Part shown: in pieces, positions 1-64,000 of the stretch
Numbering within the stretch: position 1 is the stretch's first letter
How the letters are laid out: the number at the start of each line of letters is the position of its first letter
Source of the DNA: Thunnus maccoyii
Lineage: Eukaryota > Chordata > Actinopteri > Scombriformes > Scombridae
Length of the DNA stretch: 64,000 bases
Assembly: GCF_910596095.1 (NCBI RefSeq)
Contig: NC_056540.1
Location: forward strand, 9,169,001 to 9,233,000
Direction of reading: 5' to 3'
The notes under the pieces: generated by a model
Database searches by the model: none
Told to the model about the DNA's origin: nothing
What the model saw: the letters and a program-made list of their open reading frames with translations, nothing else
Program-made: the position numbers and the translations under genes

Positions 1-1474
1 TTTCCTCCTGAAGAGAAGTGTATGGGAATGTTTCCTTATGCTGTAAATCTAAAACTTATGTCTAAAACCAAAAACTCTTTCTGCAACCCCTCAATAACAG
101 CATCTGCAATATGAACTTTCAAAATGAAAATCTGATTATTTTGAAGCTTGCTAAATGGATTAGATGGTAACTGCATTGTGATTGCCTTGCTTTGATAAAC
201 TCTGAGAATGTGGAGCATGTTTGTTTTCATTGTAGCATCTATGAAAAAATGCATGAGTCAGGTCAAATGCAAAGATTCATAAGAGCAAAGCTGTAATGGT
301 AACAAACATGACAAACAACCATTGCTTCATGATTTTTTCTTGCAGAACTCTTGAACTCAGAGGGATCAACACAAGGGGGGAGAGCTGGTTTATTCAGTGG
401 TCTCATGCAATGGTTTGCATGCACAAATATACACAACAGAAAATAATTAAATCTCTGACTCTGTCAGTCACTGAGTTTCTCATAAAAGAACAGCACACAG
501 CAAAGGAAAAACAAAAGCATAGAATAAAGAAAAACATTTTGCGAAGGCATTCAGAAATCTTCTTCATCTGTCCCGTGACTCCCCCAAATAACACAACCCC
601 CACCGCTCTGCACCCCCACCACCCCACCCAACATTGCAACACTCGCACACACACACACACAAAGAAACTCACACATACACAGTGTTGCAACCTTGCAGCT
701 GTCTGGATGTTGTTCGTGCTTCTGATGTCCCATTGGACCAAAGCCTTGAGGTAATGATGTGTGTTGATGTTTGTGTATGATTCTTTGAATCTGATCCTTA
801 ACCCCAAACACGGCTGCTCCAATGAACTGTGCCTATTCATGTAGTCTAGTTTCATACAGCAGCCTCTTTATCTTCACATATTTGAGCACAGAAAATATAG
901 ATGAATGTGCTCAGTAAATCAGGATGAACCTACTGAACTTTATGGATACTATTTTAGAGAAAGGGCAGGGTCAACCCTACTCCTCATTCACAGTTTCTTC
1001 AACAACCATGACACAACCTGGCCAAGAATGACTTCACCAGAAGTTCTTCTATTCCTGTTTCAGCTCGGTAGCTACCATCAGTTCTCATTGGCAAAGAGAA
1101 CATCAGGCATTGCCAGCTTCCTGAACCGGCCAGTATGTGCTCTTTTCACAATAGTGGGTCTTCTTCCAAGGATTTCCCCAATCGGTGATCTGCTGTGAGG
1201 TGGAGTATAACATCAGGACTAATCATCCCTCTGGACATTGATTTTATAGTGCTTGGCTATACTTCCTTCTTTTTTCACAGAGCAACTCTTGATCATCTTT
1301 GGTTTCGTGTGAGCTGAAGCTAAACATGTTTGAGGAGGGCTTGTCATAGATGTAGGCCGATGCTTAAAGGCAGTTCACTGGGTGTCATAGTGACCCATTT
1401 AATACCTCAGAGCTGCATGCAGGTTCTTTTGCAAAATACTTCTAGTAGTGACAATGCAGCTGTTTCCCGCCAAG
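1..1474. other. Gene-free spacer
   Basis: No open frame here looks like a known protein and I see no convincing exon. A short CA-rich stretch lies around 640-680. The longer frames on both strands are low-complexity chance frames. Confidence 0.6.
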
Positions 1475-2338
1475 TTACAGTTTTTCTTGATTGCTAAGAC
1501 ACATTTCTTGAAATTATGCTCCATTTGCCAAAACTCTAAACACAAATGTTTAACTGCACACTCATCTTCAAACACTTCAAACTCCGACGTCAATACCAAA
1601 CTCTCCACTCAAAACCATGTAATCTTGCATCTAAACCAAACTTTGCCTTCAGACATCACAGAAAAGCCATCAAATACACAAACACTACAAAATAGTCATT
1701 ACAAACTGGAGATATCAATTCAAAACAGTACCGTAAAAACCTGTTACTGCAATGAATAATGGTGCTTATGGTTTTGCCCCCAGAACAATCTCTTTACATG
1801 ATGAACACAATATAAAGGCACAACACATGTATACATTTTCAACATTTTTAATTCCTCAGTGTACTGTAGTCATAAACTGAAATTGAGTGAAAAAGTAAAT
1901 GTACTGTAAAAATATGCAACCGATAAAGAACGCAGAATACAGTGAAATCTTTTCCATGTATTTACCGATATAAACCAATGAAAAAACTGTTTGTACTTTA
2001 AGAAAGAAATCACATTTATTCTGCTTCAGGTCTTTGTGGATCCATTTTTCCAAAATAAGTGAACTGACCCATGGCCCTGTTATCTATCTATCCTGAGGTT
2101 TTGACTGGTGTGTGAACAATTTTGACTCATAGTGTTTCCACCTGGAGAATTGTGTGTTAATTGGGTTCCAGCTGTGATGAATTGAGTTAATGATATTGAA
2201 TGCCAGTGCTTTCTAAATGAGCACCTGAGTGAAAACAGGGGAATAGTGTTTATAGTTTTGGGAAAGATGGCGTCATGGTTTGGGATATTAAGTTAATAGG
2301 CCCAGTTATAGTGTGTAAGCGGTCAAGGAAAACTGTAA
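1475..2338. mobile_element. MITE-like DNA transposon with terminal inverted repeats
   Basis: The left end (TTACAGTTTTTCTTGATTGC) is matched in inverted orientation by the right end (GGTCAAGGAAAACTGTAA). The pairing is imperfect but runs about 25 bases. The 0.86-kb interior is AT-rich and has no transposase frame, so this is probably a non-autonomous element. The superfamily is not determined, and no clear target duplication is visible. Confidence 0.6.
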
Positions 2339-3329
2339 TGAAAAGATTTCCATTGGGCATTCTGGGCATTTTCTTTTTGGCCATTTGGGAAATTCTGCCT
2401 TTATTCAAAAGTAGACAGTAGTGAAGTGATGCAATAAAGAGGGAGAATGATATGCAACAAAAGTCCCGAGTTGTGAAACTGGGGACATTACAGTTACAGT
2501 AAATGTTTCACGTCCTAACCACTAGGCTACCACAACACCAAATATTCTGGCTGTTTTCGGGTGCCCACGAAATGTACGAAATTGTACATAGACCGTTTTG
2601 CATGCTTTACCTACAGGAAACTGGTCGAGAAAAAATGAAAACATATTTGGGGGTACAGCTGGACTCTGCCAGGCTGTCGGTGCTTAAAAAATCTGTGGAA
2701 AGTATAACCACTCATGCTTGGCTTTATGAAGTCAAATAGCTGGTGTCAGGAGCTTTGCCATATCAGACTACTTGAAATGAAAGCAGCATTGTTGATCCTG
2801 CAGAACTTCAAGACCCAGATGAGGAGCAAACAACTGGACCATGGAGGCTTATCAGCAAGCAGGCCTGCGTTCAACTAGAGGCTACAGAGAGTCTGTGTCT
2901 GTCCATTCTTTGAGGTCATACATTCCTGGTCTTCACAGCGTGGGAGTTGATGTGTCAAGTCTACACACGTACTCTAGGCTGCATGCTCCTTCTCCTCTGT
3001 CAGATCTCCTTGTTGCTGAATAGATTTTAACATGGTAAGCCATCCTATATCCAACAGCACTATGGTACTATACACATGGACTCACCTGCTTCTGGCACTG
3101 TGCTAACCTTTGTTCCAAAAAGATGACATGATGGGCATATTGCCCAGTGAGGAACAGCCTCTCAAGGATTAAATCCTGAGAGAAACAGGTCGGTACATGT
3201 AGGATAATCAGATACTGTGGTGAACGTGCAAAATGGTTTTGTTTTGAAAAGGAAAGAGGAGTCACTCAATTTCCTGTGTGCTGCCTTTTCATGCTTTTGC
3301 TAAAGAGGGGCCTGCCTTATTCATTTACA
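2339..3329. other. Gene-free spacer
   Basis: Nothing recognisable as a gene. Around 2504-2535 the text 'cctaaccactaggctacc' resembles the box-B-like end of tRNA-derived fish retroposons, but no SINE body can be traced around it. Confidence 0.5.
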
Positions 3330-3411
3330 ATACATTTTACAATTACATTAATTCATTTGGCAGACACCTTTGTCCAAAGCAACGTACAAATGAGGTACAA
3401 TCCAAGCTACA
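3330..3411 (+). repeat. SINE-like retroposon fragment
   Basis: The segment around CATTTGGCAGACACCTTTGT followed by CCAAAGCAACGTACAAATGAGG closely matches a conserved core found thousands of times in fish genomes (consensus remembered as cattt-ggcagacgctttta-tccaaagcgacttacaa). Only the core is left, so this is a fragment. Confidence 0.55.
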
Positions 3412-3489
3412 GGAGAAGCCACTGAGAATAAGTATCTCGACACAAATGCCACAAGGCTTATTTAACAAAATAACTGTATGCGTGAGTAA

Positions 3490-3745
3490 CCTTTGGTCAG
3501 TTTTACAAATATCAAACCTTCGTGGTTTAAAAATTCAGATTGAAAAGAGAAAACATTGACTTGTTTGCAGTTCAAGGTATCCTGACAACACTTTTACATA
3601 TGTCTCTTTTTGAACAGAAGTCTATGGAGACAATACTTTTATAGGCCACAGGTGATTTTTCTTCATTGTAGTACTGCACTTGGCCACAGCAGCAAATTGA
3701 CATCAAGTCTGTACTGTGTCCAGCTCTTTTAATACAACCATGGGC
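3490..3745 (+). repeat. Dispersed repeat, copy 1 of a family shared with 13230-13510
   Basis: This stretch aligns in the same orientation with 13230-13510. Shared landmarks are 'gttcaaggtatcctgacaac' against 'gttcaaggtgtcctgtcaac', the 'gtctatggagacaat' / 'gtctatggggaaaat' segment, and a closing 'ccagctctt..aatacat'. The copies are clearly diverged. In the second copy the repeat sits inside a larger MITE, so this one is probably a decayed partial copy of that element. Confidence 0.55.
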
Positions 3746-6519
3746 CAAACAACAAATACACTGACCTCCACATCATGCATCCAATGACTTTACGGCAATG
3801 ATAGGCGACAATGGTTTTGATGCTAATTTTGTTAATCTCTGAATTCCTGCAGTTATTAACTCTACTCTTCGATCTTACTGGGTCTCCAGAGAGGGTGGGG
3901 TTCCCAGGTTAGAAAATTAGCATTGTTTACATCCTGATGTAATATGTAACATACTAGATAGCTGTTTTGCTGCTAAAGCTCTTACCCTCTACCTTGTGCA
4001 AACTATATATGCTTATATGTGAGATTAGTTAGGCTTGTGCCTTGCAGCCTTGTTGACTGCCCTTCTTCTGCATCGCAGCTGGGATAGCGGGAGGGTGGCG
4101 TCTCACAGAGCTAACCTATCAGACCTTAACACTATGGTGTAGTTTCAGTGTTATGGCAGGGGGCCCGATTATTAGGCTTCCTCCTACACTGCTGGAGCTG
4201 TGATAGAAAGCTCCCCTGCCATCATAGAACCAGGATTACCACATGTAACTCTGTAAATCTCTGTAAATCATTCTGGGATGGGATCCAGCCCTAAACGCCT
4301 ACAGAAAATTGATAATCGGTGTGATGGGTGGACGTTACATTGTATTGTTGGATTTGAAGCTGAGCTGAAATAAAACAGAAAATAAGAGCTTGAGGACCAA
4401 GAGGATTAGAGGATGAGAAAAGGATGATCATAATCCTGCCTAAGAAAGCACTATAAGTGCTCTAATAATGTTTCCCTTTTCTCTGCCTGCTATTTGAGAG
4501 TATAATACTATTGTACTTGGCAGCAGGCCGAAAAACAGTGGGGAGTATTGTGGAGGAAACATTTGCATACAGCTTTGGGTGTGCAGGTATTGTTTGGGTT
4601 GGTCTAAATCTTAGAACTGTTGGAAATGAGTTTTTGATGTACACATGTAAGCAATCAAGTCTGTGACTGACGCAGTATCAGTATTTTTCTTGTTTCAAAA
4701 AAGGAAAATACCCTTCATGCCAAAATCTAATGCACGAACTAAGAATGATTTCGATTACCCAGTCCTGAGGGATTTTCCAGATGATATGACCTTAACAGTT
4801 TGTAATGAATATGCTATGCTTACTAAAGAATGATGAGACATCTGTACCAAATGTTTACCAGAAAACTACATTAAAGATAATTGAATAATGTTGGAAATTA
4901 TCTCCAAGTTAAGTACTGAGCGAAGCGACATCTGGTTGCGATCTGTCCTGTGGCTCAGTCTGCAATATATTAGTGTATAGGTGTGTGCCCTAATGTGTCT
5001 GTGCGTATTTGCTGGCATGCTTTAGTGTTGCTGGCTACATGATATTACCATTGAAGAATAGGAGGTACTCTATAGGGGCTATTATGAAAGATGGGGCTGA
5101 AAAAGGAAAGCTCATTTTGACATTTCCACTCCCCCTCTCTGCTCTTTCCACACTTGTCTGGGGTATTTCGTAAAAAATCCTCTCAGGTTTGATGGATACT
5201 CTGGGAACTGGGGCTGCAGTGAGTGATGCGGGGAGAACGTGACCTCACATTGTGTGGAGATGTTCTTTTTTTGGGTTGTTTGACAGCTTTTCCCCCTAGC
5301 AGTTTTATGATAACCCCAGAGACCAACATATGAACACTGAGCATGAACTTGCAACATTTGCACATGCACACATACACACTTCTTACTTCCCTCACCACTG
5401 TAACAATTCCCACCCTCTCTGCCCAAGTCTACCCTGGGAACAGGAACAGTGACTTCCAGCTGACATCAACAACTGGGAGACCTGCTGCACACATCCGGTT
5501 TATTATTGGCCGAGCTACGTTTGCAAGGAGCACAATGTTAGTGTCAGGGCAAAGGGTCTTTTTTCCCTGTTTAGCAACCCTATGAAAGTAGAGAAAGAAA
5601 GTGCCAGAGTCAGGATAGGTGGGTACTTCCTCTCACTCTGTCCCTATGCAGGAAACTGCTGATACGCAACGACAGCAGCATGGATGGACAGACAGAGATA
5701 GAGAGGGTTGGGAGGTGTTTGTAGTTTATGCTTACCTTACGAAACCCTACGTTAAAAACATAATTACCATACATACATGCTGGATATGTGATAATCAGCA
5801 TTTAAAAGGGAATTTCACATACAATAAATTCATATTTCCTTTGTTTTCCATCATCAGATCTTTTGTATGTTGTGTATTTTAAGTGGAGTACTTTCCCTGA
5901 ATGCAGTTTACACAAAGATATTGTTATCTAATCTTTCCATTCTTCAGCTCTTAAGTCAAAGGTGTTGCTGAGAAAGGGGACATAAGAACGTGAAAAAGTG
6001 AGACAGACTGAAAGAGGGAGAGGCTGACATGCTGGAATTGGATGAAACTCCATAGTGAAACAGAGACATTGCTATGTCATCCAGTACTCCTGTGAGCAGA
6101 CAGTGAGCTGGCTATGCTGCAGGTGCTGTGAGCATTTCTGTCTGTTTCAGAGTCAGCTGTATTCGCTTGACTGAAGATTTCATGCTGATCCGTAACTGTA
6201 CTGAAGAAAAAGCACATATCCCATAATAACGACTCCACCTCAACTTTATGCAAATGGGTCTGTCCAGCACAATGCACGCAGCTCACGAAACTCAGTTCAA
6301 ACTGTCAATATACTATAGGCATCAAATATGAATCAAAATTCTGTTACTGCATTGCCTATTCCAGTCTTAAATGTTTCCAGAAACATATTTTAGTGTACTG
6401 TTTAGCTGTAACATGAGAACATTTTTGACCAGGCCATCATTTTGAAAACAGATGAGCCAAAACCAAGCACCACCCAACTCGCAATATGTCACCCACCACA
6501 TCACCCAACCGCCAGAGCG
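3746..6519. other. Gene-free spacer
   Basis: No supported exon, RNA gene or structured repeat. The many short frames have no recognisable domains. Confidence 0.55.
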
Positions 6520-7190
6520 TTTGAGGCCATTCATACTTTCCGCATCCACATAAATGTCATCCTCCGCCCATGCCAGCAAAGGTCTGCATGGCCCCTCTGC
6601 GGACGTCTGTGTGCAGCCCAAAACTTGTGACCATGCAGACTGTAGACATAGCAAGCGCGTCAACGGCATACATGCTAGAAAAGCAAACTTTACGTTACTT
6701 GTGTAACCCTGATTTTCTGAGTAGCATGAGTGAAGAGAACAGGAACGTCTGTCTCGTCTACTGTGTGTATGTACTGTATTCCTATTCTCATTAAGCTGTC
6801 ACAGTGTACAGGAACTCCTCAGTTGCATTCAGACTGAAAACAGCCCTGTGTAAAACAATACTAGGGGATGTGTTGTTGTGGGCATGCTGAAAGTGCCAGT
6901 GAGACAATGAAATATGGTCCAGCCAGTTCGGTTAGAGTAACAGATTACTGTGTTTAAAGGCTGATCAGAAAAACACTGCACAGCGGTTTGTAATATTCAT
7001 AGACTGGATTTTACAACTCTAGAAAATGATCACGGAACCCTGTTTACCAGTGCGCACATGTGGAACGCGTCTGTGTCTGCGGACCTCCAAAAAAAAAGTA
7101 TGAATGGAACTGCATGCACGTCCGCGGTTTGTGTGCAAGTCCGCAGCTATCCACGGACGCGGAACGCAAAAAGTATGAAAAGGCCTTTAG
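6520..7190. mobile_element. Possible non-autonomous DNA element with GC-rich ends
   Basis: The left end (TTTGAGGCCATTCATACTTT then CCGC) and the right end (GCGGAACGCAAAAAGTATGA then AAAGGCC) form an imperfect inverted repeat, and both ends carry 'tccgcg/gcggac' motifs unlike the surrounding AT-rich DNA. The interior has no coding frame. I cannot fix the exact ends or the superfamily. Confidence 0.4.
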
Positions 7191-10100
7191 TGATCCGGTG
7201 CGTCCAGATGCATCCTTGCCGGAGGTGGTCTGTTTCCAGCATTAGGGAACCCAGAAACCTGTATTGTAAGTTCATTGATTTGAATCTGCTATAGACTGCA
7301 GCCTGGGCTCCTCTTACTCCTGTCTGTCTTCACTGTGCTGTCTGAAAAAATGGCATGGAGGCTGAATGGCACGCTGCATTTGCCAGTGGGGCCTTTTTTG
7401 TCCATCCATCATCTTCTGTCAGTGTCTGCTGGGGTTTCTTCATGGTTTTTCATGTGTTCTGGAAAATCTGACATTCTGAAAATTTGAACGCTATCTTTTA
7501 TAATCAACTCCTGCTGAGACGACCGACTTCGAAATTTCTGAAGTGCTAATGACTTTACCAAATTGACCTATAAATCCTACACACTGTCACTGGTTTTAGG
7601 AGCAATAACTATATTTTGTAGATTAGATTAGATTAGATTATTTGATGAATAATATCCTCCATGCACTAATGCATTAATTACTGAAAAGAAAAAATCATTC
7701 AATTCTCCATTTGAAAGGAGATTCTGGTATTTTTCAACTTTGGTCTTATTCTGAGTCATCATGCTAGCTTTGCACTTGCCACCTCCATTGTAGATTTTAG
7801 GAAACGCAATTCTGACATAACAATATATATCAGGTCTTGACTCAGAGTCCAAACAACATTAATCAGAAAAGATCCCCCTGCATTAGCTATTGTAGCAAAG
7901 TGTATAAGGATTTACTTACAAGACAACCAGCTGGTTAATCAAGCTAGCTGTTTAGTTAGCCAACTAGCATGCTATCCAATCTATTCATCTGCAGTAGTAA
8001 CAAACATTTATTTCTTTTTGTTTCATATATAGGATGATTCTCCAGACATTATAAAAATGTCCTGAAAGACTGTACTGTGTAGTGGTGGTTATGACTGTTG
8101 CTTACTGCGTGGAGGGATGACTGTTCATTATTCTTATCTGTGGATGTGTCTAGACTTGTTTGTTTCTTCTGTCTTTCTCTTCCATGTGATTTAGCTCTGA
8201 ATATTCTGCTGTTACATCTACTATTTTTTAAACATGCACACATGCTAAATTGATAGTGTCTCACATGTAAACATGCCAGCGTGTGCATCTAAACAGGCAG
8301 CTAGCTTGGTTAGCCAGCTGGTTGCCCTGGAGGTAGATCCATATGCAGTTAGCTTCAGTGGCTAATTCAGGGGAATACTAAAGAATTTACTTTTGTTTGT
8401 AGTCAGACAAGCATTTGAAAAGTTTCAAGTAAAATTTAGATTTACTAAATATCTTATACACACCAAGATTGAAAAACACCAGAATTTCCATTTAAAGAGT
8501 TTTATATGTGTGAAATACTTTTTGTTTTGTTTTTTCCTTTTTTGACCTATGTGAGCCCCCTCCACAGGAAGGTCAGAGCATGAGACCTTCAATCAAACGC
8601 ATGGGTCTACTAGAGGACAGTTGAATTGCTCAAGGACATTTTCTGTAGATGATTGCAAACAAAGGTCTATGTCGTTGGTCCTCCCGTTGAAACTGGTGTC
8701 TCTAACTACCAGGCCACCCTGGTAAATGTGTGTGTGTGGCCATCCTGAGGAATGTGGAGTATTTGTCTGCCCAAACGTCGTTTGTCTGCTGAGGCTTCTT
8801 GTATGTTTGCAGTGTATTTGTGTACACATGCAAATCTCTTGGTCATTTATGCAGGGCTCACTGTCCGTCTCTTAATGAAGCTCTCATGTGTCCCATTACT
8901 GGCTGGCAGACAGCGTAACTGGGGACATAAAGCTGCCAGTTGTTTTTCAGTTAGATAAGTATACGTCGTACATCTGTGGCAAAGATATGTCACTGTGACT
9001 AATTCTTTTATACTACAATGAAGGAGTTTAGAGAGGAGGAAATCCACTTGAGGAAAGGACGATGGTTGGAAAAAACACATCTGTGCACTCCAACTGACTT
9101 TAATTTAAACTCTGTTTTACATGATATCACATTCATCCAGAGACTATGCAAAAATTTGTTTTGAGATTTTGATTTGACAGCAGAACATCTATATTTGCAC
9201 AAAAAGCTTTTGTTGAGGCTCCAGGCCTGTGAAATGTCCACTACAATTGAAGTTTTCTGCATTTCAGTGTGCAGTATGCATTTACTTACTGTCTGTATGT
9301 GTAGGTATGTAGGGCCCCAGAGAAACCTGATGGGATATTAGGTCAACAAAGCCAGTAGAAAAAGAAATGTGTTATGAAATCTCTAACCTCTCTGGCTTTG
9401 AGTACAACATCCCGTCAGAATTTATGTTCTTGCTTCGCAACACGGATGCTGCGGTGGGGAGTTGGCTGTTCTGGGTCTCAAACCCAGCTGGACATCTGCA
9501 TTACATTTTTCTTTCCTCTGCTCGGCTGACTGGTGGCCTCTGAAAACAGCGTGCAGCATCATCACCATCATCAGGGACGGAAGAGGAGGAGGAGATGCCT
9601 CGGAAGGAAGTATATGAATTAGGGGTTCCCTTGCCATATTTCAAAGTCTCTTACACACAGGTTTTTTAAATTTATACAGAAAATGTTTTCTGCAGGCCTT
9701 ATGACCCAAACAAATCTCATATGCTGTTGAGCAACATTATTTACATCTGTTAGTATCTCAACTGCAAGAGATGATTTTGTTGAACAAAATACAAGCATAT
9801 AGGCAGTTCCCTGTTCAAAACTCTCCCCACATGAATTTTGCAGCAGGGCCACTGAGCAGAACTAATTTCAAAAGGACATAACTGCTGGACAACTTATCTG
9901 AAACAGCAAGAGCAAATGTCATCAAACCTTCAGACTCTGTGTCTCCAGTCTTTGACGAATACTCAACATCAGCAAATCTAATATTTTCTCATGTTGTATA
10001 AACCTGCATCTGAACTCTATAAAAGAAAACAACTGCGACAAGTTTCTTCTAAATTGAATTGTTTGGTGAAATAGAATTGAATTATGAAAAAAATATCGGG

Positions 10101-12835
10101 AAATGTCAGAAGTCAGCATGGGGTTAAGAACCTCATCATGCGTTTTTATGGTATGTTACTGATTACAAGCTCTGTAACAACCATAGTAGTAGCTATTGTC
10201 CCATGTTATAGGAGTAACTGATTCAGAAATGTTGCAGTTAACAACATATTAATCACTAATTATACAGAATTTAACACATAAAAGAGCAGCGAAAGTGGCT
10301 GATTCAGTATAACCATATTCTCTGTTTCAGTGTTGACTCTCAATGTTGATTGGATTGATAACGGCAACAGGAAGAGCAATGAGTGTTGTCGGTTAATTAG
10401 AGGAAATGAGAGTTGTATCAATGAGCTGTACTGATGAGGATTTGGGGTCAGCGGGTGACACATGCGGGGCCGTGCCAACATCATGATCCGGGCCCTCCTT
10501 AGTCAACTCAAATCTGAAGGGGAGGCTTCCTGTACACTCTGTGGGGATAACAAGCAGCCCATTGTGTGCGTCTGAGTGCGTGATTGTGTGTGTGTGTCTT
10601 TGTGATGGTGGAAGTGGAGGGTCGAGGACAACCCTGATGAGGAGACTGTGACCAGGTGTCATGTGATGGGTGGAAGCGAACACAATGGCCACTTGAAGAA
10701 GAAAGTAAACAACATTAACCCCTGCTGGTATCTTCTTGTGTATCCAGCCGCTGCAGTGACCCCTCACCCACCCACAGAGAGTCACACATCCCTACAGGAG
10801 CTTTCTACAGCCATGTAATGACACAACGCTTCAGGCTTTCAGTGTTTACGTTTCTTTTAAATCCTGTCGAGCATGTAGGACTTCACCCTGTCTCCCCAAA
10901 AAGCAGGATTGCCTATATATCTATAATCTAAATAAATCTAAATAAATAGTGTACATACATTGGTCTAACAACTGTTTTCCATTTGCTTTAACCCGTTAAC
11001 ATCCAGTTGTCTTTGATTTCCCCATTAAATAGATTTAAGATATGAAAAATGGTCATATTTCAAACTATCTGACAGAATCACATACGTAGTTTATTGGCCT
11101 GTTCCAGCTCTTCATTGGAGTTTTATGATGTTTAGAGAGAGAGAATATATTCAAACCCTAGCCTCCATATTTTTATGGCTGCATCATTCCATCAAATGGA
11201 AATTTTCCAGATGTCTTGTGCATCATTTTATACACATTTCACCCCAAATCAGTCTGACATACGCAGTATGTTTATCTCTGGAAACTTTGGGATCTGAATT
11301 TAAAGTTTTGTGGGTTTGAACAATGGTTGGCAGTATAGCATGAGTTTGTGTTAACCGAGTCATCTTACATGAGGCTCAGTGCAAGATAAGCATAGCATAA
11401 TTTACAAAAATGTCTATTTACTAAAACTGTTAAAGAATATAGAAATAAAACCTTTTACAATCATTAATTATGTCACTTTAGCTCCTTAATTTATGTTTTT
11501 TGTACTTAAGTCCTGTTCAGTTTTTTTTATTGTTTGTTTGCTTTTTAGTTTTCTATAGTTCTTTCTTTTTTCTTGCTTTCTTTCTCTCCTAAATAAATGA
11601 ATGATGATTCTGTTTTTCATGTCATTTTAGTCACCACACTGTTGTGTCTTGTTTTGCCATGATGCCTTCAGGGAAGGGCTTAAGAAGCCCCACATGTGAA
11701 ACAAACGGAAAATAGTTGGGTTTTATTCCAGACACCATAAATCCTGTCAGCAGTAAACACAGTCATTGGTCATTTCGTACAGTTTAGTGCTCTCAACAGT
11801 GTCTGCAAGCAGTTTTATTATGTGCTGTTGAACTTGAACACTCATCTGGTCTTTATGTGCATTAATGGTATTATTTTGTAGTGTTGTGGTCTCGTTGCTG
11901 CTGAATCTCTAGCCATGAGCTGCTCAATGAGACGTGAATGAGGTATATTGAATTAAAGTGTACATTAGTAACTTTTACGGGCAAATATTAAGATAACAAG
12001 TTGCTGTCTTCAGATTACAGCTTTATATTGGAATTATCCCCACCTCCCCCCGGCATCACAAACACACTGATCTGACATCATTTTAAAAGGTCTCTGGGAA
12101 AATGAAAAACATTTTTAGTTATTCTACTAGACTTTTGTTCCAAAAAGCTGTTTTACTTCTAAGCGATACAACATGAGATATGAAGTAAACCATATGACAT
12201 TTAGACAACTATATATTTTCTTAATTTGTTTACCAATGCTAGGCAAAACAGATAGTTTGAAAATTATTCTTGTTGTTTTTGCTGGACACTTTTCCATCAG
12301 ATATTTAATAGTCAGCTTTCATTGCATGAGCAATCAGGCCCTGAAGAAAAACAATATTCAAAGATAGACAACATGAAAATAGGCAGGTTAGTTTGTTTGT
12401 TTGTTTTTCTTTCTTGCATCAACAAAACCCACATAGCTGTGTTTTGTAAAGTTTTGCAAAATAACTCAAACAACTCAGATTACTATCAGATTACAATAAC
12501 TCAGACAAATTCACAAACGTGATGCAAAAATAGGCTAAAAACATACTCATATCATCTTAAATTTAGCTGTCCAGTGAAAGATCTGGTATATTTCTGCATT
12601 TGGTGATTACATTTTTAATGCTCCTGCTCATGTTCATACTATAATGTGTTATGTGTCTGGCAGATAAAACCTTCTAAAAACAACATTGCGTTGTCTTGAA
12701 ATGTACAGTGGTGAACCTTAAAGAGAGGCTATTTTTCTTATGTTATGAAAAGTTAACATTTTTCAATCACATGGTTGTTGTTGGACAGTAGGCTTGCATT
12801 ACAAACAGTGAATCAGCTGATATTTCACAAAATTT
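7191..12835. other. Gene-free spacer
   Basis: No supported gene. A small GATTA-type run is at 7620-7640 and a short TG-rich patch around 10575-10600. Sequence near 10400-10790 is less AT-rich but has no domain on either strand. Confidence 0.5.
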
Positions 12836-14514
12836 AAAGGACCAGTTTGTAAGATTTAGTGGCATCTAGGGGTGAGGTTGCAGATTGCAACAAACTGAAT
12901 ACTACTCCCCTCACCCTCCCTTTCCACGCGTGTAGGAGAACCTACGGTGGCCATGAAACTCACGAAAAACGTGAAAGGCCCTCTCTAGAGCGACTGTTTG
13001 GTTTGTGGAAGAGGACCATGGATATGTTACAAGAGCTGGATACCGGACGGAAAAAGGACCCTATTCAGTTTAATGAGAACTGCTCGTCTGGAGCATACGC
13101 CAAAAAATTTTCTAGCATCCAGGTTTACTTCTGGGGGTGTGCAGCCCACTGAACATGCACAGTAGTGTTTCTCCCACCGGCCCCGACTGCAAGTTCCCAT
13201 TCAGCCCATAGACTTCACATTGTAGTGATGTCACAGATTTTTAAATTGCTTTTCTCAGCTTTAGGAATGTTTTACAAATATAAGACCTCCATGGATCAAA
13301 AATTCATAACAGAAAGAGTCATAACTGATCTTGTTTTCAGTTCAAGGTGTCCTGTCAACAGTTTTACAGATGGCTCTTATAATGGTGGTCTATGGGGAAA
13401 ATGCTTTTAGGGCTGCAGGGGGATTTTTTGCTGCAATACCACAAGTGGCCACTGGGAAAAATTGGCTGCAAGGCTGAGCAGTGGTGCCGTACCCAGCTCT
13501 TATAATACATCAATGAAGGGGACCTGCTCCCTATGTAGATATAAAGGGCTCAAGGCAACAAAAACACAACAATTCTCATTTTCAGGTGATCATACACTAA
13601 TTATTACACAGCTTTGTTGAATACTCGATTCTGATTGGTCAATTACAGCATTCTACAGTCTGTTATTTCTGAATAGCAGACTGCTGCTATGAATAATAGA
13701 CCGTTGCTAAGGACACTGTTTATAGACTCCGGTGGACCACGTCCAATCATATCAATCCACAGGAAGATGTCCGGTAAAATTACCAAAGGCAGCTCATTCA
13801 CAACACTCCGTGGCAAAAAAACATTAAAGATAATGTCTGTGACTGGGCACAGCTGTGACGGCAGCCTGAAGAGCTACTGGGCTCCAACCATTACAGAAAA
13901 GGAAAAGTTTAGCAAGATCCTGTACTCCAATCCAGGCAATGGTAGCAGATCTGGTGAGCGCCTCTCTTAGTTGCGCATCGCTACACACTAACTTAAGTGA
14001 TAGCATTAGCATTAGCAGCAGTAGCATTAGTAACAATTGTGTTTCCAGGTGTATCAACTGCAAAGCCCCGGCAAGAAGGAAACGTAGAAATGAATGACAG
14101 AAATGTCATAATCTTAAGAAGGCTACAGAGCTTTCATAGATATTTACGTTGCTATGCATGCAGTTCCAACCGTAGAATCTAATCAACTATTCTTTTAGAG
14201 GAAGCAATAAAATCATTTTTAAATCAATAATCAGATTAATCAGAAAACTCAGATTATTGATTGATTTAATAAATAGCCGTGTAATAAGTAGGATAATGTA
14301 CAGCGCACAGGTCATTATTGTGAAATGAACGCCTTCAGTGTGATTCAAGACCCCTCTGCTTTGTGTCCTGCATCAGCCTGTCGGGACTCATTTCACAATA
14401 ATGACCCTCTCGCTGTACATTATCCCTTACTTAAAACATATGTATGACTATTATATTCCATTTCTGCCAAGTCCGTTCCTCTGGGTGCCACTAAATTCTA
14501 GACACTGGTCCTTT
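12836..14514. mobile_element. Composite MITE with a nested insertion
   Basis: The element opens with AAAGGACCAGTTTGTAAGAT and closes with the inverted counterpart (CTAGACACTGGTCCTTT), the same ends as the shorter intact copy at 17203-17550. The 1.68-kb length is explained by insertions: 13230-13510 matches the repeat at 3490-3745, 13500-13620 matches internal sequence of the 17.2-kb copy in reverse, and a strong hairpin lies at 14292-14428. Frames inside it (12859-13152, 13689-13970) are not recognisable proteins. Confidence 0.65.
14292..14428. repeat. Long imperfect hairpin inside the composite MITE
   Basis: The arm 'ggataatgtacagcg' plus 'cattattgtgaaatga' is repeated in inverted orientation as 'tcatttcacaataatga' plus 'cgctgtacattatcc', separated by about 55 bases. 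Such a structure is typical of a short MITE or the terminus of a foldback element inserted into the larger one. Confidence 0.65.
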
Positions 14515-17202
14515 AAAGGGAATTAGATCATGACATAAAAAAATAAGACTTCTGCATTGGAATATGAATAAAGTCTAGATGGAGACAAATTTCGTTTTCA
14601 GATGTTTACAGTTTTTTTTTTTTTGGTTTGATTTGATTTTCCAGCATGTGGCAGGAGGTTTCAGAGCCAAACCTCAGCTTTATTCCCCCAGGAGCCAATA
14701 TTTGTTTACAGTGGTCTATTTGGTCTGGATAAACTGTGACAGCCTATTCAAACACTGCACATATGTACAGCTCCTAACCAATTTATCACGGGACAAAAAG
14801 AGCCTTCAAACAGCCACAGCACTGAAGAATGAGTCAGAAAACTCGAACTACCAAAGTGACCCAGATTCACTGCACTTTACTGAACTTGTTACAGTGTGTT
14901 AGTGAACGCTGCATCACCGCTTCCCTCTTTCTAATTTCCATGCTCACTGCTTCAGTAAACCTTTAAATCCTCTTTTTTTCACCTCATTGATTTACAAAGA
15001 CGTTTTCTGCCCCTGTTGTCAGAGAAAGACTCAAACTGAGAGCTGCAAAGCGATTGTTTCTTTTGACCCTGAACAAAGAGCTTTCTGTTTGAATAATCGT
15101 TCCCATACTCAAGATTTTGCCAAACATCCATTTCCAGTTTTGGCGTTAATCTCCTCTCCTACTGAGGATCTAGTATCTGAAGAGATAAACACTACAGCTG
15201 TGGAGTCCTTTTTTGTTACGATGAAACCGATTTAGATTACATTGGCTTGGATTGGAAAATCATGGGAAATGAGTGAAATGTGATGAAAGAAGCTGAGTTT
15301 ATTCTTCATGAAACATCTGCAAGTCAATGACTCTCTTGGTCTTTGTGTTCAAATACACTTGACAAGATTTAGGGTTGTTAGAGTATGCGCTGAGAGTTTC
15401 AGCCTTTTATGCAAATCTTCAATGAAATTAATGTTCAACTCTCCAGAGGAGTCTTGTTTATCTCACTAAAAGAAAAAAAAGTTGTGTAATTTGTGCCTCT
15501 GGCAACATGTTCAGGGAGAGGAATCACAACTCTGTGGCTGCTGTTATGAACAGCTGCTCTGTCACCACAAGGGACTGTGTATTAACAGCTTTAATTAATT
15601 TGAAATATCACATCAAATTATGAAGAAATGACATAACGTATGCAGAGAGAGATTAACATTAACAGGAAATTGGATAAAGAGGTCAGTGAAGAGAAAAAAG
15701 TTAGGTGTCATGCTTTAATATAATTCCTGGATGGACAGCGGGGATTTCTTTCCTTTACACTTTCACACATTTTTAAAATCTTGATAGTTTTATGTCTATG
15801 TAACATCATCTTTGTTTTTCTCTGTCTCCTGACATCAGTGAGAGCCGGATGAAAACTTCAGCAAGTGTTTTCAAGGAGGATATTGAATATTCCCACAGAG
15901 ATTAGGACAAACACCTGTTTTGCGTATGTCTATGGATTTAAAATGCAATCACTCTAAATCTGTAGACATGCTTATGTGTATTTGCTCTGACAAAAACAGC
16001 AGTTTTTCAATTGCTAGAAGGCTTTATATGATTTGGAGAGTGATGCGGTGATAACATTTGAAAAGCAAACTGAGGGGCCTTTCTCTCTTTGTGCGTCACA
16101 GCATGGACAAAAATACACTGACGGCCCAAAAATATTTCCAGCGGGATACACAATTGCTGTCACTGACACTGTTGCACTGTTCACAAGCTTCCCGTCAGAG
16201 TAATGACAAACTCTGTGAGCGAGGGGTGGGTCTGGAGGATGAGTACGTTTGGGATAAGGCAACAAGGAGTTGGTGTGTTCGGTAACACACAGTGTGACAA
16301 AGCAGCAGTCTGAGAAGTGTTTTTGTCTGTTTTTAATGTGTAATGGGTGGCTGATGACAGACATCTGAGTAAAAGCCTGACATAGCGCAACTCCAGTGGC
16401 TCTTCAGGGTCCAGACTGCTTATTAACCTGTCTGTAAGCCGTTTGTCTCACTTTCCTCCTGCCTGAACTCAAGAACGACCATAACCCTTCAGTTTGGCCT
16501 TTAACCTTACACTCTGGAGGTAAAGAAAATGCAGTCTGCATGTGGCCTTTGATGTGGGTTGAATAGCCATCTTCAAAGTGTATGTGTCACATGTAGGCAG
16601 CCACATACACGCACACACATACAAATGTGTACATACAAACGTGCACACACAGCATGTATGCACTCATTAGAAACAGCCGTGCTCAGCTTGTGTCCTTCAT
16701 CTTCTTTGCGTGTAAGTGACTTAACATGTTTTAGAGGTATGTTTGAATTGGCAATGTGAACTCCAGTATGCAGGAATCATGTGATGTGACAGTCAGTAAA
16801 CTGCACAAGGCAGGGTAATGTCTACTGACCTGACTAACCTCTGATTGTTATATACCTAAAGATACTAAAGGGACCAGAGACAAAAGATCTAATGTCAGTG
16901 ATTCTGCTTCCCTGCTGTGGAGCAGACAGTTTTGATTTAGTGTTACTCTGTGCACATACCAACATAGTTTCAGGCCTCACTGGGCACTCTGGGTTGCTGG
17001 CTGCTTGCTACTTCCAGTGCTCATCATCAAGGTGAGGACTGCCAGGCTGTGTGGCAAATCAAGTCTGGTTGTACCAAATTTCAGGTTTGTAATAGAGCTT
17101 AACTGCAGGAAAGCAATGAACTGTGACAAGCATGAAGACAAGAATGGACAATTTTCTGTAAATTTCCCCATTCTACATTTCATTTGGGTGGGATTTTTTT
17201 AC
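14515..17202. other. Gene-free spacer
   Basis: I see no supported exon. Frames at 14579-14902, 14987-15235 and 16014-16364 have no recognisable domain. Alternating CA/TG patches occur near 16605-16650. Confidence 0.5.
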
Positions 17203-17550
17203 AGGACCAGTGGGTAAGATTTAGGGGGATCTATTGGCAGAAGTGGAATATAATATTCATAAGTATATTTTCATTAGTGTGTAATCACCTGAAAATAAGA
17301 ATCATTGTGTTTTTGTTACCTTACAATGAGTACTTTATATCTACATAGGGAGCGGGTCCTCTTCAGTGGAGGCTGCCATGTTGCACCACCATGTTTCTAC
17401 AGTAGCCCAGAACAGACAAACCAAACACTGGCTCTAGAGAGGGCCTTTCATGTTTTTCACGAGTTTAATGGCCACTGTATGTTCTCCTACGTGCTTGGAA
17501 GGGGAGGGAGAAGGGCATTAGTTCCATTAAATCCTACACACTGGTCCTTT
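17203..17550. mobile_element. MITE, compact copy of the 12.8-14.5 kb family
   Basis: The ends AGGACCAGTGGGTAAGATTT and AAATCCTACACACTGGTCCT are an inverted pair. The 348-bp body includes 'ctagagagggcctttcatg' and 'ggccactgtatgttctccta', both with diverged matches in the copy starting at 12836. I recall this as a very common percomorph non-autonomous element. It has no coding capacity. Confidence 0.7.
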
Positions 17551-19356
17551 AAATTCAGAATTATCTACTGATGTGTCTGAGATCATGACACTATCTGGAG
17601 AAATTACATCGGCCTAGAGGTTATGATGCATAGCACTTAAACTTCAGTGTCTCCAGTTTGATTCTGGCTGGGAAACTATGTTGCATGTCATCTCCATACA
17701 ATTCCTACCTGCATCTCTACTTAACATTCCCAAAACAATCTTTAAAAAACAGAAATAATTAAATTTGAATAGTATTCAGCTGCTCTAATCAATATTTTAT
17801 ACTAACCATGGATCAAATTGCTATGTATAATATGAAAGGGGGTTGTTCATAGTGGAGAACCCACAGAGAATCATCACCAATTCTATGGCTCATCTCAGCT
17901 CTATGGAGTGTTGTAGTGTCTTTCAGCCCGTCTTTCAGCATTTTTTTTCCAGCTTTTAAGCAGAGAAAAGCCATTTGAAAGTAAAGTAAGTAAAAAACAC
18001 TGATAAACCCCCTGCATGCTACTTGCTCAGCACCAAACAGTACACAGACAAAGTTACAGACTAGCTGGTGAACATAGTGGAGCATTTAGTAGCTGAAAAG
18101 GCAGATATTTCCCTCAGAAGTGGAGAGTGAATTTTGATTTTCATTTGTCAGGCCCTCAGAAACAGAACTGCCAATGAAATACTAATGTTGCTCCATGTCC
18201 GCTGGATGTGTAAATAAGCAATCATTTGCTAACACACTCACCATGATAACTTTGTATGTCAACATGTGTACAGCTTATTGTGATGCCTCAGATGTCGCCA
18301 AAAAATCTGTTAATTTAGATCTAAGCTGAGAGAGAACCACTCTTGATGTCCTGTAGCCTACATACGGTATTTAAGTACAACTGAAATTATCAGGAAAGCT
18401 AATGTGGGTTGTTTAGAGTCTGTGGCTCTCGTGTTGTGTAGCAGGATGCTGTCTGGCAATTTGACTGCTCCGCCTGTGATAGAACGCCACGTTTAAGCTT
18501 TATGCAAATATGTTTTAAAATGAAGCAATTTGATTTGCTGTATGGAAACAGTGTACAAAACAAAGTACACATGGTGCTCCAACGGATGAATGCAAATATA
18601 GTGAGTGCTATCATGAAACCAAAATATAAATTTCACCCTTTTGGTTTCTGATTTTTTCTCAAAGGAGAACACAGGACGTGTTCACAGAGCAGATATGTAT
18701 TGTGTTGCAGGAAAAACAACATGGAATTTAATTTCAGTTGCACTTTAACACAGATTTACATGACTAAGTCAATTTTTTACTTACGGGGAGTATACAGTCG
18801 CTATTATGCACTTTTGGGGTGCTTTTTCAAGTTTTAGAAAAGTACTCATGTGACGTCACTTGAGTTGTTCTCTTGGCATGGGGTTGGAGACAACAAATTC
18901 TTAACAGGAAGCCTCTGTTACAGACTGGGCACATGTAGTTGCCAGTGGCGTAGGATGCAGGATTTTTGTGGCTTGACCCTAGAAGTCAGGCGGATATCTT
19001 GGCCTCTGTTGCATCAATTTTGAAGTCCCTCAACTTTATGAAAGCACGCTACTGAATTACTGCAGCGCTCTTTTAATGTTTTGCTGCATTGTGAATATTG
19101 ATTTGTGAAAATTTAACCTATAAGAAGACACTATGGACAGGTACCTTTCAAGGTATGTAAGCATAAAAGAAATTAGGATCACATAAAAAAAAAAATCGGG
19201 TCTCAAAGTATATCTGCATCTTAAAAACATAACAGACTGAATGCCGGTGAGTGCACATCTCCTGGAAAGCTCCTCTAATTGTTTCTGAACTCACATGGTG
19301 GGCATTTATGGAACTGCAGTGCATTCACCAATGACAAAAATAATCAAAGGCCTTAT
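17551..19356. other. Gene-free spacer
   Basis: No recognisable gene, RNA or structured repeat. The frame at 17813-18085 on the minus strand has no known domain. Confidence 0.5.
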
Positions 19357-19498
19357 GTCATAATTATGACTTAATATCTCATAATTATGAGAAAAGATCT
19401 CATAATTTTGAAATCTTTTCTCATAACTATGAGATAGTGAGTCATAATTTTGAGATCTTGTAATTATGAGATACAGAATTCACAATTATGAGATAAGG
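19357..19498. repeat. Palindromic AT-rich tandem repeat (ATAATTATGAGA type)
   Basis: The motif TCTCATAATTATGAGA, itself a perfect palindrome, recurs with variation at least five times in about 140 bases, in both orientations and with short spacers. It could fold into several alternative cruciforms. I recall similar 'ctcataattatgag' arrays scattered in other fish genomes. Confidence 0.7.
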
Positions 19499-20510
19499 CC
19501 TCCAATTTTTTTTCAATAGGGAATACAATGAAGTGTAGGGCATTAATACATGATGCAAAACTGAGACTGTTCCCCCTAAAGGCAAACAAATTTTAACCAC
19601 AACCTTTCCCAAGAACCAATCAATACTGAGGCCAAATCACTTAAAGATCAGTGAACCTGGAGCACAGATGAAAGAAATAAAACCATATCAGTGCTTCCCT
19701 GCAGTGCAACGGGGTGCACTGTTATCCATAACCTCTTTAGGAACAAATGAGTAGGAATTCAGCCGGGACTTTCCTTACTTCCTGTATTGCGAGCAGATGG
19801 AGTATTCTCCACCGTGAGGTACACTAACAGTGCAACCACAGAGTCCCATCTCTAAGATAGGCCTGCTTTGCCGACTGAAACAAACATCTTTTTGTGTAAA
19901 CGGAGGAGGGAGCAGATCATGTGCTTGATATTATCTGTTTATGAAGTGGTAATACAGTGGCCCTCTATGTTCTAATCAGCAGGGTCGGCCTCAGCAGTCT
20001 GGTCTCTGGTTGTTTTGTGTTTCTAATTAACCTGGAAGCTAAATGTATGTCTGGATATTGTGATCTTATAGAAGGATGTTTTTACCTTTTTCTAGGAATA
20101 CAACATGTTTTATAGCTCCAGATAACCATACAGACAGAAATGGTTTGTGATTTTTACATTTAGTGCAAAAGCATTTTGTAAAAATGCTCCACATTCCCTC
20201 TTTTAATCCTGCACTAGACACAAAAACAGCAACTCTTTGCTTTCTCGTCTTTGAGAAATAATAATAGAGAGGCAAAAGTGGAAAAATGATCAGTACTGAA
20301 TCACTGACAGGAGGAGTAACAATATCTGTGCTGGTGCGACACCCAGTGGACAGACTTTGCAGCTCTTCATGCAGTGGATTGGAGTGGATTACAATGAACC
20401 AAAACCAAGGCTGGATTAGCAACCAGGCATTGTGGCTGGACTACAGGGTACATTTTTGCTCTGGTGCCCCTAACAATTTAATCCGACCATGATTGACACA
20501 CACTTGATGA
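19499..20510. other. Spacer between repeats and cysltr1
   Basis: No supported gene. The frame at 20066-20422 on the minus strand is unrecognised and lies past the proposed end of the cysltr1 transcript. Confidence 0.5.
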
Positions 20511-20516
20511 TTTATT
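20511..20516 (-). terminator. cysltr1: Candidate poly(A) signal of cysltr1
   Basis: TTTATT on the plus strand reads AATAAA on the minus strand, and is followed downstream on that strand by a GTGTGTGTC run, the usual GU-rich partner. It would give cysltr1 a 3' UTR of about 830 bases. Other signals may exist nearer the stop. Confidence 0.4.
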
Positions 20517-21347
20517 GATTAAGTTATCATACATGACATGAAATGCAGTAGGAATGCAGCAGCATATTTTCAGGTGTTTAAAAGTACATTTCATGATTGT
20601 ATTACAGAGCTCAATAAGCCAAAAAATTCCTCCTAGTTTAGAGCCAGTGTTTGAAACTAAACGTATTACAGTGCAGAAAATCAGAGTGCAGACAAAGTTG
20701 ATCTTTAAGGTGGTAAAAGCTTAAATAAGCTTATTATTATTTGCAAAAAAACAGTACAAAATACATAGAGAAAAATAGTCATTAGATAATGACAACAAAA
20801 TAAAAGTTACCATAGCATAATGACAAAATTGTATACATTACATATATATAGCTATTTTCTTATATGGTCATTACAACATTAATATCCAAGACAAGTAAAG
20901 GTATACAGTAGTCAGCTTAATGCCGAGTTGAGCCCTTCCTGATATACATTCATATTCAGGTTGTATAATATAAGCATCTCAAAGACAATCCAGATAAAGA
21001 CACATTACAATATTACCTGCTCTCACATTTATACACTGTATATGTATGTTTGTAATTGAACAGTTTGAGCTACAATTTACACAAAGTACCGATTAATCTC
21101 ACAAGATAATTCAGAACAACTTCACTGAAATACTGAGCAATAATTAGAATAATATCACTTTTAATTGAAAACATCCTCCTGAGACTTAAACTGTTATATC
21201 ATGAACAAACTAGCCCTCATTTGTTAAAACCTTTTTCTCCCTGATTTTCACCTGATTCAATTTTCATTCATGTTTATGAGCACAAGACATCCTGAGCTCT
21301 TTAACCATAATCTATATTTGTTCGATGAGCCTCCTACGTGGAATAAA

Positions 21348-22385
21348 TTAACTGGTATTCAACTGGTGGTTCTCCCTAAGCTCGGCACCTGTGATGGGCT
21401 TCAGCCTATCTGTGCGGTGCAGGGTGCTGGACCTCATTGTCTGGCGCAGGGAGGACAGACGGCTGCGGAAACCTTCTCCAGAGAAAAAATAAAGCAGCGG
21501 GTCAAAGCATGAATTAGCAGCAGCCAGGCAGAGTGTCACCACAACAGACTTCTGCATGGCAATCCGCTCTGCGCAGGAGGTGTCCTTCTGAGACAAGAAG
21601 CTCAGATGGATGCTTCGTTGCACGTGGTACGGCAAGAAGCTGATCAAGAAGGTCAGCAGGACGATGACAATCATGCGGATGGCTTTGGTGCCCGCGCCCC
21701 GCTGGCGTCTGGCAGCGTGGGTGCGGGACAGAAGAGTGTGAATGATGCCTGCGTAGCAGAGCAGGATGACCAGGAAGGGCACGACAAAACCCACCACCAG
21801 AGACAAATAGTTCAGCACGACCAGTTTCTCTATACCTTTACCCTGTGGAGGCTCGAAACACTTAGTTTTGTTTGTGATGGGGTCTAATTTCTGGCCAGAC
21901 ATCAGGAAGGGTGATGATGACAGGCAAATGAAAACCCAGACACCCACACACACCAGGCGTGCACGGCTCTCTGTCACCAGCTGCAGGTTCTGCACAGGGA
22001 AAACAATGGCCAAGAAACGTGTGATGGACATGACAGCCATGAAGTAAATACTGCAGTATAGGTTTACATAGAGGGCGTAGGAGCTTATACGACAGAGGAA
22101 ATCCCCCTGGTTCCACTGGCCCTTGTTGACATAGTAGAGAACTCGCAGAGGCAGCGTGCTGACACACAGCAGATCGGACACAGCCAGGTTCAACATGTAG
22201 ATATGAAAGGGAGAGCTCTGGCGGTACGTTCTGATCAGCACAACCAGGGCAAAGCCATTCCCAGCCAGGCCTAACACGGTGATGAGGGAGTAGGATGTGG
22301 AGTACACTTGATTACGGAAGTCATCGATGGATGGACATTCAATAGAGTCGTTCTCTATGCCATCAGTCAGATTGACTTGCTCCAT
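21348..22385 (-). CDS. cysltr1: Cysteinyl leukotriene receptor 1
   Basis: A 345-residue rhodopsin-family receptor in one coding exon. Its human counterpart is a plasma-membrane Gq/11-coupled receptor for LTD4 and LTC4, important in leukocytes and smooth muscle. The segment IDDFRNQVYST (20-30) before TM1, LLCVSTLPLRVLYYV, ALYVNLYCSI and CFEPPQ in the second extracellular loop are CYSLTR1 signatures. Class A landmarks are N43 (1.50), D71 (2.50), C98 (3.25), a TRF triplet (122-124) in place of DRY, and FDPLLYFF in TM7. N5 is in an N-glycosylation sequon. Human CYSLTR1 is 337 residues. The frame stays open upstream to another ATG (22475), but a good acceptor (tttgtctctgcag) lies just before the ATG at 22385, so I take that start. 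Not CYSLTR2, because the N-terminus and loop motifs fit CYSLTR1 better. Confidence 0.93.
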   Translation of the reverse strand: MEQVNLTDGIENDSIECPSIDDFRNQVYSTSYSLITVLGLAGNGFALVVLIRTYRQSSPFHIYMLNLAVSDLLCVSTLPLRVLYYVNKGQWNQGDFLCRISSYALYVNLYCSIYFMAVMSITRFLAIVFPVQNLQLVTESRARLVCVGVWVFICLSSSPFLMSGQKLDPITNKTKCFEPPQGKGIEKLVVLNYLSLVVGFVVPFLVILLCYAGIIHTLLSRTHAARRQRGAGTKAIRMIVIVLLTFLISFLPYHVQRSIHLSFLSQKDTSCAERIAMQKSVVVTLCLAAANSCFDPLLYFFSGEGFRSRLSSLRQTMRSSTLHRTDRLKPITGAELRENHQLNTS

Positions 22386-23261
22386 TTGTTTGCACACTTG
22401 TGGCTGCAGAGACAAAGTAATTACATGAAGTGTCAAAATGAAAGAGACATCTGTAGTGTTAACCCCAAAAAACATAGACGCAAGAAAAAACAGAACACTG
22501 CAGAGCGTGGTGATAGATATGGCAGATTGTTTCAGAGATAGTCTGTTTTCTGCTGCAGTTCAGACTCTGAGGGAAATTTAGAAATTAGATATGTATTTCT
22601 AGGCGTTTATCCTGTCACATGACAATGGTTCTGCTTTTTTTCTGGGTAAGAAAAAAGGTAAACGGACCATTTCTGTTTCTGCTGTGCAAGTTCATTTTTG
22701 GGAGATGCGATAATATTGTTCATGGTGGATTTACACTGAAAGAAGCTGGAATGCAGATACCTAAAGTTGATTATGGATTATAATCTGGTTAACTCTACTG
22801 TATTGAAGCCTAAAAGTGTCATCATCTATAAACGTATACATTGGCTGATAAATAAAATAAATAATTTGCACAATGATGAGTCTGACTGGCAGCCTCAGTT
22901 TTAAAATAAAAGGCACTTTATAGAAACCTTTTTTGCTGCCATTAATAATATAAAATGCATGTTAATGCTGTAAACTTTAACATTAATGAAAGTCATCACT
23001 TTGCAGATGCATTCATTCATTCATCCTGATATCTAGTTGCGTTGCGTCTCTACTGTATGTCTTTTAAATGAGAGGAATGTATTAAATCCGCTGTACAAAC
23101 TGAAATGTTGACATTGCTCAAACACTGCATGATAACATTGTGTATTTTAGTTACATGCTGTTATTTTAATTTGCTGCCAGTTACTGCCGCTTCAACAAAA
23201 GTGAAAACATTTCAACTTTCAATGATATAAATCTGGATGAGCACAGACAAGTTCTCCTTAC

Positions 23262-23460
23262 CCTTGAATTCCTGTCTGGTGAGAGCAGTGCAGTCAGTCT
23301 GTGAATCTTCAGTCTCAGTAGCTGTACAAAACAGCAGCAGCAGCAGCAGCAGCAGCGGCAGCAGCAGCACTTCCTCAGAGTGCGTTTCCTCCGCCTCTCT
23401 GGCTCATCTGCCAGATGTCTCAGCAGTTGTGGGAGGACACTACAGTAGGTGTTTGCCTTT
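23262..23460 (-). other. cysltr1: Candidate 5' UTR exon of cysltr1
   Basis: On the minus strand a GC-richer segment holding a CTG run (CAG on the plus strand, about 23333-23368) ends in a strong splice donor, caagg|gtaagg, with its last exon base at 23262. It would join the acceptor at 22404 across an 858-bp intron, 18 bases before the ATG. The transcription start (high-coordinate end) is a guess. Confidence 0.5.
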
Positions 23461-26454
23461 TTAGACCTTCAGTTGTTTGGAAACTTTTCAATGTTTTAGT
23501 ATGCAGCACAACAGTATCAAGTCTGATGACATCATCAGACATGCAGCCACATAGTTACTGTAAATGAAAGAGAACTGAAGGTAAAGGAGGAGAGTAGCAT
23601 CTCTGACATTGTTTTTTGTTTGCTCCTGACATCATGAACGCCATTCACCTGAATTCACCTCTTCTTACTCTTTGTCCAGAACATACAGAATTTCCAGCTG
23701 GATTTTTCCCCATGTGACGAACTGAGTTTCAAAACAAACTCCTTATGTGCCATCTCAAATATCTGTCTGAGTTGCTTGTATTTGCTTGTCTAACCTGTTA
23801 GACCTCTAACAGGTTAGACACCTCTAACAATTTGTGTATACTGGAATCTGAGAAGTACCTGTCAACAATCTTGTACCATCTGATATGTTTATATGGAAGA
23901 ACACTTAAACAGACAGCATCGCTGATTCATTTTATTCAGTGTGTCACATAAGATACCATAAGATGCAACCTTGTTAAGTTATCTGTTGAGTTTTGTGCAG
24001 CCTCTCCAGTACGAAGCAAGTTGAGAACAAGTTCAGTAACCTGAGACCAGATAGTGTGAGGTGATAAAGGGAGCGAAGTGATCGCTTATCACTGATGATG
24101 AAAGACTTTTGTGTATGCCATAGCATTTCCTTTGTATGTTGCTAATGAGCGTGTTTCAGTAAATGGAGTACGGAAACTACAGTGGAAATGGGCAAACTCA
24201 TCTGTGTTATGCAAGGGCAGGATAATTCATCTGTAACTCATTTAGTGGTTAGGCATCTGCAAAGAACACACTCAAACCCACTTGCCCTCGGGGGCCTGTC
24301 TGTATCAACACCAGCATCTCTGCATGATCAGAGTCATTACTCTATTAGCTTGATAGTGCATTAAGTGCACTACAAAGAATAAGTGCTGCAGCAGAGAGCT
24401 ACAGTAAGTGTTTTGACCCTTTTGAGAGCTGTTGAAAACACATTTGTAATTTCTCCCTTGCTCAAGTTCCTTTAAGTAGCCAGCTAAGGGCTGAAGCCAC
24501 AGTGCTTTTTCTTACATTTGTAGTACATTTACTCTATACAACTTTACTCTATATGATTGATTGTTTATGAATTGCAGAGTGATTGAGGACTTATTGCTGG
24601 CAAGAGATATTCTCCACAATCAGGGCACTTAATAGTACATTAAAAATACATTAACAAGTTAATCAGCACTTCCAAGAAATGACGGATAAGGGGCAGCAAG
24701 TTAAAATATAGGTGAACAGAGTACATGACCACTGGGTAAAAATACTACCTGTCTGCATCAACAGGTGTTAGACAACAAATGCTATTCAAGAGAAGCTCCA
24801 TAAGCTGTTGCGGTTGTTTTGTGGATCATGAACTGCAGTGATCTTAATTCAATAAGGAAGTTGGAGCACTTAATACGCTGAATGCATTGTATTTGTTCAG
24901 CAAATCCAAGTAATTTGCTACTGTTTGGCAAAGATGTTTTTTTTAGTCAAGATGAATGATATTCACAGAAGTTTTTGTATATTCTTGGAGGATTTCAGTT
25001 CAATCAGGAGAGACAAGTGAATAAAGCAAAAAGAATTGTTTATTATGCAGATGACATTGATGATTAAGAGTTGTCGAAAGTCATCGGCGCTTAGACTCTA
25101 CAAGAAGATTTTGAATTGAGGGACATTAGTTCTGAGCAGCAGCAAGATAAATGCCCCTATGGAGTCCAGACACTGGTGGTGGTGGCTGATGTCTTCTGTT
25201 GAGACTGATAAGGCTGATGGGGTTGATGAAGTGATGAACTGATGAATCTGCTGAGACTGGGTGGTGATGGGGAGGTGGTGGGGCGCACATAATGGCAGCC
25301 TGTAAGCACTAAGGCAGAGAGGGAGAAAAACAACAAATCTAAAAAGACAGCCACAAGATGACAGGCTGATAACGAAGCTGTGTCACCATGTTATTGGTTA
25401 GATGTGACCAGCTGATGTGAACAGCTGACGTCTTAATTGACGTCCAGGTGAATGACAGCAATGAAGTTATGAGTGAGCATACGTGAGTGATAGGATGGTT
25501 TGAGGAATAAAACTACAGACCTGACTGAGCATGCAAAAGATCTTCCTGACTGAGATTTCGCTAAGCTCCATTTAAAGTGAAAAAAATTTGTGAAAAAATG
25601 CTTTATGTCTCAAATTGTATGGGACTTCTAAGCAAAACCATTATTTTTTTCACTGTGAATATTTTGACTTGTCATAACAGGAAAAGCAGTTATACCTCAT
25701 AAAATATTGGCGTCTTTAGGTGTGTCAATGAGCCAGCATGCATAATACCAGAATCCTAGCACTGACACTCCTACATGAATAGCAACCATTATTGTGGGAG
25801 GCCACATTGCACGGTTGGCGGGTACAGAGTCAGTAACTATAGATGTACAGATGTAAGTTGACAGAAGGGGGTTGAGTGGATGGTGAATCTGAAGTGTTGT
25901 ACTACACACTGATTCTAACTTCTAACCAGTTTTGAGCTTAGTGTGTTTCAGAGGAGCTGCTCACAGCTAGATAAGATGAAGTGGATGGTGATGAAACAGC
26001 TCCAAGAACACTTCAGAAAAACAGTAAATAACTATTCAGTTTTTGGAAAAGCATTTTTAAGTTTAAATTTAGGATAAAATAGTGTCTTGACTTTGGTATA
26101 CTAACAGTAAAAACTACCATACTATAAAGATTAGTATACTGTACATCCTGTGTACAACCTGCATGTACAATACAGTATGGAAATGGGACACAGCATTTGT
26201 CTTTTATCTTGTGAAACTCATCAAAGACAGGGGTTGTTGAACTGGAGGAGACACACGACTCAACAAGTGTTGACAAGGACTGTAGTAAACGTATAGCTCT
26301 GGACCTTTCCAAAATGAAAATGGAAAAATATGAAAGAAGGGAACATTGTTTTTCCAATGCAAACTTGACAGCACTGGTCATTTGTCAAAATGTCATTTCT
26401 CTTGCAGTAGCAAAGACAGAGGTAGCGTGATCATGTTATGCTGCTGCAAAATCT
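23461..26454. other. Gene-free spacer upstream of cysltr1
   Basis: No supported exon. Part of 25140-25480 (rich in ggtggtggtggctgatg-like text and repeated 'ctgatg') looks like a dispersed fish repeat, but I cannot set its ends. Promoter elements for cysltr1 would be expected just beyond 23460. Confidence 0.45.
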
Positions 26455-27085
26455 CCTAAAAATGAGACCCTAGCCCTACCCTGGAAACCTTTTTTTTTTC
26501 AAAAAGCACCTAGTGACAAATTTGGCTACTTTTAAAATTTATTTGGAACCTTTTAGCAACTTTTGAAAACACTAAACTGACTCCAACACTAAAATGCATG
26601 CACTTTCCCTTTAGGTGACACAAAAATTATTTTCTCTGTCACGCAGTCAAAAGTGCATGAAAGTGATGACAGCTGACAGTTTATGCGTTTACAATGGCTT
26701 GCCTGGCAGGAAGTGGCAATAGATTGCAACACTCGGCCAAGGCGAGTGTTTCTCCCCTATCTGTGCATCAACCAGGCAGTCTACTGGGTGCGGTAAGTTG
26801 ACGATTAAGTAAGAGATAAGTTATTGCTAAGAAGCTTTCATTAATAACATAAACTAGAGCAAAAAAATGTGTTGTCTTTATATGACTTTTACAAATAAAA
26901 ATAAGTGATAATAAACAAACAACACTATACATTAAACAAACACATCTAAACTAACACATTTCACATCATATTTTTTGCAGAGATGGCCAGTCAATTTGAG
27001 TTATGTCAATGATGTCATCACCCAGACACCACAATGTCATTTAGCAACTTGTAGCAAGCTTGTAGCAACTTCCCCTGAAAATTAT
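26455..27085. repeat. Diverged dispersed repeat, inverted relative to 31380-31570
   Basis: Phrases such as 'gtagcaacttcccctgaaaa' near 27060-27080, the 'gatgtcatcaccca' region, and 'gaaagtgatgacagctgacagttt' near 26657 have reverse-complement counterparts between 31380 and 31565. This suggests two old copies of one element in opposite orientations. No frame is coding. Confidence 0.5.
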
Positions 27086-27812
27086 TTGTTTTTTATTTTC
27101 CTTTATTCAGTCATCATAAAAATTGTACAAAAATATGAGGAATACAATTAGTTGACAGCTTTTTGCTGTTTCCTTTCAGACCATTTGCATTCATGGATAT
27201 AAAACTTTCCATATAAAGAAGATTTAAAATAAAAACATGACCTCTGACCATATCCTTTTTTTTTTCATAATAAAGAAGAACTTCTCTTTTCTGCAAATTA
27301 ATCTTAGTTCCACATAACACATCACATACATGTTCAACATAAATCCAGAAGAATTTAAGTGACCAAATATTTGTTACAGCAAGTCCAAATCATTTCCCAA
27401 TTAATGTCCTCAAAGTGATTATTACAATAGTGTTTGCTATGAGAAGTTGCAGGGCAATGTATCATGCGTCTAAACATCTGTTATTACATGTATTATCCTT
27501 TATATTGATGCCATTTAACAAAACATCTTAAACGTCTTAAACACTGACTGTTCATTAGATACACGGTTGCCTGGCAACAGTCTTAAAAACATTCTGGTAT
27601 TGCATCAAGTACTTTGCTATAATCTCATACAGGTATTGGGATACCAAATGTTTTTTAAGAATTCAGTGTATGTAAGTAAGTGACCTTTCTAATTAATCAA
27701 TTGTGATATCAACAAAATATTTGTTTTGACCCATTTGTTTTAAAAGATTGACCTTTTTTTTATATTTGATATTTTTGTTCCATATCAAATATTTGTGGGG
27801 CTTTGGGGATTT

Positions 27813-27850
27813 GTTGGCTTCTCATCTATAAACATAGATGAGAAGCCAAC
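27813..27850. repeat. Perfect 17-bp stem hairpin
   Basis: GTTGGCTTCTCATCTAT is followed after four bases (AAAC) by its exact reverse complement. The right arm is the start of the tandemly duplicated 75-bp unit next to it, so a third arm lies in the second unit. No T-run follows, so it is not a Pol III gene. Confidence 0.85.
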
Positions 27851-27980
27851 ATAAAAGAGCCTTCCTGTGAAATTAGATGACTGAAGAGTTTATTTACATC
27901 AAAATAACATAGATGAGAAGCCAACATAAAAGAGCCTTCCTGTGAAATTAGATGACTGAAGAGTTTATTTTCATCAAAAT
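27831..27980 (+). repeat. Tandem duplication of a 75-bp unit
   Basis: Positions 27831-27905 and 27906-27980 match at 74 of 75 bases, differing only in 'tttacatc' against 'ttttcatc'. The near identity points to a recent duplication. The unit contains no gene I can recognise. Confidence 0.9.
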
Positions 27981-28106
27981 AACCTTTAAGAAGGAACTCT
28001 ATACCAACATTTTTTTAAAGATAAGATTTGGAATTAAGTACCATAATTTATCATTATTTTTGATAAAATGTTTAATCGAGCTCAATTTAACTCATTCTTT
28101 GTTTAA

Positions 28107-28860
28107 TTGTTAGATGAATGGAAAGAATCAACTCCTGCTAGTGTATTTATGGTACCAGGATATGAATGTTTCAGATGGGACACAGATGGTGTGGTACTGG
28201 ATCCAAATTTTACTTTTAAGAATCATGTTAAAAAAATGGTAAAAACCATAAAGAATAATCTGGCAAACTTTAGACACATCAGATTGTCTCTCTCTGGATG
28301 CAGCCAAGATATTTATGCATGCTATAATCCTTTCCCATATGTCTTATTGTATTACATGTCGAGGGCAGGCTGGAGAAACAGCCATAAAAACCTCTTGAGT
28401 TGTTACAAACTCTAAAAACTCTGGACAAAATGCCAATGCAGTTCCATCACTGTAGGATACTTAAGAAATACAATTTATTGAGCTTTGAGAATTTTAGATT
28501 ATATTTTAATTTGTGCCTTGTTTATAAAATTTTAAGTGGTTTGGCCCCTCCTCCATTATGTGACTTTGTGCATTTTCGTTATTTGGACTCTATAAAATCC
28601 TCCAGAATATCCTCTTTATGAGATTGTACCAGACCATTTTGTCACTCCGCATTCGGGCAGTCAGCATTTCTGTAAAAGCCACAAGTCAGTGTAATGTCCT
28701 ACCTGATGATATGAAGAGCTGCAGCTCCTTCAGTACTTTTAGATGAAAACCAGCCATAGCCATAAGCTAACTCTGGTACAGTGCATGAAATGGCAACATT
28801 TATGTTTAAAACTGTATATGATCCCTTTCTAATAAAATAAATATAAATAAATAAATAATT
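28107..28860 (+). pseudogene. LINE reverse transcriptase C-terminal remnant
   Basis: Two frames, broken by a shift and stops, carry text typical of the end of fish non-LTR retrotransposon polymerases: LDPNFTFKNHVKKMVKTIKN then ANFRHIR (28107-28415), then MQFHHCRILKKYNLLSFENF and LVYKILSGLAPPPLCDFV (28400-28621). The element is truncated at its 5' end and ends near an A-rich tail of aataaataaata at about 28840. Clade (CR1/L2/Rex1-like) is not certain. It is a dead copy, related to the fragment at 41215-41660. Confidence 0.75.
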
Positions 28861-29649
28861 TTTCATTTTTTGGAATTAGGGAATGGAAATTTGACTGTAT
28901 TCTGTCTGCGTGATTTTTACAAATATTAATTACTAAATATATTTCTTCTTCTTTGACTGGAATACCTTCTGTATTCTGTTGTCTGAATACTGTCAAGTTT
29001 AAGTGGAAAAAGGGTGCATTTTTTTAATGTTTAGAGATAGTGCACATGTATTAGAGAAAGCATTAAGACAATTTATAATTTTTTTTTAACCTGCACTTCA
29101 TCCTTTCAAAAGAGAGCAGTATCATCAGCTAGCTGACAACATTTGATTTCTTTTCCTGAAGTTTGGATGCCTTGAAAAGAGTCATTATATATATGTAGGC
29201 CATTATTTGCATGACTAAAAGGCACAAAAATGGAGCTGCAGAATCTCCGTTTTATACCTTGAGAGATGCTGTTTAGAGATGAAGTTTAACTGAACTATTG
29301 CACTCACTATACAGAGTTTGTATCGCCCTTTTGAAGTATTGAACAAAGCCAAAAAAGTCTAGCACATCAAATAACACATTGTGTTTTACAGTGTCAATGA
29401 ATAAAATGTAACTGTGTGTGTAACTGAGTTGATCGTTGATTCTGTCAGCAAAGTCAAGTAAAGATGTCAACTTGTCAACTTGTCAATCACAACGTAACCA
29501 TGCCCTAAAGCATACACTGCTTTATCATCTATTTTACTCTAAATGGGACCATAATTTACAAAATGAACATCATGCTGTATTGAAGAAGACTTGAAACTGG
29601 CGATTGAGATCATTAACTCATCAGGAAACAGTTTACTGAGGTAATAAAT

Positions 29650-30170
29650 CAAGTGAGAAGTAGGGTCATTTTCTCATAGACGTCCATACAATCGGACTTC
29701 TTTTTGGAGCCAGTGGAGTCGCCCCATGATGGCCATTAGAAAGAATTCAGGTTTAAGGCACTTCCGCATTGGCTTCATTTTTCTGGCCCTGAACTACCTG
29801 CTTGACTCATTCATATCTTGGGATGCAAATTTAACAGTGAACTGGACTGGTTCAAACAACACAGATGCCCTCTTTAAGAAAGGACAGAGCAGACTGTTCT
29901 TCCTCAGAAACTGTGCTCATTTAATGTGTGCAACAAGCTACTGAGGATGTTTTACCAGTCTGTGGAGTTGAGCACACTGTTCTTTGCAGTGGTGTGCAGC
30001 CAAATCTATGGTTGGGCCGGAATTGGACACTTTTTGGCAGAGAGGAGGATGAGAGACAAGATCAGTGCCATCCGTGACAAACCCTCTCACCCACCCAATT
30101 GTGAACTGTGGCAAATGGACAGCTCATTCAGACTGTATAACTGTGATAACAGGATAATACAGCTGTGAAG
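29650..30170 (+). pseudogene. LINE 3' remnant, frame-shifted
   Basis: The text NNTDALFKKGQSRLFFLRN (ending near 29905) and, in another frame, RMFYQSVELSTLFFAVVC then RRMRDKISAIRDKPSHP (29945-30095) matches the familiar C-terminal region of fish LINE polymerases. A frameshift falls around 29905-29945. The 5' part (29650-29760) resembles a separate dispersed fish repeat ('ggagtcgccccatgatggcc'). No intact protein remains. Confidence 0.7.
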
Positions 30171-30214
30171 GCTAACTACCACCATCTCCATCCCACCCCA
30201 CACACTTCTCCATC

Positions 30215-30345
30215 CTATGTATATGTATGTATATGTGTGTATATATGTATGTATATACAGTATATATGTGTATGTGTATGTACAGTATGTGTATATGTAA
30301 ATATCATGTGTATACTGTATGTACAGTATGTATGTATGTGGATAT
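30215..30345. repeat. TATG/TGTA microsatellite
   Basis: Irregular tandem array of tatgtatgtatatg-type units about 130 bases long, immediately downstream of the LINE remnant. Confidence 0.85.
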
Positions 30346-31379
30346 TTATGTGCTGGTCGGAGGTTTGGACCCACGTTCTTATTGAAGTTGGGAGGACAGT
30401 GTAGTATATACATGTTTATAATGATATATAATAGATTGAATTCCATTTACTTGAATTAATTTTACTTGACTTTTTGTTTCATGGTGTCATGAAAAATCTT
30501 CAAATGGGCCAATAAATCTTCAGGTCACCCACAACTTAGCATTAAACTCAAAACTTACAAGAGAAAGACTCAAAAAATACACTTGAAGATGGTAGAGTTC
30601 AATGTGAATAGGTTTACTGTGCATAAAGAGCAATACAAAGTAAACCGAGGCCTTTATCCCGGAATAAAGAACCTAATGCAAAATCATAAAACATGATATT
30701 ATATACTTCTCATAACCCCTCATATTGTGGAGCTTATTTTCCAGACTCCACGTCATTTTTTTAATCATATTCAAAACCATGTGGTCATTATTGCTGAATT
30801 CATTGGTGACCTTGACGCTTTGGTTTATCTTAAAAATAATACTATCTCAGCATCTTCCACCTTTTCACAAAATAAAATGGGCCTAGTGGCCTTTAATCAT
30901 CTCACACAGAAAACCAAAATGTTATACCACTGATTAGCTTCTTTCTAGCCTGGGAACTGTCTCTTATTGACATAATGTTATCTTTGCACGCTCACTGGCA
31001 CGTCCGTTTGATCATGGGAAGGCAGTTTCCACCGCACTGGACTGACTAAATAAAGTGTTATCTTACAACATTTTCAGTCAGTACTTCCAGAAAGCATTCA
31101 TATCTGATATGTCAACTCTATGGTTAAGATATGATTACAATGAGGTATTTTTGTGGTAATGGTTAGAAGAAACTGATGCTAATTACTAATAGAAGACGGC
31201 CATGGTCACGCACTTTTTATCCCTCACAGCCTCCTCCTTAAAGGATCATTTTGGTCATATTCTTATTTTTCTTACTGTCAACAAATCCCATGAAAAGACC
31301 AAAACCAAATGAATGTATCCTGCTAACAAGTATTGCCTGTGTAGCCAAATCCTGAGATATCTTCTTTACCAGTGTTCAA

Positions 31380-31570
31380 TTTTCAGGGGAAGTTGCTACA
31401 GGCAGGTCAATTTGTTGCTAAAAGTTGTTAAATGACGTGATGACATTAGGTGATGATGTCATTACGTAATGTCGCAATTTGCTGTAACTTCTGCCAGACA
31501 GACAGACTGTGTGGTGTGACTAAGTGCGCAACAGATAAACTGTCACTTCTCATCACTTTCAGGTCTGCGT
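31380..31570. repeat. Diverged dispersed repeat, second copy
   Basis: Contains 'ttttcaggggaagttgctac' and 'gatgatgtcatta', reverse complements of phrases in 26455-27085. Too decayed to give ends. Confidence 0.45.
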
Positions 31571-33597
31571 GGTAGAAGTGTCATCCTTTGTTAAAAATGT
31601 GTTGGGAGTAGGTGATGGGAGGTGGCAGCGGGGAACTTTTCTCTGAGATCTGAGGCATACTTGGGGTGGAAGAGATGATGGTTTTGATGGAGGTATTGAA
31701 ACCACCAGCAGAGGTGCGAATGGGGGCAGATATGGTGGATGAGCACACAGAGGTATGTGCTCAAGTGTAGCTCATTTGCAAGGTCTAGGCCCTCCACTGG
31801 GCCCACACTGTGGTGTGGGTCATTTTCTTCATCCCATTCCACACCTCCTTTGCATTGTTCTGCTGTATCTTGTCCTCCATTCTCCTTGTAAGATGGAGAC
31901 TGAAGATGTAGTTGAAAACTCTGCAAAAGTAGTTGTTAGGATTATTTTTATCAAACCGCCTACACTGTTATTGGTGTATGACCACTTGTTCACTTGTATT
32001 TACTGGATGCATATTTGAGCCGGACCCAGCAACCCCGCTGTCTTTTCAGCAGCAGCAGCTCGAGTCCTTTCATGGAAGTGAACTGCAGCTGTTTTCTTTG
32101 GCCATGAGCTAACACACATTAATTGTGGCATTTTATTTTTATTTTTATTTAATCAGTGGTATCTTTTTGCATTGCTGGGAAGTTGTTAAGCTCCCTGGCA
32201 CTGCTTTGAGTTAACTAATTTCAAAATACAGTTAAGGTTAGTCCATTTATTTTACATCCATCATGATTAATCAGATTTGTGGAGGTAAATTATAAAAAAC
32301 ATGGCTTGTTAAACACCATTAATACTTTAATACCTGGGTGGTCTGATTACACTAAGCTCAATTGTAATTCAAATTAATTTCAAATGTTCAATTAATTTCA
32401 AATGTTTTCTTTCTCTGTTCTGACAAAACTGGTAATACCCTGCAGACTATGATCTTTATGTAGGTCACCTTATCTTTGAGATTCACTGTTCATCAGCAGT
32501 TTGCTGGAGTGTGTCAGAGTAAAAAGGACCCTACCAGAACCACAGGAGAGAAACAAACAGCTTACAAAACATGTATAAAAACTTTGTGGTTTTCTAGCTG
32601 CTGACATTGTACACGCAAGAGAACAAAGCGCGTTGGTAGTAGATGTAGAGATTTTGTCTTCCTGGATGCTTCGGGTCAGTTACAACTGTGGTATATCTGA
32701 CTGTTCAAAAACCATGAACCGCATCTACAGAGTATACAAAGTTTTATATAATAGAACAGCACTTTACTTGTTAATTTTGCAATCATAATAAAAAATTAGA
32801 GCTGTAAAGTCACTCACAGAAAGATACATTATATTCAAATGATTGTGTACTCTGTGGTTGTATATGAGGTCTGTATTTTCTCTCATGTTTCACATTTCCA
32901 TTCACCAACAGACAGGTCCAGGCCTTGTTTAGATAACATCTGACATATTTCCAGCATGAATAAAACTAGTGTATTGAGTGCATGCAAACATACACGCACA
33001 AACAGATTTGATCAATTTGTGGAAAGAGGAAAAACAAGTTATATCCCCTTTCAGGAAGCTTCTCATTATTGCTGATCTGATAATTTACAGTGCACTCTGT
33101 GAATCCATATTAAGTGATGCAAGTTATTTTTCAGTGGGAGTAAAGCTGTCATCACTGATAGTAATCCGGTTGTGAGTCAAGAGGTTGTGAATCTTTAACC
33201 GGTCGTATGAAGTTATCTGTGCAATTTAGTTGTGATGGCTGTGAGTTGTAAGTGTCCACACATGATTAATTTAAGGCATCATGGGAGTATTTCATGAAAT
33301 GAATGGACACAAATCACGTCATCATCATCTGAAAATACCACCTTTAATAATGTTATGTGTTTTTGTACAGCTACAGAGAGCTGTAAGCGCATTTGGAGCA
33401 TCTGTGGAGATTTTATACGAAAATAAAATGCTTGTGTATTTTGTCTTGCATGATGCAACATTACATTATATGTTTGAATTATGAGACATAATTATTGTTT
33501 TGTTTTACCACTAAATTTGTATTATCAGGACCATAAACACATCCTTCTATATTTTTCTGTGAGTGGGGAGAAAATACAGTTTGCAACTTTAGTCCAC
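31571..33597. other. Gene-free spacer
   Basis: No recognisable exon. Frames at 31591-31926 (minus) and 31755-32018 (plus) have no domain I know. Confidence 0.5.
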
Positions 33598-34247
33598 TTA
33601 AAGTACGGGGTCACAATTTTTAAGTCTCTCTTAAAACAATAGCCAGGTGCCCAAATGAACGCTGAAATAGGTTTTTCTTGCCATAAACACGACTCCTGTT
33701 CACACTGACCATTAGAAGATCCCTTCATAATGCACTTACAATGTGAGTAATGGGAGTCCTTTTTGTCTTTTGTGCAAAAATGTTTATCTGAAGCTAATAT
33801 GGAGCTTCAGCCATCCAAATGAGTCAAATCAAGCAGATATCTTTCAATGTTACAGTCTTTTTAGTGCCAAAGTCCCTCTTTTTGTTACCATACTTCCACC
33901 GCAGTTCAATAGGGAAACACTGTATGTGTAAACACAAAGAAGGAATTTGCTGCTAAACAGACTGTAAATGTGGCAGGTATCCACTTGATATGACTAACTC
34001 AGACTGCTAAAGTCTAATATAAGCCTCAGATAAACCTTTAAATGCATTTGTGCATGACTGTGTGGTCACACTGTATATTTTGACCCCCATCACTTACATT
34101 AAAAGCACATTTGAAGAGGATCTTTTAACAGCCAGTATGAACAGGAGGAATGATTACAGTGAGGAAAACCTCTTTCGCTGTTTATATGGGCACCTGACTG
34201 TTGTTTTGCTGGAAGACAGACTTGAAAAATTGTGAACCTGTCCTTTA
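33598..34247. mobile_element. MITE with about 60-bp terminal inverted repeats
   Basis: The left end (TTAAAGTACGGGGTCACAAT then TTTTAAGTCTCTCTTAAAAC) is mirrored at the right end (GACAGACTTGAAAAATTGTG then AACCTGTCCTTTAA). Pairing continues inward through 'caggtgccc' / 'gggcacctg'. The 650-bp interior is non-coding. The family is common in fish to my recollection; the superfamily is not fixed from sequence alone. Confidence 0.75.
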
Positions 34248-35335
34248 AAAAAACAATATGGATGCATGTAGAGCAAATAAATATCACAAATAATAAACAC
34301 CTGTAACCTAAGGAGCTTAGAAAATCTAAATTTTTGATGTCAAATTCAACCTCTACTTTTTTTATTAAATATTTTTTTATATTTGAAAAAGGAACCTGAA
34401 GGCAGCATAATGTTCATTTGTTAGGGTGATTTGGAAGTGATTTGTATGAAAAAAAAACTTAAGGTTTCCTGCATGATTATGGCCTCTTTCATTCATGCAT
34501 GACTATTCATCACTATACATTACTAGACCAGCACTGTGATGCTAGTCTCCTGCCTCATGCCTAAATTGGGCATTTTGTGTCCTTCAACTCCTCCCATAAT
34601 AATTTCCTGTCTTTATTCTGACCTTAAACATAATTTACTTTTCTCATTTTAGATTTGGACAGTGTTTGTGTGTGTGCTCTTGTCCATACAAGAGCACACA
34701 CACAAACACACACATGCTCTGTGATACACACTTACTCAAACATTTGTCCAGTTAAACAGCATCACGTGCATGTCATGTGCACCAAATTAAAACTAAAACT
34801 AAAACCACCTGTTCCCAGTCAACCATCAGAGAAGTGTAGTGGCTAATGAATTAAGCAATGCAAATCGTAACGCCAGAGTGAGTCGATTGATTAGTCATTT
34901 TAGGAGAGACTCACATTGTTTGGCAGAGATGACAAAGGCCAGTTAAACATGGCACACCCTAGTTGCTCTGGATACAGTTGTGTGTTTCAGCCTGCCTGCT
35001 CTAAAACAACAACACATCCAAAGTTCTGCCAACAGAAGGTGTCACACCTACGCTCAAACAGGGGACATACATTATTCAGTGACTGACACCAAGCCACAGA
35101 AACATTTCCCACATTCCCTCTGGGTTCATATGGAGGTACAGACACACTACAGTAAATATTTAATATCAGTCCATCTGAAAGGTTCCCCACTAGCAGTTAA
35201 GATTTTTTTGGGTTATATAAACAAGACATCTTGAGAAGTCGCTCCCTGATACCAACTCTCACACAGAGTTCCTCCCTGATCACACAGAGTTCCTCTTTTA
35301 GCTCTGTGTTGCATGGAAATACGCACACGCACGCA
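34248..35335. other. Gene-free spacer
   Basis: No gene recognised. A short inverted GT/CA hairpin lies at 34662-34715 ('tgtgtgtgtgctcttgtcc' facing 'agagcacacacacaaac'). Confidence 0.5.
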
Positions 35336-35352
35336 CACAAACACACACAAAC

Positions 35353-35436
<84 letters not shown>

Positions 35437-35441
35437 ATACA
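35336..35441. repeat. CA dinucleotide microsatellite
   Basis: A long near-pure (CA)n array, with impure flanks. The Val-Cys and His-Thr frames read through it are artefacts. Confidence 0.97.
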
Positions 35442-35683
35442 TAAGTTTAAAGTCAGTGATGTGTGGAACCCCCTCAGGCACAGATTATCCACCAACATGA
35501 CTCAGATGCAGTCTGGCTCTTCTCCAGACCAGTCATGATGACATGAGTAGACAGTTGAGTTTAAGCAACTAACACGGAAAAAGAGAAGGGAGAAGGATCC
35601 ACACCCGCATTCCTGTTTCAGCCTCTTTGAAGCTGGCATGGTTTAAAAAAAGCTATCATTTCACATCTAGTTGACACAGGACA

Positions 35684-35814
35684 ATGACTTTCAATCTCAT
35701 CTTCCTGCCAATACACAGGTGAGTCCTGTGTAAATATGATTCAATTCTCTGTTTAAAGGCAGAAATAGTATACAAGTTTAGAGATAGATAGATAGATAGA
35801 TAGATAGTTAGATG

Positions 35815-35847
<33 letters not shown>

Positions 35848-35854
35848 TTAGATG

Positions 35855-35926
<72 letters not shown>

Positions 35927-36330
35927 CATTGATAGATTGATAGATAGTTCAATAAAAGTATCAGGAAAAGGCCTGCTATGTGTAAATATTGGATGAGTCA
36001 TCTTGACATGTAGGAACACTTTTCTGTGACTGTTTGCCTTCCATGAACTGAATTATACTTATTTTCTTTAAAGATTTAAGTCTATTAAGCACCTTTATCT
36101 TTTATTTTCAAATTAAATGCATGCCACACTGATGTTTTTTCAAGGGAACATGGAGTAGATAAGGCCAGAGGAGGTTCAACCTCATTCATGTTAAGTGGCA
36201 CCTGTAACACTGAAGACTTTACTGGTGGCTTGTTTGCTTGTTCGGGCCTCTGCCTACTTATATAACACTGTGAAATAGTCATAAAGAAGGAGAAAGGTGT
36301 AAAAAGGATCACATGGAAGAGATAAACCAC

Positions 36331-36380
<50 letters not shown>

Positions 36381-37272
36381 TTTCAAAGGGTGGAGCAGTG
36401 AAGAAACTGTCCAACAGTTAATTGTCATGTGCTTTGAGTGTCACATAGAACTAACCTCCACGTTTTGAACTCTCTACAGATTAAACCAAGTTTTACAGTC
36501 AGTCTGGCAGATAGGCTTGTGGTGCTGGCCTGGGTCAGTCACAGAGGGAGGGCTCTCAGCCTCTAGAGTATGGCTGCGGCGGTTCTTACTCATGAAGCTG
36601 ATGACGGCGCTGCTGTTCCCCGACGGAGCAGGCCTCCCCCTGCTGGTGTGCTGTTTGTTCAGCCTGCGAGCCCTGTTGCTGCTCCGCTCCCCCCACATAT
36701 CCACCAAGCCCTCCACTGTGCTGCTGGGCCAGCTGGCTCTCACTGACAGTCTTGTGCTGCTGCATTGGGGTCTTCGGCTTGGAGCGACACTGGTCTGTTG
36801 GTTGCTGGCGGGCCGTGAGGTTGAGATGGGCCTCATGACAGAGGGGGGATCAGTCCAGTGGAAGGAGGCGGTGAGTGTGCTATGTCAGCAGATGATTGAT
36901 GGTCACCACCTGGCCTCTTTGCTCCTTCTGGGGTTGCTGGGAATGGAGGCCATGCTGGTCTCACGCTGGCCTCAGCAGACCCGCAGATTCAGGACTTCTC
37001 ACAGGGCTCAGCTCAGCTGCAGCCTGGTCTGGATACTTGTGCTGCTAGAACTTGGGCTCTCACTAAACTCAAAACTCTTACAGCACCCCAGACCTCATAC
37101 TAACAGCTCAACACTTCAGGACTCTCAAAGTTCCCCGCTGGGTCTGTTGCCTCCTCCCTCCATGCCAGCTTTCTCCTTCTGTCTGAGGAGGACATTATGG
37201 CTGCTGAATTTATGGCTGCATTATGCTGTCCTCTATAGCAAACCACAGAAGAGAAAGAGCTTCTTTCACTGA
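35684..37272 (+). CDS. Orphan GPCR-like protein lacking TM5-TM6
   Basis: Proposed two-exon gene: 35684-35718 (ATG, then donor cacag|gtgagt) joined to 36480-37272 (acceptor ctctctacag), giving 275 residues with the frame kept across the split Arg codon. TM1 is about 57-80. TM2 has LALTDSL with D101 at position 2.50. C147 fits 3.25. TM3 ends GMEAMLVSRWP where receptors have a DRY motif, so the key Arg is lost. TM4 holds W196 (4.50). After a 45-residue Ser/Pro-rich link comes RTLWLLNLWLHYAVLYSKP, which aligns with TM7 (LNxCLDPLLYY) and helix 8. There is no room for TM5 or TM6, and N1.50 and P7.50 are replaced. G-protein coupling is therefore doubtful. It lies between cysltr1 and lpar4, so it may be a decayed or remodelled member of that cluster. 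Without exon 1, translation could start at the ATG at 36592. I do not recognise an orthologue. Confidence 0.6.
35782..35945. repeat. GATA tetranucleotide microsatellite in orphan-gene intron
   Basis: About 160 bases of (GATA)n with GTTA/GGATA interruptions; a segment with the same interruption (tagttagatggatagata) occurs twice, showing internal duplication. Confidence 0.95.
36333..36376. repeat. GT microsatellite in orphan-gene intron
   Basis: (GT)n of about 22 units, roughly 100 bases before the proposed splice acceptor at 36478-36479. Confidence 0.95.
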
Positions 37273-37401
37273 AAGCTTTGATTGTAAATGATCATGTGTT
37301 CAACTAAACAACAGTCCATTCCCAATTTGTATTTTAACAGAAAATGTAACAAAAAATACAAAAAATATAATTAAACTGTAAAAATTATTTACATAAAATA
37401 T

Positions 37402-37407
37402 AATAAA
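37402..37407 (+). terminator. Candidate poly(A) signal of the orphan GPCR-like gene
   Basis: AATAAA about 130 bases after the stop, in AT-rich sequence, followed within 40 bases by the GT-rich 'tggcctctgtgtttacttctgtg'. Confidence 0.5.
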
Positions 37408-38445
37408 AATGTATTTAAAAGAATAGTGGCCTCTGTGTTTACTTCTGTGCACATTTACTTTTGTGATAAAACTATTAAAACCATTATGTGTGACATGCTG
37501 CAACATTTTGTGATGGCACAGGTACAGGCAAGTCAAAAAGTCAGTCAGTGGACTCAGTAAATGTCAGTCACACAGCAATATCTATCTAGAGTTTACTAAC
37601 ACTAGTTAAAATTAGTCACTATAAACTACTGGTCATAACATGCCAAGTGAGTTCGTAGCAACTAAACCCCTGAGTTTACTGAACTGAGCAAGTGTGTGTT
37701 TTATGCTTATGAGCTACACTCTTCATTTGTAACAGAAAGGTTGTGTTATGTTTTGTTTCAAAAGTTACAAAGTGCCAACTTTAATGAAGATGCCATTCTT
37801 AGTGTAACATGTGACTTAAAATTATGAGCTACAAGCATGTCATAAAAACATAGTAAAAAGTTGAGGTATAATGAATGTGTTACAGTGGACAGATAAATAT
37901 TGTTAGACATGTCTTTACGTGGGATTTGCAACCACAGGTTTCCTTGGTTTACATAAGAGAAGTGAGAATTTGTAAAGTAAACAGTGGGACATTATGATCT
38001 GCTTCATGTAAACTTGTAAATTGTTACGTGGGGGTGGAGCAGGTGAACCCAAGTGCAAACACACAGAGGCAAGGAGACAGGGACATGGTAGGACAAGGTA
38101 TTTTTTAAAGCATGCCAGGGGAAACTAGCCCTGGTAACTGAGAAACTGGTGCTCGGGCTGGTAGCTCGGAAACCTGGGGTTGAGGGCTTGGACTGGAAGC
38201 TGGGAACCAGGGGCCTGTTGCACCAACAGGGCTTACACCTGGTCTTAAGCCAAGTCTGTCATAACTTGGCATTCTAAGTCCGACCTAATAGTTAATCTAG
38301 ACTTAAGCCCTCTTCTCACTAATATCGGGCATAAACCTTATGCCTAGTCAGGAGCAGGCATTAAGTCAAAATGTAGGCCATTTCTATATGAACAACTTCA
38401 AACAACACTCCTTGTAACACTGATCAACATTGTAACAACAATAGT

Positions 38446-38673
38446 GTGTCTCGTATATATCGCCTTTACAATGAGCAGGCTTTTAGACAGCAGAGAGTTA
38501 TTTGGGACAGAAGCAATTTACTGGAAATACACAATGATGAGAAGCTGATCAAGAGATTTCGATCTTGTAGGAGGGATCTATTTGAACTTATTGAAGAGCT
38601 GTCACCGGAAATGCACTTGTCACCCGCATTGCAGCTGCTAACAATTTTTTTTCACCTTGAACAGAAACTATAA
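38446..38673 (+). pseudogene. Harbinger (HARBI1-like) transposase N-terminal fragment
   Basis: A 75-residue frame with RVIWDRSNLLEIHNDEKLIK then RFRSCRRDLFELIEELSP and LSPALQLLT. This matches the N-terminal region of PIF/Harbinger nucleases as I know it (R-x-F-x-DRSNPLE…ND…KRFR…F…L…LSP..QLL..LRF). The frame is lost right after, where the catalytic DDE domain should start, so the copy is inactive. It reads on the same strand as the neighbouring receptors but is not part of them. Confidence 0.65.
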
Positions 38674-39186
38674 TTAGCCTATTTCTTCAGTTACACCCAT
38701 TTAAACTTCAGTAATGGCCTTTGTGCTGTCTTTATGCTGAATTAGTCATTTCATACCTAAAACTGTCTGCAAATTTATGCTGAATTACTAAACAAATGTG
38801 TAAACCTTTTTCCTTTTAAATCATCACCTCATGTTAATTCTAAATATGAAAGAATGAAATTGCCTTTTCGTTTTCTCTGATCTTCCATAACGTTGCCACA
38901 AATTAGAAATGATTAGCTACAAATCAGCAAGGCAGCAGGAGATTGTTAACATTGTATCCTAGCAACGCACGCTGCTAGGCAATAGTCATAGTTGTGTGAG
39001 CATTCAAATAGACATGCATGGCTAAGACTGGGCCTAGTTAAGACTATGCTCAAGGTCCTGTTTACACCTGGTATTAACATCCGTCTCCACATGCGTCTTA
39101 AGTGACCACTTGTGATCGGATCTCACTTCCCCGCTCTAAATGCAAATAAACACGGACATCATTTTCGCTCACAAAGACCAAATTTG

Positions 39187-39187
<1 letters not shown>

Positions 39188-39234
<47 letters not shown>
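39188..39234. repeat. GA microsatellite
   Basis: Nearly pure (GA)n of about 23 units, bordering the LINE insertion on its left. Confidence 0.95.
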
Positions 39235-39238
<4 letters not shown>

Positions 39239-39249
39239 GAGTTGAGTTG

Positions 39250-39950
39250 AGAGAGAGTTGAACAAAGATCAGAGTCCCCTCTGCCAGCTGCTGCTGAAGC
39301 TCTGCCCACACACACCAAAAACAATCTGACCCAACCAAATCATCTCAAAACAAAAAGAAAATTATATTGAATATTGGAACGAAACCATATAATCACAAAG
39401 TAAATTAGAATTGTATTTGACCCTAAACAGAGATTACATGGTGGAAGAGTACCTGACCACCGTGACTGATAGAGAACTGAGAAAAACGCTGACAATGTAC
39501 AGACTGAGTGGTCACAGCCTGGCCATAGAAACAGGCCGTCACAGGCAGAACAGGCTCCCCAGGAAGGCCAGGGTGTGTTCACTTTGTCATAAAGGAGAAG
39601 TTGAGACAGAATCTCACTTCCTACTATACTGTGACAGATATAAAGATATAAAGATCTTCAGAAACTGTCCTATCTATGTGGGGAGAAAAGTCAATGTGCA
39701 GTAATAGCTGCAAAATATATTGAGTCTTGTCATAATCTAAGAGAAATCAGCTCTGTAGTAAATGTTTCTGTGTGATTACATCTGTAAAAATGCCTTTTAT
39801 TATATTGTATTCCATATTATTGTTTATATTTACACATTAGTATAATTATTAATCATCTGTCAATGTTTATAAATTTCTGTACTGCTTTGGCAATGTAGAT
39901 TTCTGATCTGTCATGCCAATAAAGCTTATTTGAATTGAATTAAATTGAAT

Positions 39951-39956
<6 letters not shown>
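39250..39956 (+). pseudogene. LINE 3' end with zinc-ribbon-like ORF tail
   Basis: Frame 39411-39704 reads YLTLNRDYMVEEYLTTVTDR, then SGHSLAIETGRHRQNRLPRK and CSLCHKGEVETESHFLLYCD. The CxxC…HFLLxC pattern is the zinc-binding tail of many fish non-LTR polymerases. The 3' end is the usual 'gccaataaagcttatttgaa' followed by TTGAA-type tandem units. The copy is truncated at its 5' end, as expected for a LINE insertion. Confidence 0.75.

Positions 39957-40041
<85 letters not shown>
39957..40041. repeat. GA microsatellite
   Basis: (GA)n of about 42 units directly after the TTGAA tail of the LINE end. The Arg-Glu frame through it is an artefact. Confidence 0.97.
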
Positions 40042-40043
<2 letters not shown>

Positions 40044-41214
40044 CTTTTTCAGAAAAGATCCAGACTACAGAGAAACACCAGCTTCACAATTGGAAACAAC
40101 CCTGTCGAACAAACAAATCATTACACATATTTATGGCTTTCTATGCCATCAAGAGATCAATAAACACTGAACTACCGATTAGAACTTGGCTCAAAATATT
40201 CAAATGACCATATTGACAGTCCTTCAATATGGTCCAGGACGATTGCATTTACATTGCTAAATGAATGTGGTCACATGCGGCCCAGACCACCTCCGAATGT
40301 GGTCTGAGTGATCGGATCTCAATCTGTCCTCAATGCGTCTTGGGTGCGTTTACACCTGTATTTAGAGCTGTCCACTTGTGATCGGATCACCCGAGGCCTG
40401 AGTTTGGTTGGTGCAACTGATGTAAAGTTCATTCTTAAGACTGGTCTTAACAAAGACTGACTTAGCAGATAGGACCAGAGTTAGTAAAGACCAGTTGATG
40501 CAACCCATCCCAGAATCTGTGGAAGCTGGGCAGAGCATGGGTTCAAGGCAGGGACGCGGGGCTGACGAGATGAGGGACAGGAGCCAGGAACCGGAGACAG
40601 AGCAAACGGGACTGCAGGGAACAGGAGACAGGGACGGAAGCAGAGCAGATGGGACTGCAGGGAACAGGGGAAACAGCATCAGAAGAGGATACAGGCCACA
40701 CCAAAAACACTCAGGATGAATACAGGCAACAGTCTGGCCGTGAGGCTCTGGCAGGGCTGAGTATAAGCAGAGGTCTTGATTATGGAATGGGTCGGAGCCA
40801 GAGGGGCTCTCATTCTGACTCCAGTACACCTGTCTCCACTCACACAATCATACACAAGGACAGAGAAGGAGAGAGACACTGGGAAAGTGGCAACAGGGAA
40901 GGACACACAAGACAGAGGCAGGAATCGTGACAGTAAATATGCTGCAGTCTCACTGCTGTTTGATCTGGCAGACAGCCCAGAATAAGATGTTAGTATAAAA
41001 TACAACTCTCTAGTAGACAAATGTTAAACAGCACATGGCAGTATCTTCAGTATCATCAGAGTATATCAGAGTATTATTTAATGTTGCTTTTCACAGCCCC
41101 TAATGCATTTCTACAGATGTGTTCTGTTTATATATCATCTCTCTCTCTAATTAACAAACTATGACCTCTAAACTATGACTTATCTTATTGTGCCACCTCT
41201 TGGTCACAGGCTTG

Positions 41215-41660
41215 TACAACAACAACACAACCACTTTGTAAACTGTTTGAACAAGCTCTTAAAGCACAGGAGAAAAAAAGGAACTCATACCACTCTTGCG
41301 ATATTATCAAAAAAATACAACTTATTGAGCTTTGAAAACTTTTTGTGTATGACCAATGTTTATTTAATTTATAAGATACTACATGGTTTAGCTCCCCCAC
41401 CCTTAAACAATTTATTCTAACAGCTCATGGTGAAATAAGATAAGCAAGATCTTTAACAAGGGGAAACTGTTACATAAAACATTGCCCAAAGTTGCCCGAA
41501 CCGCTTTTTCAATTGCAGCAACAAAACAGTGGAATTCTATAACTACAAATACCAAGAGTGCATTAGTTTTAATCAGTTTAAAACTAATGTTAAAAATGGT
41601 TGAAAGACAGACCGTCATGTTGTCATTAAGGTCTGATAATGCCTCTCTGAATGTATATGC
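41215..41660 (+). pseudogene. Second LINE polymerase C-terminal fragment
   Basis: Text such as KYNLLSFENF then LIYKILHGLAPPPLNNLF (41320-41415) matches the remnant at 28.1-28.6 kb. A later frame, PKVARTAFSIAATKQWNSIT (from about 41485), corresponds to the extreme C-terminus. Internal deletions and frame changes make it a dead copy of the same family. Confidence 0.7.
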
Positions 41661-44087
41661 ACTGGTCTGTCCTGTAGGTGTAGTGTCATGTGGAATTATC
41701 ATTTTTATATTGTTATATGTGCATGTATACACTGTCAGGGACAACAGATGGAAACTAGCATTTTGCTATGTCTGATGCAATACAGCAAGAGCCGTGCCTG
41801 ACATGAACTAGGATGGTCCAGTAGCTTGAAAAAAAATGTTTTTCTTTTCTAATTGATGGAAATGACTCCAGCTTAATTTGTTTAATGCTTGCCATCCACC
41901 CAGCTACTCTACTGTGCAGACAACACGTACATACACAGTGGAAAGGCATTTGCTGCTTATGAGTCAAACATGGGTCAGGCTGATAAGACAAGTGCCACAA
42001 ACACAGGGCTTTATGCCTGCAGGCAGCACCCAGCCATCCTGTGGCTTTAGCTCTGATATCAGCCTCTATGATCATCCATGCATTACACAAATTTATCACT
42101 GAGGATATGAAAGATCAAAGGTGTACATCCTGTGAGTAAACTGTTTGGACATAATCTGTGATGTAACCACATTACAAACTGCAGCCACTGCTGAAAAATG
42201 TCTGTTCTACTTTGATGCTGTGAGCAAGGAGGAGAAATGCTCTTTATATAAAATTATTATAGATTTATTTCACATTTAATGGCACAGCTTCATTTTTCTT
42301 TAAAGTCATGGCACCATTGTGAGTAATTCAGGATTATTGCTGTACAGGATATGTCCAGGAGAGGGAAGCACAGAGTCTGCTTTTATATGTAAAAAGCTCT
42401 AAACAAGTGAAAAGAGCTGAAGAGGCTGAAGAGACTCAGCTACTGCACCAGGCTGATTAGTATGGCTGCTTCAGTGTGTGTGTAGCTATAACTTCAAGTG
42501 TTTCTACGGGGTGAAGAGGAGTGAGGGAGGAACACTGGTGGCAGCTTACTTCCCATGATGCTCTCTGTTTAGCAGCGGTGGTTGCGGCCCTGCACAATGT
42601 ACTTTGGCACTGGAGCTGTCACTTATCAGCAAACAATGTGGGAGGTCAGACTTAAAAATAACAATGGATCCTCCTTGTCCTCTTCAACAAGTCAAGGTAA
42701 TTTATGTTTCATTTCAATGGAGGAAGGACAATAGATTGTGATGATGAGTTCAAATCCAGAATTGTGAGGGGACTTCCTCAAGCACGAAAAAGATGTAGAC
42801 TAATGAAAAATAGACAAGATTTTTTAGAAATAACGTGGTCATTTATTCTCAGTACTGACTAAAATGTGTCTGTAATACATGTAAAGTGGCAATTATCTAG
42901 AGTTGATATTGAATTCTTGGTCAGATTTGTAGGCTTGTTTGCTTATTCTTTAATCATACATTTCCTAATTAAAATCAGAAAACTTTAGACTATATCTTAT
43001 TGTGGCAAAACTTTTAACACTGATGTTGGTTTCAAAGGTATCATATTGACATTATGTCAATACCCAGCCCTAGGTAGAAATGGCCTAAAAGTAGTCAAAT
43101 TAAAGTATGTCTGAACATGTTGGAATGAGCCTGTAAAATACCCCCCATGTCTAAGTTTCTTTTTATGGTAGAATATAAACTCCCCCTTGACTGCTAAATC
43201 CCTCAAATTCCCAGAAATAATACAAAAATGACCTCAAAGTCCACAAAGGTAGCTACAGTCCTGGTTCCCCATGGATGAAACACTGCAACATATCTCTTTG
43301 CCAATCATTATACTGTACAGTATGTCCTCCTGCTGTGACATGCAGTTTTACCACCCCCCCTATGGACTGTGTGATGTTGGCCATGTTAGTATACAGTGGT
43401 GAGATACACCAACATTTACCCAACAGTGTGAATTAGCAACATGCACAATACCAGGACCCTGAAACTGAAGCAGCTAAATGGAATTCAGCCATTGTTCACT
43501 TTATTATTTACACTGTGACATGTCAAAATATAGAGATATAAAATGAATACAAGGAAGCTATAAATGTCTATAGAACATTATGTCTAACATCCAATAATTT
43601 CATTGTCAAAAAATTCAGTCTTGGTCCAATGTTTTTAATAACACCAAATATAACAGAAATGATAAAACAAGCTTTCAGATTTCATCTAACTATCAGAAAG
43701 TCATTTATCATTAACTTGATTTGCCTTTATATGAGACACTGAGATCATGACCTCAGTATTTTTTCAGACTTTTATGTTAACACAAATGAATGAGTAAAAC
43801 ATAAATAAATGATTTAGTATCTCTCCAACAGAATTTTATTCTTGACAGTGAAGAAGACTTTGAAACAGCATTTTGGAAAACAGCATGTAGGAAAATGAAA
43901 TGGGAACGCTTAATTTTACACGGCTGTAATTTCCCAGTAATTTTCCAGAAAGTTACCTGGAAATAATGATTTAATTCGGTACTGATTATAGGGACAACAA
44001 AGACAAAGTTATTTTAATTAAAATTAGTTCGTTTTTAGTTAAGCTAATGTTGATTTCCAGAGGAGTTTCCTTGAAAGAACTGTTCTG
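41661..44087. other. Gene-free spacer
   Basis: No supported gene. Around 42540-42710 a less AT-rich stretch has a donor-like site (gtcaag|gtaatt) after a short ATG frame. It is too small to call an exon. Confidence 0.5.
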
Positions 44088-44173
44088 TTTAAAGGTATAC
44101 TATGCAGGATTTGTTGGTTGGTGTTTGTAAACACAGCATTCAAAGTTGGTCCCCACAGCTCACTGTGTGAGTA

Positions 44174-44208
<35 letters not shown>

Positions 44209-44796
44209 GCAGTGGCGGTCAAGCAAGCTAGAGGGTGAATGAAGAGAGAAAAGCTGTGATTCAGATAAATAAAATGTTATTTTCTGATTGTTTCACTGTA
44301 GTTTTGTTCTAAAGCAGAAATAAACACGCCCACACTTCCACACACCTCTGCACAACCCTGCAGGAAGGTGCCACATTACCAGATTTTGTGTGAATGCAGA
44401 GCTTCATCCTGTCCACTGTGGCCTCTCTGCTCTGCGTGTGTATAGCTCAGCCCCGCCCTCCGTCAAGCAGACACACAGACCTGCAGCTCTTTATACATCC
44501 ATGACACACAGACAGAGAGCAGAGTGGAGCAGAGGAGAGAGACGGAGACAGCGATGTAACCTGGTCACTATGCTAAAAGTCTAGACCTCACACCCTGCAC
44601 GCTATTGACTGGGGGCTACACACCCACTGCCCAAAGGTTGACACCCAGAAACGTCCTGAACACAGCAAAATAATAAGAAAATAAGAAAATACAGGCAGAG
44701 GGCAGATAAATACACCACCACACACTTCTAGTGGGTCATAAGTGATGGTTGAGAGGGATTACTTTTGTACTGAATATTGTATAATACACCTTTAAA
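44088..44796. mobile_element. MITE with TTTAAAGGTATACTATGCA ends
   Basis: The left end TTTAAAGGTATACTATGCAG pairs with the right end (TTGTATAATACACCTTTAAA). The 0.7-kb interior contains a GA run (44176-44208) and GC-richer text, but no transposase. This is a widespread fish element to my recollection. The frame 44390-44584 inside is not a known protein. Confidence 0.7.
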
Positions 44797-46439
44797 TAAA
44801 ACTTGCAGAAAATAAAATTGACCTACTATGATCCAATAAATAAAATAAAAGAAACAATAAACAAACAAATAGATAATTAAAACATTTTGAGATGTTTTTC
44901 TAGGTATCGTGGTGGGATGTTGGGGGGACTTTGACTTATGACATCAGTATTTCTAATGGCTCCGGCCCTTGCAACATAGATCTTTTATCTGCTGTATCAC
45001 ACCAATAAAGCAGATTAGAATAGAGCTAAATTCAACTATCCCTTCAAGTCATGCCAATTTTCCTCTATAAAGACCATCTTTGGAAATGGACTGATCAAAT
45101 CTGTGACAGCTGACTTTTTACTTTATGTGCCCTGAGGCAAGGTAGCCTACATCAGCCCATTATATCACAGAGACAAACAGCCGGCTCTGTCTGCACAGGC
45201 CGGGGTCAGTCTGGTCAGCCTGTCTGCCTCGCCTCTCAGTCTGGAGAACGAGCGCTTACCCATGGCTGCTCATGCTGCACCTATCAGTGCTGTGGGATAA
45301 ACAGCTCCTGCTTGATCTCAGGCTGTAGCTGCAGACAGTCCCTCTGTGGCCTCAGTCACAGCCAGGAGCATTGATCCGGGCTCCGCTGCGCTGTGGATGA
45401 GTCGGCCTGTATTCAGGTCAAAGCTGAGCGCTGGCTCACAGGGGCTAAGGTCAGCTCTAGACATACACACATTCACGCTTAGGACACCCCACTGCAGTCA
45501 TGTTACTATCAGTCCATAAAGCCTGTGAAGCCCACAGCTCCCGTGTTGTACTGCCTTGCTGCCTTTGTCCAGGCCTGTTGTCAGGGCAGTGGTATGTATG
45601 GCACGATGGGGCTGCCCCTAAACCCTCCTGGAGCCAATGAATGAGAGGATGGACGGAGGCAAAGGGAGGAAAGCAAAGGAAATACACTCATCATCGCATT
45701 AAAGGAGAGCAGGACAGAGAGGTCGGAGAGGAGAGGAGATGGAGGGAGGGAGAGGAGAGGGTGGAGGAGGGGTGTGGGGGGTTGCAGTAATAGGGTCTTT
45801 GTTCTGGTTGGTGTGACTCACAAAGCCTTGGCCGGTGCAGCAGAGCTTAGTTACCGTTACCAAACACAGAGAAAGAGGAGGGAGGATGTGTGTAAGGACT
45901 GGGGGATATTTCTGCAGCCCAATCAAACCTCACTTGTCTTACGGCTTATCCAATCATCAAATTTCAGCAGCTTTTACTGGTCTGCCTTGGGGTTTTCTGT
46001 CTCTTGGGTCCAATTGGCTGCTTCGGCTGACATCACAGACAGATTGTCAGACTTACTTTTGTGGGAGTTACACAAAGTAACTTTTTAAGTAACTGACCCA
46101 GGACATGCAGTAGTCTTTTGCAGTAATATCTCTTCTTTGATTAAACAGAATAAACAAACACTCTGTAGGCTATTTATTTGTACAAAAACATTTACTCAAA
46201 GGACATGAAAACTTGTCAATCACATCTTTGGGACTTCAGCCCTACCTGAACTTGAAGAATTTACCTAAAATGGTTGTCATGACAATTTCAATTTAGTTTT
46301 GTGAGGAAAATTTCACATTTCAAAAATATTATGGTCAACTTAGTGTTTTTAATAGTACTGGGTGTAATTAGAAAATACTGTATGTTCTTATGTAATTATC
46401 ATACAAACATGATAATGTGTTGTTCTAAATGTCTTTTTA
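44797..46439. other. Gene-free spacer, locally GC-rich
   Basis: 45180-45780 is more GC-rich than its surroundings and includes a purine-rich block (45710-45780). No splice-bounded frame with a known domain is seen on either strand. It could hold regulatory sequence, but nothing specific can be named. Confidence 0.45.
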
Positions 46440-46800
46440 GATAGCTAGGGGAGCTGGTCGATCCACCAGTGTGATCCTGACTGAAATATCTTGACAGCTA
46501 TTGGATGGATTCGGATCCAGTGCCATATATCATATCAAAATTTCAACTTGTCCACTTTGGTTTGTGAAGAAATACCTGCTAAACTCAAGACATTCCCGTC
46601 ACACCTCAACTGTATTTAGTGCTAATTAGTGAATGTTAGCATGCTAAAAATATGCTAAACTAAGATTGAGAACATGGAGAACATTACACCTGCTAAACAA
46701 TAACATGTTAGCATTGTCATAGTATCCCTGTTGGTATTCTGGTGTTAGCACTTAGCTTAAAGCACAACTGTGCTAAAGATGTGGACTCCATTATAACACC
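46440..46800 (+). repeat. Diverged fish dispersed repeat (ttagcatgctaa type)
   Basis: Phrases 'ctgactgaaatatcttgaca', 'ctattggatggattcggatc', 'aatacctgctaaactcaaga', and 'gtgctaattagtgaatgtta' followed by 'gcatgctaa' belong in order to a very common percomorph repeat that I recognise. Most of its length is deleted here. Confidence 0.65.
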
Positions 46801-47083
46801 TCTATAATTAGCTAGTCACTGCTGCCAAAATTATGTCTTTACCAAATTAATGGGAAACTCTTTGAGAAGATTTTAAAATACTTGCTATTGAAGCAGTGCC
46901 ATGTGTCAGCTGTCTAAATGAAGTAAAATACTGGAATCATGTCATGTAACCTCAATAAGGAAACATGTTTTTATCACAATGTGTGACTCATACGTCTTAA
47001 CGGCACACTCACTTCAACACCAACAATCAAGTGGCTAAAGACATCTGGCGGTGTTTAATTCACTGCATGTGTGCATGTTAAAT

Positions 47084-47128
47084 GTATGTGTGTGTGTGTG
47101 TGTGTGTGTGTCTGTGTGTCTGTGTGTG
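47084..47128. repeat. TG microsatellite
   Basis: Short interrupted (TG)n. Confidence 0.9.
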
Positions 47129-47954
47129 CTCTGAGTTCAGCTTATGCAGTAAGCAGGATGTCCTGTCCTCCCTGCTGCTATTGTGGAGTGGTCAGCCTGC
47201 CAGACGCTACCCCCAAAGACCACTTCCTCTGTCAAGTGTCCCTCTTTCTCTCTGTCGCTTACACACACACCCACACACAGCCCCATGCCAGTCTGAACAC
47301 AATGGGAACCTGTCCAACACCGCCCTGTCACCTGGCTAAAAATAACTGTTTTGGTAGGTTCAGACATGAAGATTGTATTGTAACAATGGTGTGGCAGGAC
47401 TTTGATCAGCTAAAATAGCACTATGCTGTTATTCTGAGGCATCATAATCACAGTGTATTTGTCTGATGTAATATTGGCTGAGCTTCTATAGATTTCACCC
47501 CATTTCGACCTTTTATTATATAAACTTTCATCTTCATTTTCAGGTACAACGTTCCACTTCACAGTTGGTAAGCAGTAGGTCTGAAGCTTGAAGATCAGTC
47601 TCTCACTATGGGAATTCTTTGATATACACAAGTAAATTAACCGCAGTATGGAGTCAATGAGACCTTCTAGGCCCATACAAGTCTCTAAATTTACACTGTA
47701 ATATGCACATGCAATTTGAAATTAAAAAAATGTTTATTTAATGAAATAAACAAAACGCAATAGAAACAAATACCGTTCTGAACATTACAATTTAACGTAC
47801 TACTTGTTACTCATTAAACTTCATTTTAGTGCAAGAATAAACAAGCACATATACTGCAAGTTATTTTAAGAAACTGGTTTTAAACAGCAAACAGAAACAT
47901 GAATGAATGATTAATGAAAGTTATATTCTATCTTGGATGGATTTCTTTGATTGT

Positions 47955-48318
47955 TGGAATAAGTTGTAAGAAGTGCTCAGATCTATTACCTAAATAAAAG
48001 TGGTATTACCATGATAGAATACATAGAATAATTGTCCCTTCCAGTGTTATAGATTGTAATATTTACTTGTTACTATTATAGATGCATTAATGTTTAAAAT
48101 TTAATATATAGCAATGTATCAGATTTAATTTGTTGATTACTTGTTTTGAATGTTTGAATCTAAAAAGTAACCAGTAGTGGAGTAAAAAGTACAGTATTTC
48201 CCTCTGAAATGTTGTGGAGTATGTAGTAACATGGAAGATACTCAGTATGAGTACTTTAGATTTTTTTTTTTTTTTTTTTTACTACAGTACTTGAGTAAAG
48301 TTACTTTTCACCACTGGC
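47955..48318 (+). repeat. Fish dispersed repeat ending 'ttacttttcaccactgg'
   Basis: Recognisable text such as 'gtacagtatttccctctgaa', 'tactcagtatgagtacttta' and 'cttgagtaaagttacttttc' belongs to an abundant teleost repeat. A T22 run (about 48259-48280) interrupts it. It ends about 110 bases before the promoter-like unit at 48429. Confidence 0.65.
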
Positions 48319-48428
48319 CCCTTCGAAAGCAAAATGTCTCAGATACTGCTTGTTATTACTTTGATAAACTAACATGATGTTCCAGTAAAGTTAATCAAAA
48401 CAGCCATGTGCAATAATAAGTGTGTGTC

Positions 48429-48468
48429 TGGTCTATATAAACTGTGAGCTGATGACCCCAGATCCTCC

Positions 48469-48469
<1 letters not shown>
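48429..48469 (+). promoter_or_regulatory. TATA-containing 41-bp unit, copy 1
   Basis: A 41-bp segment starting TGGTCTATATAAACTGTGAG and ending CCCCAGATCCTCCT. CTATATAAA is a good TATA box. An identical copy starts at 48920. The two flank the duplicated exon block and a CT/CA repeat. Promoter activity is inferred from the motif and position only. Confidence 0.5.

Positions 48470-48514
<45 letters not shown>
48470..48514. repeat. CT/CA microsatellite
   Basis: (CT)n then (CA)n directly joining the TATA-like unit to the duplicated exon-like block. Confidence 0.95.
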
Positions 48515-48520
<6 letters not shown>

Positions 48521-48725
48521 AGGTTTCTCTCAGCTGCAAAAAGTGCGCCATGCTGTTGACCTATACAGCAGAGCTTGAAGAGGAAGGCATGCTTGTGCAT
48601 CCGTCTGCTGTTTACAGAAGAGTGTGAAGCTGAGACGCTGCTGGAGCATGTGGTGGTCACTCCTTGGTCTGACCTCCCCTTTTCATCCATGCTGATCATT
48701 TAGGGAGAAGACAGCAAAGCACAAG
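48515..48725 (+). other. Candidate 5' UTR exon upstream of lpar4 (duplicated block, copy A)
   Basis: Exon-like segment ending in the donor gcacaag|gtaatga and containing a 25-codon upstream ORF (48550-48627). It is nearly identical to 58137-58347 upstream of p2ry10. A TATA-like box sits about 80 bases before it. It could splice to the lpar4 acceptor at 53242-53243, or be an inert copy of the p2ry10 leader exon. The minus-strand frame here (48433-48699) is a shadow. Confidence 0.45.
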
Positions 48726-48920
48726 GTAATGACAGCGTTTTTTGGTTTTTTTTAATAGAAATAATATCTGTGAGTCCGTCACACTGCTGTGCTTTGTCTG
48801 AACATTTGTGGTCACAGTCTTGCCTCACATTTTACTGATGACAAGGGTTTTGTTATTAAGTCCTATTTTACGTAGCTTTTGAATATCCAAATCTATCAGC
48901 GTGCAACATATCACGAGTTT
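48515..48920 (+). repeat. Segmental duplication, copy A (partner 58137-58543)
   Basis: From ATTGACAGGTTTCTCT to 'atatcacgagttt' this 406-bp stretch matches 58137-58543 with about eight substitutions and one single-base indel by eye. Both copies are preceded by a CA repeat. All but one of the differences fall after the splice donor. Confidence 0.93.
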
Positions 48921-48960
48921 GGTCTATATAAACTGTGAGCTGATGACCCCAGATCCTCCT
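48920..48960 (+). promoter_or_regulatory. lpar4: TATA-containing 41-bp unit, copy 2 (putative lpar4 promoter)
   Basis: Identical base for base to 48429-48469. It is followed by a CG/CA repeat and then by the GC-rich leader region of lpar4. This copy is the better candidate for the native promoter-proximal element of lpar4, because it is contiguous with that leader. Function is inferred. Confidence 0.45.
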
Positions 48961-48971
48961 CCACGCGCGCG

Positions 48972-49012
<41 letters not shown>
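48961..49012. repeat. CG/CA dinucleotide microsatellite
   Basis: (GC)n followed by (AC)n; the alternating purine-pyrimidine run could take a Z-DNA form. Confidence 0.95.
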
Positions 49013-49209
49013 TCACACTTTCTATCTCTCTCACTCACTCTCTCTTTACCTCCTTCTCCGCAATCTGCTATTCACTCTCCTCCTCCTCCACCACCACCTC
49101 CTCCTCCTCCTCCTGCCCACTGCCTGACCGAGGTGCTATTGTCTCGTTTCCTGTGGCCGTGCAAGCAACTCTCTACGTACACGCACGCTCACACGCAGGC
49201 GCGGTAGAT

Positions 49210-49502
49210 GTGATGCGTTCCCATTTCTAGCGGACGGAGTGAGTCGCCGGGACTAATTGAAGAACTCACACCGGGAGGAAAAGTTTTCTCTCGTTACATA
49301 GAAGAACGGCTCCTTTCTATTTGAGTCGGGTTAGTTGGAAACTCCAAGCGAGAAAAGTTTGTAGACTCAGCAGCAGCAGCAGCAGCAACACTGAGAGAAA
49401 AAATATGGAGTTTATCTTTTGACAGCTGCGCCGCCGCACTGCTGCCAGACTGACAAACATCAGTGACCGGGAGGTGAGCTGTCAACATCCATTCAGCTGC
49501 CA
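49210..49502 (+). other. lpar4: Candidate 5' UTR exon of lpar4
   Basis: GC-richer leader-like region with scattered CpGs and a CAG run (about 49367-49387), ending in the strong donor ctgcca|gtaagt at 49503. An alternative donor (gggag|gtgagc) lies at 49474. The next good acceptor on this strand next to a receptor gene is at 53242-53243, just before the lpar4 start. The transcription start is not known. Confidence 0.5.
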
Positions 49503-52500
49503 GTAAGTTTGCACTGCTTCGTATCAAGACAATAACATTTTTTTGTCTTTGGTTGAGAGAGAGAGAGAAAAAAAAAACCTTCTGAGTAGCTGTTTTCCAC
49601 AGCTAGCCCACAACCTCTGAGACCACGTAAATACAGTAATTATAGCAGCTGTAGGCATCTGTCATCTATCATAGTTGAAAATAAAGAAAAATGCCTCTCT
49701 AGGCTGTAGATGTTAGATTGGCTTTAAATATTGTGGCTGGAGGAACAAATTAACATATTTCAGTATAATCTAATGTAATTTACTACACACCAGTTATAGG
49801 GTAACATCAACAAGTAGGTGTTGATTAACTTAGAAAGAACATTTTTATTTATAGGAATTGAACATTTTTAGCTGTATTACATATTTACTGAGTATCACAA
49901 GACTTAATTAATGTGTTTGGAGCGAGAAAACAGCACAAACACCCTTCATTTAGGCCATTTCAGTTCACAGAAACATCACTACAAATTACAGTTACAGCTC
50001 CAAGAACTGCTAATTGAATTCTAGCACCTATTTTTTCCTCCATAGTCTCAAGAAAAACTGAACATTTTTGTTTATCAAACAGTGGTTCAAATTAATTAGA
50101 GCTGCACGATACTTATGAATTTTTTTCCTTGATCAATTGTGTGGTTTATAAGTAACAGTACTGTTCAACTAACAGTTGAAAACTCAAAGATATGCAATTC
50201 ATTATTATAGAAGAAAACCAGCAAATATTCACATAAAGCTGGAATCAGTGAACTGAAATGACCTCTTTTTTTCTGTCAATTAATCAACTAATCGGTTAAG
50301 AGCTGATAAAACTGAACATTATGAACCTTATAAAGTCGTATCCTGTGTTAAGGATATTAGGCCTAGTAGTTTGTGATGTAATTTAGGGCAAAGTTCAAAC
50401 AAGACCGCCCTGATTAAAAATACACTCTGTATTGTGTAGTAACGCAAGCTGCCTTGGCTGTAAAGTGTGAAGATGTCCTCTCAAACACAACACTGTGCGC
50501 CTGCTTGTCCTCCACCTTCAACCCTCCCTGCCTTCTTCCTCCTAGCGAGTGAGAGAAGGGAACAGCTGGATGTGAGCTGAGCCTGAACTCGATCCGCTCA
50601 GATCAGCGGGTCCCAGAGGCCTGTTTCTGTCACTGCCGCGGCTGACTATAAGGGGGGGAAACCCTGTAACTGTGCAGCTGTCCATGACCTGTACACACAC
50701 AGGCCTGAAATCCCTCAGCAGGACTTCTAGTAATCCACAACATTTTTAAATGTGTCTCTGCTCTAGGTCTGAAGCTGAGGCGGTTCTTGTTTCTTTCAAA
50801 CAAAAACTGTGAAGCAGCCAAATTCAATGTTCTATAGGCTCGGCTGCCCGAAGAAACAACATCAGCTGAATATGAAGCCGGCACTGTCAGGGGTCCTGGG
50901 ACCGAGCCACAGTACACAGAACCCAACAGTGTGTGTGTGAGGACTGGCACATGTAGGTGTTTGCCTGCTTGTGTATGCACGTGTGGAGAATGTGCATATG
51001 TAAGTGTGTATTTGGTGCAGACGGGTACAGTGAGGGCATTGTAAGGACCGGTGGAGGCTTTCTGGTAGGCGTGTGAAAACGCAGTAAAGATGTCACACTG
51101 CAGCTGGCACAGGACAGGCCTGATGGACTGCTTACACACACACAGCATGCTTTTGTGTGTGTGGTGAAAAGACAGAGTGAATCTTATCCAGACAAACTCA
51201 GGATTTTGACACACAATGCCAAAGACCAACCATCTCACTGCTAGTTTTGCTCTGTTGCATAACACAAGATTAGGCCAGTCTTGCTAGTTAAAGGAGTACT
51301 CTGGTGATTTAAAAGTTGGGACACCTGGGAGAAAGATTTTTGTAAAGAAAGATGAAAGAACGGTCAAAATCAATGCAGCAGAGGCCGAGATGTCCCGACA
51401 TTTCAGTCCCTGATAAGCTCCAGAAACATTGGATCCTACAATTCCCAGAATGCAACTTGACTGTCTGTTGTCAGGCCCTCCCTGCCTGCCTGTGGCTTTC
51501 AAACAACAAACTTCCAGTGTGTAAAGTTGCCTTTCCGTCACAAATTTGCAACCTCCAAGCCCAAATCAATATAACCAATTGTGACATCATGAGGGATATC
51601 TTTTTCACATTTTGGAAACACCACAGAAGAGATTATACAACTGTTTTCACATGCCGTGTAGTTCTCCTTATGACTGATACTGATGTGTTAAATCACTGGA
51701 GTTTCCCTTTTAAGACTGAGAGAGGTGAAGGTAGAGGAAAATTTAACTGAAATACAACATCTGTTTTTGGCTGAGAGCCATTGAAGTGGTCAGCAATTTA
51801 GTCCAGGACTTTATCTGTTTTTTGGCACATACCTGTTTGGTTTGGTATTTGAGCAATATTTAGTTTCTTGGGAAAACTACTGATAGTGTGTTGCACATTA
51901 CATCCGTTTTAGTTTTAATGAAAATGTTTGTTTACCTGTACAGTAGGTTCAATGAGTTCCAAACTGAAAGAGAGGTTTGTTGTAGTCACTCATTGCCTCT
52001 GTATATGTAAGATTTGAATGTTTATGACTTGGCCACACAGGGTAACAACTTTCGCCACATATTTACACCATCAGAAAAATTTGAAAGATGCTATAATCAT
52101 AAAAAATATACACATAGGGGCTTGAATGTGTTTCCTGTTGACTGTCTAATGTTTTAAAGGTGGAAATATGTAATCTCTATTTAAAGTCAGTTTAGGGTTT
52201 AAGGGTTAAAGACTCCAAACTTAACATTTGTAATCAAATATTTAATAGATTAGGAAGGTATGGATCTGATGATTTAAGTAATGAAGAAATGGTCAATTTA
52301 CAAACAACAAAAAATGCAAATTGTTGATGATCTGATTAACTGTTTGGTCATCCCCTCAGCCATCAAGGATGAAGTGCAGAATGTTAAGCCTCTACACTGT
52401 AATAGAGAGCCAATACATTTGCACAATGTCAGTTCACTGACCTTAAATATTGCTTCATGTAAATGAGTAGAAAACCATCTTTATCTTAAAATGTCAAAGC

Positions 52501-53243
52501 ATTTAATTCCTCAGGTTTGACAACAGTGTGAGCAGCTCTGCACTGCTTTTGCACCAAGCCAAAATGTTATTTACTTCTTCCAGTTGGAGCTTAGCCTCAG
52601 ATCCTTTCTGTACTTTTATGGTTGAAAGTGGATTTTACATTGAGCTCTTTAACATTGGTTCATGAATGAATGTAGCTAGAGTGTGTTTAACCTCCTAATC
52701 CACAGTAAATGCTCCTGTGTCTGGCAGCTATATAACTCTCTCACTTCTGATGACAGCCTGAGTGCTGCATGCCACACAGCCATGAGAACTGAAACCCTCT
52801 GACCAGATGAGACTTTTATTTATACTGACAGATAACACATGAACCGCATACAGACACACTTACAAGCAAGAGGATAATGTTAATAGGTTTTGGTTTTATA
52901 TTGGATGCTGATAAATAGTATGTCATTTATAAGCAAAACAATGACTTTTTGGAGGTTTCATTTGGTGTCTTCTCAGAAAATATTGGCAATGTTGGCTCTT
53001 ATATGGTCTTTTTTTTTGTAAGATTGAGTTATAAAATCCAAGTAACACAGAATACATTTCTATCTTCTGTACAGTTACATTCAAATATTAATCATACTCA
53101 GAGTTTTGTTTGAAGGTGTAATGGCTAAACGTGTATACCATTATGCTTCATGTTATATAACTGGAGTTGGAGTTGTTTGCTCCTTGGTGCATAACTTTTA
53201 TTGTGAGGAAGTGACCATGGGCTTTTTCCTTTTCTCTCCACAG
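49503..53243 (+). other. lpar4: Putative first intron of lpar4
   Basis: A 3.7-kb stretch without a recognisable gene apart from the MITE at 51288-51713. The frame at 50630-51265 on the minus strand is unrecognised. The 50450-50650 part is less AT-rich. Confidence 0.45.
51288..51713. mobile_element. MITE in the lpar4 leader intron
   Basis: TTAAAGGAGTACTCTGGTGA at the left end pairs with TCACTGGAGTTTCCCTTTTA at the right end. The 426-bp interior is non-coding, although it holds a chance frame of 132 codons (51352-51750). I recall a common fish family with these ends. Confidence 0.75.
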
Positions 53244-53305
53244 GAGGACTGACCAACCCTGCAGCCGTACATCCTGACTGTCTCTGCCTCCATTTGTGTG
53301 TCTGA

Positions 53306-53353
53306 ATGTCCACGATGGCTTGGAGGGGGCTTGACTGGTGGATCCCCTGCTGA
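53306..53353 (+). other. Upstream ORF in the lpar4 leader
   Basis: A 15-codon ATG frame ends about 100 bases before the receptor ATG, within the exon that starts at 53244 (acceptor ttttctctccacag). It may dampen receptor translation. Confidence 0.4.
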
Positions 53354-53452
53354 CAACTCTGATCCCCAGATATCCGCCCTGACTCCCCCCTTTCCTGAAG
53401 ACTTTGGTGTAACCTCGTGCTGTGGAGAACCCTTCACCTCTAAGCTCTCATC

Positions 53453-54638
53453 ATGGCTAGCTTGGTGCTTAACGAGACTGGAATGGAAGACTGTGGCATC
53501 GACGACTCCTTCAAGTACAACTTGTACTCGGTGGTCTACAGTGTGGTCTTTGTCTTAGGCCTGATCACCAACTGTGCTGCACTCTTCGTATTCTGCTTCC
53601 GGATGAAGATGCGCAACGAGACCACAATGTTTATGACTAATTTAGCATTATCCGATTTAGTATTTGTTTTTACGCTGCCATTCAAGGTCTTCTACAATGT
53701 TAACCGCCACTGGCCATTTGGAGATGGACTGTGTAAGGTATCAGGAACTGCCTTCATCACCAACATCTATGGCAGCATGCTCTTCCTCACCTGTATCAGC
53801 GTTGACCGCTTCCTGGCAATAGTCTACCCTTTCCGCTCCCGCTCTATCCGCACGCGCAGGAACGCAGCGCTGGTGTGTGCCGCCGTGTGGCTGACCATTG
53901 TGGGAGGAGGGATATCAGTGACCTTCTTCTCCACCATCAACAGCACAAATAGAGCCACAACCTGCTTTGAGGGCTTCTCCAAGAGCACCTGGAAGACGTA
54001 CCTGTCCAAAATCACCATCTTCATCGAGGTGAAGGGTCTGATAGTCACACAAACTAAAATATACACCATTTATACAATTTTATCATCTTTATTAAGCTAA
54101 TCAGAGACATAACATTAGATATTTGTCTTGCATCTTATTATCTTTCCAGATTGTGGGATTCCTCCTCCCCCTCATGGCCAACTTGGTATGTTCCTCGCTG
54201 GTTCTACGAACGCTACGTCGCCCAGTGACTGTTGGTCATGGCTGTGACAGCAAGAGACGTGTCCTAAGGATGATTCTGGTCCATCTTGGCATCTTCATCA
54301 TCTGCTTTGTCCCTTATAACTCTATCCTCTTCCTGTACGCCCTGGTGCGGACCCAGGCCCTGGCTAACTGCACTGTGGAGCGCTTTGCCCGAACTCTTTA
54401 CCCCATCACGCTCTGTCTGGCCTGCCTCAACTGCTGCCTGGACCCTGTGGTCTACTACTTCACCTCAGAGAGCTTCCAGAAAAGCTTGACCATGGGAGGC
54501 AAAGGGTCCGGCTCCCGGCCTGAGAGTATCCCTCGCAGTGACACTGAGACCCAGGACACAGCAAACACTCTCCCCAGAGACACACATGCTCTGGCCAGCA
54601 ATGGAAAAGAGACAAAGATGTCTGAGAGTGAGTTCTGA
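53453..54638 (+). CDS. lpar4: Lysophosphatidic acid receptor 4
   Basis: Two coding exons, 53453-54028 and 54150-54638, give 354 residues (human LPAR4 is 370). The product is a plasma-membrane receptor for lysophosphatidic acid, coupling in mammals to G12/13, Gq and Gs. Family signatures are IDDSFKYNL before TM1, [42 protein letters not shown] then [20 protein letters not shown] and [11 protein letters not shown]. Landmarks are N40 (1.50), D68 (2.50), C94 (3.25), DRF (118-120), PYNS in TM6 and LDPVVYYF in TM7. N7 is a glycosylation sequon. The C-tail is Ser/Thr-rich and ends ESEF, close to the human ESTF. The 121-bp intron (donor gag|gtgaag, acceptor ctttccag) splits the frame after E192 in phase 0. 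Reading through it would give a false stop. The ATG at 53453 has a good context (tcatcATGg). Its close relative LPAR6 fits less well at the N-terminus. Confidence 0.95.
54029..54149 (+). other. lpar4: Intron inside the lpar4 coding region
   Basis: GTGAAG…CTTTCCAG, 121 bases, phase 0, at the start of TM5. Removing it restores IFIE followed by IVGF, matching human IFIEVVGF. Human LPAR4 is uninterrupted here. Confidence 0.9.
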
Positions 54639-54715
54639 CCCAACAACCCAACAAGGAAGACAGAAGGTAAAGAAGGGCAGAGTGGGTTTGAAAGACAGGA
54701 GCCCTGAATTTGAAA

Positions 54716-54721
54716 AATAAA
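54716..54721 (+). terminator. lpar4: Possible poly(A) signal of lpar4
   Basis: AATAAA only 78 bases past the stop. A longer 3' UTR is likely as well. Confidence 0.3.
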
Positions 54722-57700
54722 TCAATCAGCTGCTTGGTCCTGGAAGTGACAAACGCATAACTCAGCAGATTAGTTAAATCCTGAGGTAAATCCTGAGGTA
54801 TGGCCCTGGCTTTACAGATTAATCCACCACTGGAGAGGAGAGGAATGTATCTGTTTATTATGAGCAAACACTACGGGGACCAGAGACCCAGCCACACCAG
54901 GACAATTGTGATAGTCTAGGGACACGCAGAGCCTCTAAAAGAGACTCAAACACATCATCACTCAGGTGTAACACACACAAACACTTACACATGCACTGGA
55001 TTGTGGATAAGATGGAGATTTCCGTCCACATTATTGAAATATGCTGTTAAGTACTTTTGTAACACACTGAGCCCTTAAGTTTTATTGTTATAAACTTCAA
55101 GCTTTCACAATGCAGTATATCATTTTAGACATTAATGTTATGACACTCTTTAGTGGTGAGACCCATTGTTATTATAGCACAGCAGTGCGCTGACCTGCTG
55201 AGTTAAACGTGTCTCATGTTGAAGTTTGAGGCCATTAAATGACTGTTTTGAATTGCTTTCTTGGCTGCATTTATTATTTCTGTCCCCCGCCTCGTGCCTG
55301 TTCGTTCGGTCAAACCTACTCTGAACCGGCCTTTATCAGCATGACTGTTCATTTGAACTCATAGAGGAGTTTTTCTACTCAGGCTCTTTTTTTCACCAAG
55401 CAGCCAATGTGATCTTGTTGTGGGCGCAGAAGGCAGCTCTGATCCAGTCGAGGAGTTTGGCCTGTGTGCTGTGTCACAGGCCAAATGCTTATTATGACTG
55501 GAGCAATGGTCCATTGTTTGCTCCTGAATGAGGTCTCTCTGTCTTAATCTGGCCTTAGACTGCAGATCTGCTCAAAGTCTCTTACATACTGCAATGTGCA
55601 CACACACTCCAAAGTACGGGTGAACACTGTTGACTAAATACTCACCCAAAATCATTGTGTTACACTACATGAAGAACAAAACAGTGTAGACATTATAGTC
55701 AGCAGATCTGGGCATTTTAATTTAGTATTGCTGAGTTTGGGTGCATGTTTTTTGGGGGGCGGGGGGAATATTTGATCAATATTTTATCCTTGAGTATGCC
55801 ATCAATTTTTATCACGATTGACCCCACTGAGAATAAGAACCCGGTCACACTAGCATTATACAACAGTGAAATTAATTGATTTTGTTGCATCAAAATCTTT
55901 TAATTTCATAGTGAATCTTTTGTATTGTGTTCATTTCTGGTGAACAATGACACACAAATTTGTATTTGTATTGCTGACCAATGGCTGACCGTCTTGACAT
56001 CACTAACCTTTTGAGGGAACATAAGGCTGGAGAGTCAAAAATGGAAGTATCATAACTTATCAGCTTCATCATCCACATATATTCAACCTCCCTCTGTCGA
56101 AATGCTAACTGCTCCACAAAAGAGGAATGGTTTGAAGACAGTTAGGAAACAAGAGTCACAACTATATTTCTTGAATAAACTGTGAACTTTACTGTTATCA
56201 ATTGAGTAAACAAGCTGATTAACTAAACAAGCTAGCAAGCTTGGAGAGCTTCCTTCCCTCTCTAATAACTCTTAATTGAATAAAATTATGTACAGTACTG
56301 AGAACAAAATGCCAGTGGGAAGAAAACAGCACAATAGAGAGAAAGTAGGAAGAATTTCTGAGGGCTGTTATGACTTCCTAGTGCTAGCATGTTCCCAGCT
56401 TGCTACCATGTTAGCCGTACGCTCGCCAGCTATATGCACTAATTGACCAGGCCTTTAACAGTGACAGTACAATGAGCTAATATAACATCCAGCAGCAGGG
56501 TCGGCTATATGTTTCTGTATGTACGCTACAGGCTCCAGGAGAAGGGAACTGATATCAGTCTGGGACATTATACAAGATGTTAGTACAAGTTGTTTATCCA
56601 TTCATTCATAGACCAGTGCAGAGTTACAGATTCATGGCCTTACTTGGGAATGTAACAGGTCTCTCTATACCTGCTGCAGTGGTAGGAGAGAGCGAAAAAA
56701 ATCTAGTAATCCAAGTAGGCGTCTCTGTTACTGTGAGTGATGTGACCATGTGCAACCAGCATCAAAATCAGAGAGACAACAGTAGATGTTTGTGGGGTCA
56801 AGGGTAGCAAAGAGGAGGATACTGGAGTGGATAGAAGAGGAGCAGGAAATAAGGAGAGTGGGAGTGAAGAAAAACATGCAACAACTGGCCTTTACTCCTG
56901 GACTGGTTCGTGTCAAGAATGTGGCTGTAAAATTGCAACAGAGGACAACAGCTTTCACTTCAAATGTCTCCTTTAAAGGAGCAATCTGCTCCTCTGATTG
57001 TAAATGAAAAAACTGCACTTGTTTAGTAAACTGAGTATTGGCTTGTTCTGACCTCTAGTGGCCATAAGTTGGAACAAAGAGTAATGTTTTGTGAAAACAC
57101 CACGTGTGACCTCCACTTCTTCACTGACACTGAATCACCTTGTGATACTTTCAGTTCTTTGTGTTTGTTGATCATCTTCCTGTTGCTGTATATTGAACTG
57201 CTTGTTCGTGTGAAACTCAACTGTAGCACTACAAGAGGCTTAATGGTATGAAACTAACAGGGTAGATGAAACCGCTGCCACCCTACCGAGTTGTGGTATT
57301 GCTTTTCAGAAGCACGTGAAAACATTTTTTGTTAGACCCACTCAACTGAAAATGTTACCATATGTCAATAAGGGAAATAGCCACTCCTGTGTATCAGCAA
57401 CCACAAAAAAAAAGAAAATCGAGACTTTCTAAAGCACAAATAAAAAGTCAACCATTACATGCAAATCTACCTTACACCTAATTATGCTTTGATAAACAAC
57501 AGCATTAAAAAAGGAAGTGTAACATCTGATAGGGGAAGCGGGCAAACGCTTGCATCAACTCCAAAAGTTGCAGGATGCAAAATGAGATCCTTTGACCAGA
57601 CTATATATTAATGATTGTAGGGAGATGAATAACCATTGCATATAGTATAGATGTGTACATGCAAAATGTGTGAATAGCAGTCAGTGTGCTCAGTCTCTGC

Positions 57701-58090
57701 TTTGTCCACTGACCAGATCACTTGCTTTTAGAAATCCTAAACATTTCATAGATAAGAGGAACTGATATTTTCGTGCCTGTCTGCCCATCTGTCTGTCTTT
57801 CGTTAAATTTATTTGTTTACCTGTAAAAGCTGTCAGTCTTTTTTCTAAACCGCACACTCACCCTCCCTACTGAGAGTACCAGTTATGTCTCAGTTGCAGA
57901 ATACTCAGTGACGTAAAATATGACAGAAAAACATTTGCAGACGTAAGGGCAGAGCTTCCCCTTCCCCTCATTTACCGTACCCAAAAAATTGAGCCAGCGG
58001 AGCCTTAGAACAGCCCACACCAGATGCCACCACCTCGTGCAACAACACATTCAAACAGAAACCTTATCACTGGTGGGTTGTTGCTGTCTT
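54722..58090. other. Spacer between lpar4 and p2ry10
   Basis: No recognised gene. It may hold the rest of the lpar4 3' UTR and regulatory DNA. A G-run occurs at 55754-55766. Confidence 0.45.

Positions 58091-58092
<2 letters not shown>

Positions 58093-58136
<44 letters not shown>
58093..58136. repeat. CA microsatellite
   Basis: (CA)n immediately before duplicated block B, as in block A. Confidence 0.95.
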
Positions 58137-58142
<6 letters not shown>

Positions 58143-58347
58143 AGGTTTCTCTTAGCTGCAAAAAGTGCGCCATGCTGTTGACCTATACAGCAGAGCTTGA
58201 AGAGGAAGGCATGCTTGTGCATCCGTCTGCTGTTTACAGAAGAGTGTGAAGCTGAGACGCTGCTGGAGCATGTGGTGGTCACTCCTTGGTCTGACCTCCC
58301 CTTTTCATCCATGCTGATCATTTAGGGAGAAGACAGCAAAGCACAAG
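58137..58347 (+). other. p2ry10: Candidate 5' UTR exon of p2ry10 (duplicated block, copy B)
   Basis: Ends in the donor gcacaag|gtaatga; the next fitting acceptor is ttttgttgcag at 61070, 77 bases before the p2ry10 ATG. It carries the same 25-codon upstream ORF as copy A (58172-58249). No TATA box is seen upstream of the CA repeat. Exon status is inferred from the splice site and gene order. Confidence 0.5.
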
Positions 58348-58543
58348 GTAATGACAGCGTTTTTTAGTTTTTTTTAATAGAAATAATGTCCACGAGTCCG
58401 TCACACTGCTGTGCTTTGTCTGAACATTTGTGGTCACAGTCATGCCTCACATTTTGCTGATGACAAGGGTTTTGTTATTAAGTCCTATTTTACGTAGCTT
58501 TTTGAATATCCAAATCTATCAGCGTGCAACATATCACGAGTTT
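58137..58543 (+). repeat. Segmental duplication, copy B (partner 48515-48920)
   Basis: About 98% identical to copy A over 407 bases by eye. Identity stops at 'cacgagttt', after which this copy continues 'ataggcatc' and copy A continues into the 41-bp TATA unit. Confidence 0.93.
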
Positions 58544-59330
58544 ATAGGCATCATTATTCAAATCAAAGGGTATTGTAAAATGTGAATAAAAAATTACTTG
58601 TATTATTTGTCTCCACTGTAGTTGTGCAGGTTAAATCTTATTATTTCAGCTCTATTTGATCCAACCACTTAAAAATGTCTTTAAATTTTTTTAAATTTTA
58701 CGAATTATGATAAAGGTTTGAAAAACTATTCAAACGTTTTTCGAAGTGACAAATGTTTCTCACACAGCAATGCAGTTAAAATAAAAGAATACGACTTTAT
58801 CCTCACCACTACCCACAAAAAGGGACTTTCATGTTGCTTCCTTAAATTTAAGCCTCAGGACGTACTGTAGCACAACAGTTTACTGTACAGGTAACATGAA
58901 GCAACCCATTGTCTGACTGTAGCAGACTGATAGGGCAGTCCCTACAACAGCTAATGGTAACCAGTCAAATCTGATCAAAATGACAGTAAAGAGACAGAAA
59001 GAAAGAAAAAAAACTGTCACTGTTTCTCTCTTTGCTCTCAATGCTAGCAGAGGAAGGGTGTGGTGTTGCCTTAATGGCAGAAGGAAGGGCGATGCTTCGG
59101 TGATAAGCAGAATAAATGCTCAGTCTTTCTTTCAGACATTTCCTGTTGCAGTCTTTTGCCAGAGACATCTGATTTATTACATGTTCTATTGCTGTTTTCA
59201 TAACCCAGTACCTTAAGAAAATATAACTGGAACACATCCAGATGATACATGCAGGAAAAATATTTTATGTCACATTTGCTGTAACATATTATATTAATAA
59301 TATCCTGTAATATATTTGATGTAATATTTG

Positions 59331-61003
59331 GGTACCACTTGCTAATATGGCACCCCTTATATGTGCATATAAACTGCAACGAAGGGCTTTATTACTGGTT
59401 AATAAATTTACTAATACTTTAAAAATACAGAGTGGTTAGCTGTGGAAAAACTTCAGGGGTCACCAAATATGTCAAAAATAATGCCTTTATCAGATTTTTC
59501 TCTGATACTTTCTAGCTTTCTTGTGAAATACTGGATACTTTCAGCTCTTCAGGCCTCTTAGTCCTTGAAATGAAGCAATTGGATGCGGAAAATCTCTGTT
59601 TGGTTTAACTGTGCATGGATTATACTAACTTGTGATGAGGGGTCACAAGTAGACAGTACTTTATTTTCAAGTGTCACAAGTCCTAAAGGTTTGGGACCAC
59701 TATCCAACAATATGATAACTTAATCTCTTGCCAGAGTTGCTGTGCCTATTCACCTTGAGGGAACATGTGAAATATGATAGCTTTAGAAATTGGTTAAATT
59801 CTACTTTCACAACAGCCTAAGTGTTTTTCATTAGCCTTAACAATATAGTGTATAACAAAAGTCACTTTTCTGTATGTATTTATTTGTATTTAACTTAAAA
59901 GTGAAGCTAGCAGAGCTAGCTGTGTGGAAGCTGTGAATCATTGCAAATTAGGGTTGTGTTAACTGATGTACGAACAGCCAATCTCAGCTCATACTGTAAA
60001 AGTTTGACTTGAATGAATTTGTAAATTACGTAGAGCTTCAAAATTTCCCTATTTGGAGTGACTTTAACATCAGCTGTTTTAACTGTAACCCACAAGTCAT
60101 TAACATTAGTGTCAGCTTGTTGTCTTTTGCTATTATTAGCAGTTAAATTATTATTTTTGTCAAAATGCTGATATGTGTCCCACAAAACAGGATGGATATA
60201 AGGAGATTTTTTACAGAGTCAAGAGCTAAATAGTGTCAGTAAAAACAGCAGCTACGTGTTTGTGAGCTTTCTATACTTAACATTAAATAATCAACAGTGC
60301 TGGCTAGTTAACCAGCAAACGTTAGCCCTAAGTTTCACTAACATTTTCTCATTCAATATTGCTATTAAATGCAATGTAGTGTTAATATAGTATGTAATAT
60401 GTATCATAAACATATTACATAGTTTGATCATATACATAGAAGTCAAAGTAGAATTGGTGTGAACATTAATATATGCATTGTGAGACTGTGCCCCTCAAAA
60501 CAATAGACTGCATTATGCCCCTGTTTCAAGCTTTACTGTGTCAGGAGCTGAACCTCCCGAACCACTTACCTTCTGGAAAAAGGCTGCAGGGTGTCTGGAC
60601 CACAGTCCATTTATTAGGATGACTTATTAACAGTTACAAGTGCAGACTTGGAATGTCATTGGGTTTTACTCTTTCTAAAACCATCATGTCTGGAGATATA
60701 AACGTTATTAAAGTAATTTGTTATGATTTATTTCAACAATCTATCAAGTCTGCATTTGTACAGCAAATGTTAATAAATGGTCATGATCCATTGGTGTGGT
60801 CTTCTTGATGAATACAAGACCCTCCTAAAATGCTGCAGGAGGATAAACATGACCTCACAAATTTGTCACAACTGGGAAACGCAAATGCTGTTACTGATAA
60901 TGATTTACAACTAACCTATAAAGCATTAGTAAATGTGTCATTGACCACTAATGAAGCCATTAATTACAACATTAATTGCTACTTTTTATAAAGAGTGCCT
61001 TAT
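59331..61003. mobile_element. Possible non-autonomous element in the p2ry10 leader intron
   Basis: The left segment ('gctaatatggcaccccttat … gggctttattactggttaataaatttactaatact') matches in inverted orientation the right segment ('aaagcattagtaaatgtgtcattgaccactaatgaagcc … aaagagtgccttatgag'). Arms are long but diverged. The 1.5-kb interior is non-coding and may contain unrelated DNA. Confidence 0.45.
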
Positions 61004-61070
61004 GAGAAAATTTACATCATGTTTGGAGTATCTGTTCCATTATCTGTAACCTTTCCTTGTTTTGTTGCAG

Positions 61071-61147
61071 GTGTTGTGGGCGTCTGAGTGAAAAGATGAA
61101 GAATAATTGAATTGAATTATACCAACAGTGTCTGTGCTAGAGAGGGA
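61071..61147 (+). other. p2ry10: 5' UTR part of the first p2ry10 coding exon
   Basis: Follows the acceptor ttttgttgcag. It contains a four-codon upstream ORF (61096-61110) shortly before the receptor ATG. Confidence 0.6.
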
Positions 61148-61341
61148 ATGACTTTGAATACGTCTGGATCGGGGGAGGAGTCCTCCTCCTCACAATGTGG
61201 CTACAATATGACCAGCTGGGAGCAGCGCATGGACTCGATGTACACCTACTTCTACCTGCTGCTTTTCATTCCTGGGCTGCTGCTCAACACCACTGCCCTC
61301 TGGGTCCTCTGCAGACACATTAGGTGTGCACATACAAACAT

Positions 61342-61378
<37 letters not shown>

Positions 61379-62798
61379 AAGCCTCAAATACATTTTGGAC
61401 ATGTAGCTAACTTTTCTGTATGTTGCTCCACAGTAAGAAGACCAAGGCAGTGATCTTCATGATAAACCTGGCATTAGCCGACCTGGCCCACATCCTCTCT
61501 CTGCCCCTCAGGATCTATTATTACTTTGCTCATACCTGGCCCTTTGGACACAACCTCTGCTTGTTCTGCTTTTACCTCAAATACCTCAACATGTACGCCG
61601 CTATAGTGTTCCTGGTAAGCAGACAGCACAGTGAAAATAATCTGGAATATCCTGAAGGTTAGGGAGAACAAGGAAGGTCAAATGATAGTTTAGGGATTTC
61701 TCTTCCATTTAAAAGCAAGCAAATGTCCTTGTTGATAAAAAAGTTCCTTTGGGAATAACAGGAAGTCATTTGAACGTATGCCAGTGACTCCCTTCGCCTC
61801 GCTTCTCAGAACAAATGTACTTCCTCTGACTGTGAAACTGGTAGATAATTCTACATCACTGTTTCTGTTTCCTCTGTTTTCAGGTGTGTATTAGTGTGCA
61901 GAGGTGTGTCTTCCTGCTCAACCCATTCTCTGCTCGCCAGTGGAGGCGGCGTTACGACGTGCTGATCAGTTTTATAGTGTGGGTGGTAGTCAGTCTGGCC
62001 TGCTCACCTTTCATTTTTATGCGGAGCAGCAGCAGCAGCAGCAGTGCCACCACTGCTAGCGTGGGTACACAGATCTTGAACATGTCCTATCCTTTGGATG
62101 CCGCTTCTACCCAACATCCCACCACTTACATCAAGCTCTATGTGTCGTCTTTGAGTACAAGCCCTCAGGTCTCCAGTCTCAGCTCTGCTAAAGCCGGCTG
62201 TTTTAAAGACTTGCCCATGCGTCATCTGTCCCCCTTTCTGGCAGTCACCATGATGGCTCTCGCTGAGTTGTTTGGCTTCCTGATTCCTTTGACTTGCATT
62301 TGTTACAGCTCCATCCGCATCGCCCGTTCCCTCCACCAGAGACAGACAGTGGAGGATCAGAAGAACTCCACCACGCTCTCACGCTCTCGCACTCAGTCAG
62401 TCACGTCGGCAGATAATCACGAGAAGCACACAAACAGTGACAAGCGGCGTGCCCTGCAGATGGTGCTGAGCTGCACTGCCCTCTTCTTGTTCTGCTTCGC
62501 CCCCTACCACCTCAACTTCCTGCTCTACCTGATGGTGTCGCAGGACATAATATCCGACTGCACCATGAGTCTGGCAGTGCGTCAGTTCCACCCAGTGTCT
62601 CTGTGCATGGCAAGCCTGAGCTGCTGCCTCAACCCTCTGCTCTATTACTTTCTAACAGCTGAGTTCAGATCGCACCTCACCAGACGCAGCTCCTCCTTCA
62701 CCTCCACACTCCTCTCCTCTCCGGTCAGCTCCCCGTCCCAGCGTTCTGCACCGCACAGAATGATGAGCTTGAGGAGTAACTACTCAGACAGAGAATAG
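61148..62798 (+). CDS. p2ry10: P2RY10-type lysophospholipid receptor
   Basis: Three coding exons, 61148-61323, 61434-61614 and 61884-62798, give 423 residues (human P2RY10 is 339). Mammalian P2RY10 is a leukocyte receptor reported to respond to lysophosphatidylserine. Diagnostic text: LLFIPGLLLN and TALWVLC in TM1, KAVIFMINLALADLAHILSL then PLRIYYY in TM2, LCLFCFYLKYLNMYA in TM3, CISVQRCVFLLNPF replacing DRY, QWRRRYDV, FAPYHLNF in TM6 and LNPLLYYF in TM7. N47 is 1.50 and D75 is 2.50. N4 and N20 are sequons. The extra length is mainly an enlarged, Ser/Thr-rich second extracellular loop that includes an AGC-encoded poly-Ser run. Splice sites are consensus, and joining them restores CRHISKKTKA and FLVCISVQRC. 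GPR174 is the nearest alternative, but TM1, TM2 and the QRC motif favour P2RY10. A Ser-rich C-tail follows. Confidence 0.92.
61324..61433 (+). other. p2ry10: p2ry10 coding intron 1
   Basis: 110 bases, AG|GTGTGC…CTCCACAG, splitting a Ser codon at the TM1-TM2 loop. A (CA)n run (about 61344-61374) fills a third of it. Confidence 0.88.
61615..61883 (+). other. p2ry10: p2ry10 coding intron 2
   Basis: 269 bases, CTG|GTAAGC…TGTTTTCAG, phase 0, placed in TM3 just before the VCISVQR segment. Confidence 0.9.
62025..62045 (+). repeat. p2ry10: AGC trinucleotide run in p2ry10 coding sequence
   Basis: Six AGC codons and one AGT encode seven serines at the start of the second extracellular loop. Confidence 0.95.
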
Positions 62799-63198
62799 CA
62801 TTAATCAGATTTGGTTGTTCCTCTGGAGAAACAGATAGATCTTGATGAGCTTGAAAACAGACTTACAAGATCCAAACTGGACAATAAAATGATACCACAC
62901 GTCTTTCAATGTTACCGCTGTTAAGTACAACCTGATCCAGCGAGCTTTGACTTCAATGTGAAGAGCCTCCTAGAGGACACATTTCAGAACAAACAGATGA
63001 GCAACTGAAATGGCGTCTGCCTTTTGTGTGTTTCACAGTGAATGGGTACAGGATAGGCTTACCTACAACGGGCTGTGTTTATTTTCTGTATCATATGTCT
63101 CATGTTCTCAAACCACAGCCTTAGTAAAAATGCAACAACTTTAAATAAGCTACGACATAAACTTTAAAGCTTTATGTAAAAGTGTACGAATGTGCTGC

Positions 63199-63204
63199 AA
63201 ATAA
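63199..63204 (+). terminator. p2ry10: Candidate poly(A) signal of p2ry10
   Basis: AATAAA about 400 bases past the stop, followed by a T/GT-rich tract ('ctgtgagtgtaatgtgttttg' region). An earlier AATAAA lies at 62883-62888 with a weaker downstream context. Confidence 0.6.
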
Positions 63205-64000
63205 AAGTCTGCGCTTTCTTTCTTATCTGTGAGTGTAATGTGTTTTGTCTGTGTTGGGAATCTGAGGTAGTTACATAATGAGGTTCTTCTCTGAGTGACA
63301 GCAAATGAAAACAGGTGCCCGCTCATTTTTGCTAAACTTCCTCTCCCAGTGTAAAGTGGTGAAGACAGTTGCCAACAGTTGCAGCTGCTCTCAAAACCGG
63401 TAAACTGTCAGGCTCTGAGGTCGGTGTTTAAACTGAAATTCAGCCCTTTGCCCTCCTGCATCTGCTAAACCCAAGTCTGAGCCAACTCTGAGAATATCCC
63501 CGCCCACAGGCACATGCACGCAACCCACCACAAGAAAACTAACAAGTGTCTGGTTAACCCACCACAATATACCCTCCCCTCAAACCCTTATCAAATTTTA
63601 TTTTCAAAAAACATTCCAATTTTTCAGTTTTAGCATTTATTCTTAGTCCTGATATGCTATAATCTTTTTTTTAAGTTCTATCATCAAGAGGACACACATG
63701 GTGAATAGACATCGTCCGCAAGGAAATAATTGCCTCAAGCAGAATAGCGGAAGTCATGGTGTCAGAAATGATTGCTAACCACACCCCCCCCCCACTCACA
63801 GGAAGCCCTCTGTGTGCTAAAATCCCCCAGTACAGCACAGTATGTCTCTGAGAGAGAGAGGGAAAGCGATAAAGAGATAATGGTAAGAAAATCAAAACAG
63901 GAAATAACTTTTTATTAGAACAGAAAAAGACAGTTGTTATTGTTTATGAGAAATAGATACAGTGGGAAGAAAATAGTGTGAGGGGAGAGAGGCGGCGGGA
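63205..64000. other. Gene-free end of window
   Basis: No gene recognised. It contains a C10 run near 63785 and a GA patch near 63850. GPR174 would be expected beyond the window if human synteny holds. Confidence 0.45.

Follow-up and report, generated by a model that had tools for sequence, protein, structure and literature searches.

A probable recent insertion of p2ry10 upstream DNA at the predicted lpar4 core promoter of Thunnus maccoyii

We propose, with a probability of about 0.8, that approximately 404 bp of DNA from upstream of p2ry10 was recently inserted at the lpar4 core promoter in a DNA-templated event. The window, that is the whole stretch of 64,000 nucleotides that was analysed, holds the two genes as related, adjacent class A receptors on the + strand. 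The putative exon 2 and coding sequence of lpar4 occupy 53244..54638 (start codon 53453, intron 54029-54149, 354 aa open), and p2ry10, an immune receptor gene, spans 61071..62798: its acceptor lies at 61071 and its start codon at 61148, two introns (61324-61433 and 61615-61883) interrupt the coding sequence, and the frame is open over 423 aa. The acceptors at 53244 and 61071, which had been named in the original prediction, both proved to be good CAG sites.

Two copies of a block upstream of lpar4 and p2ry10

Near-identical blocks with about eight substitutions and one indel had been predicted upstream of the two genes on the same strand, and both blastn and direct alignment confirmed them at these positions. 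The copy upstream of lpar4 (48516..48919, + strand) and the copy upstream of p2ry10 (58138..58542, + strand) differ by 8 substitutions (8/404 aligned positions) and 1 indel (97.8% identity); blastn of 48490-48920 against 58112-58543, which includes the CA tract common to both, gives 432 columns at 97.9% with 8 mismatches and 1 gap. Chance can be excluded as the source of this match, since self-comparison of the window yields a single further alignment of at least 200 bp, a palindrome at 19313-19534.

The block contains an exon-like part, inferred to be an exon (48516..48725 on the lpar4 side and 58138-58347 on the p2ry10 side, both + strand), which ends in both copies at the same putative donor, AAG/GTAATG (48726 and 58348). 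An identical 25-codon upstream ORF is also present in both (48550..48627 and 58172..58249, + strand), as had been claimed. Scored with a frequency table, the donor at 48726 is of moderate strength, its 2.52 bits placing it among the top 2.5% of GTs in the window. We set aside the block as a coding exon, its longest stop-free stretches being 61 codons on the - strand and 47 on the + strand. In lpar4-side coordinates, a single difference, at 48531, precedes the putative donor, for which the last exon base is 48725, and the others fall past it, at 48744, 48766, 48769, 48770, 48771, 48820 and 48834, with the indel at 48881; the statement that all but one of the differences follow the donor is therefore correct. 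For the substitutions this skew has p = 0.031, and adding the indel gives 0.016; counting the four changes at 48766-48771 as one event raises these values to 0.20 and 0.11. The skew is not robust, and we do not draw on it as evidence for exon constraint.

A search of the 782-Mb assembly found, within the limits of the tool, two copies of the block, both at the lpar4/p2ry10 locus, and not the many copies of a dispersed repeat. The block has no poly(A) (no run of A exceeds 5 bases and none of T exceeds 8), its first 20 bases bear no resemblance to the reverse complement of its last 20, and the window has no Rfam matches; on these results and the copy number we reject a dispersed repeat or transposon. 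The 557 bp to the right of the p2ry10-side copy are single-copy. We also compared the block, its exon part and the likely native lpar4 exon 1 with 44 loci (40 from receptor matches and 4 from block or TATA sequence, with a flank of ~1.5 kb each), a weak test in which matches outside their own locus reached just 15 bp. Scans of viral_contigs and genome_contigs with 24-mers returned 0 matches and are uninformative, as both collections lack fish genomes.

Junctions, direction of copying and alternative origins

The lpar4-side copy is flanked by an exact 42-bp direct duplication (48429..48470 and 48920..48961, + strand), each arm of which contains TATATAAA (48434-48441 and 48925-48932) and an initiator-like CCAGATC (48458-48464 and 48949-48955). 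We read this TATA-and-initiator-like sequence as the predicted lpar4 core promoter. Allowing up to 3 mismatches, a 35-mer taken from it occurs at just these 2 sites in the assembly, and no bracket of this type was found around the p2ry10-side copy. The end of the block abuts the start of the second 42-bp arm, and one T is common to both (a 1-nt overlap, weak alone). The left junction of the insert is a CT/CA tract (48471..48515), a (CA)22 tract marks the left edge of the p2ry10-side copy (58094..58137), and a CG/CA tract, the probable break or switch site, follows the right arm at the target (48962..49011), all on the + strand, so that CA tracts provide junction homology at the left edges of the two copies as well as at the target. 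The original prediction was silent on the bracket, though its start coordinate, 48429, is the bracket's first base; it was also silent on which gene was the source (p2ry10) and which the recipient (lpar4), on the structure of the insertion and on the doubling of the core promoter.

Because the bracket flanks the lpar4-side copy and not the p2ry10-side copy, we strongly infer, from the junction structure alone, that p2ry10 DNA was put into the lpar4 core promoter. The block and the bracket appear to be of similar age, with 8/404 substitutions in the former and 0/42 differences in the latter (P(0 of 42) = 0.43 at 2% divergence and 0.012 at 10%), and these counts, with the two assembly copies, support the recent duplication originally suggested. 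CA-tract priming followed by a repair route, either template switching or break repair, probably gave rise to the insert. A break or stalled fork within the CG/CA tract at the lpar4 core promoter would have left a CA-ended strand, which would have annealed to the (CA)n tract that lies in front of p2ry10 at a distance of ~9.6 kb. Approximately 404 bp would then have been copied, including the exon-like segment, the donor and sequence past the donor, before the strand re-entered lpar4 upstream of its departure point, which would double the 42 bp of TATA-and-initiator-like sequence. The tract that follows the 42 bp differs, however, being CT on the left and CG on the right, and this weighs against such an insertion because simple duplication should leave one kind of tract on both sides; to account for the mismatch, slippage, mutation of the tract or another switch would be needed. 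The segment from which the insert was copied is still present elsewhere in the genome, as defines a DNA-templated insertion, and a spliced transcript is unlikely to have been the template since the block continues past the putative donor and lacks poly(A).

An old duplication of the upstream exon along with the receptor genes, as tandem paralogues, with gene conversion keeping the copies alike, seems improbable to us. The two genes are related neighbouring class A receptors and conversion would also be expected to give near-identity, but the two upstream regions are otherwise without similarity, and the block stops at a bracket that is itself identical, which has a probability of 0.012 at 10% divergence. 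Nor is there a copy in the longer upstream stretches that we compared, one towards gpr174 (L045) and two from LPAR6-like genes (L046 and L047), where the closest resemblance is a 33-bp stretch that spans the donor with 85% identity (48702-48734 against L047:552-584, E = 6e-5). This match was considered as a paralogue first exon and taken as chance, as equal or higher scores came from 30 of 400 pieces drawn at random from the window. An artefact of assembly, whether a misplaced haplotype or a chimeric join, is more improbable again: CA, CT and CG tracts are prone to error, but the 8 sites and one indel that differ speak against the double pasting of one sequence, and the exact 42-bp bracket would need creating too.

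There is a very slight chance that the block is a retrotransposed or transposon-borne copy, for example a transcript copied by a LINE, or else a rare mobile element. The bracket, at 42 bp, exceeds the usual length of a target-site duplication, there are two copies only, poly(A) and terminal inverted repeat are both absent, the content is unspliced and the window is without an Rfam match. In its favor, a target duplication is present, as in the class 1 templated insertions and transposons outlined in PMC5110952. The reverse direction, in which p2ry10 received lpar4 upstream DNA, we hold to be the remotest of these alternatives. That each copy has a CA tract on its left side would suit it, but the end of the copy would have to coincide by accident with the first base of the second TATA copy, and no target duplication is seen at p2ry10.

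Predicted consequences for lpar4 transcription

The native lpar4 exon 1 is likely to be a CpG-rich segment with its own core promoter (48951..49473, + strand, putative start). Its donor, GAG/GTGAGC at 49474, scores 7.28 bits, the best in 48300-49800, and CpG o/e is 0.73-0.90 in windows covering 48600-49599. Insertion from p2ry10 would leave a pair of identical core promoters at a spacing of 491 bp, with the left predicted to lead into the p2ry10-derived exon-like segment (donor 48726) and the right into the likely native exon 1. We speculate, tentatively and at less than even odds, that transcription of lpar4 from the left core promoter begins with the p2ry10-derived exon (48725 spliced to 53244), beside native exon 1 (49473 spliced to 53244) from the right promoter. 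With acceptors 53244 and 61071, the upstream-ATG counts are 6 and 5, respectively. The moderate donor and single motif argue against a functional effect, and the first exon common to lpar4 and p2ry10 is putative, given that moderate donor and a better lpar4 candidate (49474) just downstream.

The motif is a PU.1/ETS-type match, AGAGGAAG, present in the lpar4-side copy (48579..48586, + strand) and in the p2ry10-side copy (58201..58208, + strand) and treated as a lead; the window holds this 8-mer 8 times, where 2.17 occurrences would be expected. Mammalian P2RY10 is reported to be under PU.1/Spi-B control (Rao et al. 1999, as cited in PMC4081075 and PMC8611058), and the fish p2ry10 upstream block has one AGAGGAAG motif, a candidate site. 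Lymphoid control common to lpar4 and p2ry10, suggested by this one PU.1-type site and the mammalian literature, is only a lead. A joint reading, which we judge unlikely, is that one copying event rewired two adjacent lysophospholipid receptor genes, such that lpar4 transcripts from one of the twin core promoters begin with the p2ry10 first exon and its upstream ORFs, PU.1-type DNA lies directly upstream of the native exon 1 core promoter, and lpar4 gained leukocyte expression in this lineage.

New promoters are mostly attributed to transposons or large duplications. Here, a young two-copy event with no transposon sign seemingly moved a promoter-proximal segment that resembles an exon from one receptor gene to the next, and the recipient core promoter was doubled, not destroyed. 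The step from mutation to regulation is directly testable at this locus because source, target and junctions lie in one locus with few differing sites. We regard the case as a well-resolved mutation and the regulatory innovation as a candidate.

Comparison with known systems

Alternative promoters and first exons are found in vertebrate genes in which two core promoters lead into different first exons and one common coding exon. The predicted layout of lpar4, with two core promoters, two first exons and one coding exon, is like these, and unlike them in that duplication would have made its two core promoters identical and one candidate first exon derives from a neighbouring gene. Template-switch mechanisms include MMBIR and FoSTeS. 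In replication template switching, as outlined in PMC7954356, the polymerase moves to a nearby template and returns, and the copied segment remains. The lpar4 insert resembles such events in the copied segment left behind and in a return upstream of departure that would duplicate the flank, with putative CA-tract priming at lpar4. Unlike the cases described there, it consists of promoter-proximal DNA with an exon-like segment, placed inside the core promoter of another gene.

Among the listed matches from the literature on promoter or first-exon copying and on these genes in fish, we recognised none to the present case. Human templated sequence insertion polymorphisms, as summarised in PMC5110952, fall into class 1, with poly(A) and a LINE-type target site, and class 2, without target duplications. 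The lpar4 insert is like these in being a short piece from elsewhere in the genome with microhomology-scale junctions. It differs from class 1 as outlined there in lacking poly(A), though it has a target-site duplication (42 bp) of at least 5 bp, from class 2 in carrying that 42-bp duplication, and from the human insertions so summarised in having as its source a neighbour 9.6 kb off with a common CA tract. The event would be a templated insertion with a 42-bp target duplication but without poly(A), with a neighbouring source and a core promoter as its target.

The paired blocks upstream of lpar4 and p2ry10

Comparison of the window with itself aligned 48490-48920 to 58112-58543 at 97.9% identity (432 columns, eight mismatches and one gap), bearing out the original prediction of two near-identical blocks on the same strand, here delimited as ∼404 bp at 48516-48919 (lpar4 side) and 58138-58542 (p2ry10 side). 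Both hold the same putative splice donor, AAG/GTAATG (last exon base 48725 and 58347, respectively), and an identical 25-codon ORF, as had been claimed. Base-by-base comparison likewise upheld the claim that all differences but one lie past this donor, with one substitution before it (48531) and seven substitutions (48744, 48766, 48769, 48770, 48771, 48820, and 48834) and one indel (48881) after it. The skew gives p = 0.031 for substitutions and 0.016 with the indel, vs p = 0.20 and 0.11 when the four-change cluster is counted as a single event, and the excess is not robust.

The possibility that the block is a dispersed repeat with many copies elsewhere was checked against the 782-Mb assembly (54 contigs) that contains the window. 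A DNA search with the block found two places, both inside the window; since that search passes over very common words, a pattern search is the safer copy count, and a block 23-mer with up to three mismatches returned the same two places (reversed control, 0). These counts go against the many-copy possibility raised with the original prediction. An LPAR6-like gene on contig C13 has, ∼8.6 kb upstream (L047:552-584), a 33-bp stretch that matches the part of the block around its splice donor at 85%; 30 of 400 pieces taken at random from the window reached an equal or higher score, so this match is probably due to chance.

The only other self-alignment of at least 200 bp in the window is an imperfect palindrome at 19313-19534 (∼230 bp, 73% self-complementary), a possible hairpin or small mobile element. 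Tandem arrays occur at 35321-35441, where a (CA)n tract spans 35358-35431, and at 35782-35947, and two short diverged repeat pairs (76-85%; 12901-13006/17416-17522 and 3500-3660/13269-13428) are probably old mobile elements.

Identity of the receptor genes

The gene order is cysltr1, lpar4, p2ry10, gpr174, comprising a CysLT1-like receptor on the minus strand (21348-22475; best match CYSLTR1, 3e-112), the lpar4 and p2ry10 genes (best match of the latter P2Y10, 4e-46) and a GPR174-like gene in L026 (G000:C8:9241919-9242536), ∼9 kb beyond the window. The lpar4 gene best matches LPAR6 structures and taken alone would be called LPAR6. Despite this match we read it as lpar4, because zebrafish Lpar6a is closer to the C13 paralogue (283.9 bits over 184 aa vs 238.9 for the window gene) and the neighbors CYSLTR1, P2RY10, and GPR174 fit LPAR4 in the human gene order. 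A further paralogue on contig C6 stands at 59%. A single short intron interrupts the coding sequence of lpar4 (53453-54638), and two introns interrupt that of p2ry10 (61148-62798); with introns so placed both reading frames stay open, over 354 and 423 aa, respectively. The mammalian counterparts carry their coding sequence in a single exon.

A candidate insertion at the lpar4 core promoter

An exact 42-bp direct repeat, overlooked in the original prediction, flanks the lpar4-side block (48429-48470 and 48920-48961), and a pattern search of the assembly with a 35-mer from it (up to three mismatches) hit no other site. The right end of the block coincides with the start of the second repeat copy, and the two share one T. 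The p2ry10-side block lacks a comparable repeat, and its right flank is single-copy over 557 bp. When the lpar4 flanks are joined without the block, the predicted empty site is simple: a single TATA sequence and then the CG/CA tract. We read the lpar4-side structure as an insertion that duplicated its target, p2ry10 being the probable source and lpar4 the recipient. It is most likely a young, DNA-templated event that placed sequence from upstream of p2ry10 within the core promoter of lpar4, which was itself duplicated.

The 42-bp repeat contains TATATAAA and an initiator-like CCAGATC, whose A lies 26 bp past the first T. This pairing is suggestive and not proof, since TATAWAAR with an initiator-like motif 24-34 bp on occurs at two other plus-strand and two minus-strand sites in the window. 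The right copy is followed by a stretch rich in CpG (observed/expected ratios of 0.73-0.90 across the 400-bp windows that span 48600-49599). Among splice donors in 48300-49800, GAG/GTGAGC at 49474 ranks highest, at 7.28 bits vs 2.52 for the block's donor when scored with a frequency table. We read the right copy, the CpG-rich stretch, and donor 49474 as the native lpar4 core promoter and exon 1; on that reading, the insertion would have doubled the core promoter, one copy then serving the captured block and the other the native exon.

Both block copies have a CA tract at the left edge, 48490-48515 at lpar4 and 58094-58137 at p2ry10, and a CG/CA tract occupies 48962-49011 in the target. In the simplest account, a break or stall within the target tract would have left a CA-ended strand that paired with the CA tract on the p2ry10 side, copied ∼404 bp of DNA there, and rejoined lpar4 upstream of its departure point. 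Past the identical 42 bp comes a CT tract on the left (48471-48489, 19 nt) and a CG tract of nearly equal length on the right (48962-48979, 18 nt), a pattern that plain duplication does not predict and that would call for slippage or another switch. The block contains sequence from both sides of the putative splice donor and has no A run longer than 5, which makes a spliced or LINE-copied transcript an unlikely source.

The two block copies differ at 8 of 404 positions and the two copies of the flanking repeat at 0 of 42; the probability of the latter is 0.43 if divergence is 2% and 0.012 if it is 10%. The insertion thus appears young, in line with the predicted recency of the duplication; with 3.5e-9 to 1e-8 taken as the per-generation mutation rate in fish, its age is roughly 1-3 million generations.

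Possible regulatory effect

The original prediction was that the two receptors may have gained the same first exon and, with it, shared control; control common to lpar4 and p2ry10 through the block is possible and unproven. A regulatory consequence of the putative insertion is a clear, testable prediction. A transcript that starts at the left core promoter and runs through the block to the acceptor at 53244 would carry six upstream ATGs vs five via native exon 1 and so might be translated slightly more poorly. A single AGAGGAAG site, a PU.1/ETS-type motif, is present in both copies of the block; this 8-mer, picked after the sequence had been seen, occurs eight times in the window vs 2.17 expected. 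In mammals, P2RY10 is described as a PU.1/Spi-B target (PMC4081075, PMC8611058).
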